Below, one piece after another: positions 1-64,000 of a DNA stretch of 64,000 nt. The DNA comes from Pedobacter panaciterrae. GTDB taxonomy: Bacteria; Bacteroidota; Bacteroidia; Sphingobacteriales; Sphingobacteriaceae. The stretch lies in assembly GCF_013204795.1 (NCBI RefSeq), contig NZ_JABMKW010000016.1, positions 1 through 64,000 of the forward strand. Direction: 5' to 3'. Position numbers and translations under genes: made by a program. Within the stretch, counting starts at the first letter, position 1. Every line of letters begins with the position of its first letter. The notes under the pieces were generated by a model. That model searched no databases and was not told where the DNA came from. It saw only the letters and a program-made list of their open reading frames with translations.

Positions 1-36
1 TAAATTGGGAGCCTTTTTTGTTTATGATTATAATTC

Positions 37-3000
37 TTAGTTAAACAAATATCTAACTCCAATTTGTCCTTGCCATCTTGAATCGAAAGATTCAGTAGAC
101 GTATTACCAGGAGTTGTAGGAGAGAAATTAAATCCTTTAAGGCCTGAGTTATACGAAATTAACTGATAAGCCTGGTTGCCATAGCTGTATTGACGACCCC
201 ATTTCTTATTCAATAAGTTGGTGAAGTTAAATACATCAAACGATAATTGTAAGCGGTTTTTAGTTGACCCAATCATGGTACCTATATCTTGCATTACGCG
301 AAGATCTACCTGGTGTTGCCAAGGTAAACGAGCACCATTTCTTTTTGCATACTGGCCTCTTATTGTTTTAAGGTATGAATCGTTATTGATGTAGGTATTT
401 AATGCATCCCATTGCTCTTGTGGAGTATAGGTTTTAACAACAACACCTTTTGCATCTTTGATTTCAAGTTTCACCATATTGATATCGTTCATTGTTCTTG
501 GAACAAACAATAAATCATTACCAAAAGCACCATCACCATTTAAATCACCATTATACAAGTAGGTAAAAGGAACGCCTGAACTACCCGCATAGAATACTGA
601 GAAAGTAGTTCCACTTGATTTTTGACGACCATAGTTAACAGCGTACGATAAGCTACCTAAAATTCTATGACGGATGTCTTGGTTTGAATAAACAAGATCA
701 GGATTATTAGCGTCATTAACGATCTGAACAAACTCCCAGTTAGACTGAGCAGTACTGCTAGCACCAGAGTTTACATCTTTAGATTCGCCATAGTTATAAG
801 CTACAGTTGCGAATAAACCGTTAGAAAAGTTTTTCTTTAACTCAGCAGTCAGACTGTAAGAATAGCCTCTACTGGTATTATCTAAAAGATAAGCACCTGT
901 GTAGGTTGGATTTACTCTATTTGAATAAGCGGGACGCAAGTCATTTCCATTGCTCAAGGCTGGATCTATAGTAGTCCCTTTTGCTTTAACATTTAAATCT
1001 TTATAAAGAATGTTGTTCACAGTTTTAGAGTAAATAGCCTCTAAAGTACCTAACATACCTCCAGGCAATTTAAAATCAGCAGCTAAGTTATTACGGAATA
1101 CCTGAGGTACTCTGAATCTTGGGCTCATTAAGTTAACCTGATAAGTATTTCCAGCCGACCCAACTGTAGATTGTTTGTTTGGATCAGGCTCAAAACCAGC
1201 ATTATTAGCAGCAGCTCCTGATAATGCAATAGATTTATAATCTAAACCAGTATTTCCATATTGGTTAGAGAACCATACAAATGGAGCACGCCCCGTAAAT
1301 AATCCACTACCACCACGTATTTGAATTGTTCTGTCACCAGTTGCATCCCAGTTAAATCCGATACGAGGAGAAACTAAAATTTGTCCACTTGGTAAATTAC
1401 TTGTTCCATAACCTGGGAATGCGGCAGAAACTGCTGGATTATCAGCGGGTTTATCAAAGAATAAAGGAACATCTAATCTTAAACCCGCAGTCAATCTGAA
1501 GGTAGGATCTACTTGGATTTCGTCCTGGAAGTAAAATCCTAATTGAGCTGCTTTAAATGCAGCAGCAGGAACAGTACCCGCAATCGCAGGATAAGTAACA
1601 TCTATATTGTTCGGCTTATCATTGTAGAAATTGTCAAGATTACTGAAACGATAACGACCTCTGTAGTTATTTACGAACAAGTTGCTGAATTTGAAAAACT
1701 CGTTGTGCGTACCTAAAGTAAAAGTATGGTTACCAGCTAATAATTTCAAGTTATCCGTAAATTCAATCACATCCTGATCAAGTGAGTTAGCTGTAGAGCT
1801 TCTTTCTGAACCGAACTGAAGTGTGCTTCCTGCTTGTCCGCCCCAGTTCTGAATTTCTACCTGAGGGAATAAAGCACCATTTGTAGCACGTGAATCTCTG
1901 ATTCTTGAGTAACCCACAATAAGATTATTTGATAGGCTTGAATTTATTTGAGACCTTAACTCCAATACACTGATGTTTTGAGTATTGGCAAACTTATATC
2001 CATTGTTTCCTAACCGGAAGAAAGAAGGGCTTCTGCTAAGGTTGTCATCAGATGCTTTAATATAATTGTGACGCAAAGTCAATTGGTTTTTGCTGTTGAT
2101 ATTCCAATCTAAGCGCGCAAAAATCTTATCACTTTTAGTTTCCTGATCAATTTTATCAAAGCTACCAATATCATAGCCATAAGTTTTTTTAACAAAATCA
2201 GCTAATGTATTGGCATCAGTTGCTGAAAGCATAGCATTTGCATCACCAACATTAAATGATGTAGGAACTTTATCTCTGGTTTGCTCAGCGTTTACAAAGA
2301 AGAATAATTTATTCTTAACAATTGGAGCACCTAAACGGAAACCGTATTGAGTTCTGTAAAAGTCGTTTGCTTTCTCGCCTGCAAAGTTTTTACCTACTAG
2401 TTTCTGGTTTCTACCAAAAAAGTAAGCTGATCCTTCTACATTGTTTGTTCCTGAACGGGTAATGGCATTAATGCCACCACCTGTAAAGTTACCATAGCTC
2501 ACATCGTAAGGAGCTAAAACAACTTGAATCTCTTGTACAGCATCAAGTGAAATAGGCTGAGTTTTGGCTAAACCGCCCGGTGCCGGTGAACCTGCGATAC
2601 CAAAGATGTCATTGTTCATGGCACCATCGATGTTGATGCTGTTGTAACGAGTACTTGATCCAGAGAAAGAGTTACCATTTGCCTGAGGTGTTAAACGCGT
2701 AAAATCCTGAAGACTACGGCTCAAAGTAGGTAAATTTTGAATTTGCTCTTTTGAAATGGTTGTAGCAGCACCAGTTCTCTTGCTATTCATAGTTGCATCC
2801 TTTTTACCAGATACTACTACTTCTTCAAGATTTTTACTGTCATCACTTAATACTACATTTAAAGTATATGGATCACCTAACTTTAAATAAATATCAGTAG
2901 CACTTTCTTTTTGGAAGCCTACATAGTTTACTTCAATAGTATACGGACCACCAGGTCTCATATTTGCAATGCTAAATCTACCGTCGTTGTTGGTAGAAAC

Positions 3001-3180
3001 AGAGTATACTGTACCCGTTGGTACATGTATAGCTTTAACGCTAGCACCAGGCAAAGCTCCTTTAGCGTCTTTGACTGTACCGTTCATAGCAGATGTAGTT
3101 ACCTGTGCATTAACTGCAGAAATAGACCCCACAAATGCCAAAACGATTACTACGATTTTAAATAGTAAAGATTTCTTCAT
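37..3180 (-). CDS. Oar-like TonB-dependent outer-membrane receptor
   Basis: Outer-membrane beta-barrel receptor of about 1047 aa. The sequence shows an N-terminal signal peptide ending near AVNAQ, a carboxypeptidase-regulatory-like beta-sandwich (about residues 30-120, with GxxPGA and 'NNDGRFSIANM' type motifs), a TonB plug (about 130-250) and a long barrel finishing in IGVRYLFN with a terminal aromatic, as expected for BAM substrates. It lacks the SusC 'VVGYG' style TonB box and has no SusD partner beside it, so it resembles the Oar/adhesin-type TonB receptors. The substrate cannot be read from the sequence. I chose ATG at 3180 because the signal peptide begins there; an in-frame ATG at 3210 would add ten polar residues. 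Confidence 0.9.
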   Translation of the reverse strand: MKKSLLFKIVVIVLAFVGSISAVNAQVTTSAMNGTVKDAKGALPGASVKAIHVPTGTVYSVSTNNDGRFSIANMRPGGPYTIEVNYVGFQKESATDIYLKLGDPYTLNVVLSDDSKNLEEVVVSGKKDATMNSKRTGAATTISKEQIQNLPTLSRSLQDFTRLTPQANGNSFSGSSTRYNSINIDGAMNNDIFGIAGSPAPGGLAKTQPISLDAVQEIQVVLAPYDVSYGNFTGGGINAITRSGTNNVEGSAYFFGRNQKLVGKNFAGEKANDFYRTQYGFRLGAPIVKNKLFFFVNAEQTRDKVPTSFNVGDANAMLSATDANTLADFVKKTYGYDIGSFDKIDQETKSDKIFARLDWNINSKNQLTLRHNYIKASDDNLSRSPSFFRLGNNGYKFANTQNISVLELRSQINSSLSNNLIVGYSRIRDSRATNGALFPQVEIQNWGGQAGSTLQFGSERSSTANSLDQDVIEFTDNLKLLAGNHTFTLGTHNEFFKFSNLFVNNYRGRYRFSNLDNFYNDKPNNIDVTYPAIAGTVPAAAFKAAQLGFYFQDEIQVDPTFRLTAGLRLDVPLFFDKPADNPAVSAAFPGYGTSNLPSGQILVSPRIGFNWDATGDRTIQIRGGSGLFTGRAPFVWFSNQYGNTGLDYKSIALSGAAANNAGFEPDPNKQSTVGSAGNTYQVNLMSPRFRVPQVFRNNLAADFKLPGGMLGTLEAIYSKTVNNILYKDLNVKAKGTTIDPALSNGNDLRPAYSNRVNPTYTGAYLLDNTSRGYSYSLTAELKKNFSNGLFATVAYNYGESKDVNSGASSTAQSNWEFVQIVNDANNPDLVYSNQDIRHRILGSLSYAVNYGRQKSSGTTFSVFYAGSSGVPFTYLYNGDLNGDGAFGNDLLFVPRTMNDINMVKLEIKDAKGVVVKTYTPQEQWDALNTYINNDSYLKTIRGQYAKRNGARLPWQHQVDLRVMQDIGTMIGSTKNRLQLSFDVFNFTNLLNKKWGRQYSYGNQAYQLISYNSGLKGFNFSPTTPGNTSTESFDSRWQGQIGVRYLFN

Positions 3181-3226
3181 ATTGTTTTGTTTTTTTATGA
3201 ATAACATCAAAAATTGATGATAGCGG

Positions 3227-3234
3227 CAAATTTA
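3227..3234 (-). promoter_or_regulatory. -7 box TAAATTTG of the TonB receptor
   Basis: Reading the minus strand, TAAATTTG matches the Bacteroidota -7 consensus TAnnTTTG and lies 46 nt before the chosen ATG at 3180. No TTG is seen at the usual 19-20 nt upstream, so this rests on the -7 box alone. Confidence 0.45.
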
Positions 3235-3461
3235 AATATTAATTTAATGCTCACTTTAATTTTCATGTTAAATAATTATTAATAAAGTCAAAACTTATCA
3301 ACATTTAACACAGGAATTAAATATATAACCAACAGTTTATCAGTCAATTGTTTTTATCCGGCAAACTGTCTTTTGTTTTAGTAAGGTCATATGTTAACAT
3401 TCTGTTTAGGTAAATCATTTACTCAAAAATCTTAAAGGAAGTATTAACGAACATTTTTTTT

Positions 3462-3469
3462 TATTTTTG
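3462..3469 (+). promoter_or_regulatory. -7 box TATTTTTG of lpdA
   Basis: TATTTTTG fits TAnnTTTG and ends 36 nt before the lpdA ATG. The -33 element is not evident. Being in a T-rich tract, the match could partly be chance. Confidence 0.4.
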
Positions 3470-3505
3470 GGCGTTTACTAAAGTTAAATTCCTTTATAAT
3501 AAGAT

Positions 3506-4894
3506 ATGAACTACGATGTAATTGTAATAGGCAGCGGTCCCGGAGGATACGTAGCTGCAATCAGAGCTTCTCAGTTAGGTTTGAAAACTGCAGTTGTAGA
3601 GCGCGAATCCTTAGGTGGGATATGCCTTAACTGGGGCTGTATACCTACTAAAGCATTACTAAAAAGTGCCCAGGTGTTTGAATACATTAACCATGCTTCA
3701 GAATATGGTATCAAAACTGCTGAAGCTGAGGCTGATTTTGCAGCAGTCATTAAGCGTAGCCGTGGCGTTGCTGATGGTATGAGCAAAGGGGTTCAGTTCT
3801 TAATGAAAAAGAACAAAATTGATGTAATAATGGGTTCAGGTAAAGTTAAACCTGGAAACAAGGTAGAAGTTAAAGCTGCTGATGGTTCTCAAAAAGAATA
3901 CACTGCGACTAACATTATATTAGCTACAGGAGGAAGATCAAGAGAATTACCTAATTTAAAACAGGATGGTAAAAAAGTAATTGGCTACAGACAAGCTATG
4001 GTTTTACCTGAGCAACCAAAATCTATGGTTGTTGTTGGTTCTGGTGCTATAGGTGTAGAATTTGCCTATTTCTACGCTACCTTAGGTACTAAGGTTACCG
4101 TTGTTGAGTTTATGGACAATGTTGTTCCTGTTGAAGATGAAGATGTATCTAAGCAATTATTACGCAGCTTTAAAAAAGCAGGTATAGAGGTGATGACCTC
4201 TTCAAGTGTTGAATCTGTTGACACTAGCGGTGCTGGCTGCAAAGTACAGGTTAAAACGGCATCAGGTATGCAAACGCTTGAATGTGATATCGTTCTTTCT
4301 GCTGCTGGTGTGGTTGCAAACATCGAAAACTTAGGTTTAGAAGAAACTGGCATCAAAACTGAAAAAGGTAAAGTAGTTGTTGATGAATTCTACAATACTT
4401 CTGTAAAAGGTTATTATGCTATTGGTGATATTGTTGGCGGACAAGCGCTGGCTCACGTTGCTTCGGCAGAAGGTATTATTTGTATAGAAAAAATTGCCGG
4501 TCACAAACCTGAGCCTTTAGACTACAACAATATCCCGGGGTGTACTTATTGCAGTCCTGAAATTGCTTCGGTAGGTTATACTGAAAAAGCTGCCAAAGCT
4601 GCAGGATATGAATTGAAAATCGGGAAATTCCCATTCTCTGCTTCAGGTAAGGCAAGTGCCGCAGGTGCTAAAGATGGTTTCGTTAAATTAATATTTGACG
4701 CTAAATACGGAGAATTATTAGGCGCCCATATGATTGGTGCTAACGTTACAGAAATGATTGCTGAAATTGTTGTTGCCCGTAAACTGGAAACGACAGGTCA
4801 TGAAATGATTAAATCTGTTCACCCTCACCCTACTATGAGTGAAGCGATTATGGAAGCCGCTGCTGATGCATATGGAGAAGTAATCCACTTATAA
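3506..4894 (+). CDS. lpdA: Dihydrolipoyl dehydrogenase (E3)
   Basis: FAD enzyme that reoxidises the lipoyl groups of 2-oxoacid dehydrogenase complexes and the glycine cleavage system with NAD+. The 462-aa length is typical. Visible: N-terminal FAD-binding GSGPGGYVAAIRA (residues 9-21), the redox-active disulfide GGICLNWGCIPTKALL (Cys40/Cys45), a second Rossmann motif VVVGSGAIGVEFA for NAD (about 175), the FAD motif GYYAIGDIVGG, and the C-terminal HPHPTMSE containing the catalytic His-Glu pair. It is single-gene: no E1 or E2 gene is adjacent, so the complex it serves cannot be told from context. A strong hairpin terminator follows. Confidence 0.97.
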   Translation: MNYDVIVIGSGPGGYVAAIRASQLGLKTAVVERESLGGICLNWGCIPTKALLKSAQVFEYINHASEYGIKTAEAEADFAAVIKRSRGVADGMSKGVQFLMKKNKIDVIMGSGKVKPGNKVEVKAADGSQKEYTATNIILATGGRSRELPNLKQDGKKVIGYRQAMVLPEQPKSMVVVGSGAIGVEFAYFYATLGTKVTVVEFMDNVVPVEDEDVSKQLLRSFKKAGIEVMTSSSVESVDTSGAGCKVQVKTASGMQTLECDIVLSAAGVVANIENLGLEETGIKTEKGKVVVDEFYNTSVKGYYAIGDIVGGQALAHVASAEGIICIEKIAGHKPEPLDYNNIPGCTYCSPEIASVGYTEKAAKAAGYELKIGKFPFSASGKASAAGAKDGFVKLIFDAKYGELLGAHMIGANVTEMIAEIVVARKLETTGHEMIKSVHPHPTMSEAIMEAAADAYGEVIHL

Positions 4895-4921
4895 GAATCA
4901 TTTTTGCATTAACATATTTGG

Positions 4922-4948
4922 AAAAAGGCCGCGCAATGCGGCCTTTTT
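4922..4948. terminator. Terminator after lpdA
   Basis: Perfect 11-bp stem AAAAAGGCCGC / GCGGCCTTTTT with a 5-nt loop. T-runs on both strands would let it work in either direction; it lies between two plus-strand genes. Confidence 0.85.
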
Positions 4949-4963
4949 CATTAATTTTAAAAT

Positions 4964-5812
4964 ATGAATCTACATACTATAAATACAGGCTTATTTAAAC
5001 TTGATGGAGGCGCCATGTTTGGTGTGGTACCTAAATCCATCTGGCAAAAAACAACGCCATCTGATGCGAATAACATGTGCACCTGGGCAATGAGGTGCTT
5101 GTTAATTGAAGACGGTGATAGATTAATATTAATAGATAATGGTATCGGTGATAAACAGGATGAAAAATTTTTAGGTCATTATTACTTACATGGTGATGAT
5201 ACCTTAGACAAGTCTTTGGCTGCAAAAGGTTTTTCAAGAGACGATATAACTGATGTTTTTTTAACGCACCTGCATTTCGATCACTGTGGTGGTTCAATAA
5301 TGCGTGTTGGCGACAAACTTAGACCAGCATTTAAAAATGCTTTCTATTGGAGCAACCAAAAACACTGGGACTGGGCCGTAAACCCAAACGAAAGAGAAAA
5401 GGCGTCTTTTTTAAAAGAAAACATCTTACCTATTCAGGACAGTGGTCAACTTCGGTTTATTGAAGATATTGATGGAGTTCAATTTCACGATGGCATCAAT
5501 ATTCGATTTGCATACGGGCATACAGACGCAATGATGTTACCCCAAATCAAATATAAGGATAAGACAATTGTTTATATGGCTGACCTGCTTCCTTCTATTG
5601 GACACATCCCCTTACCTTATGTTATGGCGTACGACATGTTCCCACTGCAAACATTAAAGGAAAAGAAGTCTTTTTTACAGGAAGCAACTGATAATGGCTA
5701 TATCCTTTATCTGGAACATGATGCCGTAAATGAATGCTGTACTTTACAGCAGACAGAAAAAGGCATAAGGCTAGATCAGACTTTTGATTTAAAAAGCATC
5801 ACTAATCCTTAA
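4964..5812 (+). CDS. Metallo-beta-lactamase-fold hydrolase
   Basis: 282-aa soluble protein of the MBL superfamily. The zinc motif THLHFDHCGG is at residues 101-110 (HxHxDH), with further metal-ligand candidates in GHTDAMM (about 187), an Asp in VYMADLLPS and a His in LEHDAV near the C terminus. The family includes lactonases, thioesterases and glyoxalase-II-like enzymes; the substrate is not determinable here. No signal peptide, so probably cytoplasmic. It starts 16 bp after the lpdA terminator, so it probably has its own promoter or lives on read-through. Confidence 0.85.
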   Translation: MNLHTINTGLFKLDGGAMFGVVPKSIWQKTTPSDANNMCTWAMRCLLIEDGDRLILIDNGIGDKQDEKFLGHYYLHGDDTLDKSLAAKGFSRDDITDVFLTHLHFDHCGGSIMRVGDKLRPAFKNAFYWSNQKHWDWAVNPNEREKASFLKENILPIQDSGQLRFIEDIDGVQFHDGINIRFAYGHTDAMMLPQIKYKDKTIVYMADLLPSIGHIPLPYVMAYDMFPLQTLKEKKSFLQEATDNGYILYLEHDAVNECCTLQQTEKGIRLDQTFDLKSITNP

Positions 5813-5904
5813 ACAAAAAAATAATAATTGTTTGGTTTTGTTTAGTTATTTTATAAATTGGTTTATTAAAACAGTCTACTTTAAAAATAAATTAAAAAAA
5901 GATT

Positions 5905-6234
5905 ATGGGCAAATTTGAAATCACAACAAGAAAGAATGGAGAATTCCAATTTAATTTAAAGGCAGGAAATGGCCAGGTAATTTTAACTAGCGAAGGGTAT
6001 TCAAGCAAAAGTGGATGTACCAACGGAATTGAGTCTGTAAAGAAAAACTCTCAGGACGATGGTAAATACGAGAAAAAAACATCATCAAATGGCAAACCTT
6101 ATTTTAATTTAAAAGCAACTAACGGGCAAATTATTGGCAACAGCGAAATGTACGAAAGTGTTGCAAGCAGAGATAACGGCATTGAGTCGGTTAAAAAAAA
6201 TGCCCCTGACGCAGAGATTTCAGATTTGACTTAA
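5905..6234 (+). CDS. YegP-family (DUF1508) two-repeat protein
   Basis: 109-aa protein built of two similar YegP repeats: 'KFEITTRKNGEFQFNLKA' style at residues 3-50 and 'KYEKKTSSNGKPYFNLKA' style at 52-100, each followed by NGQxI, a serine/glutamate stretch and NGIESVKKN. DUF1508 proteins are small, widely distributed and of unknown function. It is monocistronic: about 90 bp of AT-rich spacer precedes it and a good terminator follows. Confidence 0.9.
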   Translation: MGKFEITTRKNGEFQFNLKAGNGQVILTSEGYSSKSGCTNGIESVKKNSQDDGKYEKKTSSNGKPYFNLKATNGQIIGNSEMYESVASRDNGIESVKKNAPDAEISDLT

Positions 6235-6255
6235 ATATCTATTTATATATTTTGT

Positions 6256-6294
6256 AAGAGCCTGATTAACTTCAATGTTGATCAGGCTCTTGTT
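6256..6294 (+). terminator. Terminator after the YegP-like gene
   Basis: Stem AAGAGCCTGAT / ATCAGGCTCTT (11 bp, extendable by a few weaker pairs) with a short AT-rich loop, followed by GTTTT. Confidence 0.8.
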
Positions 6295-6320
6295 TTATAG
6301 GTTTATGCCATGGCCAACGC

Positions 6321-6426
6321 CGTCATTCTGCTTCGTAATCCCGAGAACCAAGGGATCTCTTGCTTATACAAACTTGCTTAGAAGCTATTTTATGGCCAGG
6401 AGATCTCTCCTATCGTCGAGATGACG
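6321..6426. repeat. Imperfect palindromic intergenic element (REP-like)
   Basis: The stretch begins CGTCATTCTG and ends GAGATGACG; inside are AGGGATCTCT and GGAGATCTCTCC, which can also pair. The element is more GC-rich than the surrounding spacer and does not look like a gene. Its outline resembles the short GTCATnCTG...ATGACG repeats often scattered in Sphingobacteriaceae genomes. Only one such long copy is in this window, so calling it a repeat is inference. Confidence 0.45.
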
Positions 6427-6460
6427 AGTGAACTATAAGATGACGGTGGGCTCTCCAAAA

Positions 6461-6664
6461 TCACCTGCGAAACTCCAGGATATCGCCAGGCTGGCAGTCC
6501 AGAACATTGCATATCGCATCCATAGTTTCCAATCTGATTGCTTTTGCCTTTCCAGTTTTTAATATAGAAAGGTTAGACATTGTTACTCCTACCCTCATGC
6601 TAAGCTCTGTTAAAGACATCTTTCTTTTAGCAAGCATTACGTCTAAATTTATAATTATTGGCAT
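6461..6664 (-). CDS. Small XRE/Cro-type helix-turn-helix regulator
   Basis: 67-aa single-domain DNA-binding protein. The HTH occupies most of it: 'MSLTELSMRVGVTMSNLSIL' around residues 16-35 followed by KTGKAKAIRLETMDAICNVL and the typical end CQPGDILEF. This is the YozG/YddM-like mini-Cro group; targets are unknown. The neighbouring spacer toward rpoD contains an inverted repeat (6806-6858) that might be an operator, but nothing ties the two directly. Confidence 0.85.
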   Translation of the reverse strand: MPIIINLDVMLAKRKMSLTELSMRVGVTMSNLSILKTGKAKAIRLETMDAICNVLDCQPGDILEFRR

Positions 6665-6805
6665 GATATGTTTTTATTATAAGTCATTAATCAATGCAAT
6701 TAATATTCCCCTATTTTCCCCATTTTTAAAGATGCTAATTATGTTTTATTTCCTGACATCATAAAGACAAACATTTATTTTGGCTTTAGACGGCCTCAAT
6801 TATTG

Positions 6806-6858
6806 TTGTAAAACACAATATTAATATTGATATTCAATAACAACACTATGTTTTACAA
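6806..6858. repeat. Inverted repeat TTGTAAAACA / TGTTTTACAA
   Basis: Two perfect 10-nt arms separated by 33 nt that include AATATTAATATT. It could be an operator pair for the adjacent XRE regulator or for rpoD control. There is no T-tract to suggest a terminator. Confidence 0.5.
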
Positions 6859-6983
6859 TATAACGACATTGATACTGACAAAAGTATTTTGGAATAATTT
6901 TTGCTGCTAAATTATTGTATAATTAATACGTGTAAAGTGTAACGTTTTCAGTAATTTATGTTTTCTAATTGCCTTAAAATTCT

Positions 6984-6991
6984 TACTTTTG
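6984..6991 (+). promoter_or_regulatory. -7 box TACTTTTG of rpoD
   Basis: TACTTTTG followed by CA matches TAnnTTTG and lies 36 nt before the ATG. The -33 region has only T-rich sequence. Confidence 0.5.
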
Positions 6992-7027
6992 CACGTTCAA
7001 ACACATAAAGAGTACCAAAGCATATAA

Positions 7028-7888
7028 ATGAGACAACTCAAAATCACGCAATCGATTACCAATCGCGAAAGTCAATCTCTAGACAAATACCTTCACGAAA
7101 TTGGTAAAGTGGATTTAATTACCGCGGAAGAAGAAGTAATATTAGCAAGAAAAATACGTGAGGGCGATCAGGCTGCGTTAGAACGTTTAACTAAAACCAA
7201 TTTGCGCTTCGTGGTTTCGGTAGCAAAACAATATCAAAACCAGGGTTTAACTTTAGGGGATTTAATTAACGAAGGAAATCTGGGCCTAATTAAGGCTGCC
7301 AAGCGTTTTGATGAGACAAAAGGTTTTAAATTTATCTCATATGCTGTTTGGTGGATTCGTCAGTCTATTTTGCAGGCAATTGCTGAGCAAAGCCGTATTG
7401 TTCGTTTACCGCTTAACCAGGTTGGATCTTTAAGTAAAATCAGTAAGGCCTTCTCTAAATTAGAGCAGGAATATGAGCGCGAACCGTCTCCTGAAGAATT
7501 GGCAGATATCCTGGAAACAACTGTTGATAAGATTTCTGACACATTAAGTAACTCAGGAAGACACGTATCAATGGATGCTCCATTTGTTCAGGGTGAAGAA
7601 AATACGCTACTGGACGTATTGGAAAATCATGAGCCTAATACAGATAGCAGTCTTATAAACGAATCTCTTTCTGAAGAAATTAAGCGTTCATTGTCTACTT
7701 TAACAGAAAGAGAACGTGAAATTATTGTTCTTTTCTTTGGATTAAGCACAAATCATCCACTATCTCTTGAAGAGATTGGAGAGAAGTTCAATTTAACACG
7801 TGAGCGTGTACGTCAGATAAAAGATAAGGCACTTCAGCGTTTGCGTCATACCTCAAGAAGCAAGATCTTAAAATCTTACTTGGGATAG
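7028..7888 (+). CDS. rpoD: RNA polymerase primary sigma factor RpoD
   Basis: 286-aa housekeeping sigma factor in the short form characteristic of Bacteroidota, which lacks the large 1.1 and non-conserved regions of E. coli sigma-70. Visible: region 1.2 ([20 protein letters not shown]), region 2 with [36 protein letters not shown] and the -10-reading [15 protein letters not shown], region 3, and region 4 with [29 protein letters not shown] (about 250-278). It would recognise the TTG/TAnnTTTG promoters seen across this window. Monocistronic, with a terminator downstream. Confidence 0.97.
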
Positions 7889-7911
7889 AAAGTTATTTGT
7901 TTAATCGGCCT

Positions 7912-7934
7912 CATCCTGAAATAAATTCAGGATG
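7912..7934. repeat. Short palindrome CATCCTGAA / TTCAGGATG
   Basis: Nine-base-pair perfect arms with a 5-nt loop just after rpoD. It resembles the core of the REP-like repeats seen in related genomes (GTCATCCTGAA) and has no T-run. Confidence 0.5.
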
Positions 7935-7960
7935 ACGTAGCATAAGAAATATATAAAGTA

Positions 7961-7992
7961 AAAAAGATCGGGTATATACCCGATCTTTTTTA
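7961..7992. terminator. Terminator after rpoD, abutting the gap promoter
   Basis: Perfect 13-bp stem AAAAAGATCGGGT / ACCCGATCTTTTT with an ATAT loop and a T-run. The T-run flows directly into the TACTTTTG box of the next gene. Confidence 0.85.
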
Positions 7993-7998
7993 CTTTTG
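7991..7998 (+). promoter_or_regulatory. -7 box TACTTTTG of the GAPDH gene
   Basis: Matches TAnnTTTG and starts at the last bases of the rpoD terminator, 25 nt before the ATG at 8024. The -33 position falls inside the hairpin and is not recognisable. Confidence 0.45.
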
Positions 7999-8023
7999 TG
8001 ACGTTCTAACCAAATTTAACCGC

Positions 8024-9466
8024 ATGCTAAATAAGTACCAATCGGAGTTTCAAAGCTGGATTGAAAAGGAAAAAAAGGCAATTCAATTAATCAATATCGT
8101 AGGACAGCTATGGTTCGATAAATCAATTGAACTGGTACTATTCAGAAAACCTTTGTTTGACATAGGTAGCAGCGAGATACTTTCCTACCATCAATACGCC
8201 AAGGAAGTTAGTGGGAAAGACATTAACATTTATGAAACACTGGAATTAGCTAAAACAATAGCAAACAGTAACCTGGCACCTTCCAGGATTGACATAGGAA
8301 GATTAGCTGCAGAATGGCTTGAGGACAATAACACCAATATCCAGGATTTCGTAATTGGCAAACTAAACAAGCACATCGGCAAAGATAAGATCAACCTAAA
8401 ACCTAAGGACGTAATATTGTTTGGATTTGGCCGTATTGGGCGCATCGCTGCAAGAGAATTAGTTTTGCAGGCCGGAAAAGGAGAACAATTACGGCTACGT
8501 GCAATCGTAACCAGAGGTCACAGCGACGAAGAGCTCATTAAAAGAGCAGAACTAATGCGCACAGATTCTGTTCATGGCCCATTTAGCGGCACTATAATCG
8601 AGGATTTTGAAAACCATGCACTAATTATAAATGGGCAAACCATTTATTTCGTTGAAGCTGAACAGCCGGAAGACATAGATTACACTGTTTATGGGATTCA
8701 GGATGCCCTGCTAATTGACAACACAGGAATTTTCCGTGAACGGGAAGACTTAAGCAGACACTTGCAGGCAAAAGGAATAGCAAAAGTGTTGCTTACTGCC
8801 CCAGCAAAGGGTAATGTACCCAATATTGTTGCTGGCATTAATGATTTAGAGATTGATTTTGATAAGGAAACTATCTTTTCTAACGCATCGTGCACTACCA
8901 ATGCCATAGTCCCCGTATTAAAATTAATAGACGATTGTTTTGGAATTGAAAAGGGGCATATAGAAACGATACATTCCTATACAAACGACCAAAATCTACT
9001 GGATAATTACCATAAAAAATACCGGAGAGGTCGCGCCGCAGCATTAAATCTAGTAATTACCGAAACCGGTGCAGATAGGGCTGTAGCGAAAGTACTTCCT
9101 CATTTAGGAGGCAAATTAACAGGGAATGCAGTACGTGTTCCTACGCCCAACGTATCACTAGCCATATTAAATCTGTCACTAAACAAAGTATCATCAAAAG
9201 AAGAAATCAGTGAGATATTGAAACAGGCCTCCCTTTTTGGGAATCTGTCTGAACAAATCGAATATTCAATTTCCAATGAATTAGTAAGTACAGACCTAAT
9301 CGGCAATAGCCATTCGGCTATTATAGATGGGCCTGCAACCATTATGGCCAAGGACAACAAGTCTGTAGTAATATATGTATGGTACGACAATGAGTATGGT
9401 TATACCAGACAGGTTATCCGTCTCGCCAAAAAAGTTGCAGGCGTAGTTAGGCTAACTTATTACTAG
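8024..9466 (+). CDS. gap: Glyceraldehyde-3-phosphate dehydrogenase, long form
   Basis: Interconverts glyceraldehyde-3-phosphate and 1,3-bisphosphoglycerate. At 480 aa it is about 145 residues longer than the classical enzyme, because an N-terminal helical extension precedes the NAD-binding Rossmann motif VILFGFGRIGRIAARE (about 130-145). The catalytic SNASCTTNAI has Cys290; HSYTNDQNLLD and the C-terminal WYDNEYGYTRQV are also present. Such extended GAPDHs are common in Bacteroidota; the role of the extension is not known to me. Its last 4 bp overlap the convergent 88-aa gene. Confidence 0.93.
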   Translation: MLNKYQSEFQSWIEKEKKAIQLINIVGQLWFDKSIELVLFRKPLFDIGSSEILSYHQYAKEVSGKDINIYETLELAKTIANSNLAPSRIDIGRLAAEWLEDNNTNIQDFVIGKLNKHIGKDKINLKPKDVILFGFGRIGRIAARELVLQAGKGEQLRLRAIVTRGHSDEELIKRAELMRTDSVHGPFSGTIIEDFENHALIINGQTIYFVEAEQPEDIDYTVYGIQDALLIDNTGIFREREDLSRHLQAKGIAKVLLTAPAKGNVPNIVAGINDLEIDFDKETIFSNASCTTNAIVPVLKLIDDCFGIEKGHIETIHSYTNDQNLLDNYHKKYRRGRAAALNLVITETGADRAVAKVLPHLGGKLTGNAVRVPTPNVSLAILNLSLNKVSSKEEISEILKQASLFGNLSEQIEYSISNELVSTDLIGNSHSAIIDGPATIMAKDNKSVVIYVWYDNEYGYTRQVIRLAKKVAGVVRLTYY

Positions 9467-9729
9467 AAATCTATATCAATAAGGCTGCTTAGTGGGATAT
9501 GAACCCCGCTCTTTAATTGAAGGTATCTTTCTGTAACAGACCAAACGGTAGTACTAACTGTTTTTGGCCCCTCTGTAGTGTTAAATGTAATATCCGCTTT
9601 TGATTTAAATTCGTTTCCCAGTCGTTGCGCGGAGTTTAACTTATCTCTTAATTCTTCTGTGTGATTCTGATCGGCTGAAACGATTTTACTGATATCTATT
9701 GATTCTTTTTCTATTAATTCCCCTAACAT
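9463..9729 (-). CDS. Conserved-looking hypothetical protein, 88 aa
   Basis: Small acidic soluble protein with no signal peptide or membrane segment. The first half looks helical (ELIEKESIDISKIVSAD, EELRDKLNSAQRLGNEFKSKAD); the second half looks beta (ITFNTTEGPKTVSTTVWSVTERYLQLKSG) and ends IPLSSLIDIDF. That beta half is reminiscent of short single-domain Bacteroidota proteins of unknown function. No promoter is evident. It converges on gap with a 4-bp overlap. Function unknown. Confidence 0.7.
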   Translation of the reverse strand: MLGELIEKESIDISKIVSADQNHTEELRDKLNSAQRLGNEFKSKADITFNTTEGPKTVSTTVWSVTERYLQLKSGVHIPLSSLIDIDF

Positions 9730-9852
9730 AGTATTATGACTTATTCTTACTTAAATATGCATTTAATCTATTTAAATAACAATAGGACATGAAAAGAGTT
9801 ACAAATATCATTCTATATCTTTACTTTAGTATTATATACCAATCATAGCAAA

Positions 9853-10785
9853 ATGAGACTCTACCCTTTAATATTCCTTAGCTTATTGTTAAGCTGTAGT
9901 TCTGTAAAAAAAACAGATGCTCAAGCTGGAAGTCAGCTACTTAAAGATGTAGAAGTATTATCTTCCGATGCTTATGAAGGGAGAAAAACGGGAACAAAAG
10001 GTGGCGAAAAGGCACGCGTTTATATAGCATCCCGATTTAAAGAAATTGGTTTAAAAACTTTACCAACATTTTCTGGTTATGAGATGCCATTTACCTATAC
10101 AGGCAAAAAAGGAACTGCCATTGAAGGCAAAAACATGCTTGCATATGTAGAAGGAAAGAGTAAAAATATAATAGTTATATCTGCCCATTATGATCATATC
10201 GGCATTATAAACAATGAAATTTACAACGGTGCCGACGATAATGCTTCGGGAATTGCGACATTATTGAAACTCGCCTCGCACTATACAAAGAATAAACCCG
10301 ACCATACTTTAATTTTTGCTGCATTTGATGCTGAAGAAGCCGGTTTACAAGGAGCCAAAGCCTTTATAAAAAATCCGCCCGTTCAACTTGAGAATATCAA
10401 ACTCAATATAAATATGGATATGGTAAGTCACAACGACAAAGGCGAGCTTTATGCTTGTGGTACATTTAAATACCCTCAGCTAAAACCATCTGTTTTTAGC
10501 AAGAATTCTAAAGTAAAAATAATTTTAGGTCATGACGACCCAAAGTTGGGTAGCAACGACTGGACAAATCAAAGTGATCATTCGGCTTTTAACGACAAGG
10601 ATATACCCTTTATTTATTTCGGAGTGGAAGATCATAAGGATTATCATAAGGCTACTGACGAGTTTAAAAACATCAATCCTGCATTTTTCACCAATGCAAG
10701 TGAGGCAATACTTGAAATAACCCAAAGGCTAGACCATCAGCTCTATTTGAAGTCTGTAATTAACGAAAAGAAAACAATAAATTAA
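9853..10785 (+). CDS. M28-family zinc aminopeptidase, lipoprotein
   Basis: 310-aa exported metallopeptidase. The N terminus is a lipoprotein signal (lipobox LLSC, Cys at about 16). The M28 metal and catalytic motifs appear in order: SAHYDHIG (about 115), GADDNASG (Asp bridging zinc), FDAEEAGL (Glu base and ligand), NMDMVS and SDHSAFNDKDIPFIYF with the last His. M28 enzymes release N-terminal residues from peptides; anchoring in the envelope is inferred from the lipobox. A near-consensus TACTTTAG box lies about 23 nt upstream of the ATG. Confidence 0.92.
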   Translation: MRLYPLIFLSLLLSCSSVKKTDAQAGSQLLKDVEVLSSDAYEGRKTGTKGGEKARVYIASRFKEIGLKTLPTFSGYEMPFTYTGKKGTAIEGKNMLAYVEGKSKNIIVISAHYDHIGIINNEIYNGADDNASGIATLLKLASHYTKNKPDHTLIFAAFDAEEAGLQGAKAFIKNPPVQLENIKLNINMDMVSHNDKGELYACGTFKYPQLKPSVFSKNSKVKIILGHDDPKLGSNDWTNQSDHSAFNDKDIPFIYFGVEDHKDYHKATDEFKNINPAFFTNASEAILEITQRLDHQLYLKSVINEKKTIN

Positions 10786-10792
10786 GTGAGGG

Positions 10793-12361
10793 TTATTTTC
10801 GGTTTTCAATCATCCCAACAAATTCACCACTTGATTTACCTCCAAGTGCCTGCAAACGTGTTGATTTAGTTCTATCTGCAGTGGTAGCTACTTTTGCCTG
10901 ACTGGTGACTGCTATGCCTGGAGCCAGGATATTAATGGCTTCTGCAGTACAATCATCTTTAGGATTACCAAAATCATACATCACATCTCCAGAAGCAAAC
11001 TCATATCCTTTAACATCAGGAACCATTCCAGTATAATAACCACCGCCACCCGCAGAGTTTTTAGTTTCAAACATTGAAAAGTAAACATCATACTTGTTCT
11101 CCAGGGTTATAGGAAAAAAGCCAACTGGTTTTCCATAAGAAGTCTCTCCTACCAACTTAACAGTCATATGAGGTTTAAGACTGTTTATTACAAGTTCACT
11201 AGCAGAAGCGGTATACTGTTCAACAATAAACACCACATTCTTCACTCCGGTTAAATTTCCTGTTTTCTGGAATGTAGTGGTATTGCCGCTTACGGTATAA
11301 TCATCATCAAAATATGTCCCAACGGCTTGCCCATCATCATTAACAGCTGGCTGATTCTTTAATATCGTAGCTTTTTTATTCTGCATTGTGGCATTAAAGT
11401 GCTCGGTAAACATTACACCTGAGGTACCGGTAGGCGCAATAAGATTAATAAGGTGTTGTGCTGTACTTATATAACCACCACCATTATACCTCAGATCAAC
11501 AATAAGATCGGTTACTCCTTTAGCAGCGAAATTATTGAACACTGTGGTTAATGCACTTTCAGAATTTTCTTTATTTGAGAACCTTGCATAGGCCAAATAA
11601 CCTATCTTTTTACTACTGGCTGTAAAAACAGTGTCTTTATATATAGGACTGCTCTTATATACGCTCTTATTTAATGTTTTAGTGAAACTTACATTCCCCT
11701 TTTTTCCAGCAAGAGTTACCGTAGCTCCCTCAATTGCACTTTGGATTTTATCTATTTCTCCATTAAAGTTAGTTCCATAGGTAACTCCATTTACAGATGT
11801 AATTTCATCACCTCTTTTAAAACCAGCTTTGGCTGCAGGAGAATTTGGATAAACTGCGGTCACGAAGATATCATAGTCTGAATTAGACGGCCCAAAATAG
11901 CCGAACCTTAATCCAACATCATTACCGTTTCCTTCTAAGTCAACAGATAACATTATACCAGGTATACTTGCAGTAGGATTTTTATCGGCTTTGTCAAAAA
12001 TATAGGAATACTTTGGATCCGTGCTATTTGTTAAATAATCCGGAGATTTTGATGCCTTAACTATATTAAACAAGTTAGCTTCGTACTTTTCAAGGTTGGT
12101 TCCGCCTGTAGCACTATATTGTCGAGGCTCAAAAGCATCGTATGTAGGCAAGGATTCATTCCAGAAATAAACTTCCTTAGCATATAGAAATAAGGAATCA
12201 TTTGTTAGATCTACCCTATTTGTTGTAGGAGTTTGCTTGGTATTTTGCGAAACCTGCGGTTCCGGATCAGGTGTAGTTTTATTTTTTTTACATGCACTGA
12301 ATAAAATGCAAATCCCCAACACCGAACCAATTACGTAATTTTTTACAAGACTATTTTTCAT
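10793..12361 (-). CDS. S41-family (C-terminal processing) serine peptidase, lipoprotein
   Basis: 522-aa exported peptidase. A lipobox (ILFSAC, then KKNK) gives a lipoprotein anchor. It has an N-terminal helical domain, a PDZ domain (about 150-240, with VYPNSPAAKAGFKRGDEITSVNG) and the S41 core: DLRYNGGGY, then EQYTASASELVINSL with the catalytic Ser, and GETSYGKPVG with the catalytic Lys. CTP-type proteases cut unfolded or tagged envelope proteins. It converges on the M28 gene with 7 bp between the stops, so the two peptidases form a convergent pair. Confidence 0.92.
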   Translation of the reverse strand: MKNSLVKNYVIGSVLGICILFSACKKNKTTPDPEPQVSQNTKQTPTTNRVDLTNDSLFLYAKEVYFWNESLPTYDAFEPRQYSATGGTNLEKYEANLFNIVKASKSPDYLTNSTDPKYSYIFDKADKNPTASIPGIMLSVDLEGNGNDVGLRFGYFGPSNSDYDIFVTAVYPNSPAAKAGFKRGDEITSVNGVTYGTNFNGEIDKIQSAIEGATVTLAGKKGNVSFTKTLNKSVYKSSPIYKDTVFTASSKKIGYLAYARFSNKENSESALTTVFNNFAAKGVTDLIVDLRYNGGGYISTAQHLINLIAPTGTSGVMFTEHFNATMQNKKATILKNQPAVNDDGQAVGTYFDDDYTVSGNTTTFQKTGNLTGVKNVVFIVEQYTASASELVINSLKPHMTVKLVGETSYGKPVGFFPITLENKYDVYFSMFETKNSAGGGGYYTGMVPDVKGYEFASGDVMYDFGNPKDDCTAEAINILAPGIAVTSQAKVATTADRTKSTRLQALGGKSSGEFVGMIENRK

Positions 12362-12407
12362 TTAAATCATTTTATCACCAACACCCGGTTCGGAGGTATA
12401 AACGTAA

Positions 12408-13022
12408 TCAAGATACTAATAGTTTATCAACATTCAAATAATCAACACCTACATTTATAGCACAATCTTCATCTGGTTTTATCTTACCAATCATTAGCAC
12501 ATCTTCTTTCTTCAAACTATGCTTATCTAAAATCAGTTGAATCCCTTCTGGAGAAGGTTTAAGCGCGGTTTCAGCAGCAAAATAAACAGTAAGATAGTTT
12601 TCTAATCCATGCCATTCCATTTGCTTAATCTTATTAAGCTGCATCATAGGATCGCCATTTGTGAATATAAATATTTGCTTACGTTCAACAGTGATTTCCT
12701 GCAGCAAGCTAAGCATCTCATTAAACATCAACAGCTTTAAGGGCAAACGCGCGCTTAAGAAAAGCAAATCAAAATTTACTTTATACTTTAATGGTATATC
12801 AAATTGGGTTGCTGTTTTCTCAAAAATATCCTCATTACCTGTTGCAAGGTAAGTTTGCTGCATACTTTTAAGGATTTCATCGGCGCTTATTTGCTCTGCA
12901 TATTCTATAAATTGAGCAAATAAATAATAAACCTGTAACAAGTAATCCTTTTGTGGATAAAGGACATCATCCAGCTCAAAAACAAATGCTTGCTTGTTGT
13001 TTAAATAACGTTCAAATGCCAT
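12408..13022 (-). CDS. HAD-fold protein with degenerate active site
   Basis: 204 aa with the HAD fold of the pyrimidine-nucleotidase/YjjG-like group. Motif I reads VFELDDVLYP, where the usual nucleophile Asp (FDLDDTLYP) is Glu; motif II is FIFTNGDP; motif III Lys is in ALKPSPEG; motif IV reads MIGKIKPDED instead of GD...D. Loss of the nucleophile and the GD motif suggests a non-catalytic or altered HAD. Its ATG overlaps the stop of the preceding 109-aa gene (TAATG), so translation is probably coupled. Confidence 0.8.
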   Translation of the reverse strand: MAFERYLNNKQAFVFELDDVLYPQKDYLLQVYYLFAQFIEYAEQISADEILKSMQQTYLATGNEDIFEKTATQFDIPLKYKVNFDLLFLSARLPLKLLMFNEMLSLLQEITVERKQIFIFTNGDPMMQLNKIKQMEWHGLENYLTVYFAAETALKPSPEGIQLILDKHSLKKEDVLMIGKIKPDEDCAINVGVDYLNVDKLLVS

Positions 13023-13351
13023 TAAATATTAGTTAAATGGATGATCTGATCTTTTTCGGGCATTAGCACCTGAATATTAAACTCCTCAAAAAGGATTTTC
13101 GATTTTAGTATATCGGCAATCTCAAATTCATGCAAAGGTAAAACAGCATCTACCCCCTCGTTGAGGCAATGATTTAACAAATTATGAGCTATAATTTCAT
13201 CATTTCGCTCCCCTAAAGAAATGAAATAGTATCGTGCAGATGGAAAAGAAGGCACATCCCCATAATCAGCCAGTACAATATGATCATCTGCAAAAGTTTT
13301 AATCAGTTTTAGCGACTGAGCAGATTTCCCTCCCGTTATTAATATCTTCAA
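13022..13351 (-). CDS. Free-standing pre-ATP-grasp domain protein
   Basis: 109 aa beginning MKILITGGKSAQSLKLIKTF, a Rossmann-like nucleotide fold as found at the N terminus of PylC/CarB-type ATP-grasp ligases. It also has the family-like VDAVLPLHEFEIADIL and stops at IHLTNI, just where the ATP-grasp domain normally begins. No ATP-grasp domain follows; the next gene is the HAD protein. It may be a remnant of a longer ligase or a genuine single-domain partner. It lies 3 bp after the ABC ATPase gene on the same strand. Confidence 0.7.
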   Translation of the reverse strand: MKILITGGKSAQSLKLIKTFADDHIVLADYGDVPSFPSARYYFISLGERNDEIIAHNLLNHCLNEGVDAVLPLHEFEIADILKSKILFEEFNIQVLMPEKDQIIHLTNI

Positions 13352-13354
13352 AAC

Positions 13355-14005
13355 TTAAATAATTAAACCGTCTTTCATTGTAACCACCCTATCGCTAATC
13401 TTAGCCAGATCTTCATTATGTGTAACAATCACAAAAGTCTGTTTAAAATTATCTCTAAGGGTAATAAAAAATTGATGTAGTGAGTTGGCGTTTGCCGAAT
13501 CCAAATTACCGGATGGCTCATCAGCAAGAATAATTGCCGGATTATTTATCAGTGCTCTTGCTACAGCAATACGTTGTTGTTCGCCACCAGATAATTGATT
13601 AGGCTTATGGTCTGCCCTATCCTTTAAACCCAAAAGATCAAGGAGCTCAGTTGCCCTTGCTATTGCTTGTTTTGTAGGCACCTTAGCTATAAATGCAGGG
13701 ATACAGATGTTCTCAAGTGCAGTGAACTCAGGTAAAAGATGATGAAACTGAAAAACAAAACCGATATTCTTATTTCTAAAAACACTTAACAATTCGCCTG
13801 AAAGCTTGTTGACCTTAGAACCATTAAGTTCTACCGTGCCATCGTCGGGCTTGTCCAGTGTACCTAGAATATGGAGTAAGGTACTTTTCCCTGCACCCGA
13901 AGCACCTATAATACTTACAATTTCGCCTTTTTTGACCTCAAAATCTACTCCTTTTAATATGGGTAGATTTCCATAAGCTTTTTTTATACCTGTGGCTTTT
14001 AGCAT
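13355..14005 (-). CDS. ABC transporter ATP-binding protein, LolD/MacB type
   Basis: 216-aa ATPase: Walker [10 protein letters not shown] (about 38-46), Q-loop [12 protein letters not shown], signature [15 protein letters not shown], Walker [13 protein letters not shown] and H-loop VIVTHNE. The [13 protein letters not shown] and GEQQR-x-AxARAL pattern is that of LolD-like ATPases that power lipoprotein release or MacB-type export. No permease gene is adjacent. Start set at ATG 14005 because the sequence [12 protein letters not shown] begins there and a TAAGTTTG promoter box sits just upstream; the longer reading (14044) would run through that box. Confidence 0.9.
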
Positions 14006-14010
14006 AAGTG

Positions 14011-14018
14011 CAAACTTA
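14011..14018 (-). promoter_or_regulatory. -7 box TAAGTTTG five nt before the ABC ATPase start
   Basis: On the minus strand TAAGTTTG matches TAnnTTTG and ends 5 nt before the ATG, implying a transcript that starts at or next to the start codon. A TTTG lies 23 nt further upstream, a longer spacer than usual. Confidence 0.5.
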
Positions 14019-14076
14019 CAAAAACATAGCACAAGGTTAAACAAATATGACGCAACAAAAAAAACCTAAATTTTTC

Positions 14077-14106
14077 TTGGAAGTTCAGATTTATCATTTA
14101 ACTTTG
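14077..14106 (+). promoter_or_regulatory. Promoter TTG-N19-TAACTTTG
   Basis: TTG at 14077-14079, exactly 19 nt, then TAACTTTG at 14099-14106: a full match to the Bacteroidota -33/-7 pattern. The -7 box shares its ACTTTG with the operator described next, so a bound repressor would cover it. Confidence 0.65.
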
Positions 14107-14123
14107 AAAAACAAAGTACTTTT
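14101..14123. promoter_or_regulatory. Operator: ACTTTG-N5-CAAAGT-ACTTTT, copy 1
   Basis: Perfect inverted repeat ACTTTG / CAAAGT with a 5-nt spacer (14101-14117), immediately followed by a third half-site ACTTTT, so AAAGTACTTT (14113-14122) is itself a palindrome. The same arrangement recurs at 15069-15091. It overlaps the promoter and ends 3 nt before the ATG. The winged-helix regulator encoded in this cluster is the obvious candidate binder. Confidence 0.65.
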
Positions 14124-14126
14124 AAA

Positions 14127-14756
14127 ATGAGTAACAAGGAAGAACAGCTAAATGCATTGAACGACATCAAAAAAATGATGGATCGTTCATCAAGATTTAT
14201 TTCTTTAAGTGGGCTATCAGGAGTTTTCGCTGGTTTTACTGCGCTGGTGGGTGCTTACCTTGCTCATTTAGAAATAGCAAATAGTGTAAATGGCACTTAT
14301 GAATATGGTTTTACTGAGGATGATCTGGAAGCCAATTTAATTAAAATTGGTCTGGGGGTACTTGTTGTTGCGCTTATAGGTGGTTTTCTTCTTACACTTA
14401 GACAAACCAGAATAAAAAAGCTTCCATTCTGGGACAGAACCTCTAAAAATCTATTGATCAATTTAGCAATTCCATTATTTGCTGGAGGTTTATTTATTAT
14501 TGGCCTTCTTCTGGCCCACCCCGGGACATATGGCTTAATAGCACCTTCTTGTTTATTATTTTACGGGTTGGCTTTAATTAATGCCAGTAAGTATACTTAT
14601 ACTGACATTCGCTTTCTCGGTTTCTGCGAAGTTGTACTAGGATTGGTAGCGATGTTTAATATTGGATACGGACTCTATTTCTGGGCTTTTGGTTTTGGTG
14701 TGCTTCATATTTTTTATGGATTGCTGATGTATTTTAAGTACGAAAGGACTAAATAA
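14127..14756 (+). CDS. Multi-spanning membrane protein of unknown function
   Basis: 209 aa. The N terminus (NKEEQLNALNDIKKMMDRSSRF) is polar and helical; about six hydrophobic segments follow (ISLSGLSGVFAGFTALVGAYL, IGLGVLVVALIGGFLLTL, LLINLAIPLFAGGLFIIGLLL and others). I recognise no catalytic motif. It is first in the cluster with the winged-helix regulator: its TAA overlaps the ATG of that gene (TAATG), so the two are translationally coupled. Expression is probably governed by the overlapping ACTTTG operator. Confidence 0.8.
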   Translation: MSNKEEQLNALNDIKKMMDRSSRFISLSGLSGVFAGFTALVGAYLAHLEIANSVNGTYEYGFTEDDLEANLIKIGLGVLVVALIGGFLLTLRQTRIKKLPFWDRTSKNLLINLAIPLFAGGLFIIGLLLAHPGTYGLIAPSCLLFYGLALINASKYTYTDIRFLGFCEVVLGLVAMFNIGYGLYFWAFGFGVLHIFYGLLMYFKYERTK

Positions 14757-15052
14757 TGAAGAACCCGATTGGAGCCCTTAACAAGATATTTGATAGTCGG
14801 ATAAGACTAGGCGTGATGTCTATTTTGATTGTAAACGACAGTATCAGTTTTAATGAACTGAAACAAATGCTGGAACTTACAGATGGCAACCTCGCCTCTC
14901 ACCTGAACACTTTGGAACAAGCAGAATACTTAAAAGTTCAAAAGTCATTTATTGGAAAAAAAACAAACACTACATATATACTTACAGATCTGGGTAGGCA
15001 AGCATTTAAAACTCATTTAGATGCTTTAGAGAAGATGATTAAAAGTCTTTAA
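14756..15052 (+). CDS. Winged-helix transcriptional regulator (ArsR/MarR-like, HTH_27 type)
   Basis: 98 aa, essentially one winged-helix domain: MSILIVNDSISFNELKQML (helices 1-2), TDGNLASHLNTLEQAEYL as recognition helix (about 42-60) and the wing SFIGKKTNTTYILT, ending in a helix ALEKMIKSL likely used for dimerisation. This is the small 'transcriptional regulator' family frequently beside membrane proteins in Bacteroidota. No metal-binding Cys/His cluster is seen. It is coupled to the upstream membrane protein and flanked by two copies of the ACTTTG/CAAAGT operator, implying autoregulation. Confidence 0.85.
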   Translation: MKNPIGALNKIFDSRIRLGVMSILIVNDSISFNELKQMLELTDGNLASHLNTLEQAEYLKVQKSFIGKKTNTTYILTDLGRQAFKTHLDALEKMIKSL

Positions 15053-15066
15053 TTTTTTTTATCTAT

Positions 15067-15091
15067 TTACTTTGAAATGCAAAGTACTTTT
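15067..15091. promoter_or_regulatory. Operator copy 2 and near-consensus promoter
   Basis: ACTTTG (15069-15074), 5 nt, CAAAGT (15080-15085), ACTTTT (15086-15091): the same three half-sites and spacings as copy 1. The -7 box here would be TTACTTTG (15067-15074), one mismatch from TAnnTTTG. It lies just after the regulator gene and before the next membrane protein, so the regulator probably controls both transcription units. Confidence 0.6.
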
Positions 15092-15104
15092 AAAAAATAA
15101 AAAA

Positions 15105-15407
15105 ATGGAAACAACGTCAATTAATCAAATTACAACCATTGCCAAAGAATGCACTAAATATTCATTTGTTGCAGGATCTGCACTCTTCTTATTGTATTGT
15201 CTTACAAAATTCAGCCCCTTAGTTCCAGTAGGTCTCTTATACATCATACTTGCCCTAGTGATCAACTCAATTATCTTTATGAGTTTATTGATTACAATAA
15301 TCGTTCACCCTGAGCATTGCCTTACACTCTTAAAAACAGCAGTTGTTATGCTATTTAACCTCCCTGTAGCTTTTGCATACATGTGGATAGTTACAAATCA
15401 TCTTTAA
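15105..15407 (+). CDS. Small two- or three-span membrane protein
   Basis: 100 aa counted from ATG 15105. An in-frame TTG at 15072 exists but falls inside the operator, so I rejected it. Hydrophobic segments: about 20-50 (SFVAGSALFLLYCLTKF then LVPVGLLYIILALVINSIIF), merging into MSLLITIIV, and 75-98 (TLLKTAVVMLFNLPVAFAYMWIV). No recognisable family. It sits 22 bp before the DUF4173-type gene and behind operator copy 2. Confidence 0.75.
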   Translation: METTSINQITTIAKECTKYSFVAGSALFLLYCLTKFSPLVPVGLLYIILALVINSIIFMSLLITIIVHPEHCLTLLKTAVVMLFNLPVAFAYMWIVTNHL

Positions 15408-15429
15408 TCTAAAAACAATCTACACTCAC

Positions 15430-17049
15430 ATGAAACAGCGGATAGACCTACAGCTCCTTGCAGCAATTGGCGGCGGCATTCTTTTCAACTTTCTTTTCTG
15501 GATGGAGAAACAAGCCCTTAACCTACTTATTTACACACTTTTTTTAATCATCATAACTTTACTGGATCGGGAAAAGTCTAAAACTAAAAAGTACTACATT
15601 TTTGCTGGCAGTCATCTTCTGGCTGCAATAATGGTAGTTGTCAATCAATCAGATCTTAATATCATCACCTGGTATATCACTTTTGCGGTTATGATAGGCT
15701 TAATTCATTTCCCTTTATTACGGAATATTTTTACCGTATTGCTTGCCGCATTTTTACAGATTATTACGACCCCGATAAATCTTTTAAAAAAAATAATGGC
15801 CATTCACTTTGGGGACCTTTCTTTTAAGCCTGTCTTAAAAATCGTGAAGTACACTATTATCCCCTTTTTCGCCATCATGCTGTTTAGCATACTTTATAGT
15901 GAGGCTAATACTGTTTTTGCCAATTACCTTAATCGGATTACTTCTGGTATAACCACATTTATAAACAACATGGTTGTTTTCCTATTTCCAGAATTAAGCT
16001 TTGAACGCTTCATACACATTGTTCTGGGAATTGTGTTGAGCGCAGGAGCTTTTATCAGTTTAAAAAGGCTTGAACTTGAAAAAATTGAAGCTGGTTTTGG
16101 TGAGCAGTTAGTACGAGAACACAGGAATAAAACAAGCAACTCAATTGCCTATATGTTGATCGAAGTTTTTGCCGAAGGTTTGTTGAAACGGATGATGGCT
16201 TTAAAAACTGAGAATATCATTGGTATTATTTCATTTACAGCCTTAAACCTTCTATTGCTTTCATTAAACACCATCGACATAACTACATTATGGCTGGGTA
16301 AAAATATTGAATCGAATGGGGCTAAATATTCAGATGCGCTTCATGATGGCACAAATGTATTAATAGTAAGTATTGTGATAGCTATGATGATTATTGTATA
16401 TTTTTTTAGAGGAAATCTAAATTTCTACAGTAAAAACAAAACGATCAGATTCCTGGCCTATTTATGGATATTTCAGAATATTTTTCTGGTATGTTCTGTC
16501 TTACTCAGAGATTACCAGTACGTAAGTGCTCTTGGATTAACCTACAAACGAATTGGTGTATTCGTTTTCTTATTGCTTTGCACAATAGGTCTGGTTACTG
16601 TTTACATCAAGGTCGCTCAGCAAAAAACCTTCTTTTATCTGTGTAAAATAAATGGTCGCATTTGGTATATCTTACTACTTGTTTTTGGATTTGTAAACTG
16701 GGATGTTTTGATTGTGAACTACAACATTAACAACAGAGCCTCCATTAACTTAGATCTTGATCATTTAACCGATTTGTCTGACAAGACCCTCCCCCTTTTA
16801 AATACGAATAAGATTATACTTAGAAAATATTTGAGCACCTCAAATTATGCTTATAAATGGAGCAACGACACAACTGACCTCAGTAACAAACGAATAACTC
16901 CAACGAATTCAGAACAGATCCTGGCCTTTGAAAAGGATTTAGCTCAACGAAACAACACATTCAAAACAAAATACAACGAGACATCCTGGTTGTCATGGAA
17001 CTACCGTGATTGGCAAACAATGCAATTTTTACTTAAAAACCATTTATAA
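15430..17049 (+). CDS. DUF4173-type polytopic membrane protein
   Basis: 539 aa with about eleven hydrophobic segments through residue ~440, then a soluble C-terminal domain (about 100 aa, with ALNTN/LSTSNY and a WLSWNYRDWQ end). The segment GLTYKRIGVFVFLLLCTIGLVTVYIKV is typical of the DUF4173/DUF4153 family. Function unknown; the family is often found next to small wHTH regulators. It shares the + strand and likely the operator-controlled promoter with the 100-aa protein. Confidence 0.85.
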   Translation: MKQRIDLQLLAAIGGGILFNFLFWMEKQALNLLIYTLFLIIITLLDREKSKTKKYYIFAGSHLLAAIMVVVNQSDLNIITWYITFAVMIGLIHFPLLRNIFTVLLAAFLQIITTPINLLKKIMAIHFGDLSFKPVLKIVKYTIIPFFAIMLFSILYSEANTVFANYLNRITSGITTFINNMVVFLFPELSFERFIHIVLGIVLSAGAFISLKRLELEKIEAGFGEQLVREHRNKTSNSIAYMLIEVFAEGLLKRMMALKTENIIGIISFTALNLLLLSLNTIDITTLWLGKNIESNGAKYSDALHDGTNVLIVSIVIAMMIIVYFFRGNLNFYSKNKTIRFLAYLWIFQNIFLVCSVLLRDYQYVSALGLTYKRIGVFVFLLLCTIGLVTVYIKVAQQKTFFYLCKINGRIWYILLLVFGFVNWDVLIVNYNINNRASINLDLDHLTDLSDKTLPLLNTNKIILRKYLSTSNYAYKWSNDTTDLSNKRITPTNSEQILAFEKDLAQRNNTFKTKYNETSWLSWNYRDWQTMQFLLKNHL

Positions 17050-17065
17050 TCTTAAAACCTGGTGT

Positions 17066-17821
17066 ATGCACAACTCATCGTATTGGATAAACTATTTTAA
17101 CCAAAACCTAAAGAACAAAAGAATTGACTGGAGTATCAGTCCGAATTTAAGCCAACTGGAAAAAAACAACATTTTAAGCTCTTTACAGGCCTGGCAACTG
17201 GGAGAAACATCTGAGGGAACGAATCTGGTAAATGCTGCAACCAAACATGCAAAAAAGCTAAATGATCCTTATTATACAGATGCCATTAAGCTATTTATTA
17301 AAGAAGAGCAAAAGCATGGTAATAATTTGGGTCGTTATATTGATCTAATTGGCGAGCAAAGAATAAAAAAGGATTGGGGTGATAGCTTATTTAGAAAAAT
17401 AAGGGGACTAAATACAGACATGGAGTTTTGGACCATAGCAGTAATTACCGTAGAAAGCGCGGCCCAGATATTTTACCAATGTTTAAAGGATGCAACGAAC
17501 TGCAAATTACTTAAACAAATAAGTACAGATATTTTAATCGACGAAGCGGCTCATATCACTTTTCAAATCGAGAGGCTAAGTTTGATATATAGACAAAAGA
17601 GCTTTTTTATGAGAACTATTACGTACTATTTTTACACAGTTTTCTATTTTTCAACAGCGATGGTAGTCTGGCTGGCGCATAGAAGATTATTTAATGCCGG
17701 CGGGGTTCACTTTGGCACTTATTGGATCAAGATGAAACTCAAATTTAAAAAGACCATTAAAAAATTAAAACCCGAAATAGAAAATATAAACGCTGAAAAT
17801 ACCTTTAGCCATTTGTTATAA
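17066..17821 (+). CDS. Ferritin-like diiron-motif protein
   Basis: 251 aa from ATG 17066. Two ExxH motifs typical of ferritin-like four-helix bundles are visible: FIKEEQKH (about 77-84) and IDEAAHITFQ (about 158-167), with a bridging Glu in VESAAQIFY between them. A hydrophobic stretch (YYFYTVFYFSTAMVVWLAH) follows and may anchor it to the membrane or close the bundle. The tail is very lysine-rich. It begins 16 bp after the DUF4173-type gene and probably closes that transcript. The longer ORF reading (from 17006) would overlap the upstream gene, so I kept the internal ATG. Confidence 0.75.
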   Translation: MHNSSYWINYFNQNLKNKRIDWSISPNLSQLEKNNILSSLQAWQLGETSEGTNLVNAATKHAKKLNDPYYTDAIKLFIKEEQKHGNNLGRYIDLIGEQRIKKDWGDSLFRKIRGLNTDMEFWTIAVITVESAAQIFYQCLKDATNCKLLKQISTDILIDEAAHITFQIERLSLIYRQKSFFMRTITYYFYTVFYFSTAMVVWLAHRRLFNAGGVHFGTYWIKMKLKFKKTIKKLKPEIENINAENTFSHLL

Positions 17822-17843
17822 AGCTTTTGAAATTGTAGATTTG
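17812..17843 (+). promoter_or_regulatory. sucC promoter TTTG-N20-TAGATTTG
   Basis: TTTG at 17812-17815 overlaps the end of the ferritin-like gene; TAGATTTG is at 17836-17843, with 20 nt between. It ends 19 nt before the sucC ATG. Confidence 0.6.
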
Positions 17844-17862
17844 AACAAATTTTTTCAGCATA

Positions 17863-19053
17863 ATGAATATCCACGAATATCAAGGTAAAGAAATACTTAA
17901 AAGTTTTGGAGTAGCCGTACAAGAAGGTGTAGTAGCCGACACGGTAGAGCAGGCTGTAGAAGCTGCTAAAAAAATGAAAACTGACTACAATTCTGACTGG
18001 GTTGTAATTAAAGCTCAGATCCACGCTGGTGGTAGAGGTAAAGGCGGTGGTGTAAAGCTTGCCAAAAACCTTGATGAGGTTAAGGAAAGAGCTTCTGCTA
18101 TCTTAGGTATGCAGTTAGTAACTCCACAAACTGGTCCGGAAGGAAAGAAAGTTAACAAAATTTTAGTTGCTCAGGATGTTTACTACCCAGGTGCATCTGA
18201 AACCAAAGAATTCTATATCAGCGTATTGTTAAACCGCGCTAACGGAAGAAACATAATTATGTATTCTACTGAAGGTGGAATGGATATCGAGGAAGTTGCT
18301 GAGCATACACCTCATTTGATCTTCAAAGAAGAAATTGATCCTAAAGTTGGTCTTCAAGGATTTCAAGCTCGCAAAATAGCTTTTAACCTTGGTCTAAGCG
18401 GTCAGGCTTTTAAAGAAATGGTAAAATTTGTTACCGCACTTTACAAAGCTTACGATAGCACTGATTCTTCAATGTTTGAAATCAACCCTGTTCTAAAAAC
18501 ATCTGATGATAAAATTATCGCAGTTGACGCGAAAGTAGATTTAGACGAGAATGCCTTATTCCGTCATCCGGATTACGCGGCAATGCGTGATAAACTGGAA
18601 GAAGATCCTACTGATGTTGAAGCAAGCGAATCAAACCTTAACTATGTTAAACTTGACGGGAACGTTGGCTGTATGGTTAATGGAGCAGGCTTAGCAATGG
18701 CTACTATGGATATCATCAAAATTGCAGGTGGAGAACCGGCTAACTTTTTAGATGTTGGTGGTACTGCAAATGCACAAACGGTTAAAGCTGGTTTTAACAT
18801 CATCCTTAAAGATCCGAATGTAAAAGCAATTTTAATTAACATATTTGGTGGTATTGTTCGTTGTGATCGTGTTGCCCAAGGTGTTATTGATGCATATAAA
18901 GAAATTGGAGATGTTCCGGTTCCTATTATTTGCCGTTTACAAGGAACAAATGCTGTTGAAGCTAAGCAATTAATAGATGACTCAGGATTAAAAGTTTTCT
19001 CGGCGATAGCATTAAAAGATGCAGCTGATTTAGTTACGAAAGTATTAGCTTAA
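17863..19053 (+). CDS. sucC: Succinate-CoA ligase (ADP-forming), beta subunit
   Basis: 396 aa, normal length. TCA-cycle enzyme converting succinyl-CoA to succinate with substrate-level phosphorylation. Visible: N-terminal MNIHEYQGKEILKSFGV, the ATP-grasp glycine-rich KAQIHAGGRGKGGGVKLA, EINPV, and the C-terminal CoA-ligase motifs GAGLAMATMDIIK and FLDVGGTA, NIFGGIVRCDRVA. The alpha-subunit gene sucD is not next to it, so the two subunits are made from separate loci here. It is followed by a strong terminator. Confidence 0.96.
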   Translation: MNIHEYQGKEILKSFGVAVQEGVVADTVEQAVEAAKKMKTDYNSDWVVIKAQIHAGGRGKGGGVKLAKNLDEVKERASAILGMQLVTPQTGPEGKKVNKILVAQDVYYPGASETKEFYISVLLNRANGRNIIMYSTEGGMDIEEVAEHTPHLIFKEEIDPKVGLQGFQARKIAFNLGLSGQAFKEMVKFVTALYKAYDSTDSSMFEINPVLKTSDDKIIAVDAKVDLDENALFRHPDYAAMRDKLEEDPTDVEASESNLNYVKLDGNVGCMVNGAGLAMATMDIIKIAGGEPANFLDVGGTANAQTVKAGFNIILKDPNVKAILINIFGGIVRCDRVAQGVIDAYKEIGDVPVPIICRLQGTNAVEAKQLIDDSGLKVFSAIALKDAADLVTKVLA

Positions 19054-19086
19054 TCTATAGCTATTCAAATAAATCTTTATTAAAGG

Positions 19087-19119
19087 AAAAAGCCAATTGT
19101 TAACTCAATTGGCTTTTTT
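19087..19119 (+). terminator. Terminator of sucC
   Basis: 13-bp stem AAAAAGCCAATTG / CAATTGGCTTTTT with a 6-nt loop and T-run. Confidence 0.9.
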
Positions 19120-19195
19120 CATTTACAAAAAAATAAACAGGCTTGATTTCTGTTTAAAACACAAAAAAAATGAGAATTCTACTTTTAAAATAAGA

Positions 19196-19227
19196 AGAGG
19201 CATACAATCATCCAATTGTATGCCTCT
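19196..19227. repeat. Perfect hairpin AGAGGCATACAAT / ATTGTATGCCTCT
   Basis: 13-bp perfect stem with loop CATCCA. No T-run on the plus strand; on the minus strand it is followed by a T/A-rich stretch. It could be an RNA structure, a weak minus-strand terminator or a binding site. Confidence 0.6.
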
Positions 19228-19284
19228 CTAACCAAATATAAATTAAACGAGCATTACAAATATAGGGTTTTAAATTTAAAAACA

Positions 19285-19559
19285 ATAAAAAATTGATTTT
19301 ATTTAAATAAAAATCTAAAAATACACCATAAAAACAAAACAAAACCCAACAAAACACAAAAACAACTAAAAAAACACAATAGAAAAGCAATAAAAACACA
19401 AAATAACCAATAAAACATAATTACAAATACCAACAAACAACACTAAAGCAATAAAAAAACAACAAAACACCATCCAAAAAACAGAATAATACCAAGAAAA
19501 ATACATTAAATACCAAAATCACTCAAAATAAACCTAAAAATACAATCAAAATAAACCTA
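19285..19559. repeat. A/C-rich, G-depleted low-complexity tract
   Basis: In 19321-19560 I count about 6 G and 28 T in 240 nt, so roughly 86% of bases are A or C on this strand. Runs such as AAAACAAAACAAAACCCAAC alternate irregularly without an exact repeat unit. No start codons occur in it on the plus strand. Confidence 0.8.
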
Positions 19560-19614
19560 GGTAATTTAAAATAGGCTACTAAAATATTCCCTCCCATTTA
19601 TTAAAGGAAATCCT

Positions 19615-19622
19615 TATTTTTG
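19615..19622 (+). promoter_or_regulatory. -7 box TATTTTTG of asnS
   Basis: Matches TAnnTTTG and ends 20 nt before the ATG. It is preceded by the A/C tract, with no clear -33 element. Confidence 0.5.
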
Positions 19623-19642
19623 ACGCTCTCCACAAAAAAATC

Positions 19643-21091
19643 ATGATTAAAAGAGAAAAAGTAAAAAGTTTGTTAGATACAAACGAATTCGACAGAGAAG
19701 TTACGGTTATGGGATGGGTGCGAACATTTCGCAACAACCAGTTTATTGCAATAAATGATGGCTCCTGCATTGGGAACATCCAAGTCGTAGTGGATTTTAA
19801 TAATACTCCGGAAGAACTTTTAAAGCGTATTACTACAGGAGCTGCAATTTCTGTAAAAGGAAAAATTGTAGAATCATTAGGAAAAGGTCAGAGAGTAGAT
19901 ATTAAAGCTGAAACTATAGAAATATTAGGCGATAGTGATCCTGAAAAATTCCCTCTTCAACCCAAAAAACATAGCCTGGAGTTTCTGCGGGAAATTGCCC
20001 ACCTGCGTTTCCGCACCAATACTTTCAATGCAGTCTTTAAATTACGTCATGCATTAGCCTTTGCTATACATCAATTTTATAACGAAAGAGGTTTTGTTTA
20101 TATGCACACACCTGTTATTACTGCATCAGACGCAGAAGGTGCCGGTGAAATGTTTAAAGTTACCACTCTTGATTTCGACAACACACCTCGTACAGATGAT
20201 GGGAAAGTAGATTACTCACAGGATTTCTTTGCGCGCGCAACCAACCTGACCGTATCTGGTCAGCTGGAAGGTGAGCTTGCTGCAATGGCCTTTGGACAGA
20301 TATATACATTCGGACCTACTTTTAGAGCAGAAAACTCAAACACAACACGTCACCTTGCTGAATTTTGGATGGTTGAGCCTGAAATTGCCTTCGCTGATCT
20401 TGAAGACAATATGCAGCTTGCAGAAGACATGTTGAAATATGTGATTAGCTATGCGCTAGAACACTGCAAGGAAGAGATTGACTTTTTAAACAACCGTTTA
20501 CTAGAAGAAGAAAAAACAAAACCTCAGAATGAGCGCAGTGAGCTATCTTTAATAGAAAAGCTAAACTTCTGCCTAAACAATGATTTTGAACGCCTAACAT
20601 ACACAGAAGCTATTGCGATCTTAAAATCTTCCAAACCTAATCAGAAAAAGCAGTTTAAATATCTTATTGATGAATGGGGAGCAGATTTACAATCAGAACA
20701 TGAGCGCTTCCTTGTTGAAAAGCACTTTAAAAAGCCAGTTATCTTAACTGATTATCCGGCCGATATTAAGTCCTTCTATATGCGTCAAAACGAACCTGAT
20801 GCTCAAGGCAGAAAAACAGTAGCTGCAATGGACATCCTTTTCCCAGGCATTGGCGAAATCATCGGAGGATCTCAAAGAGAGGAGCGCCTTGATAAGCTAA
20901 CCCGAAGAATGGAAGAGCTTGATATTCCACAAGACGAAATGTGGTGGTATCTGGACACCAGACGCTTTGGATCGGCACCACACTCTGGTTTTGGACTAGG
21001 ATTTGAACGACTGATATTATTTGTAAGTGGAATGACAAACATCAGAGATGTAATCGCTTTCCCTCGTTTCCCTAAAAATGCAGAGTTTTAA
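19643..21091 (+). CDS. asnS: Asparagine-tRNA ligase
   Basis: 482-aa class IIb aminoacyl-tRNA synthetase charging tRNA-Asn. An N-terminal OB-fold anticodon-binding domain (about 15-110, [21 protein letters not shown]) precedes the catalytic core with motif 2 ([21 protein letters not shown]) and motif 3 ([14 protein letters not shown]). It ends in [13 protein letters not shown], the expected C terminus. Monocistronic between the A/C-rich spacer and a long bidirectional terminator. Confidence 0.96.
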
Positions 21092-21105
21092 TAGACTCAT
21101 AAAAA

Positions 21106-21149
21106 TATAAAAGGGGTGTATCAATCATGATTGATACACCCCTTTTATA
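21106..21149. terminator. Bidirectional terminator between asnS and the FMN protein
   Basis: About 21-bp perfect stem (arms 21106-21126 and 21129-21149) around a minimal AT turn, ending in AAAA/TTTT on both sides. It lies between convergent genes and can stop both. Confidence 0.9.
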
Positions 21150-21153
21150 TTTA

Positions 21154-22818
21154 TTACCTATTCTGATTTTGATTCAAATCATCTGCAAATGAGTTTGCAT
21201 GTGTATAATCAACCAGTGAAACTTTATAATCAGAAGGCACAAAACTTGTTGATACACTCAGTGCCATTCCCAACTCAAACCTTAAAGGGTAAGGTGACTG
21301 CAATAAACTTCCTTCAGGGATGTATGGGAAACTTTCCATATATGATTGCATTACATTGGGCGCAATCCTCCTGTTGATATATGCCCTGGTCAATTGATAA
21401 GGATGATGTAAACCCGCAGCACCTAATAACTCTACAGCACTACCAACAGTTAGCTTATGGAAATTATAAACCCTAACTGTTTTATCTCCCACTACAAGAC
21501 CTTTCATTAAACTTGGGTCCTGTGTTGCCACCCCTGTTGGGCAAGTATTACTGTTGCACTCTAAGGCCTGTATACAGCCCAACGCAAACATCATTCCTCT
21601 CGCCGAATTACATAGATCAGCACCAAGCGCGATATTCTTTACCAAATCAAATCCAGATGCTACTTTACCCGATGCAATAATTTTAATGTGCTTTTTAAGG
21701 TTAAAACCTACCAAAACATCGTAAACAAAAGCCACACCTTCTCTTAATGGCATGCCAACCGCATTAGAAAATTCCTGTGGAGAAGCTCCTGTACCACCTT
21801 CGCCCCCATCAACAGTAATGAAATCTACATAAATACCTGTTTCAACCATTGCTTTACAAATGGCAAAAAATTCACTTCTTCTTCCAATACAGAGTTTAAT
21901 ACCAATTGGCTTACCACCAGAAAGCTCTCTCAGTTTCTTTACAAAACCCATTAATTCTAACGGCGTTTTAAAGGCAGCGTGAGCTGGAGGCGAGATCACA
22001 TCAAACCCCTCTTTTACCAACCTTATCCTTGCAATTTCAGGAGTAACCTTTTTAGCCGGCAATATACCTCCATGTCCTGGTTTAGCGCCCTGAGAAAGCT
22101 TAATCTCAATCATTTTTACCTGATCTGTACTTGCCCTCTCGGCAAAGGCCTCATAGTTAAATGTACCATCGTGATGACGACAGCCAAAATACCCAGTACC
22201 AATTTGCCAGATTAAATCCCCTCCGGGATTAGCATGGTAATCGCTTATACCACCTTCACCTGTATTATGCGCAAAATTACCCATCTTGGCTCCACCATTT
22301 AAAGCCAGAATAGCATTCTGACTTAATGAACCGAAGCTCATAGCAGAGATATTATAAATACTTGCAGAATACGGCTTTAAACACTCCGGACCCCCTACTA
22401 ACACACGCGGATCTTCATTAAGTTCAGTATGGCTGATTGCTGAAATACTGTGGCTTAGCCATTCATAACCATTTTCATATACATCCAATTGTGTCCCGAA
22501 TGGAATAGTATCATTTTCTCTTTTTGCGCGCTGATAAATCAATGAACGACTAAGTCTGCTAAATGGCTTACCATTGGTATCACTTTCTACAAAGTATTGA
22601 TACACCTTTGGCCTTAAATCTTCCATAAAGTACCTTAATCTGCCCACTACTGGGTAGTTCCTTACTATACTGTGTTTTGGTTGATACAGGTCATAAATAC
22701 CCAACAAAACAACTGGTCCTGTAAAAATGAATAACCACCATAAAGGCGGATAAGTAAGACCCAACATTACAGTGAGTGCCACCAAAAACGCCGCAATTGC
22801 GATAAATGCTTTTCTCAT
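21154..22818 (-). CDS. FMN-binding glutamate synthase-family protein, membrane-anchored
   Basis: 554 aa. Two N-terminal membrane segments (AFIAIAAFLVALTVMLGLTY and WWLFIFTGPVVLLGIYDLY) precede a GltB-type TIM barrel: SMSFGSLSQNAILALNGGA, GEGGISDYH, QGAKPGHGGILPAKKV, TVDGGEGGTGASP (FMN phosphate) and CNSNTCPTGVATQ (the Fe-S type Cys motif). It lacks the amidotransferase domain, so it is a GltS-like paralogue of uncertain substrate. The start at 22818 gives a compact N-terminal anchor; 22854 is an alternative. Confidence 0.88.
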   Translation of the reverse strand: MRKAFIAIAAFLVALTVMLGLTYPPLWWLFIFTGPVVLLGIYDLYQPKHSIVRNYPVVGRLRYFMEDLRPKVYQYFVESDTNGKPFSRLSRSLIYQRAKRENDTIPFGTQLDVYENGYEWLSHSISAISHTELNEDPRVLVGGPECLKPYSASIYNISAMSFGSLSQNAILALNGGAKMGNFAHNTGEGGISDYHANPGGDLIWQIGTGYFGCRHHDGTFNYEAFAERASTDQVKMIEIKLSQGAKPGHGGILPAKKVTPEIARIRLVKEGFDVISPPAHAAFKTPLELMGFVKKLRELSGGKPIGIKLCIGRRSEFFAICKAMVETGIYVDFITVDGGEGGTGASPQEFSNAVGMPLREGVAFVYDVLVGFNLKKHIKIIASGKVASGFDLVKNIALGADLCNSARGMMFALGCIQALECNSNTCPTGVATQDPSLMKGLVVGDKTVRVYNFHKLTVGSAVELLGAAGLHHPYQLTRAYINRRIAPNVMQSYMESFPYIPEGSLLQSPYPLRFELGMALSVSTSFVPSDYKVSLVDYTHANSFADDLNQNQNR

Positions 22819-22894
22819 ATTCCTTAATTTAATAAAAACATGCCAATAGAACAATTATAATCTGATTTCGGATCAATATTTTGTAAATTTACAC

Positions 22895-23515
22895 ATGCTT
22901 ATTAAAATCTATCCTGAAAACCCAAATCCCAAGGCGATTGAGCAAGTTGTTGAAGTATTGAAAAAGGGAGGAATAATCATCTACCCAACCGATACCGTAT
23001 ATGGAATGGGTTGCGATATTACTAATCATAAAGCCATTGAAAAAATTTGCCGGTTAAGAGGTATTAAACCTGAAAAGGCCAATTTCTCTTTCATCTGCTC
23101 GGATTTAAGGCACATTTCAGACTATATAAAACCTATCGACACCACCACATTCAGGCTACTAAAAAAAGCTCTACCTGGCCCTTTTACATTTATACTGAAT
23201 GCAAACGGAAATGTACCAAAACTACTAAGTTCCAACAAGAAAACTGTTGGTATAAGGGTACCTGATAATGATATTGCAAGAGAAATTGTTTTGCAGCTTG
23301 GAAATCCAATTCTATCTACTTCTATATATGATGATGATGAAGTAATTGAATACTCTACAGATCCTGAACTGATCCACGAAAAATATGAAGACACTATAGA
23401 CATCGTAATTGATGGTGGATATGGAGACAATGAACCATCTACGGTTGTAGACTGTACATCAGGAGATTTTGAAATCATCCGTCAAGGAAAAGGAAACCTG
23501 GAAAACTACCTATAA
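22895..23515 (+). CDS. Sua5/YciO/YrdC-family L-threonylcarbamoyladenylate synthase-like protein
   Basis: 206 aa. The YrdC fold signature is seen: GGIIIYPTDTVYGMGCDITN (about 28-47), ICRLRGIKPEK, KKALPGPFTFIL, KKTVGIRVPDN and the end TVVDCTSGDFEIIRQGKG. TsaC/Sua5 enzymes make threonylcarbamoyl-AMP for the t6A modification of tRNAs; YciO-type homologues may differ. The length fits the short form without the Sua5 domain. The stop abuts the nhaA ATG (TAAATG), so the two form an operon. A TAAATTTA box ends 3 nt before the ATG. Confidence 0.85.
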   Translation: MLIKIYPENPNPKAIEQVVEVLKKGGIIIYPTDTVYGMGCDITNHKAIEKICRLRGIKPEKANFSFICSDLRHISDYIKPIDTTTFRLLKKALPGPFTFILNANGNVPKLLSSNKKTVGIRVPDNDIAREIVLQLGNPILSTSIYDDDEVIEYSTDPELIHEKYEDTIDIVIDGGYGDNEPSTVVDCTSGDFEIIRQGKGNLENYL

Positions 23516-24697
23516 ATGGCCAAAATAATAAACTTACAAGCATTTAAAGACTTTTTAAGATCAGGACAAATTGGAGGCATACTCCTTATGGTATGTGTTG
23601 CGATCTCTCTGTTTATTGCAAACTCTAGTTATAAGAATGGCTTTTCTGCACTACTATCAACAGATTTAGGCTTCACATTTGGCTCTGGCTCTTATGTATT
23701 TACTGTTTCTGCCTGGATAAATGATGCGCTAATGGCTGTATTTTTTCTTCTTGTGGGCTTAGAGATCAAGAGAGAGCTGGTAGAAGGCGAGCTTTCATCT
23801 ATTAAAAAGGCTTCCTTGCCTGTAGTTGCTGCTCTTGGAGGAATGTTGGTACCCGCATTTATTTATTTCATTTTAAATAAAGATACCGCTACGGCATCTG
23901 GATGGGGAATTCCAATGGCTACCGACATTGCCTTTGCCTTAGCTATCATATCCATGCTGGGTAAAAGTGTTCCGGCCTCATTAAAAATATTTCTTGCTGC
24001 CCTGGCCATTGTTGATGACCTTGGCGCCATCCTGGTTATTGCTATTTTTTATACAAATGAGGTACATTTTCATTACCTCCTGATGGCAGGAGGTGTACTT
24101 GCGCTATTGCTGGTATTTAACTTCTTTAAGATAAAACCGCTTTATTTTTATCTTATACCCGGAGTGTTCTTATGGTACTTCATTCACCACTCAGGCATAC
24201 ACGCAACAATTGCAGGGGTGTTGCTTGCCCTTACCATACCAACCAATTCAGATAACACAGAATCTCCTTTAGAAAAGCTTGAGCATTTATTAAATGGTCC
24301 TGTAAATTATTTTATCATGCCGATCTTTGCACTGGCCAATACCAACATCACCTTTCAAAAAGAAATGCTTGACGGTTTAGTATCGCCGCTGGGGCTTGGA
24401 ATTGTGGCTGGTCTTTTTGCCGGAAAAACAATAGGTGTTACACTGTTCTCCTGGCTTGCAGTAAAGCTAAAACTGGGAACACTTCCGTCGCAATCAGGCT
24501 GGAAACACATTATTGGCTTAGGTATGTTGGCTGGTATAGGATTTACCATGTCCATATTTATATCCTTACTTTCATTTAGTGATGAAATGCATGTAACCGA
24601 AGCAAAATTTGCGATTCTTTGTGCTTCGGTTATTGCAGGATTAGTTGGTTTTGTTTTCCTAAAATCTATTAAAGGAAAAGCGCCGGTTAAGGCTTAA
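23516..24697 (+). CDS. nhaA: Na+/H+ antiporter NhaA
   Basis: 393-aa inner-membrane antiporter with about twelve hydrophobic spans, exchanging sodium for protons in pH and salt homeostasis. Characteristic pieces: WINDALMAVFFLLVGLEIKRELVEGEL, GWGIPMATDIAFALAII (the ATDIAFA motif) and LAALAIVDDLGAILVIAIFY containing the paired Asp of the ion site. ATG follows the previous stop with no gap. The 3' end overlaps trpA by 11 bp in convergent orientation. Confidence 0.95.
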   Translation: MAKIINLQAFKDFLRSGQIGGILLMVCVAISLFIANSSYKNGFSALLSTDLGFTFGSGSYVFTVSAWINDALMAVFFLLVGLEIKRELVEGELSSIKKASLPVVAALGGMLVPAFIYFILNKDTATASGWGIPMATDIAFALAIISMLGKSVPASLKIFLAALAIVDDLGAILVIAIFYTNEVHFHYLLMAGGVLALLLVFNFFKIKPLYFYLIPGVFLWYFIHHSGIHATIAGVLLALTIPTNSDNTESPLEKLEHLLNGPVNYFIMPIFALANTNITFQKEMLDGLVSPLGLGIVAGLFAGKTIGVTLFSWLAVKLKLGTLPSQSGWKHIIGLGMLAGIGFTMSIFISLLSFSDEMHVTEAKFAILCASVIAGLVGFVFLKSIKGKAPVKA

Positions 24698-25454
24698 ATT
24701 CTTTCATGAAGTTTTTAACACTGCCCTGAACATCATCAGCAGACAAGCTTTTCACAAAGGCAGTACCTATAATTGCACCGTTAGCATATTTACATGCTTT
24801 ATCAAAGGTTTCTTTGCTACTTATACCAAAACCTATCATGGTTGGGTTTTTAAGTTTTAATGATGCAATTCTTGAAAAATATGTTTCGGTTGTATCAGAT
24901 ACCTGAAGATTTTTTCCTGTAGTTGCCGACGAGGATAGCAAGTAGATAAATCCATTACTTAAACCGTCGATTTTACGGATCCTTTCTTCAGAAGTTTGAG
25001 GAGTAACCAGGAATATATTACTTAAACCATATTTAGCAAAAACTGGTTCATACAACTCCTCATGTTCAACCATTGGGAGATCCGGAACTATACAACCATC
25101 AACGCCTACCTCTGCACAAGCTTTACAGAAATTCTCTACACCAAATTGAAGCATTGGGTTTACATACCCCATTAACAAAACCGGGATAGTTACCGTTTTA
25201 CGTAAATCTTTAAGCTGCTCAAACAGCAGTCTTAAATCCATACCATTATCAAGCGCCAGCTTACTGCTCGCCTGTATAACCGGGCCATCAGCAACAGGAT
25301 CAGAATATGGGAACCCTATTTCTAATAAGTCTGCACCTGAACGCTCTAGCTCTTCTGCAATTGCCACTGTATCTCCAAGATTAGGATAACCAGCTGTATA
25401 GTAAATTGATAATATATCTTTCTTTTCCTGAAATAACTTTTTAATTCTATTCAT
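24687..25454 (-). CDS. trpA: Tryptophan synthase alpha subunit
   Basis: 255 aa. Cleaves indole-3-glycerol phosphate to indole and G3P; the indole passes to TrpB. The catalytic Glu lies in LLEIGFPYSDPVADGPVIQ (about 42) and Asp in GCIVPDLPMVE. Last gene of the trpDFBA unit, 5 bp after trpB. It converges on nhaA with an 11-bp overlap. Confidence 0.96.
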   Translation of the reverse strand: MNRIKKLFQEKKDILSIYYTAGYPNLGDTVAIAEELERSGADLLEIGFPYSDPVADGPVIQASSKLALDNGMDLRLLFEQLKDLRKTVTIPVLLMGYVNPMLQFGVENFCKACAEVGVDGCIVPDLPMVEHEELYEPVFAKYGLSNIFLVTPQTSEERIRKIDGLSNGFIYLLSSSATTGKNLQVSDTTETYFSRIASLKLKNPTMIGFGISSKETFDKACKYANGAIIGTAFVKSLSADDVQGSVKNFMKEFKP

Positions 25455-25459
25455 TTCTT

Positions 25460-26641
25460 TTATAATCCAAAATATCTCATGTAAGTATCCATATCCTTGT
25501 CACCGCGGCCCGACAAGCAAACCACTACATTCTCCCCACCTTTAAAATTCATTTTCTCCAGATAAGCCAGTGCATGAGCACTTTCTATTGCAGGGATAAT
25601 ACCCTCCATTTGAGTAAGCAATAAACCAGCTTCCAAAGACTCATCATCAGTTATGGAAACATACTGACCACGACCAGTTTTAAACAAATGTGCATGCTGA
25701 GGGCCAATGCCGGGATAATCTAATCCTGCTGACACAGAATGAGGTTCAACAACCTGACCATCTTCAGTTTGCATCAAAATACTTCTGCTGCCATGCAACA
25801 CACCCTCCTTACCCAGTGTAGTTGTAGCTGCCGAAAACCCGCTATCAACCCCTTTACCTGCAGCCTCTACAGCGATTAGTTTTACCTTTTCATCATCAAT
25901 AAAATGGTAAAACATGCCCATGGCATTACTACCACCGCCAACACAGGCCAGCACATAATCCGGCTGGTCATTACCAGTTTGTTCTATCAATTGCTTCTTA
26001 GTCTCTTCTGAAATGATAGATTGAAAAAGTGCCACCATATCCGGGTACGGGTGTGGCCCAACAACAGAACCTATTATATAATGGGTATCTACCGGATTAT
26101 TAATCCAATCGCGCATGGCTTCGTTGGTAGCATCTTTTAACGTTTTACTTCCTGAAGTTGCAGGAACTACCTTAGCACCCAGCATTTTCATTCGTGCAAC
26201 ATTGGGAGCCTGTCTTTGAATATCAATCTCTCCCATATATACTACACATTCTAATCCGCGTAATGCACACACTGTAGCAGTAGCCACACCATGTTGTCCG
26301 GCACCAGTTTCGGCAATAATACGTTTCTTACCTAAACGTTCTGCAAGCAATATTTGACCAATGGTATTATTGATCTTATGTGCACCCGTATGATTCAGAT
26401 CCTCACGTTTCAGAAAAATATTTGCGTTATATTTTTGCGATAATCGTTTAGCTAGATATAGTGGCGAGGGCCTGCCGACATAATCTTTAAGTAACTGATG
26501 AAATTCCTTCTGAAAGTCTTTATCCTCAATAATTTTAAGATAATTTTGTCGTAATTCTTCTACATTCGGATATAGCATTTCCGGAATATAAGCTCCGCCA
26601 AAATCTCCGTAGTATCCTTTTTCATTTACAAAATAGTTCAT
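25460..26641 (-). CDS. trpB: Tryptophan synthase beta subunit
   Basis: 393 aa. PLP enzyme joining indole and serine. The PLP lysine is in [18 protein letters not shown], the phosphate-binding GGGSNAMG is present and the C terminus ends [16 protein letters not shown] chose ATG 26641 ([18 protein letters not shown]), the usual Bacteroidota start. A TTG at 26677 that overlaps the trpF stop would add 12 residues of a non-conserved sequence. Confidence 0.96.
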
Positions 26642-26673
26642 AGTCTTGTTCTTAAATCCTTGGTTGAATAAAC

Positions 26674-27303
26674 TCAATAGGACAACATATTTCTAAAGTC
26701 AATCAATTTATCTATATCCTTTAGCCCAGGCTCCAATTCAAACTTGCTATTAATATCAATAGCATAAAAACGCACATCTTTTATTCTGTTTATTTCATCA
26801 ATACTTTCCAAATCAATTCCCCCACTTAAAAAGTATGGTTTATCTAACACATATTTTTGAAGCAACTCCCAGTTAAAAGTCCTTCCTGAACCTCCATGAT
26901 CGGGAGTCTGGGTATCAAATAAAAAGTAATCAACTGAATCAGCATATGCTTCCAACTGCTCAAAATCAAATTGTTCATCAATTCCAAACGCCTTTATTAC
27001 TTCTATATCTAATAATGCTTTTAGCTGGCTACAATAATTAGCAGATTCGTTTCCGTGTAATTGAACAGCATATAGTCCATATTCCAAAACCCGTTCAACC
27101 ACTATTCTAAGCTCTTCATTTACAAAAACACCTGTTTTTTTGATATTAGAAGGCAGATCCTTAACAAACTGAGCTGAAAGATCCGCAATAAATCTTTTTG
27201 AGCCATTATAGAAAATAAATCCCATATAATCAGGCTGCAAGTCTGCCACCATTTCGATGTTTGATGGCACCTTCATTCCACATACTTTCAGTCTCTTATC
27301 CAT
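26674..27303 (-). CDS. trpF: Phosphoribosylanthranilate isomerase
   Basis: 209 aa TIM barrel of tryptophan synthesis. The catalytic Cys is in LKVCGMKV (residue 8); [34 protein letters not shown] (containing the catalytic Asp) and PYFLSGGID are the usual barrel motifs. Its ATG overlaps the trpD stop by one base (TAATG). There is no trpC between trpD and trpF. Confidence 0.95.
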
Positions 27304-28292
27304 TACCTTGATATTAAGTTTTTAAAACTATTCAAAGCATTCTTGCTCATTAAAGAAGCCTCTGCTTCATAAAAACAATCCGCAAAAGATTTAGTGTTAT
27401 CTATTGTCTGAATAGCAAGTGCGGCATTGCAAAGCACAACATTTCGTTGAGCATCGGTACATTCATCATTAAGCACACTCATAAAAATCTTTGCTGATGA
27501 TTCAACCGTATCCCCTCCTTTTATTTCCTGCTCATCAATCTGTGCAAACCCAAGATCAGCAACGGTTACCAACGATTCTCCATTTTTACTAAAAGTTTTA
27601 AAATCGCAAGTCAGCGAAACCTCATCAAAACCGTCCACCGCGTGCAGTATCGTATAGTTTTTATCAGTATCCTGATATAAATAAGCATACAACCTGGCTA
27701 GTTCGAGACTAAACACGCCTACAATTTGATTTTTAGGTTGTGCTGGATTAACCATTGGTCCAAGCATGTTAAAAAAGGTTTTAACTCCTAATTCTTTACG
27801 TATAGGCGCAACAATTTTCATGGCCGGATTAAACAACGGGGCATGGATAAAGCATATCCCTGCTGTATCTAAACTGCGTTTTAAAATATCCTGTTCGTTA
27901 GTAAATGTATAACCCAGGTACTCCATAACATTTGAAGAACCGCAGCCAGATGACACACCATAGTTACCATGCTTAGCCACTTTGTGACCTGCGCCAGCCA
28001 CAACAAAAGAAGCAAGTGTAGATATGTTAAAGGTGTCTTTACCATCACCTCCTGTTCCACAAAGATCTACAAGCTCATAATCTGAAAAGTTCAGTTTCAC
28101 ACAAAGATCAAGCATAGCATCACGAAAGCCTTGAAGCTCAGCAACAGTAATGTTCCGCATCCCATACGCCGTAATAAAAGCGGCAATCTGCGAAGTATTA
28201 AATTCGCCTAAGGCAATAGAAGTAAGTATCTTTTGTGCCTCTGCTCTACTGAAGGTTTTGTTTTCAAATAGGTGGTTAAGTATTTTCTTCAT
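27303..28292 (-). CDS. trpD: Anthranilate phosphoribosyltransferase
   Basis: 329 aa. Transfers phosphoribosyl from PRPP to anthranilate. The PRPP loop DLCGTGGDGKDTFNIST (about 78-94), KHGNYGVSSGCGSSNVMEYLG and RKELGVKTFFNMLGPMVNPA are clear. First structural gene of the operon, directly downstream of the trp attenuator. trpE and trpG are not adjacent. Confidence 0.96.
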   Translation of the reverse strand: MKKILNHLFENKTFSRAEAQKILTSIALGEFNTSQIAAFITAYGMRNITVAELQGFRDAMLDLCVKLNFSDYELVDLCGTGGDGKDTFNISTLASFVVAGAGHKVAKHGNYGVSSGCGSSNVMEYLGYTFTNEQDILKRSLDTAGICFIHAPLFNPAMKIVAPIRKELGVKTFFNMLGPMVNPAQPKNQIVGVFSLELARLYAYLYQDTDKNYTILHAVDGFDEVSLTCDFKTFSKNGESLVTVADLGFAQIDEQEIKGGDTVESSAKIFMSVLNDECTDAQRNVVLCNAALAIQTIDNTKSFADCFYEAEASLMSKNALNSFKNLISR

Positions 28293-28334
28293 GTTATTTT
28301 CTTCTTAAAGAAGTTTTTCAAAATGTCGTAAAAC

Positions 28335-28430
28335 AAAAAAGGTTGCCTTAAGCAACCCTCAAAATATTTTTATATAAAATAAAACGTTCAAAACGGGGTT
28401 ACACTACGCTATTGCGTTGTGCCACCACCA
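28335..28430 (-). promoter_or_regulatory. trp operon transcription attenuator
   Basis: Minus-strand RNA reading from the leader's Trp codons: GGTGGCAC (28419-28426) can pair with GTGTAACC (28397-28404), the 1:2 stem; GTAACCC (28396-28402) can pair with GGGTTGC (28352-28358), the antiterminator; GGTTGC (28352-28357) pairs with GCAACC (28341-28346) around TTAAG, and six Us follow (28335-28340), the terminator. Ribosome stalling on the three Trp codons would block the 1:2 stem and favour 2:3, allowing read-through into trpD. Confidence 0.8.
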
Positions 28431-28457
28431 GTTGTTAAGTCCGTTTGTAAGTATCAT
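28404..28457 (-). CDS. trpL: trp leader peptide, 17 aa
   Basis: ATG at 28457 reads MILTNGLNNWWWHNAIA then TAG. Three consecutive TGG codons (28422-28430) in such a short frame directly before a terminator hairpin and trpD identify it as an attenuation leader. It is much too short for automated gene calling. The peptide itself probably has no function beyond positioning the ribosome. Confidence 0.85.
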   Translation of the reverse strand: MILTNGLNNWWWHNAIA

Positions 28458-28462
28458 TAAAG

Positions 28463-28494
28463 CAAATATGGAATTGTTTTTGCAAAGCAGCAAA
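28463..28494 (-). promoter_or_regulatory. trp operon promoter TTTG-N20-CATATTTG
   Basis: On the minus strand TTTG (28491-28494) is followed after 20 nt by CATATTTG (28463-28470), one mismatch from TAnnTTTG. It ends 5 nt before the leader ATG, so the transcript would begin at or next to the leader start codon. Confidence 0.5.
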
Positions 28495-28541
28495 TCTTTT
28501 ATCAAAAAAAATAAAATTTATTACTTCTTTGCAGGGCGGGT

Positions 28542-29357
28542 TTACTTAATCAGGGCGTTCTTTTCCTTGGTAAAATGGTTAAAAACCAGTTTATCTGCCA
28601 ATGCAGGCAATAACTTATTAATCCATACGGTTAGTTTGCCCTGCCCTGTCATAACTAAAGTGCGCTTTCTTGCAGCAATGCCATCAACGATACGAGTAGC
28701 CACTTCTTCAGCGGTCATCATTTTACCTTCTTCCATACTTGTTTCGCCATGAGCAGCACCATCTTTAGCCAATGCTGTAACCCGAATATTAGAAGCCGTA
28801 AAACCAGGGCAGGCTACCATCACATGAACACCGGTTTTAAGTAATTCGGTCCGCAGTGACTCCATAAAACCATTCATGGCAAACTTGGAAGCAGAATAAC
28901 CGGTACGACCAGGCAAACCACGATACCCCGCGATTGATGATACCCCTATTACACTGCCTTGTGTTTTTAAAATCTCGGGCAACGCATATTTAGTGCAATA
29001 AACCGTACCCCAGAAATTCACATCCATCAGGTTTTTCAATACAGACAAGTCCAGATCATTGAACAATGCACGCATAGATAAGCCCGCATTATTAATTAAT
29101 ATATCTATCTTACTGAAAGTGACTAAGGCCTGCTTAACAAGCACTTCACACTCTTCTTCTTTACTCACATCTACCTGAACTGCAATAGCTCTTATGCCAT
29201 ATCTTGCCTCCAGATCGGCGGTAATTTCGCAAAGTGTAACATATTGTCTGGCACCAAGAACCAGGCTAGCACCGCGTTTAGCAAACTCTTCAGCACATGC
29301 TTTTCCAATACCAGATGATGCACCCGTAATTATGACTACTTTATTCTTAAAATCCAT
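28542..29357 (-). CDS. Short-chain dehydrogenase/reductase
   Basis: 271 aa, classical SDR. Cofactor motif TGASSGIGKA (about 12-21), NNAGLS, catalytic Ser in GVSSIAGYRG, and YSASKFA (Tyr/Lys) with PG-loop ACPGFTASNI. The C-terminal tail resembles the DHRS7-like reductases. The substrate is not predictable. It lies 5 bp after recR on the same strand and likely shares its transcript. Confidence 0.92.
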   Translation of the reverse strand: MDFKNKVVIITGASSGIGKACAEEFAKRGASLVLGARQYVTLCEITADLEARYGIRAIAVQVDVSKEEECEVLVKQALVTFSKIDILINNAGLSMRALFNDLDLSVLKNLMDVNFWGTVYCTKYALPEILKTQGSVIGVSSIAGYRGLPGRTGYSASKFAMNGFMESLRTELLKTGVHVMVACPGFTASNIRVTALAKDGAAHGETSMEEGKMMTAEEVATRIVDGIAARKRTLVMTGQGKLTVWINKLLPALADKLVFNHFTKEKNALIK

Positions 29358-29362
29358 TCTAA

Positions 29363-29980
29363 TTATTTAATTAATGAGTTTTCATAAGGTACTCTGGTAA
29401 TAATAGACCTTCCCAGTGTGATCTCATCAGCATACTCCAACTCACCTCCAAAGGCAATTCCTCTGGCAATCGTGGTAATTGGTATTTGAAAATCTTTAAG
29501 CCGTTTATACAAATAAAAGAGTGTAGTATCACCTTCCATTGTGGCGCTAAGTGCCAGTATTATTTCTTTTACGGGAGTTGTAGCGACCCGCTGTACCAAT
29601 GAATCAATAAACAGATCAGATGGTCCTACTCCATCCATTGGAGATATTAAACCGCCAAGCACATGATAAACGCCAAAATATTGAGAAGTGTTTTCCACAG
29701 CCATAACATCTCTGGTATCTTCTACTACACAAATCACTTCCTTTTCGCGCTTAGGTGCTGAGCATATTTCGCAAATATGGTTATCAGAAATATTATGACA
29801 AATGCCGCAGTGCTTAATTTCTTTTCTAAGCCTTACAATTGCATTTCCAAAATGCTCCACTTCCTCCTGCTCTTTATTTAATAAATGCAGAACCAACCTT
29901 AAAGCTGTCTTTTGTCCAACGCCAGGTAACTTCGAAAATTCGTTAACAGCGTCCTCAAGCAATTTAGAAGAAAAGTTCAT
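29363..29980 (-). CDS. recR: Recombination mediator RecR
   Basis: 205 aa. With RecO it loads RecA on gapped DNA. The HhH motif [20 protein letters not shown] (about 15-35), the zinc finger [16 protein letters not shown] (four Cys, about 57-72) and the Toprim domain starting [15 protein letters not shown] are all present, with [15 protein letters not shown]. The ATG at 29980 lies 4 nt after a TAAGTTTG promoter box. Confidence 0.96.
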
Positions 29981-29984
29981 CTTA

Positions 29985-29992
29985 CAAACTTA
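29985..29992 (-). promoter_or_regulatory. -7 box TAAGTTTG four nt before recR
   Basis: Exact match to TAnnTTTG; transcription would start at or within a few nt of the recR ATG. No -33 element seen. Confidence 0.45.
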
Positions 29993-30097
29993 GATAAATT
30001 GTGAATGTAAATTTATATTTATCTCCTGATATTTAATTTTTATAAGTAGAAACTCATGAGGGTTTCTTACATTTAGAATCTTAACTAATCATAAAAA

Positions 30098-31576
30098 ATG
30101 AGTCCAATTATACTTTTGTCTTTTCTGCTCGGTTACTTTGCACTGCTAATAGGTGTATCCTATTTTACATCCCGAAACAACTCCGACAACGCTTCATTTT
30201 TTATAGCAAACAGAAATTCAAAATGGTACCTGGTAGCGTTTGGAATGATTGGAACGGCTCTTTCCGGCGTTACTTTCATTTCCGTACCCGGAGCGGTAGG
30301 TAAAAGCGAGTTTGGCTATTTCCAGTTTATACTGGGTAATGCTGTCGGTTTTGTCATTATCGCCACGGTACTATTGCCTTTATATTATAGGTTAAACATC
30401 ATTTCTATATATACCTATCTTGAAAGGCGTTTAGGCTTTTGGAGTTATAAGAGTGGTGCTGTTATCTTCTTAGTTTCGCGTACTATTGGCTCATCTTTCA
30501 GACTCTACCTTGTTGCTATCGTATTGCAAAAATTCATATTCGATGCCTGGAATGTCCCTTTTTGGCTCACCATCGTTATCTGTCTGGTGCTTATCTGGCT
30601 TTATACCCATAAGGGAGGATTAAAAACCATTATCATTACCGATACCTTACAAACCGTATTCTTACTCCTGTCTGTGGTGCTATCTATCATTTTTATTGCA
30701 AGGTCTTTAAACCTGGATATTGCCGGCACTTTTGAAGCGGTAAAAAACAGCAGCTATTCAAAAATCTTCTTTTGGGAAGATTTTATGGGCAGTAAAACGC
30801 ACTTTATTAAACAATTCCTTGGGGGTATTTTTGTAACCATTGCCATGACTGGGCTTGATCAGGACTTAATGCAAAAGAACCTGAGCATGAAAACAATAGG
30901 TGAAGCGCAAAAAAACATGTTCACCTTTACTGCGGTTTTTGTTGTAATGAACATCTTCTTTTTAAGTGTAGGCGCTTTATTGTACCTATTTGCAGCAAAA
31001 AATGGAATTGATGTGGCTGCATTAAAAACGCCAGATCACCTTTACCCTGAAATTGCGTTAAATTACCTGAATGTTATTCCCGGCATTATTTTCATGCTCG
31101 GATTAACCGCTGCAACATTTGCGACAACGGACTCGGCATTGACTGCTTTAACCACTTCATTTTGCGTAGATTTCTTACATTTCGATAAAAAGGCTGATCA
31201 AAACGACCCAAAACTGGTAAGTAAAAGACATTATGTGCATGTTGGCTTTTCAATATTAATGGTTCTTGTGATCATGGTTTTTAAACTCATTAATGACGAT
31301 TCTGTTGTGAACGCGATATTCAAAGCAGCCGGATATACTTATGGTCCATTGGTAGGATTATTCGGTTTTGGTATGCTGACTAAAAAAGCTGTAACAGATA
31401 AGCTTGTACCTTATATCTGTATCGTCTCGCCAATACTATGCTATATAATAGATATAAATTCTTTAAACTGGTTTAATTACGCCCTGGGTTTTGAGCTTAT
31501 CATATTAAATGGCCTGATTACGTTTATACTTCTTTGGATAACTGGGAAACAAACTACAACCCAGACCAAATTTTAA
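30098..31576 (+). CDS. Sodium:solute symporter (SSS family)
   Basis: 492 aa with about thirteen membrane spans. Family features: ASFFIANRNSKWYLVAFGMIGTALSGVTFISVPG near the N terminus and MTGLDQDLMQKNLS, typical of SSS transporters. The substrate (sugar, amino acid, pantothenate, and others) cannot be deduced. The 3' end overlaps the beginning of the longer reading of the next gene; with the chosen start there are 20 bp between them. Confidence 0.9.
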   Translation: MSPIILLSFLLGYFALLIGVSYFTSRNNSDNASFFIANRNSKWYLVAFGMIGTALSGVTFISVPGAVGKSEFGYFQFILGNAVGFVIIATVLLPLYYRLNIISIYTYLERRLGFWSYKSGAVIFLVSRTIGSSFRLYLVAIVLQKFIFDAWNVPFWLTIVICLVLIWLYTHKGGLKTIIITDTLQTVFLLLSVVLSIIFIARSLNLDIAGTFEAVKNSSYSKIFFWEDFMGSKTHFIKQFLGGIFVTIAMTGLDQDLMQKNLSMKTIGEAQKNMFTFTAVFVVMNIFFLSVGALLYLFAAKNGIDVAALKTPDHLYPEIALNYLNVIPGIIFMLGLTAATFATTDSALTALTTSFCVDFLHFDKKADQNDPKLVSKRHYVHVGFSILMVLVIMVFKLINDDSVVNAIFKAAGYTYGPLVGLFGFGMLTKKAVTDKLVPYICIVSPILCYIIDINSLNWFNYALGFELIILNGLITFILLWITGKQTTTQTKF

Positions 31577-31596
31577 ATATTATAATACCTATTAGA

Positions 31597-32304
31597 ATGA
31601 CAAGTGAAGAGAAAATAAGAAGCGCATTTGAGAACAAGAACTGGCAGGAAATAAAAGTTACCGACTCCTGGCAGATTTTTAAAATAATGGCCGAATTTGT
31701 TGACGGTTTTGAAAAGTTGGCAAAAATAGGCCCATGCGTAACCATTTTTGGATCGGCAAGAACTGCTGAAACAAATAAGTATTACCAAATAGCTGTTGAG
31801 TGTGGCAAACTGCTAACAGACCGTGGCTACGGAGTTGTTACTGGCGGCGGACCCGGTATCATGGAAGCAGGGAATAAAGGTGCACATACAAATGGTGGCA
31901 AGTCAGTTGGTCTAAATATAGAATTGCCTTTTGAACAATTCCACAATAAGTACATTGACCATAACAAGCTCCTTGAATTTGATTATTTCTTTGTAAGAAA
32001 GGTAATGTTCATGAAATACTCGCAAGGCTTTATTGTTTTACCCGGCGGTATGGGTACCATGGATGAGCTTTTTGAAGCAATAACACTTATACAAACAGGT
32101 AAAATTGCAAGATTTCCTATTGTGCTTATAGGTAGGGATTATTGGAGTGGATTAGTGGACTGGATAACCAGCACTATGCTAAACAAGGAGCATAACATTC
32201 ATGCAGAGGATTTAAACCTATTCAGACTAGTTGATACGGCCGAAGAGGCTACCGAGCATATTTTCAGATTCTATGAGAAGTATGTTCTAAAACCGAATTT
32301 CTAG
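31597..32304 (+). CDS. LOG-family (TIGR00730) Rossmann-fold protein
   Basis: 235 aa. The LOG/lysine-decarboxylase-like signature is clear: FGSARTAE, GVVTGGGPGIMEAGNKGA and PGGMGTMDELFEA. Family members cleave cytokinin or purine nucleotide 5'-monophosphates to the base and ribose phosphate; whether this one acts on adenylates is not shown. ATG 31597 is preferred over 31534, which lies inside the symporter gene. The 3' end overlaps arsC by 4 bp, convergent. Confidence 0.9.
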   Translation: MTSEEKIRSAFENKNWQEIKVTDSWQIFKIMAEFVDGFEKLAKIGPCVTIFGSARTAETNKYYQIAVECGKLLTDRGYGVVTGGGPGIMEAGNKGAHTNGGKSVGLNIELPFEQFHNKYIDHNKLLEFDYFFVRKVMFMKYSQGFIVLPGGMGTMDELFEAITLIQTGKIARFPIVLIGRDYWSGLVDWITSTMLNKEHNIHAEDLNLFRLVDTAEEATEHIFRFYEKYVLKPNF

Positions 32305-32654
32305 ACAGGCTGTTGAAGAAAGTCATAAATTTTTTCTGATGGTCTTGCTATAACGGCGAGATCATCAGAAACTAATATCGGACGTTCTATCAATATTGGA
32401 TTTTCAACCATTGCTGCGATCCATTCGTCATCAGAAAGATCTTTCCCTTTATAATTCTCCTTATAAAGAGTTTCTGATTTACGCACGAGCTCAGGAGGAG
32501 CAATTCCTAATTTACCGACAATAGTCTGCAATTCTTCAACAGTAGGAACGGTTTCCAGGTAATTGACCACTTCAAATTCCTTTCCGCTATCTTCCAAAAT
32601 AGTTAACGCACACCTGCTTTTACTACATCTATTATTATGATAAATTTTGATCAT
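32301..32654 (-). CDS. arsC: ArsC-family arsenate reductase (glutaredoxin-dependent type)
   Basis: 117 aa thioredoxin-fold protein. Cys9 in HNNRCSKSR is the catalytic cysteine and the conserved Arg is in PILIERPILV. The family also includes Spx/YffB-like proteins, so arsenate reduction is likely but not certain. No other ars gene is nearby. It follows the DUF502 gene by 6 bp. Confidence 0.88.
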   Translation of the reverse strand: MIKIYHNNRCSKSRCALTILEDSGKEFEVVNYLETVPTVEELQTIVGKLGIAPPELVRKSETLYKENYKGKDLSDDEWIAAMVENPILIERPILVSDDLAVIARPSEKIYDFLQQPV

Positions 32655-32660
32655 ATTATT

Positions 32661-33251
32661 TTAGAAATGGCTAACTCCGCCAGATACAACCAACTTCATG
32701 GCATCCGCAGCACTCATATTTAACGACTTAATCTTTTCGTTTTTAACAACGTAAACCTGACCGGCAAAAGAGTACGAAAATGGGAAATAAACGATTGCCT
32801 CTCCAGGAAGTCCTATTGATTTAAGATCAGCCTGAGTAAGAAAGCCTATCCTCTTTAAATCTCCTTCAACCTCTACAAGCACCGGGTGATTAAACTTCTT
32901 CTCATCGCCTACAAATGCTTCAGTAAGATCTTTAATAGATGAGTAAATAAACTTTACCACAGGAAGCCTGTCTAAAGCTTTTTGAAACCAGTTGTACATT
33001 GGTTCAGTAACAAAGTTAGTTACAAAAATTCCTGCAGCCAGGATAATGGAAATTACCAATGCTAAGCCTAGTCCGGGAATATTTCTGCTTGCCCCGGTTC
33101 TTGGATCTACTCCGAGAATATTGTTTACATTTAACCAGCTGTCTACGGTAGTAACAGCCCAAATCACAATAAAAATACTTAGTGCAATAGGCAGCACAAT
33201 CAACAACCCTTTAATAAGGTAATTTAACAACGCCCTACCAATTCTATTCAT
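32661..33251 (-). CDS. DUF502 membrane protein
   Basis: 196 aa with two transmembrane segments (about 10-30, YLIKGLLIVLPIALSIFIVIW, and 63-82, LGLALVISIILAAGIFVTNF), then the conserved region PVVKFIYSSIKDLTEAFVGDEKKFNHPVLVE and a soluble end. DUF502 is widespread and functionally uncharacterised. It sits between murF-alr and arsC on the same strand, with its own TAAGTTTG box. Confidence 0.92.
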   Translation of the reverse strand: MNRIGRALLNYLIKGLLIVLPIALSIFIVIWAVTTVDSWLNVNNILGVDPRTGASRNIPGLGLALVISIILAAGIFVTNFVTEPMYNWFQKALDRLPVVKFIYSSIKDLTEAFVGDEKKFNHPVLVEVEGDLKRIGFLTQADLKSIGLPGEAIVYFPFSYSFAGQVYVVKNEKIKSLNMSAADAMKLVVSGGVSHF

Positions 33252-33255
33252 GATG

Positions 33256-33263
33256 CAAACTTA
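33256..33263 (-). promoter_or_regulatory. -7 box TAAGTTTG four nt before the DUF502 gene
   Basis: Exact TAnnTTTG match ending 4 nt from the ATG. It suggests a promoter internal to the murF-alr/DUF502/arsC group and a leaderless message. Confidence 0.45.
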
Positions 33264-33270
33264 GATAAAA

Positions 33271-35730
33271 CTACTCATAAAAATACACTCGTTTTACCCT
33301 TTGAGATACATTTGTTAATATTTCGTAGGGTATGGTATCTATTTGTTTTGCTAACTCAGAGATGGTAAGCTTTCCATTAAAAACGATCACCTCATCGCCC
33401 GTTTTCACGTCTAAACCAGTTACATCCAACATGCACATATCCATGCATATCACACCAACAGTAGGTACAAGCTGACCGTTAATCAGCATTTTACCAACGC
33501 CATTTCCAAATTTACGGTTATATCCATCGGCATAACCAATTTTAACGGTTGCGATCATGCCTCCATTGGGCAGAGCACCCCTTCTGCTATAACCAACCGT
33601 TTCATTAGGTTTTATAGGCTTTACCTGAGTTACTGTAGTTTTTAAAACTGCTACAGTTTGGAGCCCTTTATTATGAGATAACCCTCCGTCAAAACCATAC
33701 AGTCCAATTCCAAGTCTAACCATGTCCAATTGGGCCTCGGGGTGACGGGAAATCCCTGATGTATTAGAAATATGCCTGATAAATGAGTAGCCTATTCCAT
33801 CCTTAATCTTATCTGCCGCGGACGTAAATCTTTCCAATTGATGTGCCGTAAATTCATCATGTTGGGGGTCATCGCTTCCAACCAGATGAGAAAATACAGA
33901 AATCACTTTTACTTTCTCGGTTTCATTTAATTGTTGTAAAAGATCTGCCAATTCCGGTTCTTCAAAACCTAGCCTGTGCATTCCTGTTTCTATTTTGAGG
34001 TGGACGGGATAATTTTTCACATTTTCACTTAGAAAACTGATAAAGCTTTTTAGAATATCCAGATTATAAATTTCAGGTTCCAGCTTGTGCTTAACTATAG
34101 CGTCGAAAGCAGAAGGTTCAGGACTCATTACCATAATAGGCATAGAAATACCTCCTTTTCTAAGCGCCACTCCCTCATCTGTATAAGCTACAGCCAGATA
34201 ATCAACCTTATGGTATTGTAACAGGTTGGCAATTTCAAAACTACCACTACCATAAGAAAAAGCTTTTACCATTGCCATAACTTTAACGCCAGGTTTTACT
34301 TTATTTCTATAGAACTGCAGATTGCCTGCCAACGCATTTAAATCGATCTCCAGAACCGTATCGTGTATCTTTTGGGTAATCAGTTTACTGATCCGGGCAA
34401 ACTCGAACCTGCGGGCTCCTTTAACTAAAATAGTTTCGTTACTAAAATGAAGAGATGGAAAGTTCTCGATAAAAGCTAATGTGCTATCAAAAAAGGAAGT
34501 TTCCATATCAAATAGCTTTGCAGCGGCAGAAATATGGGGTCCAACCCCTATCAGCCTGTTTACATTCTTTTGCTTAAGCAGGGCGGATATCTCTGCATAC
34601 AGGTCCTCATCACTTTTCCCCGTCTCATACAAATCAGAAAGTATAAGAGTCTTTTTAGGGTGCTGGTTCTGCAGGTTTAAAAAATCAAGTGCAATGGCCA
34701 ATGAGGAAATATCGGCACTATAAGAATCATCAATAACTGAACATTGATTGATTCCATTTTTCAGTTCCAAACGCATGCTAACAAGTGTCAGCTTTTCTAA
34801 CAAAGCATCTGTTTGCTGAGGTGTGTAATTCAATGCAAGCAAGGTGGCCCAGCAAATAACACCATTCTCAAGAGAAGCTTTGTCGCTGAACGGAATTAAG
34901 CACTCTATTTCTTCGCCTTTAAACTTCGCTCTTATATAATTCCTGCCATCTATTGGCTCTATAAATAAAATCTGTAGATCTGCTTTTTGTTTAAAGCTCC
35001 AGGAGAATTTTGATTTGCCTGGTAAATCATCTAAACTTAATCCCTCAGTATATTCCGGAGAATAAATAAACAACTCAGCATTTTTAAAGAGCTTTAACTT
35101 TTCGAGCAGCTTTTCTTTAACGGAAGAAAAACCTTCTGCATGTGCTTCACCAATATTGGTTAAAATACCTATTGTTGGTTGTATAATTTCGGCAAGGCTA
35201 TCCATTTCACCAGATTTGGAGATACCTGCTTCAAATATCCCCATGGTATGGTTCTCTTCAATTTCCCATACAGAAAGAGGCACACCAATTTGAGAATTAA
35301 AACTTTTCGGACTTCGAACTATATTAAAATCAGCTGCAAGCAATTGATACAACCACTCTTTAACTATAGTTTTACCATTGCTTCCGGTAATCGCAATTGT
35401 TTTTAGTGTATGATGTTCACGGTTGTATTTTGCTAAAGTTTGAAGCGCAACTAATACATCAGCAACCAACAGGACATTAGCATCAGGAAAACTACCAATG
35501 TAATCCTCATCACTGATTACAAAATTCTTAATTCCATTTGCATAAGCATCTTTAAGGTACTCATGCCCATTTCTTTTTGCATTCAAAGCAAAAAATAAAG
35601 ACTCATCCGGATCAATTACGCTTCGGCTATCAATTACCAATTTGGTAATTATAGCCTGATCATTGGCTATGTATGATTTTGCACTTAAAATGCCGGCAAT
35701 AAGAGAAATGGAATAATTGGGATTGCTCAT
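33271..35730 (-). CDS. murF-alr: Bifunctional UDP-MurNAc-tripeptide:D-Ala-D-Ala ligase / alanine racemase
   Basis: 819 aa fusion. Residues about 1-440 are MurF-like, with the ATP-binding AITGSNGKTIVKEWLYQLL, GIFEAGISKSGEM and IDDSYSADISSLAIAL. From about 450 (VLEIDLNALAGNLQFYR) the rest is a PLP-dependent alanine racemase, with MAMVKAFSYGSGSFEIA (PLP lysine), GLYGF, VGYSRRGALP and VGVICMDMCMLDVTG. It supplies D-Ala and installs D-Ala-D-Ala on the peptidoglycan precursor in the cytoplasm. This fusion is known from Bacteroidota. It has a TAATTTTG box 4 nt before the ATG. Confidence 0.93.
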   Translation of the reverse strand: MSNPNYSISLIAGILSAKSYIANDQAIITKLVIDSRSVIDPDESLFFALNAKRNGHEYLKDAYANGIKNFVISDEDYIGSFPDANVLLVADVLVALQTLAKYNREHHTLKTIAITGSNGKTIVKEWLYQLLAADFNIVRSPKSFNSQIGVPLSVWEIEENHTMGIFEAGISKSGEMDSLAEIIQPTIGILTNIGEAHAEGFSSVKEKLLEKLKLFKNAELFIYSPEYTEGLSLDDLPGKSKFSWSFKQKADLQILFIEPIDGRNYIRAKFKGEEIECLIPFSDKASLENGVICWATLLALNYTPQQTDALLEKLTLVSMRLELKNGINQCSVIDDSYSADISSLAIALDFLNLQNQHPKKTLILSDLYETGKSDEDLYAEISALLKQKNVNRLIGVGPHISAAAKLFDMETSFFDSTLAFIENFPSLHFSNETILVKGARRFEFARISKLITQKIHDTVLEIDLNALAGNLQFYRNKVKPGVKVMAMVKAFSYGSGSFEIANLLQYHKVDYLAVAYTDEGVALRKGGISMPIMVMSPEPSAFDAIVKHKLEPEIYNLDILKSFISFLSENVKNYPVHLKIETGMHRLGFEEPELADLLQQLNETEKVKVISVFSHLVGSDDPQHDEFTAHQLERFTSAADKIKDGIGYSFIRHISNTSGISRHPEAQLDMVRLGIGLYGFDGGLSHNKGLQTVAVLKTTVTQVKPIKPNETVGYSRRGALPNGGMIATVKIGYADGYNRKFGNGVGKMLINGQLVPTVGVICMDMCMLDVTGLDVKTGDEVIVFNGKLTISELAKQIDTIPYEILTNVSQRVKRVYFYE

Positions 35731-35734
35731 GCCT

Positions 35735-35742
35735 CAAAATTA
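35735..35742 (-). promoter_or_regulatory. -7 box TAATTTTG four nt before murF-alr
   Basis: TAnnTTTG match immediately in front of the start codon, same geometry as recR and the DUF502 gene. Confidence 0.45.
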
Positions 35743-35803
35743 AACTTTTTTAAAGAAATGAATGAGAGCTCGTTCTAAAAGTATGGTCTTTATATGAGCT
35801 TTT

Positions 35804-36490
35804 CTAAAACTGAATATCAGTGAACCATTTTTTATAAATCGTCTGATAGGTCCCATTCTCCTTTAAAAGACCCAGAACTTCGTTAAACTGATCACGAAGC
35901 TGAGTATCCCCTTTTTTCATGGCAATCGCATATTGAGAATCTGTTTTAGGCAGATACATCCCTACTTTTAGTTTTTTGTTTTTTTGTAAAAACCCGCCTG
36001 CAATTGGTGAATCATCGATAAGCAGGTCTATTTTTCCTGCTTGTAACTTTCTGTATAATTCTTTGTTTGTTTCGGCATGTACCATATTGTTGCCCGGGAA
36101 ATTAACATGAACATATCGCTCTGCCTCGGTTGCTTCTCTGATACCGATTGTTTTATTTCTAAGGTCATTTATGTCCTTTATGTCATCATCATTATTAACT
36201 ACAGCACATAATCTAAAATGCAGATAGGGATTACTGAATTCAAGGATATGCCTCCGCGAGGGTGTGACCGTTACTGCAGAGCAGATGAGATCCAGCTCCC
36301 CTTTAAACAGCTTTTCGAGAATGGTTGCCCATAATGAAACTTCGTACTCTACCTCCAAATCAAGATGTTCGGTTATGGCTTTCATTAAGTCGACTTCGAA
36401 ACCTTCAAAATTTTCAGAATTGTAATCTGAATGCATAGGAAATGGCGCTGCAGAATCTAATCCGACTTTCAATATTTTTTTTGGTTCCAT
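35804..36490 (-). CDS. Type-3 periplasmic solute-binding-fold protein without obvious signal peptide
   Basis: 228 aa of the SBP_bac_3 fold: LKVGLDSAAPFPMHSDY, GFEVDLMKAITEHLDLEVEY, GELDLICSAVTVTPSRRHILEFSNPY and the ligand-binding pattern typical of polar amino-acid binders. Neither this start nor the longer one (36547) gives a convincing signal peptide, although the longer start has a short stretch with a Cys. No permease or ATPase gene is next to it. It could be a receptor/sensor domain, a cytoplasmic protein, or have a misannotated upstream exporting sequence. Confidence 0.8.
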   Translation of the reverse strand: MEPKKILKVGLDSAAPFPMHSDYNSENFEGFEVDLMKAITEHLDLEVEYEVSLWATILEKLFKGELDLICSAVTVTPSRRHILEFSNPYLHFRLCAVVNNDDDIKDINDLRNKTIGIREATEAERYVHVNFPGNNMVHAETNKELYRKLQAGKIDLLIDDSPIAGGFLQKNKKLKVGMYLPKTDSQYAIAMKKGDTQLRDQFNEVLGLLKENGTYQTIYKKWFTDIQF

Positions 36491-36728
36491 AGAAGGAGAG
36501 TTAACTAAATGACATCCGAACGAAGCTAAAATACGCCTTTTCAGCAATAATTTAATAAAAAAACCCTAAAACAAACAAAATGTTTGAGATAATTATCGCT
36601 TTTTACTCATTTACAAGATATTAAAACCCAGCCCAATGAAGATTTTGATAAAAACACCGCACTTAAATAAGAAATTCTTGTTTAAACATAAATCACACTA
36701 ATGACAAGCACATTTTGTAATATTGTAA

Positions 36729-37220
36729 ATGCTCGATTCATCAAAAAAACAAACCGTAAAGTTAGATAAGAAAGCGGCTTTGGCAAAAGCTGAGCACTAC
36801 TGTGCTTATCAGGAAAGATCTCAGCAGGAAATCAGAAACAAACTTTATGAATGGGGGCTTTGGAAAAATGAGGTTGAAGAAATTATTTCCGAACTTATAC
36901 AGACAAACTTTTTGAACGAGGAGCGCTTTACGATGGCTTACGTTTCTGGTAAATTTAAGATAAAGAAATGGGGAAAGATGAAAATCAAACAGGGCCTTAA
37001 ATTGAAAGGGGTAACTGAAAAGATGATTTTGAACGCGCTTAAAACAATAGATTATGATGAGTATTTAGAAACTATACTCGTTTTAGCGAACAAAAAGTTA
37101 CCCTCCATTAAAGAAAAAGACGATTACAAGAGGAAATATAAGCTTACTTCTTACTTAATGGGGAAGGGTTTTGAAAGCGATTTAATCTCGGAAGTACTAA
37201 AGACCAATGGCTTAGCTTAA
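36729..37220 (+). CDS. recX: Regulatory protein RecX
   Basis: 163 aa, all-helical. RecX repeats are visible: AHYCAYQERSQQEIRNKLYEWGLW, ISELIQTNFLNEERFTMAYVSGKFKIKKWGKMKIKQGL and the third DYKRKYKLTSYLMGKGFESDLI. RecX binds and inhibits RecA filaments. It is not beside recA here. A near-consensus box (TAATATTG) lies 3 nt before the ATG. Confidence 0.92.
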   Translation: MLDSSKKQTVKLDKKAALAKAEHYCAYQERSQQEIRNKLYEWGLWKNEVEEIISELIQTNFLNEERFTMAYVSGKFKIKKWGKMKIKQGLKLKGVTEKMILNALKTIDYDEYLETILVLANKKLPSIKEKDDYKRKYKLTSYLMGKGFESDLISEVLKTNGLA

Positions 37221-37246
37221 CCGCAGCATTTTTTATAAAAAATAAC

Positions 37247-37276
37247 TTGACGGTAATACAAAAGTATTTATATTTG
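37247..37276 (+). promoter_or_regulatory. Promoter TTG-N19-TATATTTG of the tRNA cluster
   Basis: TTG at 37247-37249, 19 nt, TATATTTG at 37269-37276: a full match to the -33/-7 pattern, about 78 nt before the first tRNA. Confidence 0.7.
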
Positions 37277-37353
37277 CAATCCCAAACGGAAACAAGGTTA
37301 TTAATTATTGTTTTAAAAAGGGAATCATTGGATAATGATTTAATGAAACCAAT

Positions 37354-37426
<73 letters not shown>

Positions 37427-37428
37427 CT

Positions 37429-37448
37429 AAAAACCTTTACAGGTTTTT
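37429..37448 (+). terminator. Hairpin after tRNA-Gly copy 1
   Basis: AAAAACCT / AGGTTTTT with TTAC loop. It could be a weak terminator or an RNA-processing structure between the two tRNAs. Confidence 0.5.
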
Positions 37449-37491
37449 AAGTAAACAGTCATCATTTCAACAGATATTGAAATAAGACTAT

Positions 37492-37576
37492 GCTCAGATG
37501 GTGGAACTGGTAGACACGCAGGACTTAAAATCCTGTGACCTTAAAAGTCGTGCGGGTTCGATTCCCGCTCTGAGTA
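37492..37576 (+). tRNA. tRNA-Leu(TAA), copy 1
   Basis: 85-nt class II tRNA. Acceptor GCTCAGA with TCTGAGT (G-T first pair), anticodon loop CTTAAAA with TAA at 37526-37528, a long variable arm and T-arm GGGTTCGATTCCC. Identical to copy 2. Confidence 0.95.
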
Positions 37577-37597
37577 CAATAAAACAACAATACCAAC

Positions 37598-37670
<73 letters not shown>

Positions 37671-37671
37671 C

Positions 37672-37696
37672 AAAATGCCTTCAGTAGAAGGCATTT
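37672..37696 (+). terminator. Hairpin after tRNA-Gly copy 2
   Basis: AAATGCCTTC / GAAGGCATTT with AGTA loop, T-rich tail. It differs in sequence from the hairpin after copy 1 but occupies the same position. Confidence 0.55.
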
Positions 37697-37718
37697 CATT
37701 TTAAAAGGTTATTCACCT

Positions 37719-37803
37719 GCTCAGATGGTGGAACTGGTAGACACGCAGGACTTAAAATCCTGTGACCTTAAAAGTCGTGCGGGTTCGATTCCCGCTCTGA
37801 GTA
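37719..37803 (+). tRNA. tRNA-Leu(TAA), copy 2
   Basis: Identical to copy 1 over 85 nt. Followed by a strong terminator. Confidence 0.95.
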
Positions 37804-37804
37804 C

Positions 37805-37838
37805 AAAGCCTCTTTACTAAATGTAAAGAGGCTTTTTT
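37805..37838 (+). terminator. Terminator of the tRNA cluster
   Basis: 13-bp stem AAAGCCTCTTTAC / GTAAAGAGGCTTT with loop TAAAT and T-run, lying 14 bp before the end of the convergent gdhA. Confidence 0.9.
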
Positions 37839-37852
37839 ATTGGCTCAGTGTA

Positions 37853-39193
37853 TTATACAATACCTTGCGCTATCATTGCATCAGCAACCTTAACGAAGCC
37901 TGCTATATTTGCTCCTTTACCATAATTTACATAGCCATCTTCTTCTTTGCCATATTTAACACAATTCTGATGAATCTGAGCTATAATTATTTTTAGTTTA
38001 ATATCAATTTTTTCGCGATCCCATGAATAACGAAGTGAGTTCTGGGACATTTCAAGCCCTGAAACGGCAACACCACCGGCATTGGCAGCTTTACCGGGAG
38101 CATACAAGATCTTAGCTTTTTCGAACACATGAATAGCGTCTGGTGTAGATGGCATATTTGCACCTTCTGCAACACAAAGACAACCATTTTCTACCAGAAT
38201 CTTAGCGTCGTTCTCATTCACCTCATTTTGAGTAGCATTAGGAAAAGCCACATCACATTTTATACCCCATGGTTTCTCGCCAGCAAAGAATTGGCAGTTA
38301 AATTTATCTGCGTACTCTTTAATTCTTCCTCTGCGACTGTTTTTAAGTTCCATGATGTACTTAAGCTTTTCTGTGTCTATTCCATCAGGATCATAAACAA
38401 AACCTTCCGAATCTGACAAGGTCAATACCTTTGCCCCTACTTCTATACATTTCTCTGCTGTATATTGAGCAACATTTCCAGAACCTGAAATGACAACGTT
38501 TTTTCCTTTTAACGAATCACCTTTCAGCTTCAGCATCTCTTCAACGAAGTATACCACACCGTAGCCAGTTGCTTCAGGACGAATTAAACTTCCTCCCCAC
38601 TCAAACCCTTTTCCTGTTAAAACCCCTGTAAATTCGCCTCTGATGCGCTTATACTGACCAAACAGAAATCCTATTTCTCTTGCCCCTACACCAATATCTC
38701 CGGCAGGAACATCAATATCAGCACCAACATGGCGATATAATTCGGTCATAAAACTTTGGCAGAATTTCATCACCTCAGCATCAGATTTCCCTTTTGGGTC
38801 AAAATCTGAACCTCCTTTACCCCCACCCATAGGCAACCCGGTAAGGCTGTTCTTAAATACTTGTTCAAACGCAAGGAACTTAAGTACACTTAAGTTTACA
38901 GATGGGTGAAAGCGCAAACCTCCTTTATATGGACCAATTGCGCTGTTCATTTGAACCCTAAACCCACGATTAATTTCAACTTCACCTTTATCATTCAACC
39001 AAGGCACTCTAAAAATGATAACCCTTTCCGGCTCCGCAATTCTTTCTAAAATCTTGTTTATTTTATACTTAGAATTCTTTTCACTAAAGGGTATTATTGA
39101 TTCTGCTACTTCATATACTGCCTGCAAAAATTCCGGTTCATGTGCGTTCCGAAATTCTATTTTACTCATAAATGTCTTGATCGATGAATCCAT
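37853..39193 (-). CDS. gdhA: NADP-specific glutamate dehydrogenase
   Basis: 446 aa. Reductive amination of 2-oxoglutarate by ammonium, a main nitrogen-assimilation step. LPMGGGKGGSDFDPKGKSD with the catalytic lysines (about 120-140), the dinucleotide-binding VVISGSGNVAQYTAEK and C-terminal AEGANMPSTPDA and GKAANAGGVAVSGLEMSQN match the 50-kDa hexameric class. An inverted repeat upstream (39296-39321) may be an operator. Confidence 0.95.
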   Translation of the reverse strand: MDSSIKTFMSKIEFRNAHEPEFLQAVYEVAESIIPFSEKNSKYKINKILERIAEPERVIIFRVPWLNDKGEVEINRGFRVQMNSAIGPYKGGLRFHPSVNLSVLKFLAFEQVFKNSLTGLPMGGGKGGSDFDPKGKSDAEVMKFCQSFMTELYRHVGADIDVPAGDIGVGAREIGFLFGQYKRIRGEFTGVLTGKGFEWGGSLIRPEATGYGVVYFVEEMLKLKGDSLKGKNVVISGSGNVAQYTAEKCIEVGAKVLTLSDSEGFVYDPDGIDTEKLKYIMELKNSRRGRIKEYADKFNCQFFAGEKPWGIKCDVAFPNATQNEVNENDAKILVENGCLCVAEGANMPSTPDAIHVFEKAKILYAPGKAANAGGVAVSGLEMSQNSLRYSWDREKIDIKLKIIIAQIHQNCVKYGKEEDGYVNYGKGANIAGFVKVADAMIAQGIV

Positions 39194-39295
39194 TGATAGT
39201 TTAAATGTTATAAAAATGATGAATTTGGCCTAAACATATAAAAATGCACTAAGCCTGGAAGTCGTAAGTAACCGGAAAATTCTTTATAGAAAAGT

Positions 39296-39321
39296 ACAAT
39301 CAATATTGAATTATTGATTGT
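39296..39321. promoter_or_regulatory. Palindrome ACAATCAATA / TATTGATTGT
   Basis: Perfect 10-bp arms, 6-nt spacer, about 100 bp upstream of gdhA. Its geometry fits a dimeric regulator site; no T-tract, so not a terminator. Confidence 0.5.
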
Positions 39322-39472
39322 GTTATAACATGCTGCATTTCCTTTATTATTTGATTCCTGGATAAAAATATGTTTTTTTCAATTAAGGTCAAGCAATTTT
39401 TATATTCTCGCCGCTAATGTTACAGAAATAATCAACGAAGAGAGAGTAAAAGCGCCGATTCAAAATAAAATC

Positions 39473-39503
39473 AAAAAAAGGGCTGCTCTGGATGAACAGC
39501 CCT
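39473..39503 (-). terminator. Terminator of the SusC/SusD locus
   Basis: Stem CAGCCCT / AGGGCTG (7 bp) with an 11-nt loop, followed on the minus strand by seven Ts. Confidence 0.75.
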
Positions 39504-39522
39504 CACGATATTGAGTGCGTTA

Positions 39523-41400
39523 TTAGTAACCTGGATTTTGTTTCAACTCACTATTTCTGTTGATCTCATCACGGCTAAATGGTCTGAAATAAATTTTATC
39601 TTCCCATTTGCGATTTTCCTGTGCGGTCTCTACAGTTGGTGTGTATGTATAATCATAAACTGAAGTATCATAATGATAAGGCTCAGACATAGTTTTACCT
39701 GCTTTAAAAGTACCGGACACTTTAATGTAAGTCGCTTTCCTACCCAAGGTTGCAGGTGCTATCATCCATCTGCGCGTATCATGATAACGTTGTTCTTCAT
39801 ATACCATTTCAATTCTGCGCTCATGGCGATAAATTTCGGTTAAAACTTCCTTCGAACTACCTGCAATTGCAGGCATTCCTGAACGGAAACGAATACGATT
39901 TAACCACAATACAGCCGGAGCGAAATCGCCTAGCTCTATACTGGCTTCAATATAATTCATTACCGCCTCAGTATATCTGAAGAATGGCCATGGCACAAAT
40001 TGAGGCATAGAAGCATCTACAATATTCGGATCCGGATCTATAAATTTATGTGTATAATAGCCAGTCCAGCTTCCGTTCCAGTTTTCAATGGAGCTACCTC
40101 TTGTATCGAGCCCTTTAAAACGGATCTTTTTCCCGTCCTCCATAAGGTCATATTCACCGGTTTGTATCTGGTTAGCAGGATCTACTGATCCTGAAACTTT
40201 ATCTCTTGGTTTCCAGCCAGCACCATCATATAAAACAGTTGCGTAGAAACGTGGATCACGATTTTGATAAGGAGCAGATTGCTGCGCAGTATTTGTCCAG
40301 CTAAATTTTGTTCCATCAATCATCTCATAATCATCAACAAGCAAGCCTATTGGGGTGTTACCAGCCCAGTTATGATAACCATTTGGTCCATTTGCTCTTC
40401 CATAGCGCAAGTCACTGCGATCTATAAAGTATCTGGCAAAAATTAACTCAGAAGCAGCAGCGATATCTATGCCCGGCGCTTTACTACCACCACCCATAGC
40501 TATACTTTTATAGTTATTACGTCCTTCAGCAACAGATACTTTTGCATCCAGGTTCAACTTATACCCTGTTCCGGCATCCATTACAGCTTTTGCTGCATCT
40601 TGTGCTGCTTTCCAGCGTGCATTGCGATCACCAGTTAGATATCCTAAAAATTCTGGGTTAGCATAACTTGAAATCACTGTAGATTTTGATTTTGCCGTAG
40701 GAACATCATGCAGATCACTTGCGGCATATAACAAAACTCGTGATTTCAACGCTAAAGCAGCCAAAGAATTAGTTTGCCCCTTTACCATTGTTTGATCTTT
40801 TAATAGATTAAAAGACTCCTCACAATCTTTAACAATGAAGTTTACACACTCTTCATAAGTGGCTCTTTTTACTTTATAATCATCATTAAGTCCATAGCTT
40901 TTTGTAATAAGCGGCACAGCACCGTAGTATCGCAACAACTGCTGATAAAAATAAGCTCTTAAAAAATAAGCCTGTCCCAACAACTTCGATTTTACAGCCT
41001 CGTCAGTAATTGCATTATCGGTACCTGTTAACTTTTCTACCGTGATATTACAAGCACGGATGCGGTTATACATCTGATCGTAACCCCAGGTTACATGAAC
41101 CCACCCTAATGTTGTTGGATTAATGGTACTTGCATTAACGAGATCGATTCCCCTGTTTGGATGCGTAAAAAGTGACTCGTCGGAAACTGACGACAACATT
41201 TGCTCATCAAATCCCCCCACATTTAATCCATTGTATATCTCGGTAACAAAAGCTTGTGCCAATGCAGGATCCTTCCATACCAAATCAGCATTAATTGCCG
41301 TCGGCGGATCTACTGCAAGAAAATCCTTTTTACAACCTGATCCGAACAGCGTTATAAGAGCGATGGAAAATATGTATGTATTTCTATTTATAGGTTTCAT
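39523..41400 (-). CDS. SusD/RagB-family outer-membrane nutrient-binding lipoprotein
   Basis: 625 aa. Lipobox GSGC (Cys23) after a short signal peptide. SusD-type N terminus (KDFLAVDPPTAINADLVWKDPALAQAFVTEIY), then GQAYFLRAYFYQQLLRYYGAVPLIT in the TPR-like region and the C-terminal EIYRHERRIEMVYEEQRYHDTRRW with FRPFSRDEINRN. It forms the lid on the partner SusC channel. It is 24 bp after susC. The ligand is unknown; no glycoside hydrolase genes flank the pair. Confidence 0.95.
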   Translation of the reverse strand: MKPINRNTYIFSIALITLFGSGCKKDFLAVDPPTAINADLVWKDPALAQAFVTEIYNGLNVGGFDEQMLSSVSDESLFTHPNRGIDLVNASTINPTTLGWVHVTWGYDQMYNRIRACNITVEKLTGTDNAITDEAVKSKLLGQAYFLRAYFYQQLLRYYGAVPLITKSYGLNDDYKVKRATYEECVNFIVKDCEESFNLLKDQTMVKGQTNSLAALALKSRVLLYAASDLHDVPTAKSKSTVISSYANPEFLGYLTGDRNARWKAAQDAAKAVMDAGTGYKLNLDAKVSVAEGRNNYKSIAMGGGSKAPGIDIAAASELIFARYFIDRSDLRYGRANGPNGYHNWAGNTPIGLLVDDYEMIDGTKFSWTNTAQQSAPYQNRDPRFYATVLYDGAGWKPRDKVSGSVDPANQIQTGEYDLMEDGKKIRFKGLDTRGSSIENWNGSWTGYYTHKFIDPDPNIVDASMPQFVPWPFFRYTEAVMNYIEASIELGDFAPAVLWLNRIRFRSGMPAIAGSSKEVLTEIYRHERRIEMVYEEQRYHDTRRWMIAPATLGRKATYIKVSGTFKAGKTMSEPYHYDTSVYDYTYTPTVETAQENRKWEDKIYFRPFSRDEINRNSELKQNPGY

Positions 41401-41424
41401 ATAAAATATTTTAATTCTTTGAAC

Positions 41425-44400
41425 TTAAAAAGTGGCTTTAATTCCTGTATTGATAACCCTTGCCTGTGGATAATATTGGGCACTAGAGTTTGTTGATTCA
41501 GGATCCCAAATTTTAATTTTATCCAGAGTTACAAGGTTTAGCCCATTTACATATACCCTAAGCGCTGTTAATCCGATTCGTTTTACCAATTCCGGAGCAA
41601 ACGTATAGCCCAGTTCAACATTTTTTAACCTTATATAGTTGTTGCTACGCATCCAATAGGTATTACGTGCTGCATTATTAAAATCCGTATAATAGGTTTT
41701 ACCACGGTTAGATAACCTAGGGAATTCACTACTCGGATTTTCGATGCTCCAACGGTTTTTGTATGACCATTCAAGGAAGTTACCTATGTCACCAGATTCT
41801 GTTAATCCTACAATCTGCAGACCTCCTGAAGCTCCCTGAATTAATGCCGAAAGGTCAAAACCTTTATAAGCCAGATTCAAATTAAAACCACCTGTAAAAG
41901 TAGGTGTGTTTGTTTTGTCCATTCTAATCTGATCATCGCCATTGATTTTACCATCGCCATTGATGTCTTTAAACTTCATATCACCTGGCAATAGATTACC
42001 GGTAAAGGCGCTATAATCGATTTTGTTGGCATTAATTTCGGTCTGATCTCTAAAAACTCCATCATATTGGTACACAAGTTCTGTTCCTGTAGGCATTCCA
42101 GTTGATCGCTGCCACTCTGGTGCGCCTGGTGTTTCATCCCAGAATATGATCTTGTTTTTAGAATATCCTCCGTTAACACTTACTCCGTAATTAAGTTCAC
42201 CTACATTGTCGTTATAGCTCAACTTAAATTCAAAACCTTTATTGTTTACTTTTCCAAGATTCACAGGAGGTAATTTATCGGTAATACCCGAACTGCCAGG
42301 TATAGAGTTACCTCTTGCAATAAGAATTTTTGTACGCTTGTTATAAAAGGCGTCAAACTCAAAGCTTAATTTATTATCCAAGAACGATGCATCCAAACCT
42401 ACGTTGGAATTGTTTGCTACTTCCCATCCGAAATCCAAATTAGGAACTCGGTTTTCAACTAATGTTTGGCTTAACTGATCATTGATCACATAACTTCCAA
42501 AGCCCATTGTACTCAGGTATTGATATTCGGCCAGTGCATCCCCAAAGTATGCCTCTGCACCCATCTGACCCCATGAAGCTCTGATTTTCAAATTATTAAC
42601 AAATCTGACGTTATCTTTAAAGAAAGGCTCTTCAGATACCCTCCAACCCAGTGAAAAGCCAGGGAAGAAACCAAAGCGCTTATCTTCAGGGAAGATGTAC
42701 GAACCGTCAGCTCTCCACAAGAATTCAGCAAGATATTTTTCTTTATAGTTATAACCTACCCTTCCAAAATAACTCAAACGAGCTCTTTTGTATAAGTTGT
42801 TAGGGTCACCTGGATTACTGATCGACTGCTCTTTATCGCTACCTGCTAACAGTTCCTGCAAAGCAGTAGAAATGAAATATCTTCTGAAAGCTGAAAATCC
42901 ATCATTATCAACCTTTTCTCTGGTTACACCAGCCATTAAACCAATAGTATGATCTCCTATTTTTTTATCATAATTGATCATTCCCATTAAATTTGTTGCC
43001 AATTGCGCTCCAGCGGTTTCAGTTAAACTAGGATCTGTACGTTCAGAACGCACCGAACCTGTCAGTACAGGTGTTACACCATCGGCTTCAAAAGATTTTT
43101 TGTCCCAATAATAAAGCGTCCATGGCGTCTGCCATCTTTTTTGCCTGCCTGCAAACTTATCTATAGAGGCAGTTCCTGTTACTTTTAACCCATCAACCCA
43201 TGGAATTCTGATTTCTACTTTACCAGTAGTTTGTAAGTAATCCCTGCGATCCCTGTTATAACCTGTAAGATCTGTAGTTGTCACATATGGGTTATATCCA
43301 TATTCAATATCAGGTCCTGGTAAACCATTTGGCCAAACCTCTATTTCTGTTGGTTTTCCGCGCATCAGCATCCTGAATACATCAGAGGCACTTACAGTAG
43401 GGAAATTACGAACTTCCTCTCTACCAGTAACACCTAATGTAGCAGTTACATATTTGTTGATGTTCGCTTCGAGGTTAATCCTCAGATCGTACTGCTGATA
43501 TCCTGTTGCAGATTTTTTGTAATAACCATCCTGATCTAAATATCCCAAAGACACAAGATATTTGATGTTATCTCCTCCTCCATTAATTTGTAAGTTGTGT
43601 TTTTGTTGTGGAGACCAGTTTTTAAGTGTGGTATTAAACCAATCTGTATTAGGGTATCTTAACGGGTCTGAACCATCACGTAGCTTCTGCATCTCATCGG
43701 GACGATAAGCTGCGCTGATTGTACTATTGTTATCAGTTCGTTTGTACGACCCTGTTTCCTTAAACGCCTGCCACGCAGCACTCCATTGGTCCTGAGGCAA
43801 GTCGGCACCGAATATGTTTAATTCATTCAATATTTCAGCATACTGGGATGAATTTGACATTTTAGGCGTTCTGGTCGGTTGCTGCAAGCCATAACCATAA
43901 TCATAAGATAATTGTGGTTTTCCTGATTTACCTTGTTTAGTGGTTATAAGGATAACACCATTTGCCGCCCTGGAACCATAAATTGCAGCAGAAGCATCTT
44001 TTAGTACTGATACACTTTCTACATCATTTGGATTTAAGCGTTCTAGACCGCCTGCCCTGTTAGGCACCCCATCGATAACGATTAAGGCATTGTTATTTCC
44101 TAAGGAATTAACTCCACGGATGCGGATAGTTGATCCATCATAACCCGGCTCACCACTTGCTTGAACAGCTGTTACACCCGGCAAACGACCAGCCAGTGAG
44201 TTAGAAAGGTTTACCGTTGGTGTTTTTGCCAGCTCGGCTCCTTTAACTGAAGTTACAGCTCCGGAAACGACAGCTTTTTTCTGTGTTCCATAACCAACAA
44301 CCACAATTTCAGATAGTGCCTGTGCACTTTCGACCAGCTTCACATTAATTGTTTCTTGCTTATTAACCGGAATTTCTTGCGTCTGATATCCCATATAAGA

Positions 44401-44934
44401 GAACACCAATGTGCCATTGTCCGGCACCCTGATGCTGTATTTACCTGTTGCATCAGTAGTTGAACCAGCCGTACCTTCTTTTAATTTAACACTTACCCCG
44501 GGGATGCCAGTTCCATTGGCATCTGTAACCAGACCTTTCACCAAAATGTCAGCCGCCGATGCATTTCTTAGTCTTATCACTACCAGGTTATCTTCCAATT
44601 CCTGGAACTCCAGATTAGTGTTTTTCAAAAGTAGCATCAGGGCATCAGAAACAAATATCTGACTCTTTACCAATGTAACATCTTTACTACCAGAAAGGTC
44701 GTCCTCGCTATATAGAAAGCGTATATTCCCTTTCTTCTCAAGCACATTAAGCGCTTCTTTTAATTTGACTCTATGCAGCTCTAAATCAACCTTTGTACCT
44801 TGGGAGAAGGTGGAAGCTGATACCTGCAAACATAAGACAAACGATGAAACAAAGATCCAGTTTAGCATCATTATTAGTTTTTTGTTGGGAAAGTTGGCAC
44901 ATAGAACTTTATTGCACAGTTCTTTTTTTTTCAT
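41425..44934 (-). CDS. SusC/RagA TonB-dependent transporter with STN signalling domain
   Basis: 1169 aa. Signal peptide, then a secretin/TonB short N-terminal (STN) domain (about 45-115, VDLELHRVKLKEALNVLEKKGNIRFLYSEDDL), a carboxypeptidase-regulatory-like domain, a TonB-box-like ALSEIVVVGYGTQKK, the plug (TVNLSNSLAGRLPGV, IRGVNSLGNNNALIVIDGVP) and a C-terminal barrel ending GIKATF. The STN domain and adjacent FecR/ECF pair suggest substrate-triggered sigma signalling. Start at ATG 44934 assumed; a later ATG (near 44871) would also leave a signal peptide. Confidence 0.95.
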   Translation of the reverse strand: MKKKELCNKVLCANFPNKKLIMMLNWIFVSSFVLCLQVSASTFSQGTKVDLELHRVKLKEALNVLEKKGNIRFLYSEDDLSGSKDVTLVKSQIFVSDALMLLLKNTNLEFQELEDNLVVIRLRNASAADILVKGLVTDANGTGIPGVSVKLKEGTAGSTTDATGKYSIRVPDNGTLVFSYMGYQTQEIPVNKQETINVKLVESAQALSEIVVVGYGTQKKAVVSGAVTSVKGAELAKTPTVNLSNSLAGRLPGVTAVQASGEPGYDGSTIRIRGVNSLGNNNALIVIDGVPNRAGGLERLNPNDVESVSVLKDASAAIYGSRAANGVILITTKQGKSGKPQLSYDYGYGLQQPTRTPKMSNSSQYAEILNELNIFGADLPQDQWSAAWQAFKETGSYKRTDNNSTISAAYRPDEMQKLRDGSDPLRYPNTDWFNTTLKNWSPQQKHNLQINGGGDNIKYLVSLGYLDQDGYYKKSATGYQQYDLRINLEANINKYVTATLGVTGREEVRNFPTVSASDVFRMLMRGKPTEIEVWPNGLPGPDIEYGYNPYVTTTDLTGYNRDRRDYLQTTGKVEIRIPWVDGLKVTGTASIDKFAGRQKRWQTPWTLYYWDKKSFEADGVTPVLTGSVRSERTDPSLTETAGAQLATNLMGMINYDKKIGDHTIGLMAGVTREKVDNDGFSAFRRYFISTALQELLAGSDKEQSISNPGDPNNLYKRARLSYFGRVGYNYKEKYLAEFLWRADGSYIFPEDKRFGFFPGFSLGWRVSEEPFFKDNVRFVNNLKIRASWGQMGAEAYFGDALAEYQYLSTMGFGSYVINDQLSQTLVENRVPNLDFGWEVANNSNVGLDASFLDNKLSFEFDAFYNKRTKILIARGNSIPGSSGITDKLPPVNLGKVNNKGFEFKLSYNDNVGELNYGVSVNGGYSKNKIIFWDETPGAPEWQRSTGMPTGTELVYQYDGVFRDQTEINANKIDYSAFTGNLLPGDMKFKDINGDGKINGDDQIRMDKTNTPTFTGGFNLNLAYKGFDLSALIQGASGGLQIVGLTESGDIGNFLEWSYKNRWSIENPSSEFPRLSNRGKTYYTDFNNAARNTYWMRSNNYIRLKNVELGYTFAPELVKRIGLTALRVYVNGLNLVTLDKIKIWDPESTNSSAQYYPQARVINTGIKATF

Positions 44935-44948
44935 AGATTTGTGAATTT

Positions 44949-44956
44949 CAAAGTTA
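44949..44956 (-). promoter_or_regulatory. -7 box TAACTTTG upstream of susC
   Basis: TAnnTTTG match 14 nt before the chosen start. ECF sigma factors use other sequences, so this could be a basal promoter. Confidence 0.35.
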
Positions 44957-45037
44957 AAAATCTGTAATAGTAGCATTTAGCTACTCATGAAGGTTTAGGG
45001 GGAGAGAAATGTTAGCCGCATTTAGCTCCCTTTTTTG

Positions 45038-46105
45038 TTAGTAAATGATCACGTCATGTTCTTTAAGTTTAAAGTTAAATGGTTTGATTAATTGCATTGC
45101 TTTCAGGGTTTCTTCGATTGTTTCATTTTTAAATACACCTGTAAAGCGATAAGATTTTGCTTGCTCGGTTTCAAAGTTGATTTGCACATTGAACCAGCGT
45201 TCCAGCTTTGGTTTCAGATCTTCTAATGATTCATTCTGAAAAACAAGCTGGCTATCACGCCACGAAGTTTCTTCGATATATTCGTTGTTACCAATTCGCA
45301 CCGGCACCACGTGTTGTATCGTTAACGTTATGTCCTTTGGCACATCTGGCGAGGGACTAGACTTAACATGAATAACTTTTTTATCTTCAACCAATGCAAA
45401 TTTTTCTGACGGACTTAAAAGGATCTTTTGTTCCGATCTGTCGTTTACAGAAAGCTCAATAGACCCGCGGATCAAGGTAGCCTCTGACTTTTTATCAATG
45501 GGATAAGCTTTTATGTTAAATGCAGTTCCCAAAACTTTTACACAAATTTTATCAGTACGTACAATAAAGGGGTGAGATTTATGGTGAGCCACATCAAAAA
45601 AAGCCTCACCTACCAGATAAACAATACGTTTCTTCTTTTGATTGATACTGCTTTCATATGAAAGTTTACTATCAGAATTAAGCCAAACTATTGTACCATC
45701 CGGAAGCTTAATTTTTTTTCGGATCCCTTTCCCTGCAACAATTTGAGTATCCGGGGAAAATTTATCGGACCTATTGTAGTAAAGTAGAGCAGCAGAAACA
45801 ATAACAAGTAATATTGCAGCAATGCCAATTAGATTTTTATATTTTTTGAAGCCGGTTATTTTTTGTGTTTCCTCTTTATGTCCAAACTCATCACGGAATT
45901 TAAGCCTATGCAACAGGTACGCCTGATCTACGTCTGGCAAATCGGTTTGTCCTTCTGAACTTAACCAGAGTTGTTCTAGAAATTCTTCATAATAAACGGA
46001 ATCAGGATATCCTGTTATGAGGTCATTCAGCTCTTCCAATTCGCTTTTCGTGGCTTCACCAGCTAATTTACGAGCTAACAGTTCTATAATTCTGTTTTTA
46101 TACAT
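45038..46105 (-). CDS. FecR-family anti-sigma factor
   Basis: 355 aa inner-membrane regulator. A cytoplasmic N-terminal region (about 1-90) is followed by one transmembrane segment (NLIGIAAILLVIVSAALLYY, near 95-114), the periplasmic FecR domain (KKIKLPDGTIVWLNSDSKLSYE, VAHHKSHPFIVRTD, VKVLGTAFNIKAY) and a C-terminal DUF4974 region (FTGVFKNETIEETLKAM). It would hold the ECF factor and release it on contact with the SusC STN domain. Confidence 0.92.
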   Translation of the reverse strand: MYKNRIIELLARKLAGEATKSELEELNDLITGYPDSVYYEEFLEQLWLSSEGQTDLPDVDQAYLLHRLKFRDEFGHKEETQKITGFKKYKNLIGIAAILLVIVSAALLYYNRSDKFSPDTQIVAGKGIRKKIKLPDGTIVWLNSDSKLSYESSINQKKKRIVYLVGEAFFDVAHHKSHPFIVRTDKICVKVLGTAFNIKAYPIDKKSEATLIRGSIELSVNDRSEQKILLSPSEKFALVEDKKVIHVKSSPSPDVPKDITLTIQHVVPVRIGNNEYIEETSWRDSQLVFQNESLEDLKPKLERWFNVQINFETEQAKSYRFTGVFKNETIEETLKAMQLIKPFNFKLKEHDVIIY

Positions 46106-46201
46106 ACAGATAATCCGGGTAAGTTTATATTGGTTTGTATGTATAGGACAAACCTTTTTGGAAAACTCCCTAGTCTTTCATGAAAAAAAATAAAAGTTTT
46201 T

Positions 46202-46768
46202 TTACATGAGGTTAAATTCTGCTTTTAAAACAGTGCTCATTTTTTTAATTGCCGTTACCAGATGCGCATCTACTGTTTTAGGAGAAATATTTAAAATGGA
46301 TGCCGTTTCCTTATAACTTAAACCGTCTTCTTTTATTAATTTAAATACCAGCTTGCACTGAGAAGGCAGTTTTTCGGTGGCAACCTCGAGCTTTCTCTTC
46401 AATTCATCATTAATCAATATCTGCTCCGGATTCAGGTTGTCAAGAATAATTTCGAATTCAATATCATCTAGAGAGACCCACTCCTGCTTTGAATGTTTAT
46501 TAAGCACATTTAAGGATAAATTACGGGCAATTACAAAAGCATAAACTTTGATATTTCTCACCTCCGATAATTTTTCTCTATTCCGCCAAATGGTAATCAT
46601 AACATCACTGGCCACTTCTTCTGCAAGTTCTCTTGACTTTAATAAACAAAAGCAAAAGCGATATAAAGAAGGAAACAAAGATTTGAAAAGCTTCTCGTAT
46701 GCGTTCTCATTATTATACAAAGCAATATGACTTATCAGACTGTTTAGGTCGGGTAAATGTTTAGGCAT
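46202..46768 (-). CDS. ECF RNA polymerase sigma factor (RagA/SusC-associated type)
   Basis: 188 aa. Sigma region 2 (SLFPSLYRFCFCLLKSRELAEEVASDVMITIWRNREKL) and region 4 (LPSQCKLVFKLIKEDGLSYKETASILNISPKTVDAHLVTAIKKM) are evident. It heads the locus and lies 96 bp before the anti-sigma gene. It is transcribed from the promoter at 46790-46820. Confidence 0.93.
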   Translation of the reverse strand: MPKHLPDLNSLISHIALYNNENAYEKLFKSLFPSLYRFCFCLLKSRELAEEVASDVMITIWRNREKLSEVRNIKVYAFVIARNLSLNVLNKHSKQEWVSLDDIEFEIILDNLNPEQILINDELKRKLEVATEKLPSQCKLVFKLIKEDGLSYKETASILNISPKTVDAHLVTAIKKMSTVLKAEFNLM

Positions 46769-46789
46769 AGGGTCTATATTTGATTAATT

Positions 46790-46820
46790 CAAATGTATGA
46801 ATTAAACCATACCATCCAAA
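46790..46820 (-). promoter_or_regulatory. ECF gene promoter TTTG-N19-TACATTTG
   Basis: On the minus strand TTTG (46817-46820) is followed after exactly 19 nt by TACATTTG (46790-46797). It is 21 nt before the ATG: a clean housekeeping promoter. Confidence 0.7.
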
Positions 46821-47064
46821 TCCTAAAACAATTCTCTTGAAATTTAACTGAATATAAGTACATATTCCTTACTTCTAAGCCCTTTAACCCAAAACATGTT
46901 AAAATGAAAAAACCTCACCCATTTTGAAAAATGCTTATTTAATCTGGATTTTAGTTAAAAAAATTAAAAACAGCTAACACAATGTGTAACTGACCTTTAG
47001 CATCAATCTCATCTTTTAGGCCACGAATTTGCATCTCTATTCACATCTTAGGTTCTCTATGCAA

Positions 47065-47106
47065 GGTCTAATCCCATTCGGATTTTGGCTTAGAATGGAT
47101 TAGTCC
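47065..47106. repeat. Imperfect hairpin before the aspartokinase gene
   Basis: GGTCTAATCCCATTC can pair with GAATGGATTAGTCC with one mismatch and one bulge; the loop is 13 nt. Possible 5'-leader structure; no poly-T tail. Confidence 0.4.
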
Positions 47107-47164
47107 TAACGTAGAATAGAAAAAATCCTTTAATTTTAAACCGAAACTGAAAGTAAAATCATAC

Positions 47165-48541
47165 ATGTTAACAGTAGAAAAAATTGGGGGGACTTCGATG
47201 AGTGCCCTTGCAGATGTTATTAATAACATCGTTTTATTTGAAAGAAGCGGTGAGGCATTATACAACAGAGTTTTTGTAGTCTCTGCATTTTCCGGTGTGA
47301 CCGACCTGTTGTTGGAGAACAAAAAAACAGGAAAGCCAGGTGTTTATCATCGCATTGCTAAATATCAGGATTTTCACAGGCCGTTAATGAGTCTGATCGT
47401 TCAGTTAAAATCCATCAACAAAAAGTATAAGAGTATAGGCCTTGATTTAACTCTGGCCGATCAGTTCATAGAAAATCATATTACAGAGGCACAAAAATAT
47501 CTTGAAAATCTAGCAAATATCCTGGCCTCAGGTTATGTGAGCAAAGCAGGTATTTTACAGGCGGCACGTGAGATACTAGCCTCAATTGGAGAAAGCCACT
47601 CTGCTTTTAACTTTACTAATATCTTAAAGAACATGGGTATTAATGCTATTCTTATAGATTTGAGTGGTTTTAATGACCATAGGGCATTTACTATTGACCA
47701 GCGGATAAAGCATGCCTTTAAAAATATCGACTTCGAAAACACAGTGTGTATAGTTACAGGATATGCTAAAGGAACCGAAGGTATTATGCGTGAATTTGAC
47801 CGGGGATATTCTGAAGTAACTTTTAGCAAAATTGCTGAATTCTTAAAACCTCAGGAAGCAATTATTCATAAAGAATATCATCTATCAACAGCAGATCCGG
47901 CGTTAGTGGGGATAGAAAATTGTACCCCGGTTGGTTACACCAATTATGACATTGCCGATCAGCTGGCAGATGTAGGCATGGAGGCAATCCATCCCAAGGC
48001 TTCAAAACCTCTGGAAATCAACGGGATTCATCTACGAATAAAAAACACTTTTGAACCTGCCCACCCTGGCACATTGATCACCAGGAATTTTATTTGTGAG
48101 CATAAACGGGTGGAAGTAATTACAGGAACAGACAAATTGCTATTGATTGATGTTTATGATCCATTAATGGTAGGTAGTGTGGGTAGCGATCTGCACATCA
48201 TGCAAATTTTCTATAAACACCACATTAGTTATACCTTTAAGGCAACCAGTGCCAACAGCATATCTATTGCAATTTGGGAACGAGATTTTGTTAAAAAACT
48301 AATTAGTGATCTGGAAGATGACTTTGAAAAGGTAACTATTGAAGAAGTTGCTATGGTATGCCTCTTAGGATCTAACATAGACCAACCGGGTTTGTTGGCA
48401 AAAAGTGCCTACGCTCTAACCGAAAAAGGGATAAACATTAAGAGCGCAGGCTTTGCATTAAGAAAAGTAAATATTCAGTTTTTAGTTGCACGCGAACACT
48501 TTAAAACTGCCATCATTGCACTTAACTCTGCAATGAATTAA
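47165..48541 (+). CDS. Aspartate kinase, Ask_Ect-like type
   Basis: 458 aa. Catalyses the first step of the aspartate family (Lys, Thr, Met, DAP). The amino-acid kinase domain starts VEKIGGTSMSALAD (canonical enzymes have KFGGTSV), and YTNYDIADQLADVGMEAIHPKASKPLE is the usual C-lobe motif. Two ACT-like segments follow (about 310-380 and 385-455, with NIKSAGFALRKVNIQFLV). The KIGGTSMS start recalls the ectoine-associated aspartokinase group, but no ectoine genes are here. Monocistronic; converges with the histidine kinase gene. Confidence 0.85.
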   Translation: MLTVEKIGGTSMSALADVINNIVLFERSGEALYNRVFVVSAFSGVTDLLLENKKTGKPGVYHRIAKYQDFHRPLMSLIVQLKSINKKYKSIGLDLTLADQFIENHITEAQKYLENLANILASGYVSKAGILQAAREILASIGESHSAFNFTNILKNMGINAILIDLSGFNDHRAFTIDQRIKHAFKNIDFENTVCIVTGYAKGTEGIMREFDRGYSEVTFSKIAEFLKPQEAIIHKEYHLSTADPALVGIENCTPVGYTNYDIADQLADVGMEAIHPKASKPLEINGIHLRIKNTFEPAHPGTLITRNFICEHKRVEVITGTDKLLLIDVYDPLMVGSVGSDLHIMQIFYKHHISYTFKATSANSISIAIWERDFVKKLISDLEDDFEKVTIEEVAMVCLLGSNIDQPGLLAKSAYALTEKGINIKSAGFALRKVNIQFLVAREHFKTAIIALNSAMN

Positions 48542-48550
48542 TAACGCATT

Positions 48551-50308
48551 TTATACTGCTATTGGTAGCTGAAAGCAAAATCTGCTTCCTTCTCCAATAG
48601 CACTTTCCACCCAAATCTTTCCGCTTTCTGCCTCTATGAAGTCTTTGGATATTGCCAATCCTAATCCAGACCCTGATTTATTATTTCCGTCGGTAGGAAC
48701 CTGAAAATAACGGTCAAACAACCTTTTCTGATACTGCTCATCAATTCCTTTTCCAAAATCCCTCACAGAAAATTCTATGTTTCCATCCTTTTCAATTATC
48801 TGAATAATCACTTTAGATTTTTCTGAGCTGTACCTCAAAGCATTAGATAAAAAATTAACCAGCACCCATGCGGTCTTTTCAGTATCCACAAATACTTTAG
48901 CCAAATTATTTTTGCTGATCAATTCCAATTCTATCGACTTCTGCTCTGCCTGAAACCTTACAGCATCCATAGCATAAATAGCGATCTTACGTGGGTCAGA
49001 TTTCACAAAATTTAATTGCAGGTTACCTGTTTCTACCTGAGCAAGATCAAGTAGCTCCGTTGTAATCTTTAATAAACGTCCGCAATCCTCCTTAATATGC
49101 TGAACAAGTTCCTTCTGCTCGGCATTCATTGTACCAACGCGCTCATCATCCATTAATTTTAAACTCATTTTAATAGATGATATCGGCGTTTTTAATTCAT
49201 GAGATACAGTAGCAATAAAATTTGTCTTTGCTTCGTCTAATTCCTTATACTGTGTTATGTTTTTTAGTATATATACTTCACCAGCAGTTCTTCTGGTCTC
49301 AGTAATTATCTGTTCGTCCTGATCTTCATAGGCTACCGGAACTGTGATCTCCCTACGCTCCAACTGGAAGTAAGACTCTTTATTATCAGCATAGATCTTC
49401 ATTGGTTTGTCTACACTATTGATTTGCAATATTCTATTTAAAAGATCATTTCTTTTCATTAGCTCTAAAGCATTTAATCCGATAATATCTTTTTCGCTCA
49501 GGTTTAACAACTGTCCGGCTACTTTATTCAAAAATAAGATCTCTTTTTTCTCGTTCAGACCAATAATTGCATCCTGCATTTGTTCAATAATGGCTTCTAT
49601 CCTTAGCTTTTCGGATTGAAGTTTGGCCAGATTACTGTTTTCCCATTTGTTGAGCTGAGCAGCCATAGCATTAAACTCTGTTGCGAGCTCCGAAAACTCA
49701 TCAGTTCCATTGAATTCCAAACGCTGTTTATAATTTTTCCGACTGATTTCTTTAATCGCTTCAGAGAATTCCTTTAGGGGATTGGCTACAAAGCCCGGGA
49801 AATTTACAACAAAAGAAAACAAGATTAGAAAGCACATTGAAGCCGCAAAGATCAGATAAGTTGCTGCCTTTTCGACGCCCCTTTGGGCAGCAGCATTTTT
49901 TCTGACAATAGCATTCATATTCACCTCATCAATGATCCTCAACTGCAATCGGGCATTATTTAATGCCAACTGCTTGGCTGATATATTTTTTGCCGGGTCT
50001 ACAATAATCTTATAGGCTTCAGCAAGTCTAAGTACAGACTCATGCTCTCCTTTTTCAGTAATGTTATTTCTTTCTTTTGCCAAATGGATTCCAAACTGTT
50101 CAGCCTCTTTCTGCGAAAGTGGTATTACGCTTTCATCAAGTATCTTTCGCATCTCGCCAGAAAAATTTAAGCTCTCGTAGTTGTCCTTTAAGATTACCTT
50201 GGAGCTTACAGAAATTTTGTTCATATAGTAGAGCGAGATCGCTCCGAAGAATATCACGACCACGAATAAGAACCCGAATCCGAGGCGTAGTTTAGTTTTT
50301 ATCTTCAT
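48551..50308 (-). CDS. Sensor histidine kinase (TM-HAMP-PAS-HisKA-HATPase)
   Basis: 585 aa. Two TM segments (about 8-28 and 150-170) enclose a periplasmic helical domain; HAMP (near 172-225), PAS (about 240-345), HisKA with SHELKTPISSIKMSLKLM (His near 375) and HATPase with NALRY, DFGKGID, GSGLGLAIS follow. It lies 25 bp after the truncated kdpD and presumably supplies the kinase that KdpD lacks. A response regulator of the KdpE type is absent, so its partner is unknown; the NtrC-like protein at 58931-60268 is one candidate. Confidence 0.9.
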   Translation of the reverse strand: MKIKTKLRLGFGFLFVVVIFFGAISLYYMNKISVSSKVILKDNYESLNFSGEMRKILDESVIPLSQKEAEQFGIHLAKERNNITEKGEHESVLRLAEAYKIIVDPAKNISAKQLALNNARLQLRIIDEVNMNAIVRKNAAAQRGVEKAATYLIFAASMCFLILFSFVVNFPGFVANPLKEFSEAIKEISRKNYKQRLEFNGTDEFSELATEFNAMAAQLNKWENSNLAKLQSEKLRIEAIIEQMQDAIIGLNEKKEILFLNKVAGQLLNLSEKDIIGLNALELMKRNDLLNRILQINSVDKPMKIYADNKESYFQLERREITVPVAYEDQDEQIITETRRTAGEVYILKNITQYKELDEAKTNFIATVSHELKTPISSIKMSLKLMDDERVGTMNAEQKELVQHIKEDCGRLLKITTELLDLAQVETGNLQLNFVKSDPRKIAIYAMDAVRFQAEQKSIELELISKNNLAKVFVDTEKTAWVLVNFLSNALRYSSEKSKVIIQIIEKDGNIEFSVRDFGKGIDEQYQKRLFDRYFQVPTDGNNKSGSGLGLAISKDFIEAESGKIWVESAIGEGSRFCFQLPIAV

Positions 50309-50333
50309 GGTTTATAATATTAAATTTTTAACG

Positions 50334-51464
50334 TCATGATAATATAACAAGATCAGTTTCGGTAGCAGAAATACTTCGCAAAAGTTGGTTAAAAACAGCA
50401 GTTCTCATAATGATCTGAAATAAATTTAAGTGTGGCTTTCCTATACATATTGTGGTAATTTCTTTTTCTTCAGCAACCTTCAATATAGCGCTGGTGATAT
50501 GATTGCTTTTAACTTTTATCACCTCTGCACCTAGCTCGGTTGCCATTTTAAAGTTGTTAATCAGATGTCGCTGCACGTCTAATTTAATCCGATCTCCACT
50601 TTCATTATCGTTTTGTACATATAGCACTATCCATGGTGAACGGTAATAGGAAGCAAGTCTTGCGGTTTTTCTGATTACTATTTTAGCTGTTGTATTATTA
50701 GTAGATATACAAGCTAAAAAACGCTCAGGCCGAAGCTTGATCTGCTTAGGAATTTCGATATTGATTTTCCTTTCCAGGTGATGGGCAACTTCTTTTAAAG
50801 CAAGTTCACGAAGTTGGAGTATACGCTCTGGTTGAAAAAAATTTCCGAGGGCCCGTTCGATCTTACTTTTATCATAAATTTTCCCGGCTTTTAACCGCTC
50901 TATCAACTCATCTGCGGTTAGGTCTATGTTAACGATCTCGTCCGCTGTTTCTAAAATCTTATCTGGTATTCTCTCTGTGATAGGGATCCCGGTAATGGTT
51001 TCAATATCCTCATTCATACTTTCAAGATGTTGAATATTTACAGCAGAGATCACGCTAATTCCCGCTTCAAGAATATCAGCAACATCCTGCCAGCGCTTAA
51101 CGTTTTTACTCCCTTCAACATTTGTGTGCGCTAATTCATCAACAATAACAACCTCTGGGTGCGTATTAATAATTGCGTTTACATCCATCTCCTCCAGCTC
51201 TTTACCCTTATAAAAGAGTTTTCTTCGGGGAATAATCGGGATACCGTCTAATAATGCATGTGTTTCAGCTCTGTTATGGGTTTCTATATAGCCAATCCGA
51301 ATATCAATACCATTCTTTAATAAAGCATGGGCTTCCTGCAACATTCTGTACGTTTTCCCCACGCCCGCACTCATGCCAATATATACCTTAAATTTCCCTC
51401 TTCTGGACTTCTTTACCAGATCAAGAAATTTCCTTACCGAGTCTGCTTTATTATCTTCTTCCAT
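50334..51464 (-). CDS. kdpD: KdpD N-terminal sensor protein lacking the kinase domain
   Basis: 376 aa. The KdpD domain (about 20-230) has Walker A GMSAGVGKTYRMLQEA and Walker-B-like VIVDELAHTNVEGS; a universal-stress-like domain (about 245-370, ACISTNNTTAKIVIRKTARLA) follows. It ends there, with no DUF4118 TM domain and no kinase. Such split KdpD proteins are the rule in Bacteroidota kdp loci. It would sense K+ or turgor and act on a separate histidine kinase such as the next gene. Confidence 0.93.
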   Translation of the reverse strand: MEEDNKADSVRKFLDLVKKSRRGKFKVYIGMSAGVGKTYRMLQEAHALLKNGIDIRIGYIETHNRAETHALLDGIPIIPRRKLFYKGKELEEMDVNAIINTHPEVVIVDELAHTNVEGSKNVKRWQDVADILEAGISVISAVNIQHLESMNEDIETITGIPITERIPDKILETADEIVNIDLTADELIERLKAGKIYDKSKIERALGNFFQPERILQLRELALKEVAHHLERKINIEIPKQIKLRPERFLACISTNNTTAKIVIRKTARLASYYRSPWIVLYVQNDNESGDRIKLDVQRHLINNFKMATELGAEVIKVKSNHITSAILKVAEEKEITTICIGKPHLNLFQIIMRTAVFNQLLRSISATETDLVILS

Positions 51465-51476
51465 GGCTCAATAAAA

Positions 51477-51608
51477 TTACCATTTAATAATGATGTAATT
51501 ATTAGTCATCAAATACCATAATCCACCAATAATCAACCCAATACCAAAACACAGAATCAGTTTACCAAAGGGATTACTCACAAAACCCCGAAATGTCCAT
51601 TTTTTCAT
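51477..51608 (-). CDS. Small membrane protein of the kdp locus, 43 aa
   Basis: ATG at 51608 reads MKKWTFRGFVSNPFGKL, then the hydrophobic stretch ILCFGIGLIIGGLWYLM and the end TNNYIIIKW, stop TAA. One transmembrane helix with a basic N terminus (K2, K3, R7). It lies between the porin gene (81 bp upstream) and kdpD (12 bp downstream) on the same strand. I recognise no family. Confidence 0.65.
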   Translation of the reverse strand: MKKWTFRGFVSNPFGKLILCFGIGLIIGGLWYLMTNNYIIIKW

Positions 51609-51689
51609 AGTAAATATTTGATTTTAACAATTACGGAATCCGCCTGGTTTTAGGTGAATTCCGTAATTCTAAACTATATTAATCTAAGT

Positions 51690-52760
51690 CTAAAAAGCAA
51701 CAGCAATACTTGCTGTAACTGCAGCATTGTTGTCTACAGCATTTAAATTACGCACAAATATTTTGTCTTTACTGCTATACATTTTACCTTCCAATCTAAT
51801 TACTGCATTACTCACAGGCGCGTAATCCACATTAAGGGAATATCCGGTTGTTTTAAAGCCATTAGGTGTTCCGGTAGCAATAAAAACACCATTCTTATCC
51901 TGGTAATATTCTCCTCTTGCGGCAACCGCCCAGTTGCTGTTGATCTTGTATTGTGCAACGGCAACAGGCGAAAGAACTTCATTTTTGTCGCTGCTTCCTT
52001 TTGTTTTCTGCTGTGTTCCGTAATCAAAGCCAAGAGTCAATCCAAACTGATCAGTTACCTGGAATATTCCATAAACATTATGATAGAACCGTGTTACCCT
52101 TATAGAGTCAGCACCTTCTGTTCCCAGGTAATTACTATAGTTGACAGTAATTTTATCTGTTGGTTTCCATGTTAACTGTACACCACCGGCCGGCTGGCTG
52201 TTTCCGCTCTGACGGGTAATTCTTTGCCATCCGTTCAAATAAAATGCGGCAGCAGTAAACTTTCCATCACTAGTACCATAGGTAATTTTTGCACCCGATT
52301 CATAATAAGGTGTATTTTCTGATGAGATGTTTCTTGTTAATACCCAGCAATCTTTAGAAACGGCACTTTCAAAACCAATATGTGAAGAGAAAATTCCGGC
52401 ATCCAACCATAAATTAGCTGTTTTGGAAAGTTTAACCCCAGCATTTGCTTCATAGATGTTTTTTAACACCCCAGGCTCAGCCGCTAGATTTGCATTGGCA
52501 TAACTTCCCGCCATTACAGCTACATTTGCCCTGATGGTTCCATTATCGTAATTCCCTTTGATGAAACCCAAATTTAAGTTCATTTCGTTATGACGGTTAT
52601 GAGAATAGATAAATCCAGGTCTGTTGTTATCCGTCGGTTTATTAAAATCGTAACCGAAATAAGTTTCCAGGTAACCACTCACTTTGATTTTTGATGTTTC
52701 CTGGCCGTATGCTAAAGATCCCGTAGTTAATGCTGTTGCTAATATTAAAAGTTTTTTCAT
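51690..52760 (-). CDS. Outer-membrane beta-barrel porin (BBP2/OmpL-like)
   Basis: 356 aa with signal peptide (ends GSLAYGQ). The remainder is beta-strand rich (KVSGYLETYFGYDFN..., alternating hydrophobics), ending AAVTASIAVAF with the C-terminal aromatic. Sequence resembles the OmpL/BBP2-type 'putative porin'. It is placed between kdpC and kdpD, so it probably admits ions or solutes when the potassium pump is induced. A long-stem inverted repeat lies upstream (52861-52903). Confidence 0.85.
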   Translation of the reverse strand: MKKLLILATALTTGSLAYGQETSKIKVSGYLETYFGYDFNKPTDNNRPGFIYSHNRHNEMNLNLGFIKGNYDNGTIRANVAVMAGSYANANLAAEPGVLKNIYEANAGVKLSKTANLWLDAGIFSSHIGFESAVSKDCWVLTRNISSENTPYYESGAKITYGTSDGKFTAAAFYLNGWQRITRQSGNSQPAGGVQLTWKPTDKITVNYSNYLGTEGADSIRVTRFYHNVYGIFQVTDQFGLTLGFDYGTQQKTKGSSDKNEVLSPVAVAQYKINSNWAVAARGEYYQDKNGVFIATGTPNGFKTTGYSLNVDYAPVSNAVIRLEGKMYSSKDKIFVRNLNAVDNNAAVTASIAVAF

Positions 52761-52860
52761 TTATAGTTTTGTTTTTTCTAGATATGGTCATCTCTGATGG
52801 CCACGTTATTGTATTATTTGTTGTTTTTGGATTAAAATTTAGGCCATACTTCCCCTGCCG

Positions 52861-52903
52861 CTGCCTGATCCGGGGTTTGGCAAACGCATTATGGATCAGG
52901 CAG
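52861..52903. repeat. Inverted repeat CTGCCTGATCC / GGATCAGGCAG between kdpC and porin
   Basis: 11-bp perfect arms separated by 21 nt in the 168-bp spacer. It has no T-run, so it may slow 3' decay of the kdpFABC message or separate expression of the porin. Confidence 0.55.
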
Positions 52904-52928
52904 GAGTTTCGGAGCGAGAGTCGTAAGA

Positions 52929-53495
52929 TTATTTTTTTAGCTCATCCAGGGCAAGGTTAAGCTTAAGTACATTTACGGATGACGGGCCAAACAGTCCTAA
53001 CAATGGCCCCTGAGTATTTTTAACTACCAGTTCAGCTACTGTCTTTTCATTTATTTTACGATAAGCAGCAATTCTTTTGATCTGGATAATGGCACCCTGT
53101 TCGGAAATGTTTGGATCTAAACCACTACCTGAAGCAGTGACCATATCGGCTGGAATATCAGCCTTTTTCAAAGATGGGTTGTATTTTAGCAAAGTGTCGA
53201 TTCTGCTCGAAACCTCTTTTAGGTAATCAGGATTTGAAGGCCCCTTATTGGAGCCGGCCGAGCCTGCAGCATTATAACCAACCGCAGAAGGTCTTCCCCA
53301 GAAATACTCCGGTTTGGTAAACGATTGGCCAATTGCGGCATAACCAACAACTTTACCATTTTTGCTGATCTTTTCGCCGCCACCATTTCCTTTTGAGAAG
53401 CCACCGGCAAAAGCAACAATCAATGGATAAATAACGCACAGTAATACCATAAGTACTAGTGTTAAGCGTAAGGATTGTATGATATATTTTTTCAT
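52929..53495 (-). CDS. kdpC: Potassium-transporting ATPase subunit KdpC
   Basis: 188 aa. One N-terminal membrane segment (LRLTLVLMVLLCVIYPLIVAF), then the periplasmic domain with GQSFTKPEYFWGRPSAVGYN, VTASGSGLDPNIS and LLGLFGPSSVNVLKLNLALDELKK. It stabilises the KdpFABC complex. It starts 12 bp after kdpB. Confidence 0.95.
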   Translation of the reverse strand: MKKYIIQSLRLTLVLMVLLCVIYPLIVAFAGGFSKGNGGGEKISKNGKVVGYAAIGQSFTKPEYFWGRPSAVGYNAAGSAGSNKGPSNPDYLKEVSSRIDTLLKYNPSLKKADIPADMVTASGSGLDPNISEQGAIIQIKRIAAYRKINEKTVAELVVKNTQGPLLGLFGPSSVNVLKLNLALDELKK

Positions 53496-53507
53496 GATTT
53501 CTATTTT

Positions 53508-55538
53508 TTAAACAAATAAGCCTACAACAATATCAATAAGTTTGATGCCTATAAAAGGGGCTATCACACCGCCAAGTCCATAGATCAGTAGATTTCTACG
53601 CAACAACGCACTGGCACCGATTGGTTTATATTCAACACCTTTTAAGGCCAGAGGGATCAGGATAGGGATAATGATTGCATTGAAAATTACAGCAGATAAA
53701 ATCGCACTCTCAGGACTATGCAATCCCATAATATTTAAACTCTGTAATGCAGGAATCGAAGCAATAAACAATGCCGGTACAATCGCAAAGTACTTCGCTA
53801 CGTCATTGGCAATAGAGAAGGTAGTAAGTGTTCCGCGGGTGATCAGCAATTGTTTACCGATTTCCACAATCTCTATGAGCTTGGTCGGATCATTATCCAG
53901 ATCCACCATGTTACCTGCTTCTTTGGCTGCCTGCGTACCACTGTTCATAGCCACACCTACGTCTGCTTGTGCAAGTGCAGGGGCATCATTGGTACCGTCA
54001 CCCATCATGGCTACAAGTTTACCCAAGGCTTGTTCTTCTTTGATGTAATTCATTTTATCCTCAGGTTTAGCCTCAGCAATAAAATCATCCACACCGGCTT
54101 TCTCTGCAATGAATTTTGCGGTAAGGGGGTTGTCTCCGGTAACCATTACCGTTTTTACACCCATTTTACGCAGGCGCTCAAAACGCTCACTAATGCCGGG
54201 TTTAATGATATCCTGTAATTCAATTACTCCAAGTGCTTTTTCATTCTCAGAAACAACAAGCGGTGTTCCCCCATTATTGGCAATTATTTTCACCTGCTCC
54301 TCAATGTCTATTGGAAAAGGATTTCCAGCCGTTAAAACAATGTTACGGATAGAATCAAATGCGCCTTTACGGATTCTTTTTCCATCCGGAGTATCCAAAC
54401 CACTTGACCTGGTTTCAGCAGTAAATTTGATGAATTTAGATCCTTCAGGTGCAGTAAGTAATTTATGATCTTGCAATACCGCAAGCTCTATAATAGATTT
54501 ACCTTCGGGGGTTTCATCAGCTAGAGAACTTAACATACAGGCATCAACGAATTGCTTCTTATCCATCCCCGAAGTAGGGTAGAAATTGGTGGCCTTACGG
54601 TTACCAATAGTAATGGTACCTGTTTTGTCCAGTAATAAAACGTCAATATCGCCTGCTGTTTCCACAGCTTTACCTGATTTGGTAATTACGTTGGCACGCA
54701 GTGCCCTGTCCATCCCGGCTATACCAATTGCAGACAGCAGTCCGCCGATAGTGGTCGGAATCAAGCAAACAAACAAGGAGATCAATGCAGCAATAGTAAT
54801 CGGAGTATTTGCATAATCAGCAAATGGCTTTAAGGTAACGCAAACAATAATAAACACCAAGGTAAAACTGGCGAGCAATATGGTCAATGCAATCTCATTG
54901 GGTGTTTTTTGTCTTGATGCACCTTCAACAAGGGCAATCATTTTATCCAGAAAACTTTCACCCGGCTGGGTATTTACCTGAACTTTGATATGGTCTGAAA
55001 GCACTTTTGTACCCCCGGTAACAGAAGATTTATCGCCTCCCGACTCACGGATTACCGGAGCCGACTCACCGGTAATGGCGGATTCATCAATGGTAGCAAT
55101 ACCTTCAATAATCTCTCCATCGGTTGGAATGGTATCTCCCGACTCGCAGAAAAATATGTCTCCTTTTTTTAATTGGTTCGAAGAACGGATCTCGATCTTT
55201 CCATTTGCCAGAACAACCTTAGCTGGTGTTTCTTCACGTGTTTTCCTTAAACTATCCGCTTGTGCTTTTCCTCTGGCCTCGGCAATGGCTTCAGCAAAAT
55301 TTGCAAAAAGAACAGTAAGCAGTAATATTAAAAAGATAAAAAAATTGTATAGTGGTGATCCCTGACCTGCGTTACTCATGGAGTATACAGTTACGTAAGC
55401 CATGATTACGGTACCGATTTCTACGGTAAACATAACCGGATTACGAACCATTACTCTGGGGTCAAGTTTGATGAAGGACTGCTTAAGTGCAGTTTGCACT
55501 AAAGCGGGTTCAAATAATTTATTAGATGAGTGTTTCAT
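53508..55538 (-). CDS. kdpB: Potassium-transporting P-type ATPase, catalytic subunit KdpB
   Basis: 676 aa. The phosphorylation motif [13 protein letters not shown] (about 305), TGESAPV actuator, [19 protein letters not shown] and [23 protein letters not shown] hinge motifs are all present. It hydrolyses ATP to drive K+ uptake in the inner membrane complex with KdpA, C and F. Six bp separate it from kdpA. Confidence 0.97.
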
Positions 55539-55544
55539 TATAAT

Positions 55545-57263
55545 CTATTTAAGCATGGTAAAGTATTCTGCCAATGGGCCTAAAGCCAGAGCAGGGAAAT
55601 AAGAAAGCGCATTCAGTACAATGATCACTGCAAAAGTCATCAGACTGAAAGTCAAAGTATCTGTTTTCAAGGTACCAGCAGACTCCGGGATGTATTTTTT
55701 AGAACCTAGTAAACCTGCAATGGCAACAGGGCCTATAATCGGTAGGAAACGACCAAGGAATAGAACGAAGCCACTGGCTACGTTCCAGAAAACATTATTG
55801 TCACCCAGACCTTCAAAACCAGAACCGTTATTGGCATTGGATGAGGTCATTTCGTACAACATCTCCGAGAAACCGTGGAAGCCGGGATTGTTTAACCAGT
55901 TCTTAGGTTGTACCGCCCATCCAGCTTCCCCGTGATTCGTAAATACATAACTGGCAATTGCCGTTCCTGCCAAGATCAGAAAAGGACTCAGTAAGGTGAT
56001 CAATGCTGCAATCTTAACCTCTCTGGCTTCTACCTTATGCCCAAGGAATTCCGGTGTTCTTCCCACCATCAATCCGGAAATAAATACAGCAATGATCAGG
56101 TAAATAAAATAATTCAATACACCAACACCGCAACCTCCATAAAAAGAGTTGATCATCATACCCAGTAATTGCCATGCGCCTGTTAGTGGCATGGTACTGT
56201 CATGCATCCCGTTAACGGAACCGGTAGAGATAATGGTGGTTACTGTGCTCCAATAGCCGGTTATGGCTGGGCCAAAACGAACTTCCTTGCCTTCCATAGC
56301 CCCGGTAGCCTGCGAAATGCCCATTTTTGCAATGGCAGGATTTCCTCCAAGCTCGGAACTTACAGTAGGGATCAGCAGGAGTAGCATACCAATCGTCATG
56401 ACCCCAAAGATCATCCAGGCAAGTCTCCTACGTCTGATGAAAATGCCAAATGCGATGACCATTGCAATAGGAATAATTACCTGTGCAACCAATTCAACGG
56501 TATTGGTGATGTAATTCGGATTTTCCAAAGGGTGGGTAGAGTTTGCACCAAACCATCCACCACCATTAGTACCCAAGTGCTTAATGGCAATAAAAGCAGC
56601 TGCAGGGCCTCTTGAAACATTTACTGTATCTCCCTGAACAGAAATAAACTGATCTTTAGCTTCATAGCTTGTTGGAGAACCGTTAAAGGCAAGAATAATT
56701 GCCATTACCAATGATAACGGAAGTAATAACCTGGTAATAGATTTCACAAAGAATTCCCAGAAGTTACCAAGTTTAGTGCTTGTTTTATCCCTGAAAGCTT
56801 TAAAGAAAACTACAGCAGCAGCAAGGCCTGTAGCCGCACTAACAAACTGGAGAAACATCAGTACAAAATGCTGGGTAAGATAAGTTACACCCGATTCTCC
56901 TGAATAGTGCTGCAGGTTACAGTTTACCACGAAACTGATGATTGTATTAAAAGAAAGATCGGGTGTCATTCCTGGGTTTCCGTCAGGATTCAACGGAAGC
57001 TTGTCCTGATACATCAGAACAAAAAATCCATAAACAAGCCATACAAGATTGATGGTTAACAGCGCCTTCATGTGCTGCTTCCAATTCATCTCTTCTTTGG
57101 GGTTAATACCAGAAAGCTTATAGATTGCGGATTCAATAGGTTTTAAAAAGTCTGTCCAAACTTTTTCTCCGGCAAATACCTTTGCCAGGTACTTGCCTAG
57201 CGGAATAGCGATGACCAGTGTAAGCAGGTAGGTCGCAACAATTCCAAGTAATTCTGTGTTCAT
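55545..57263 (-). CDS. kdpA: Potassium-transporting ATPase subunit KdpA
   Basis: 572 aa inner-membrane K+-selective channel subunit related to Trk/Ktr. About ten hydrophobic spans; selectivity-filter-like glycine motifs: NCNLQHYSGESGVTY, LGTNGGGWFGANSTHPLENP, FYGGCGVGVLNYFIY and SSNANNGSGFEGLG. Start set at ATG 57263 (MNTELLGI); the 57272 ATG adds MYI and would leave no room after kdpF. Confidence 0.96.
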   Translation of the reverse strand: MNTELLGIVATYLLTLVIAIPLGKYLAKVFAGEKVWTDFLKPIESAIYKLSGINPKEEMNWKQHMKALLTINLVWLVYGFFVLMYQDKLPLNPDGNPGMTPDLSFNTIISFVVNCNLQHYSGESGVTYLTQHFVLMFLQFVSAATGLAAAVVFFKAFRDKTSTKLGNFWEFFVKSITRLLLPLSLVMAIILAFNGSPTSYEAKDQFISVQGDTVNVSRGPAAAFIAIKHLGTNGGGWFGANSTHPLENPNYITNTVELVAQVIIPIAMVIAFGIFIRRRRLAWMIFGVMTIGMLLLLIPTVSSELGGNPAIAKMGISQATGAMEGKEVRFGPAITGYWSTVTTIISTGSVNGMHDSTMPLTGAWQLLGMMINSFYGGCGVGVLNYFIYLIIAVFISGLMVGRTPEFLGHKVEAREVKIAALITLLSPFLILAGTAIASYVFTNHGEAGWAVQPKNWLNNPGFHGFSEMLYEMTSSNANNGSGFEGLGDNNVFWNVASGFVLFLGRFLPIIGPVAIAGLLGSKKYIPESAGTLKTDTLTFSLMTFAVIIVLNALSYFPALALGPLAEYFTMLK

Positions 57264-57272
57264 AATGTACAA

Positions 57273-57350
57273 TTAAAATTTTTCAGGTTTAATCAACACG
57301 TAAATCATATAGATAAATACGGCGATTGCGATAATAAATAATGCAGTCAT
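57273..57350 (-). CDS. kdpF: KdpF small subunit, 25 aa
   Basis: ATG at 57350 reads MTALFIIAIAVFIYMIYV, then LIKPEKF, TAA. It has a single transmembrane helix with the KdpF-type end 'Y-x-LIxPEKF'. It lies 9 bp before kdpA and is too short for most gene finders. KdpF stabilises the pump. Confidence 0.85.
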   Translation of the reverse strand: MTALFIIAIAVFIYMIYVLIKPEKF

Positions 57351-57354
57351 AATT

Positions 57355-57438
57355 TTAGATTTTTTCGAACCAGTCGATTGATTTGTAAACTACCCAGCAG
57401 AGGATCAGCAGGGCTAAAAAAAGCAGGATTGTAAGCAT
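57355..57438 (-). CDS. Tiny membrane protein heading the kdp operon, 27 aa
   Basis: ATG at 57438 reads MLTILLFLALLILCWVVYK, then SIDWFEKI, TAA. It is one hydrophobic helix with a short charged tail, a 'second KdpF-like' peptide. It is separated from kdpF by only 4 bp and lies 28 bp downstream of a promoter-like element. I recognise no family. Confidence 0.65.
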   Translation of the reverse strand: MLTILLFLALLILCWVVYKSIDWFEKI

Positions 57439-57466
57439 GATATTTTTATTTTGTGAGAAGCATAAG

Positions 57467-57481
57467 CCAATTCATATACCA
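57467..57481 (-). promoter_or_regulatory. Sigma-54-like promoter TGG-N8-TTG before kdp
   Basis: On the minus strand TGGTATATGAATTGG puts TGG and TTG at the -24/-12 spacing of sigma-54 promoters (TGGCACnnnnnTTGC), but the -12 is TTGG rather than TTGC and -24 is TGGTAT. A suggestive but imperfect match. Confidence 0.3.
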
Positions 57482-57561
57482 CACTTAGATATAAACACAT
57501 AAAATCCTGATTTACAGATACATAAAACACAAAAATATTTTAACATCTTATTATTGAACAG

Positions 57562-57590
57562 AAAAACCCTTCCATTATGGAAGGGTTTTT
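57562..57590. terminator. Terminator of the M20 gene
   Basis: 13-bp stem AAAAACCCTTCCA / TGGAAGGGTTTTT with a 3-nt loop, T-runs on both strands; it lies downstream of the M20 stop on the minus strand. Confidence 0.9.
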
Positions 57591-57638
57591 ATCAAAATGA
57601 AAAAGTCTGTTTTGTATCAATTAGAATGGCACTTTTCA

Positions 57639-58745
57639 TCATGCGGAGGTGTATAATTGCTGATCCAGACTAGAATCATTAACAAGATATGGGAAAATAG
57701 ATTCTAAAAGATTGATATAAATGGTGATCCCATCACTTATTTCTGCAAGATAAATGTATTCATCAGCTGAATGAGAGCGGGCAGAATCTCCAGGGCCTAT
57801 TTTAACAGATGGCATTTCAAGCCAGCCCTGATCGGAGCTGGTTGGGGAGATGTATGTTTTTCTGCCAATGGCAATACCAGTTCTGACAAGGGGGTGCAAA
57901 AGATCAATTGCTGATGGTGTGAGTACGTTAGGACGAAGCGTGGTATCACAAAAGGTATGATTTTTAATTGTATTGAGTATTTCCTTTTCTGTATAACTAT
58001 GATCAAATCTGATATCAATGGTAAAGCTGCATTCGCCCGGAACAATGTTATGCTGTATACCCGCATTGATCTGAGTAACAGTCATTTTTACTGGATTTGG
58101 AAGATTAGAGTCAATAGGAAAAACATAGCTTGAAAACCAATGAATGTCTTTCAGCGCTTTGTAAATGGCATTATCTCCTTCTTCTCTTGCCGCATGCCCG
58201 GGCCTACCAGTCGAAACGCAGTCCAATACCATAGAGCCTTTTTCGGCAACCGCCATATGCATATTCGTAGGTTCCCCAACAATCGCAAATGAAATAGGCA
58301 TTAAATCATCCAGAATAGACTTAATCCCTTTTCTGCCAGAATTCTCTTCTTCTGCAGTTGCGGCCAGGCATAAATTAAAAGGAAGGTCTTTCCTTTCATA
58401 GAAAAAAAGAAACGCAGAAATCAGTGAAACCAAAGGTCCGCCTGCATCGTTACTACCCAAGCCATAAAGTTTTCCATCTTTAATCAGCGGCACAAAGGGA
58501 TCGTTATTATATTGATCATTTGGTTTCACTGTATCATGATGGGAATTCAATAAAATGATGGGTTTTAAGGGATCAAAGTATTTATTGTAACACCAGATGT
58601 TATTGTATTTACGGATAGTAAATACTTCATGGTCATTTAAGAAGGATTCAATACAATCTGCAGTTAGCTTTTCCTCTGTACTAAATGAAGGGATTTTAAT
58701 TAGTTTTTCCAGTAGTTCAACCGCCTGGTCATATAATTTGTTCAT
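57639..58745 (-). CDS. ArgE-type M20 deacetylase (N-acetylornithine/acetylcitrulline deacetylase-like)
   Basis: 368 aa. M20 metal motifs in order: LLNSHHDTV (about 65-73), GLGSNDAGG (Asp100), AAEEENSG-like ATAEEENSG (Glu132/133), VGEPTNMH (Glu158) and SARSHSADEY (His325). The dimerisation domain (about 167-281) is inserted, with the GHAA His184 that completes the active site. It belongs to the Bacteroidota ArgE group, which removes an acyl group from ornithine or citrulline intermediates. No other arg genes are adjacent. Start at ATG 58745 keeps the promoter-like element 39 nt upstream. Confidence 0.88.
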   Translation of the reverse strand: MNKLYDQAVELLEKLIKIPSFSTEEKLTADCIESFLNDHEVFTIRKYNNIWCYNKYFDPLKPIILLNSHHDTVKPNDQYNNDPFVPLIKDGKLYGLGSNDAGGPLVSLISAFLFFYERKDLPFNLCLAATAEEENSGRKGIKSILDDLMPISFAIVGEPTNMHMAVAEKGSMVLDCVSTGRPGHAAREEGDNAIYKALKDIHWFSSYVFPIDSNLPNPVKMTVTQINAGIQHNIVPGECSFTIDIRFDHSYTEKEILNTIKNHTFCDTTLRPNVLTPSAIDLLHPLVRTGIAIGRKTYISPTSSDQGWLEMPSVKIGPGDSARSHSADEYIYLAEISDGITIYINLLESIFPYLVNDSSLDQQLYTSA

Positions 58746-58783
58746 ATTGATGATGTTTATGATTAAATGTTGAACACGGCAAT

Positions 58784-58798
58784 TCAAAAGGAATGCCC
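58784..58798 (-). promoter_or_regulatory. GGGCAT-N5-TTGA promoter-like element before the M20 gene
   Basis: On the minus strand GGGCATTCCTTTTGA has the spacing of a sigma-54 site (GG/TTG) but departs at the first and last bases. A matching element precedes the GNAT gene at 61277-61291. Confidence 0.35.
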
Positions 58799-58880
58799 CA
58801 GTCATAAATCATCAAAAAAATGCAGTTAATTAGCTTAAATAAGCGATAAAATATTTTTTAGGTCTTGAATGAATAAAATT

Positions 58881-58915
58881 TACCATATCAAAATGGTATG
58901 ATTAATTTCATTTTG
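58881..58915. promoter_or_regulatory. Candidate activator site upstream of the M20 gene
   Basis: Palindrome TACCAT-N6-ATGGTA at 58881-58898 overlaps the start of a 23-nt block (58893-58915) that also occurs at 61388-61410 with four differences. Its distance to the promoter-like element (94 nt) suits an NtrC-type upstream site. Confidence 0.4.
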
Positions 58916-58930
58916 AAGAACTGGGAGTTT

Positions 58931-60268
58931 CTAAATTTTATATTCTTCAATTTTTCGATATAATGTAGTAAGTCCTATCCCCAATAAGCGGGCAGTCTCT
59001 GTCTTATTTCCTTTGGTATATGTTAGTACTTTAAGAATATGCTGTTTCTCAACCTGCTCCATTTTCATTGGATCTGTCTCCCCTACCTGTTGCTCTAAAG
59101 CGTGAAACTCATAAGGTAGCAGATTCGCTGTAACTGAGTTCCCGTCGGCAAGAATAACGACACGCTCAATTACGTTTTTTAGCTCTCTGATGTTCCCCTT
59201 CCAGTTGTGCTTAAGGAGTAGTTCAGCAAAATCATCCCCCATTAAAAGCTCCTGCTTGTTTACTTTATTCGCAAATTCTTTTAAATAATGTTTGGCGATT
59301 AGTAAAATATCTGATTTCCGTTGAGATAAAGGTGGAAGTTCAATAGAAAATACGGAAAGGCGGTAATAAAGATCTAATCTGAACTTCCCACTTTCTGCTT
59401 CCGTTTTTAAGTCTCTGTTGGTGGCAGCAATAATGCGGACATTCACTTTACTTGTTTGGGTATCTCCTACCTTTATAAAGGTTTGATTTTCCAATACGCG
59501 AAGCAATTTTGCTTGCAAATCCAGGTTCATCTCTCCAATCTCATCCAGAAACAAAGTTCCTTCATTTGCTTCTTCCAGCAAACCTTTTTTATCTCTTACT
59601 GCTCCAGTAAATGCACCTTCTTTATGCCCAAACAATTCACTTTCTAAAAGTTCATGATTAAATCCGCTACAGTTTACGGCAACGAAAGGCTTCATTTTCC
59701 TTAAACTTTCGTAATGTATCGCTTGTGCGAACACCTCTTTCCCCGTACCCGTCTCGCCAAGTAAAAGAACAGTAGTATCTGTACCGGCAACCTTTTCAGA
59801 TAGCGCTATCGCTTCTTTAATAGCCTTAGACTGACCAAGTATGCCCGTAAAATCATATTTTCTGGCTACTTTATTTTCCAGTTCACTAATCCTAAACTGG
59901 AGTTTGGCTTTATCTAATGCTTTATAAACAAGGGGGATGATTTTGTCATTATCATCCCCCTTAGTAATATAATCAAAAGCGCCATTGCGCATTGCCATTA
60001 CACCATCTTGTATTGTACCAAAAGCAGTCAGATTGATCACCTCGGTATAAGGTTTTATTTTCTTGATCTCTTTTACGAGTTCAACTCCATTAATATCCGG
60101 AAGTTTTACATCACTAATTACTACATATACATCCTGGGCAGCTAGAATTTTCAGGCCTTCTTTGCCTGTATTTGCCTGAAAAACCTTGAAGCCTTCCAAT
60201 TCAATGATGCGCGCCAGCAGGCTGCAGATCTTTTTCTCGTCGTCTATTATTAAAACGGTGTTTTGCAT
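58931..60268 (-). CDS. NtrC-family sigma-54-dependent response regulator
   Basis: 445 aa from ATG 60268. REC domain (1-120) with phospho-acceptor Asp in VVISDVKLPDING; AAA+ domain with GETGTGKEVFAQAIHYES (Walker A), the sigma-54 contact ESELFGHKEGAFTGA, GTLFLDEIGEMNLDLQAKLLRVLE and the arginine-finger region; a Fis-type HTH at the end (NKTETARLLGIGLTTLYRKI). It opens sigma-54 promoters when phosphorylated. No cognate kinase is adjacent. It follows the GNAT gene by 20 bp and precedes the M20 gene, all on the same strand. Confidence 0.93.
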   Translation of the reverse strand: MQNTVLIIDDEKKICSLLARIIELEGFKVFQANTGKEGLKILAAQDVYVVISDVKLPDINGVELVKEIKKIKPYTEVINLTAFGTIQDGVMAMRNGAFDYITKGDDNDKIIPLVYKALDKAKLQFRISELENKVARKYDFTGILGQSKAIKEAIALSEKVAGTDTTVLLLGETGTGKEVFAQAIHYESLRKMKPFVAVNCSGFNHELLESELFGHKEGAFTGAVRDKKGLLEEANEGTLFLDEIGEMNLDLQAKLLRVLENQTFIKVGDTQTSKVNVRIIAATNRDLKTEAESGKFRLDLYYRLSVFSIELPPLSQRKSDILLIAKHYLKEFANKVNKQELLMGDDFAELLLKHNWKGNIRELKNVIERVVILADGNSVTANLLPYEFHALEQQVGETDPMKMEQVEKQHILKVLTYTKGNKTETARLLGIGLTTLYRKIEEYKI

Positions 60269-60288
60269 CGCTGATAATTTCAACAATA

Positions 60289-61248
60289 TTAGCAATTATT
60301 CAAGACAAGTTGCTGTTCGTAGACGGAATCGTCTATAATAGAAACATTAAAAACATCCTGCCTTACTGTAAATTTACATCTTGTATGATTTCTAATTGTA
60401 TTTAAAATCTCCTTTTCAGTATAATTATGATCGTAAACAATTTCAACGGTGAACCGACACTCTTTTGAGCTGCAGTTTTGTCCACCGTCCATATTTACAT
60501 TTGTAACGGTCATTTTAACTGGATCTGGAAGGTCTGATTCAATTGGATATATATATTCAGAAAACCATAAAATATCTGTTAAAGCGCTGCAAATAGCATT
60601 AGTGCCTTCTGCTCCTGCGGCAAGGCTTAATTTTGGACAGGCAATACAATCAAGAGTCATCTCACACTTTTCAGTGGCTTGTGTTAAAGCATAACTGCTA
60701 AAACTTTCTTTGTGAGGATCAAATAACATAGCTGTACATAAGCAATTGCATCTTTTTTTACCCTCAAGAACATTGTAATTAATACAGCTTTTACAGCCCT
60801 CCCAAAAATGTTCATCATGCGTAATTTGGTCAAATGTTACCGGTTCAAAACCCAGTTGATAATTCATTTTCATAATTGCCGCTCCAGATGTAATGCTAAA
60901 TATCTTGGCCTCTGGATATATTCTTCTTGAAATTTTAAATATCCTTTCCTTAATTGCCTTAGCCACACCAGCATTTCTGAATTTGGGAGCTACAATTAAA
61001 CCAGAGTTAGACACAAAGGAGCTGTTTTCCCAAACTTCAAAATAAGAGAACCCAACCCATTCACCACCCCCGGTTACTGCAATAACAGCTTTTCCTTCTT
61101 TTATCTTTTGGGCGATAGATTCGGGACTGCGCTTTGCGATCCCAGATCCTCTGGCAATTGCCGAAGATTCAGTTTCTTTAACGATTTCATCAACATGTTT
61201 TATATCAGCGACGGTAGCGATACGAACAAATATCATTTGATTTTCCAT
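60289..61248 (-). CDS. GNAT acetyltransferase fused to a degenerate M20 dimerisation domain
   Basis: 319 aa. Residues about 5-135 form a GNAT fold with the acetyl-CoA loop SGLIVAPKFRNAGVAKAIKE-like motif. Residues 145-180 carry a Cys-rich stretch (EGCKSCINY, RCNCLCTAMLFDP), a pattern I associate with putative Bacteroidota N-acylglutamate synthases. Residues 192-306 align without gaps to residues 167-281 of the ArgE-like protein (62 of 115 identical by my count), but the active-site His (GHAA becomes SLAA) and the HNIVP loop are lost. The very end (QQLVLNN) recalls the ArgE C terminus. Start ATG 61248. Confidence 0.8.
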   Translation of the reverse strand: MENQMIFVRIATVADIKHVDEIVKETESSAIARGSGIAKRSPESIAQKIKEGKAVIAVTGGGEWVGFSYFEVWENSSFVSNSGLIVAPKFRNAGVAKAIKERIFKISRRIYPEAKIFSITSGAAIMKMNYQLGFEPVTFDQITHDEHFWEGCKSCINYNVLEGKKRCNCLCTAMLFDPHKESFSSYALTQATEKCEMTLDCIACPKLSLAAGAEGTNAICSALTDILWFSEYIYPIESDLPDPVKMTVTNVNMDGGQNCSSKECRFTVEIVYDHNYTEKEILNTIRNHTRCKFTVRQDVFNVSIIDDSVYEQQLVLNNC

Positions 61249-61276
61249 TTTTTTAAAAGATTAATGAACGGCTTTA

Positions 61277-61291
61277 TCAAATGAGATGCCC
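61277..61291 (-). promoter_or_regulatory. GGGCAT-N5-TTGA promoter-like element before the GNAT gene
   Basis: On the minus strand GGGCATCTCATTTGA, followed by GCCGTTCA-like sequence as in the M20 copy. It lies 28 nt before the GNAT ATG and has the same near-sigma-54 shape. Confidence 0.35.
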
Positions 61292-61387
61292 ATATAAAGC
61301 TTACAAGCAAGAAATGCCCTTAGTAATTAAATAAAGTCGTTTACCACCTATTTCTTGCCTTTTAGCCAATAAAAATAGTCTTCCAAT

Positions 61388-61410
61388 ATGGTATGGTTTA
61401 TTCCGTTTTG
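61388..61410. promoter_or_regulatory. Candidate activator site upstream of the GNAT gene
   Basis: 23-nt block beginning ATGGTATG and ending GTTTTG, four substitutions from 58893-58915. It lies 96 nt from the promoter-like element, almost the same as the M20 copy (94 nt). Confidence 0.45.
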
Positions 61411-61446
61411 GTTGGGCTCATGGATAAAAAAATAAAGTTTGAAAAA

Positions 61447-61491
61447 AAATATAAATAAAGTCTACAGTTTTAGTAGACTTTATTTATATTT
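61447..61491 (-). terminator. 19-bp inverted repeat upstream of tRNA-Cys
   Basis: Perfect arms 61447-61465 and 61473-61491 around a 7-nt loop. On the minus strand it is followed by eight Ts, so it is probably the terminator of the leftward operon ending at 61822. Its right arm overlaps the TATATTTG box of tRNA-Cys. Confidence 0.6.
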
Positions 61492-61492
61492 G
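61485..61492 (+). promoter_or_regulatory. -7 box TATATTTG of tRNA-Cys
   Basis: TAnnTTTG match ending 6 nt before the mature tRNA 5' end, so transcription would begin at about the first tRNA base. Confidence 0.55.
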
Positions 61493-61498
61493 TCCCAT

Positions 61499-61572
61499 AG
61501 TCATGTGGCCGAGTGGTTAGGTGAGGGTCTGCAAAACCTTTGACGGCGGTTCGAATCCGCCCTTGACGTCCA
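61499..61572 (+). tRNA. tRNA-Cys(GCA), weak acceptor stem
   Basis: Ends with an encoded CCA. D-stem GCC/GGT, anticodon stem AGGGT/ACCTT with loop CTGCAAA (anticodon GCA), perfect T-arm GGCGG/CCGCC with TTCGAAT. With U8 at 61506, the 7-bp acceptor stem has two mismatches: A1-G72 and T6-T67. It may be functional with an odd stem or a decaying extra copy. Confidence 0.8.
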
Positions 61573-61636
61573 GTTCAATTTCTACATTGTCTGAATCATT
61601 AGATGTTTGGTTAGATCTAAGTTTTGTTTAAAAAGC

Positions 61637-61660
61637 AGCCAGGTTGGATGACCTGGCTTT
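61637..61660. terminator. Terminator-like hairpin after tRNA-Cys
   Basis: AGCCAGGT / ACCTGGCT with a 6-nt loop followed by TTGCTATTT. A second hairpin (CGGGGATAC / GTATCCCCG, 61720-61748) stands closer to the VOC gene and has no clear T-run. Confidence 0.55.
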
Positions 61661-61821
61661 GCTATTTAACAGCAGAAATGTATTTCCAGATCAGAAAGAA
61701 AAACTATTGCGAAAAGAAACGGGGATACAGCAATCCGCCGTATCCCCGCTATCTAAATTAACGCTCTCATATACATAGACGCCTAAATATTCTATTTATT
61801 GTATTAGAGGTAAAAAAAATA

Positions 61822-62205
61822 TTATTTTTCATAAAATTCAATCGGGAGTTGGTCGGGATCAGAAATAAAAGTAAAACGTTTATCAGTAAACTCATCAACA
61901 CGGATCTGTTCAGCTTCTACACCTTTACTATTAAGCACACTAATCACCTTATCAAGATCATCTACTTCAAAAGCAAGATGTCTTAATCCTGCAGCTTCTG
62001 GTCTTGAAGGACGTTTAACCGGATCAGGGAAAGAGAAAAGTTCTATAATGTAAATGCCATTTAATGCCAGATCTAGCTTGTACGATAACCTTTCGGCTCT
62101 ATATACTTCTCCAATTATTGTAAGTCCTAAAACATCAGTATAAAATGCTTTCGAAACTTCATAGTCACTACATATTATCGCAATGTGATGGACTTTATTT
62201 ATCAT
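61822..62205 (-). CDS. VOC/glyoxalase-like protein
   Basis: 127 aa with the VOC beta-alpha-beta-beta-beta repeats: NKVHHIAIICSDYEVSKAFYTDVLGL (metal His at 6), IYIIELFSFP (Glu) and LRHLAFEVDDLDKVISVLNSKGVE, FISDPDQLPIEFYE at the end. It resembles the SMU1112c/YwkD-type 'GloA2' enzymes. Substrate unknown. It follows the BNR protein by 14 bp. Confidence 0.88.
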   Translation of the reverse strand: MINKVHHIAIICSDYEVSKAFYTDVLGLTIIGEVYRAERLSYKLDLALNGIYIIELFSFPDPVKRPSRPEAAGLRHLAFEVDDLDKVISVLNSKGVEAEQIRVDEFTDKRFTFISDPDQLPIEFYEK

Positions 62206-62219
62206 ATTCTCAGTTCGTG

Positions 62220-63242
62220 TTACTTGGCTGCAATTGTAAGTTTATAAATCTCTCCCTTGTTTCCCGCTAAAAGAATAAGCTTACCCTTTTTTGCTTTTTG
62301 GACCACATTGAAGCTTGAGGTGGAAATATTATGCCAATTCAACCCTCCATCTTTAGATACATCAGTGCCGGATGTGCCGGTTGCCAGCAAAACCTTTGAA
62401 TTAACATAAGCAACTCCCGAACGGAAACCGCTTACAGGCTTTAGAGGTTTTTTCCAGCTCTGTCCTCCATCATTGGTCAACAATACATTATTGGTATTCT
62501 CTTTATCTTTTAAATAATTCCCACCAACAACAACCCCTTTGTTCTTGTCAAAAAATGCGATAGAGAACGGACCGGTGCTACTTTCTCCCTGTAAAATAGG
62601 ACATTTAAAAACCTTCCAGGTGTATCCGTAATTGTTCGAAAAGTAAATATTAGATACCGCACCACCGGTTGCAATCCATACTTTACCCTTACCGATTGTT
62701 TTAATAGTAGATCCACTAGCAGCAAAGCTGGCTTCACCCGGGGCCATATTTGTTTTCAAATTATCCGAAACATCTGTCCATGAGGCTCCACCGTCTCTTG
62801 TTCTAAGAAGCTGCATCTTGTTCTTGATCGGATCACCAAAAGTCATTCCTGTTTGCCCATCCCAAAAGTCCATACCATCCAGAAAAATTGCAGAATCAAC
62901 ATTCTTATAATGCTCTGTCCATGTTTTACCACCATCTTTCGTGAGTAAAATAAACGCAGGAGCACCCGCATTTACAACTACCGCCCTATCCGCATCAAAG
63001 GCTTCAATATCTCTAAAATCAAGGGTTTCATACCCAGCAGGCATTATCCATTCCCAGGTTACACCTCCATCAATAGTTTTCCCAATACTGCCATTACTAC
63101 CACTTACCCAGGCAACATGATCAGAAACAATAGACATACCCCTTAAGCTTGTATTTGTACCTCCTGTTAAGGGTATTAACTCATAGGTTTGTCCGAACCC
63201 TAATAAGGGCAAAAAAACCAGGCACCAGATTAGTTTTTTCAT
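62220..63242 (-). CDS. Ycf48-like BNR/WD40-type beta-propeller protein, exported
   Basis: 340 aa with signal peptide (LLGFGQTYE). BNR/photosystem-II-stability-factor repeats recur: TIDGGVTWEWIMPAG, LTKDGGKTWTEHYK, LRTRDGGASWTDVS, LLTNDGGQSWKKP and VSKDGGLNWHNIS (S/TxDxGxxW Asp boxes). These repeats form a beta-propeller of unknown ligand in Bacteroidota. Its ATG overlaps the DUF2147 stop (TAATG), so the genes are coupled. Confidence 0.88.
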   Translation of the reverse strand: MKKLIWCLVFLPLLGFGQTYELIPLTGGTNTSLRGMSIVSDHVAWVSGSNGSIGKTIDGGVTWEWIMPAGYETLDFRDIEAFDADRAVVVNAGAPAFILLTKDGGKTWTEHYKNVDSAIFLDGMDFWDGQTGMTFGDPIKNKMQLLRTRDGGASWTDVSDNLKTNMAPGEASFAASGSTIKTIGKGKVWIATGGAVSNIYFSNNYGYTWKVFKCPILQGESSTGPFSIAFFDKNKGVVVGGNYLKDKENTNNVLLTNDGGQSWKKPLKPVSGFRSGVAYVNSKVLLATGTSGTDVSKDGGLNWHNISTSSFNVVQKAKKGKLILLAGNKGEIYKLTIAAK

Positions 63243-63673
63243 TATTTAACTCTTTTCCAAACTTCTGATCTGCCAATCAGAGAGATACCTACATATCCTC
63301 TCATGTTTAGCTGACCGTTATCTTTAAGTGTCATATTGCAGCTATAGGTCTTACCCGACTTAGGATCATATATCGTCCCATCAGTCCATTTACTACCTGC
63401 AAAAACAAAATCTTTAAGTATTTCTAATCCTAGTATGGGTCTTGATTTCAAGCTTGCATCAGGGTTTTTCAAATCCGTTTTAACAATTCCTTTGTCGTCT
63501 TTTGTTTCTTTGAGCCAAACTATTTTACCAAAGTATTTATCACCTTTTTTGGCTATTTCTACGTGAGCCTCACCGGTTGAATTGATCCATTTTCCAAGGA
63601 TGGCATCCTTGTTTTGCGTAAAGCCAGAGAAAGATATTGCAGTGAAAAGCAACAGCAGTGAAAAATATTTCAT
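63242..63673 (-). CDS. DUF2147 exported protein
   Basis: 143 aa. Signal peptide MKYFSLLLLFTAISFSGFTQ, then the DUF2147 pattern ILGKWINSTGEAHVEI, GKIVWLK, GLEILKDFVFAGSKWTDGTIYDPKSGKTYSCNMTL and LNMRGYVGISLIGRSEVW. Lipocalin-like beta domain of unknown role. I chose ATG 63673; 63679 is equally possible. Confidence 0.9.
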   Translation of the reverse strand: MKYFSLLLLFTAISFSGFTQNKDAILGKWINSTGEAHVEIAKKGDKYFGKIVWLKETKDDKGIVKTDLKNPDASLKSRPILGLEILKDFVFAGSKWTDGTIYDPKSGKTYSCNMTLKDNGQLNMRGYVGISLIGRSEVWKRVK

Positions 63674-63730
63674 AATCATAAGTTAGTGTTTTTTAAAGTT
63701 AACAAATCAGCCATAGAATAAGAAAAAAAC

Positions 63731-64000
63731 TTACTCTGCCAGCTCCTTTAAAAGAACGAAAGAAATCGCTGAATAATCATCATTAAAATGATGAGTACCG
63801 GGAATACTGGTTACTTTGATGCCATTTCTCACAAATTTATCCTTAACATCAGCATCTTCTTCTGTCCCAAAAACACACAGGGGTTTTAATGATTTGATCT
63901 TTTTCATTTCTGCAATTACATCATATTTATCATTCGAGCTTCCAATGCTAAGCATGTCTGCAATGTGAATTTCAAAATCAGCGGTCACATCAGGAGAAAG
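63731..64000 (-). CDS. VirJ/AcvB-like alpha/beta-hydrolase, 5' truncated by the window edge
   Basis: The last 90 codons are seen. The frame runs open to the end of the window as LSPDVTADFEIHIADML..., with no in-frame ATG, so the start lies beyond 64000. Conserved pieces KPLCVFGTEEDADVKDKF and IPGTHHFNDDYSAIS resemble the end of VirJ/AcvB 'virulence' domain proteins, with a putative catalytic His in the GTHHF motif. Confidence is limited by truncation. It precedes the DUF2147 gene on the same strand (about 60 bp). Confidence 0.65.
   Translation of the reverse strand, partial: LSPDVTADFEIHIADMLSIGSSNDKYDVIAEMKKIKSLKPLCVFGTEEDADVKDKFVRNGIKVTSIPGTHHFNDDYSAISFVLLKELAE

Follow-up and report, generated by a model that had tools for sequence, protein, structure and literature searches.

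Classical NAGS enzymes, those of the Neisseria type, consist of an amino-acid-kinase-like domain joined to a GNAT domain, and the kinase-like domain controls the GNAT. Bacteroidota have short-GNAT N-acylglutamate synthases, such as Cabys_1732 (excerpts of PMC5317091) and BT3761 of Bacteroides, the latter a probable N-succinylglutamate synthase; genetic data for Pedobacter sp. GW460-11-11-14-LB5 point to arginine synthesis via succinylated intermediates (both in excerpts of PMC7311316). Among the M20 deacylases, E. coli ArgE dimerises exclusively via its dimerisation domains, which form an eight-stranded sheet with helix pairs, and when DapE closes, the dimerisation domain of the partner brings some of its residues near the ligand (excerpts of PMC11270798).

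The gene described here carries a GNAT domain and an M20 dimerisation domain (the lid) in one reading frame. It lies in the window, the whole 64,000-nucleotide stretch of Pedobacter panaciterrae DNA that was analysed, together with a sigma54-dependent regulator, an ArgE-like paralogue and the genes of the Kdp potassium pump:

61278-61290, minus strand: sigma54-like site GGCAT-N5-TTG, 42 nt before the fusion gene begins (pattern scan)
60289-61248, minus strand: GNAT-M20 lid fusion gene, 319 aa, intact ORF (ORF reading, blastp, genus search)
60709-61248, minus strand: GNAT (N-acylglutamate-synthase-like) domain, residues 1-180 (alignments, AF2 model, structure matches)
60673-60708, minus strand: variable linker, residues 181-192, deletion junction 1 (alignments; pLDDT <50 at 182-191)
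60331-60672, minus strand: M20 dimerisation (lid) domain, residues 193-306, with degenerate GH and HNIVP loops (blastp, profile, Foldseek, models)
60289-60330, minus strand: C-terminal tail, residues 307-319 and stop, with deletion junction 2 just before it (3'-end comparison)
58931-60268, minus strand: sigma54-dependent response regulator of the AtoC/NtrC type, probable ATG at 60268 (family models, equivalog cut-offs not reached)
58785-58797, minus strand: sigma54-like site, 52 nt before ArgE begins with MNKLYDQ (pattern scan)
57639-58745, minus strand: full-length ArgE-like M20 deacylase paralogue, start MNKLYDQ at 58745 (blastp, family models, trees)
52929-57272, minus strand: kdpA, kdpB and kdpC, the ATP-driven potassium pump (family models above their cut-offs)
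50334-51464, minus strand: KdpD-like sensor without the kinase part (family match below cut-off)

A tRNA-Cys(gca) gene lies on the plus strand at window positions 61499-61572, upstream of the fusion gene. Both domains are known, and neither their union nor an M20 lid surviving outside any hydrolase was found in print; the open-licence literature yielded no description of a GNAT-M20 dimerisation-domain fusion, of kdpA with sigma-54 in Pedobacter, or of a kdpFABC operon with an N-acetyltransferase in Bacteroidetes.

Domains of the fusion protein

The earlier note had aligned residues 192-306 of the fusion protein without gaps to residues 167-281 of the neighbouring ArgE (counted from MNKLYDQ), and the same 62 identities in 115 positions were obtained here; blastp gave 62/114 identical residues (54%, E = 4e-38). 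The similarity at the DNA level was exactly as claimed, with 43/51 bases identical between 60382-60432 and 57954-58004. The best other match of this 51-mer on the same strand of window positions 1-57000 was 32/51, and blastn gave 165/243 identical bases (E = 2e-18). The blastp alignment covers just the residues equivalent to ArgE 168-281, to which the 3'-end comparison adds ArgE's last codons, and a Pfam scan at E <= 10 gave no match to the Peptidase_M20 catalytic domain. The loss of the GH(AA) histidine and the HNIVP loop of ArgE was borne out in the alignments: the GH histidine is kept in 0/10 fusions and 1/5 orphan lids, and the HN histidine in 0/10 and 0/5.

A search with the M20_dimer model (PF07687) found no match in the fusion protein at E <= 10, which is literally one of the outcomes that the earlier note had set down as refuting its reading. 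Six places in the same genome matched this model, the fusion not among them, and the neighbouring ArgE scored 55.3 against a cut-off of 21. We take the miss as a failure of the model, not as absence of homology: two substrate-loop motifs are gone, though much of the core is kept. A profile built from fused and free lids (A1) recovered 3ct9, a Bacteroides M20 enzyme, at 5e-24 as the sole PDB match at E <= 1. Foldseek with the first structure model also placed 3ct9 first, with DapE chains further down and GNAT chains present too. The lid has the topology beta-alpha-beta-beta-alpha-beta, in the same order in both models (E195-203, H218-231, E244-253, E264-272, H278-288 and E292-295 in the first), at moderate confidence (pLDDT block means of 56-90 in the first model and 47-73 in the second). 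The union of a GNAT with an M20 lid is real: it is in frame, and the homology is given by blastp, profile and fold search.

The acyl-CoA binding loop of GNATs has the motif (Q/R)xxGx(G/A); in the sequence of the fusion it is R91-N-A-G-V-A96, with R91 and A96 invariant and G94 nearly so in 45 aligned rows. C152, C155, C169 and C171 are invariant in 45 aligned GNAT relatives and C167 in the six aligned fusions, and this cysteine cluster is possibly a metal site. The arrangement C-x2-C-x13-C-x-C (residues 152-171; window 60736-60795) is common to GNAT copies of the arg-cluster type as well. In the Pfam scan at E <= 10 the fusion matched GNAT models only, all below their cut-offs, and no amino-acid-kinase-like domain.

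The second model (AF2) was computed from alignment A6, without free lids, after alignments A4 and A5 had set free lids on the GNAT part and were discarded. It reached pLDDT 73 and pTM 0.69, and its GNAT fold was confident for residues 1-180 (block means of 69-96). The top structure match by VIA-align was NAGS 2r8v (Z 17.1, 152 residues, 3.0 A), tied with the non-NAGS GNAT 9cr5 (Z 16.2); 5yge at Z 15.3 (ArgA with glutamate and acetyl-CoA), 5yo2 at 15.0 and 3d2p at 14.7 followed among other GNATs, and NAGS 3e0k was on the Foldseek list. VIA-align and Foldseek returned GNAT/NAGS chains only for this model, whose lid part, based on 10 alignment rows, was barely probed there. The best match, 2r8v, agrees with the earlier note's likening of the N-terminal half to N-acylglutamate synthases, and the structure matches as a whole support NAGS-likeness without proving it.

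The same genome has another GNAT, beside argG, that is 56% identical to the GNAT of the fusion. Near it are argC, a carbamoyltransferase gene, argB, an ArgE gene and argH, along with genes that we take from their sequences to be argD and proC. This arg-cluster GNAT is a different gene from the fusion, which lies near the regulator and kdp genes and is not in the arg cluster.

Distribution of the fusion and selection on the lid

A survey of genomes, as suggested by the earlier note, revealed the full-length fusion in 10/145 Pedobacter genomes: G000 (the genome of the window), then G072, G033, G025 and G105 (88-92% identity), and G069, G038, G001, G037 and G128 (66-70%). P. panaciterrae O48 carries an eleventh. 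The matches listed after the ten fusions in the 145-genome search stop at about residue 178-191. No full-length fusion was found among the matches listed for other genera of the family (genomes G145-G438), and the matches listed from an order-level draw of 300 genomes were of the same family only. A scan of the genomes of 84,980 species for two peptide patterns, which may lack records near the window's genome, gave 63 relatives; six of the 63 are fusions, in Pedobacter only. Two Mucilaginibacter matches reaching residue 294-296 were rejected as fusions, the lid match lying about 1.1 kb past the GNAT start, as it does where ArgE is a gene of its own.

The ORF of the fusion is unbroken, without the frameshift that the earlier note had allowed for, and the ten congeneric fusions are all free of internal stops. 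The fused lids gave dN/dS values of 0.05-0.16 (19/25 computed pairs, with estimable dS) and the GNAT parts 0.01-0.09 (14/25 pairs); lid dN was 0.8 to 5.5 times GNAT dN, with 13/25 pairs between 2 and 3. The corresponding values for the lids of kdp-type ArgEs were 0.03-0.05 (3/6 pairs with estimable dS), so the fused lid is constrained, yet less than in ArgE. DI.WF.EY..PIE and KEI.....NHT.C.F are invariant in six aligned fusions and largely common to ArgE, and in G038 and G128 11 residues of the lid are deleted at the former ArgE substrate loops. The fusion is thus conserved in relatives (10/145 genomes) and its lid is under purifying selection.

These data bear on the possibility that the lid is functionless debris of an in-frame deletion, kept open solely to let translation continue in the direction of the regulator gene. 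Such debris would suit a locus that often loses pieces (as in LF-bin-319, G005, G020, G163, G004 and G099) and in which the regulator ATG is only 20 nt past the fusion stop in G000. However, no internal stop occurs in 10/10 fusions, and in a neutral simulation (0.9 changes per site, substitutions only) 145 codons stayed stop-free in just 0.2% of runs. Above all, selection acts on the lid at the amino-acid level, which makes the debris reading very unlikely. A sequencing error or pseudogene was ruled out by the intact ORF in ten genomes, the lid dN/dS and the simulation.

Gene order and origin of the fusion

The order of genes is short GNAT, ArgE, sigma54 regulator, kdpA, kdpB, kdpC and porin in G126, G076 and G058, and G134, G018, G044 and G078 agree with the order GNAT-ArgE-regulator-kdpA. 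There were 56 non-fusion named loci (L168-L223, with the fragment L224 set aside). In 45 of them an ArgE lid match lies downstream of the short GNAT at adjacent-gene spacing, and 44 have a related regulator or kdp gene within the stretch of up to 3 kb per side, one of these, L220, having a 54% regulator 2.5 kb off. The regulator follows the fusion directly in 10/10 fusion genomes, its ATG in G000 coming 20 nt after the fusion stop, and an ArgE stands between regulator and kdpA only in G000 and G072. The last codons of the fusion read LVLNNC in the window and VSNNY or VSNNC in the others, like the ArgE end LVSDNY.. of G126, G076 and G058. The fusion end and regulator leader of G000, aacttgtcttgaataattgctaaTATTGTTGAAATTATCAG, are close to the ArgE end and leader of G126, aacttgtctcagataattattaaTATTGTCTAAATTATCAG, with single-letter offsets; at the DNA level this 3' end and leader are similar in 3/4 of the ArgE ends shown (G126, G076 and G058, not G018).

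Gene order and the shared 3' end point to an in-place, in-frame cut-down of ArgE on both sides of the lid. We consider it highly probable that the operon's own ArgE was deleted in place to its lid and joined to the GNAT. The ancestral operon would have been GNAT-ArgE-sigma54 regulator-kdpABC, the order kept in relatives. One in-frame loss, in a single Pedobacter lineage, would have removed the GNAT tail and stop with the N-terminal catalytic part of ArgE, and a second the C-terminal catalytic part, leaving the GNAT, the ArgE lid and ArgE's last codons as one gene before the regulator.

The earlier note had instead regarded the lid as transplanted, or locally duplicated, from the neighbouring ArgE. 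A recent copy from 57639-58745 would fit the closeness of the two genes and their 54% identity, and a clade of all 15 lids, fused and free, with the ArgEs of G000 and G072 was not rejected (p-AU 0.26). However, a clade of the fused lids alone with these ArgEs was rejected (p-AU 9e-65), 6/10 fusion genomes are without a kdp-type ArgE, and the lid stands where ArgE originally stood, its gene ending at the 3' side much as ArgE does, so that synteny also speaks against the transplant. The lid tree places the window's ArgE among the other kdp-type ArgEs; because the free lids are long branches, the group that unites all lids (87/89) is uncertain. On these sequence comparisons the neighbouring ArgE was probably not the donor, and a recent copy from it is hardly credible.

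The GNAT tree unites the 11 fusions with G099 at a support (89/84) below the strong mark, and G099 is nested among them (96/80). G099 has a short GNAT, yet ends LVSNNY; given its place among the fusions and the same end, it probably lost its lid later. A clade of the 11 fusions without G099 was not rejected (p-AU 0.43). Pieces have gone missing in other genomes too: the locus no longer has an ArgE in G005 and G020, and the gene is broken in G163 and G004. Ancestral order, product and later loss are all visible in living species, and deletion of a discontinuous catalytic domain can leave the dimerisation domain as a new part of a neighbour enzyme.

Several related loci are arranged differently. 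In the MAG Pedobacter sp. LF-bin-319 (L224, 3001-3370), about 42 N-terminal GNAT residues run in frame into the C-terminal catalytic part of ArgE, and the regulator follows directly. In Niastella and Filimonas MAGs (L212, L216) the GNAT is near kdp genes without ArgE, in L212 just before a kdpD-like gene, so the GNAT may have been linked to kdp before ArgE became its partner. A GNAT-ArgE pair occurs in another context in G013, G016 and G127 (L077, L078, L081): it comes after what we presume to be a serC-like gene plus one of unknown kind, with a presumably transporter-like gene behind it. In G025 (L070, 8220-13086) and G105 (L071, 4710-9062) a histidine-kinase-family gene, not kdp, comes after fusion and regulator; kdp with ArgE in front is at another locus in both (L083, L084).

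Possible role of the lid and comparison with known systems

The lid profile run over the genus, with reading of the loci, also gave a lone lid ORF in five other genomes. In G052 and G086 it directly follows a short GNAT, and these GNATs form a separate pair in the GNAT tree (100/93). In G139, G035 and G029 the regulator precedes it and kdpA follows, and a full ArgE stands ahead of the regulator (GNAT-ArgE-regulator-lid-kdpA in G029). Codons 2-6 of the lid match codons 2-6 of the GNAT at 13/15 bases in G035 and 14/15 in G029, a match equalled by 0.15% and 0.08% of 1324 ATGs in four loci, own starts included; in G139 the match is 8/15 only (8.7% of ATGs as good). A sigma54-like site is found 41 nt before the lid ATG in G035 and G029 and 144 nt before it in G139. 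With their GNAT-like starts and sigma54-like sites, the lids of G035 and G029 look like fusion remnants that lack the GNAT. The G139 and G035 lids gave dN/dS 0.29, the other three pairs being saturated. Lid-profile matches in G004 and G091 were rejected as orphan lids, one being a frameshifted full ArgE and the other a piece resembling the arg-cluster ArgE. In G139 (L095, 11300-11560), several repeats like the 3' end of the regulator (..TLYRKIDEYKI-type, in several frames) come after the regulator gene and precede the orphan lid.

What the lids have kept was scored on the letters shared by 85% or more of 31 lids from kdp-type ArgEs. The fusions keep 0.80 of these in helix A, 0.96 in helix B and 0.73, 0.67 and 0.60 in strands 2, 3 and 4. 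In strand 1 they keep 0.48, and in the two loops 0.31 (GH) and 0.10 (HNIVP). The free lids keep 0.72 in helix A, 0.56 in helix B, 0.67 in strands 2 and 3, 0.33 in strands 4 and 1, 0.20 in the GH loop and 0.17 in the HNIVP loop. A core kept and reaching loops lost would be expected from selection for pairing without hydrolysis, and selection for folding alone would leave the same pattern.

We tentatively propose that the fusion may be a paired NAGS-like enzyme, made together with the regulator from a sigma54-type promoter and feeding an acylated arginine/ornithine route, perhaps under potassium limitation. The GNAT would still be an N-acylglutamate synthase or a close relative, committing glutamate to that route. 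The lid would have been kept for joining subunits as in ArgE, here pairing two GNAT subunits, with free decay of the loops that it extends into the active site of a partner hydrolase. When potassium is low, glutamate, its usual counter-ion, might be channelled towards arginine, ornithine and polyamines, a route that yields cations. The lid is dispensable for the GNAT reaction, since it is absent from most orthologues seen and from G099. The acetyl cycle in which the earlier note had placed the enzyme is doubtful in view of the succinylated intermediates of the Pedobacter strain (excerpts of PMC7311316). Origin and function taken together are the best explanation we can offer, and we give it slightly less than even odds.

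The consensus spacing of sigma54 sites is GGCAY-N5-TTG. A sigma54-like site is present 40-43 nt before the start in 11/11 fusions (0.08 expected) and 40-45 nt before 27/69 short GNATs (0.14 expected), a set in which a few genomes occur twice; it is absent in the other 42/69 and in 0/10 GNATs of the set labelled canonical was one found. Within 300 nt before kdpA none was found in 3/3 genomes (G000, G069, G126), so that common control of fusion and pump is putative, suggested by gene order.

The earlier note had suggested a heteromer of synthase and deacetylase. In a wider form of that idea, a fused or free lid would pair in trans with that of a complete ArgE-type deacylase, either linking synthase and deacylase or poisoning or regulating the latter. 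Lid and kdp-type ArgE do share a locus in G000 and G072 (fusion-regulator-ArgE-kdpA) and in G029, G035 and G139 (ArgE-regulator-orphan lid-kdpA). A partner lid without the ligand-approaching residues should also lower activity, as the closed form of DapE implies (excerpts of PMC11270798). However, the kdp-type ArgE is present in only 7/15 lid genomes (in the same locus in five, at another locus in G105 and G025), and for the other eight the ArgE matches listed are all of a second type, with 57-60% identity to the query. Among the fusion genomes the kdp-type ArgE occurs in 4/10, beside the fusion in 2/10, and the second type in 10/10, that of G000 being the arg-cluster copy. Such pairing keeps some chance, but we regard it as rather unlikely, and it would not be general among the lid genomes.

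The lid may otherwise have become a regulatory domain that binds a small molecule and controls the GNAT, perhaps as a sensor of arginine or another acyl-amino acid. The beta-alpha-beta-beta-alpha-beta order of the models is a ferredoxin-like fold, which ACT domains also have, and the invariant motifs of the six fusions would agree with a binding role, though they are largely ArgE's too. No ligand site was identified in the lid, and the ArgE substrate loops are lost, with 11 residues deleted there in G038 and G128; such a domain seems decidedly improbable.

Broader than the paired enzyme preferred here is a role of the M20 lid as an independent, selected module of kdp-linked operons in Pedobacter. 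Fused to a NAGS-like GNAT in one lineage and alone in others (about 120-160 aa, catalytic loops decayed), it would bind deacylases or the GNAT in trans and balance the making and breaking of N-acyl amino acids at low potassium. This seems to us rather unlikely. The loci do point to a link, in Pedobacter and Mucilaginibacter relatives, of the kdp potassium pump with a paralogous pair of arginine-route-type enzymes, and it can be tested directly whether glutamate is diverted into N-acyl amino acids when potassium is limiting.

In comparison with described systems, the fusion resembles the Bacteroidota short-GNAT synthases BT3761 and Cabys_1732 in having a single GNAT domain, and its 56% identical homologue in the same genome adjoins argG. 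Unlike them, it lies in a sigma54-regulator/kdp operon, not an arg cluster, and carries a C-terminal M20 lid. With the M20 deacylases of the ArgE/DapE kind (3ct9 of B. thetaiotaomicron, E. coli ArgE, H. influenzae DapE) it shares, in residues 193-306, a homologous dimerisation domain, but it is without both halves of the catalytic domain and without the GH and HNIVP loops. Like classical NAGS, it joins a GNAT to a second domain that may oligomerise, and the GNAT folds match (2r8v, Z 17.1). However, no kinase-like domain was matched in the fusion; its second domain is C-terminal and derived from an M20 hydrolase.
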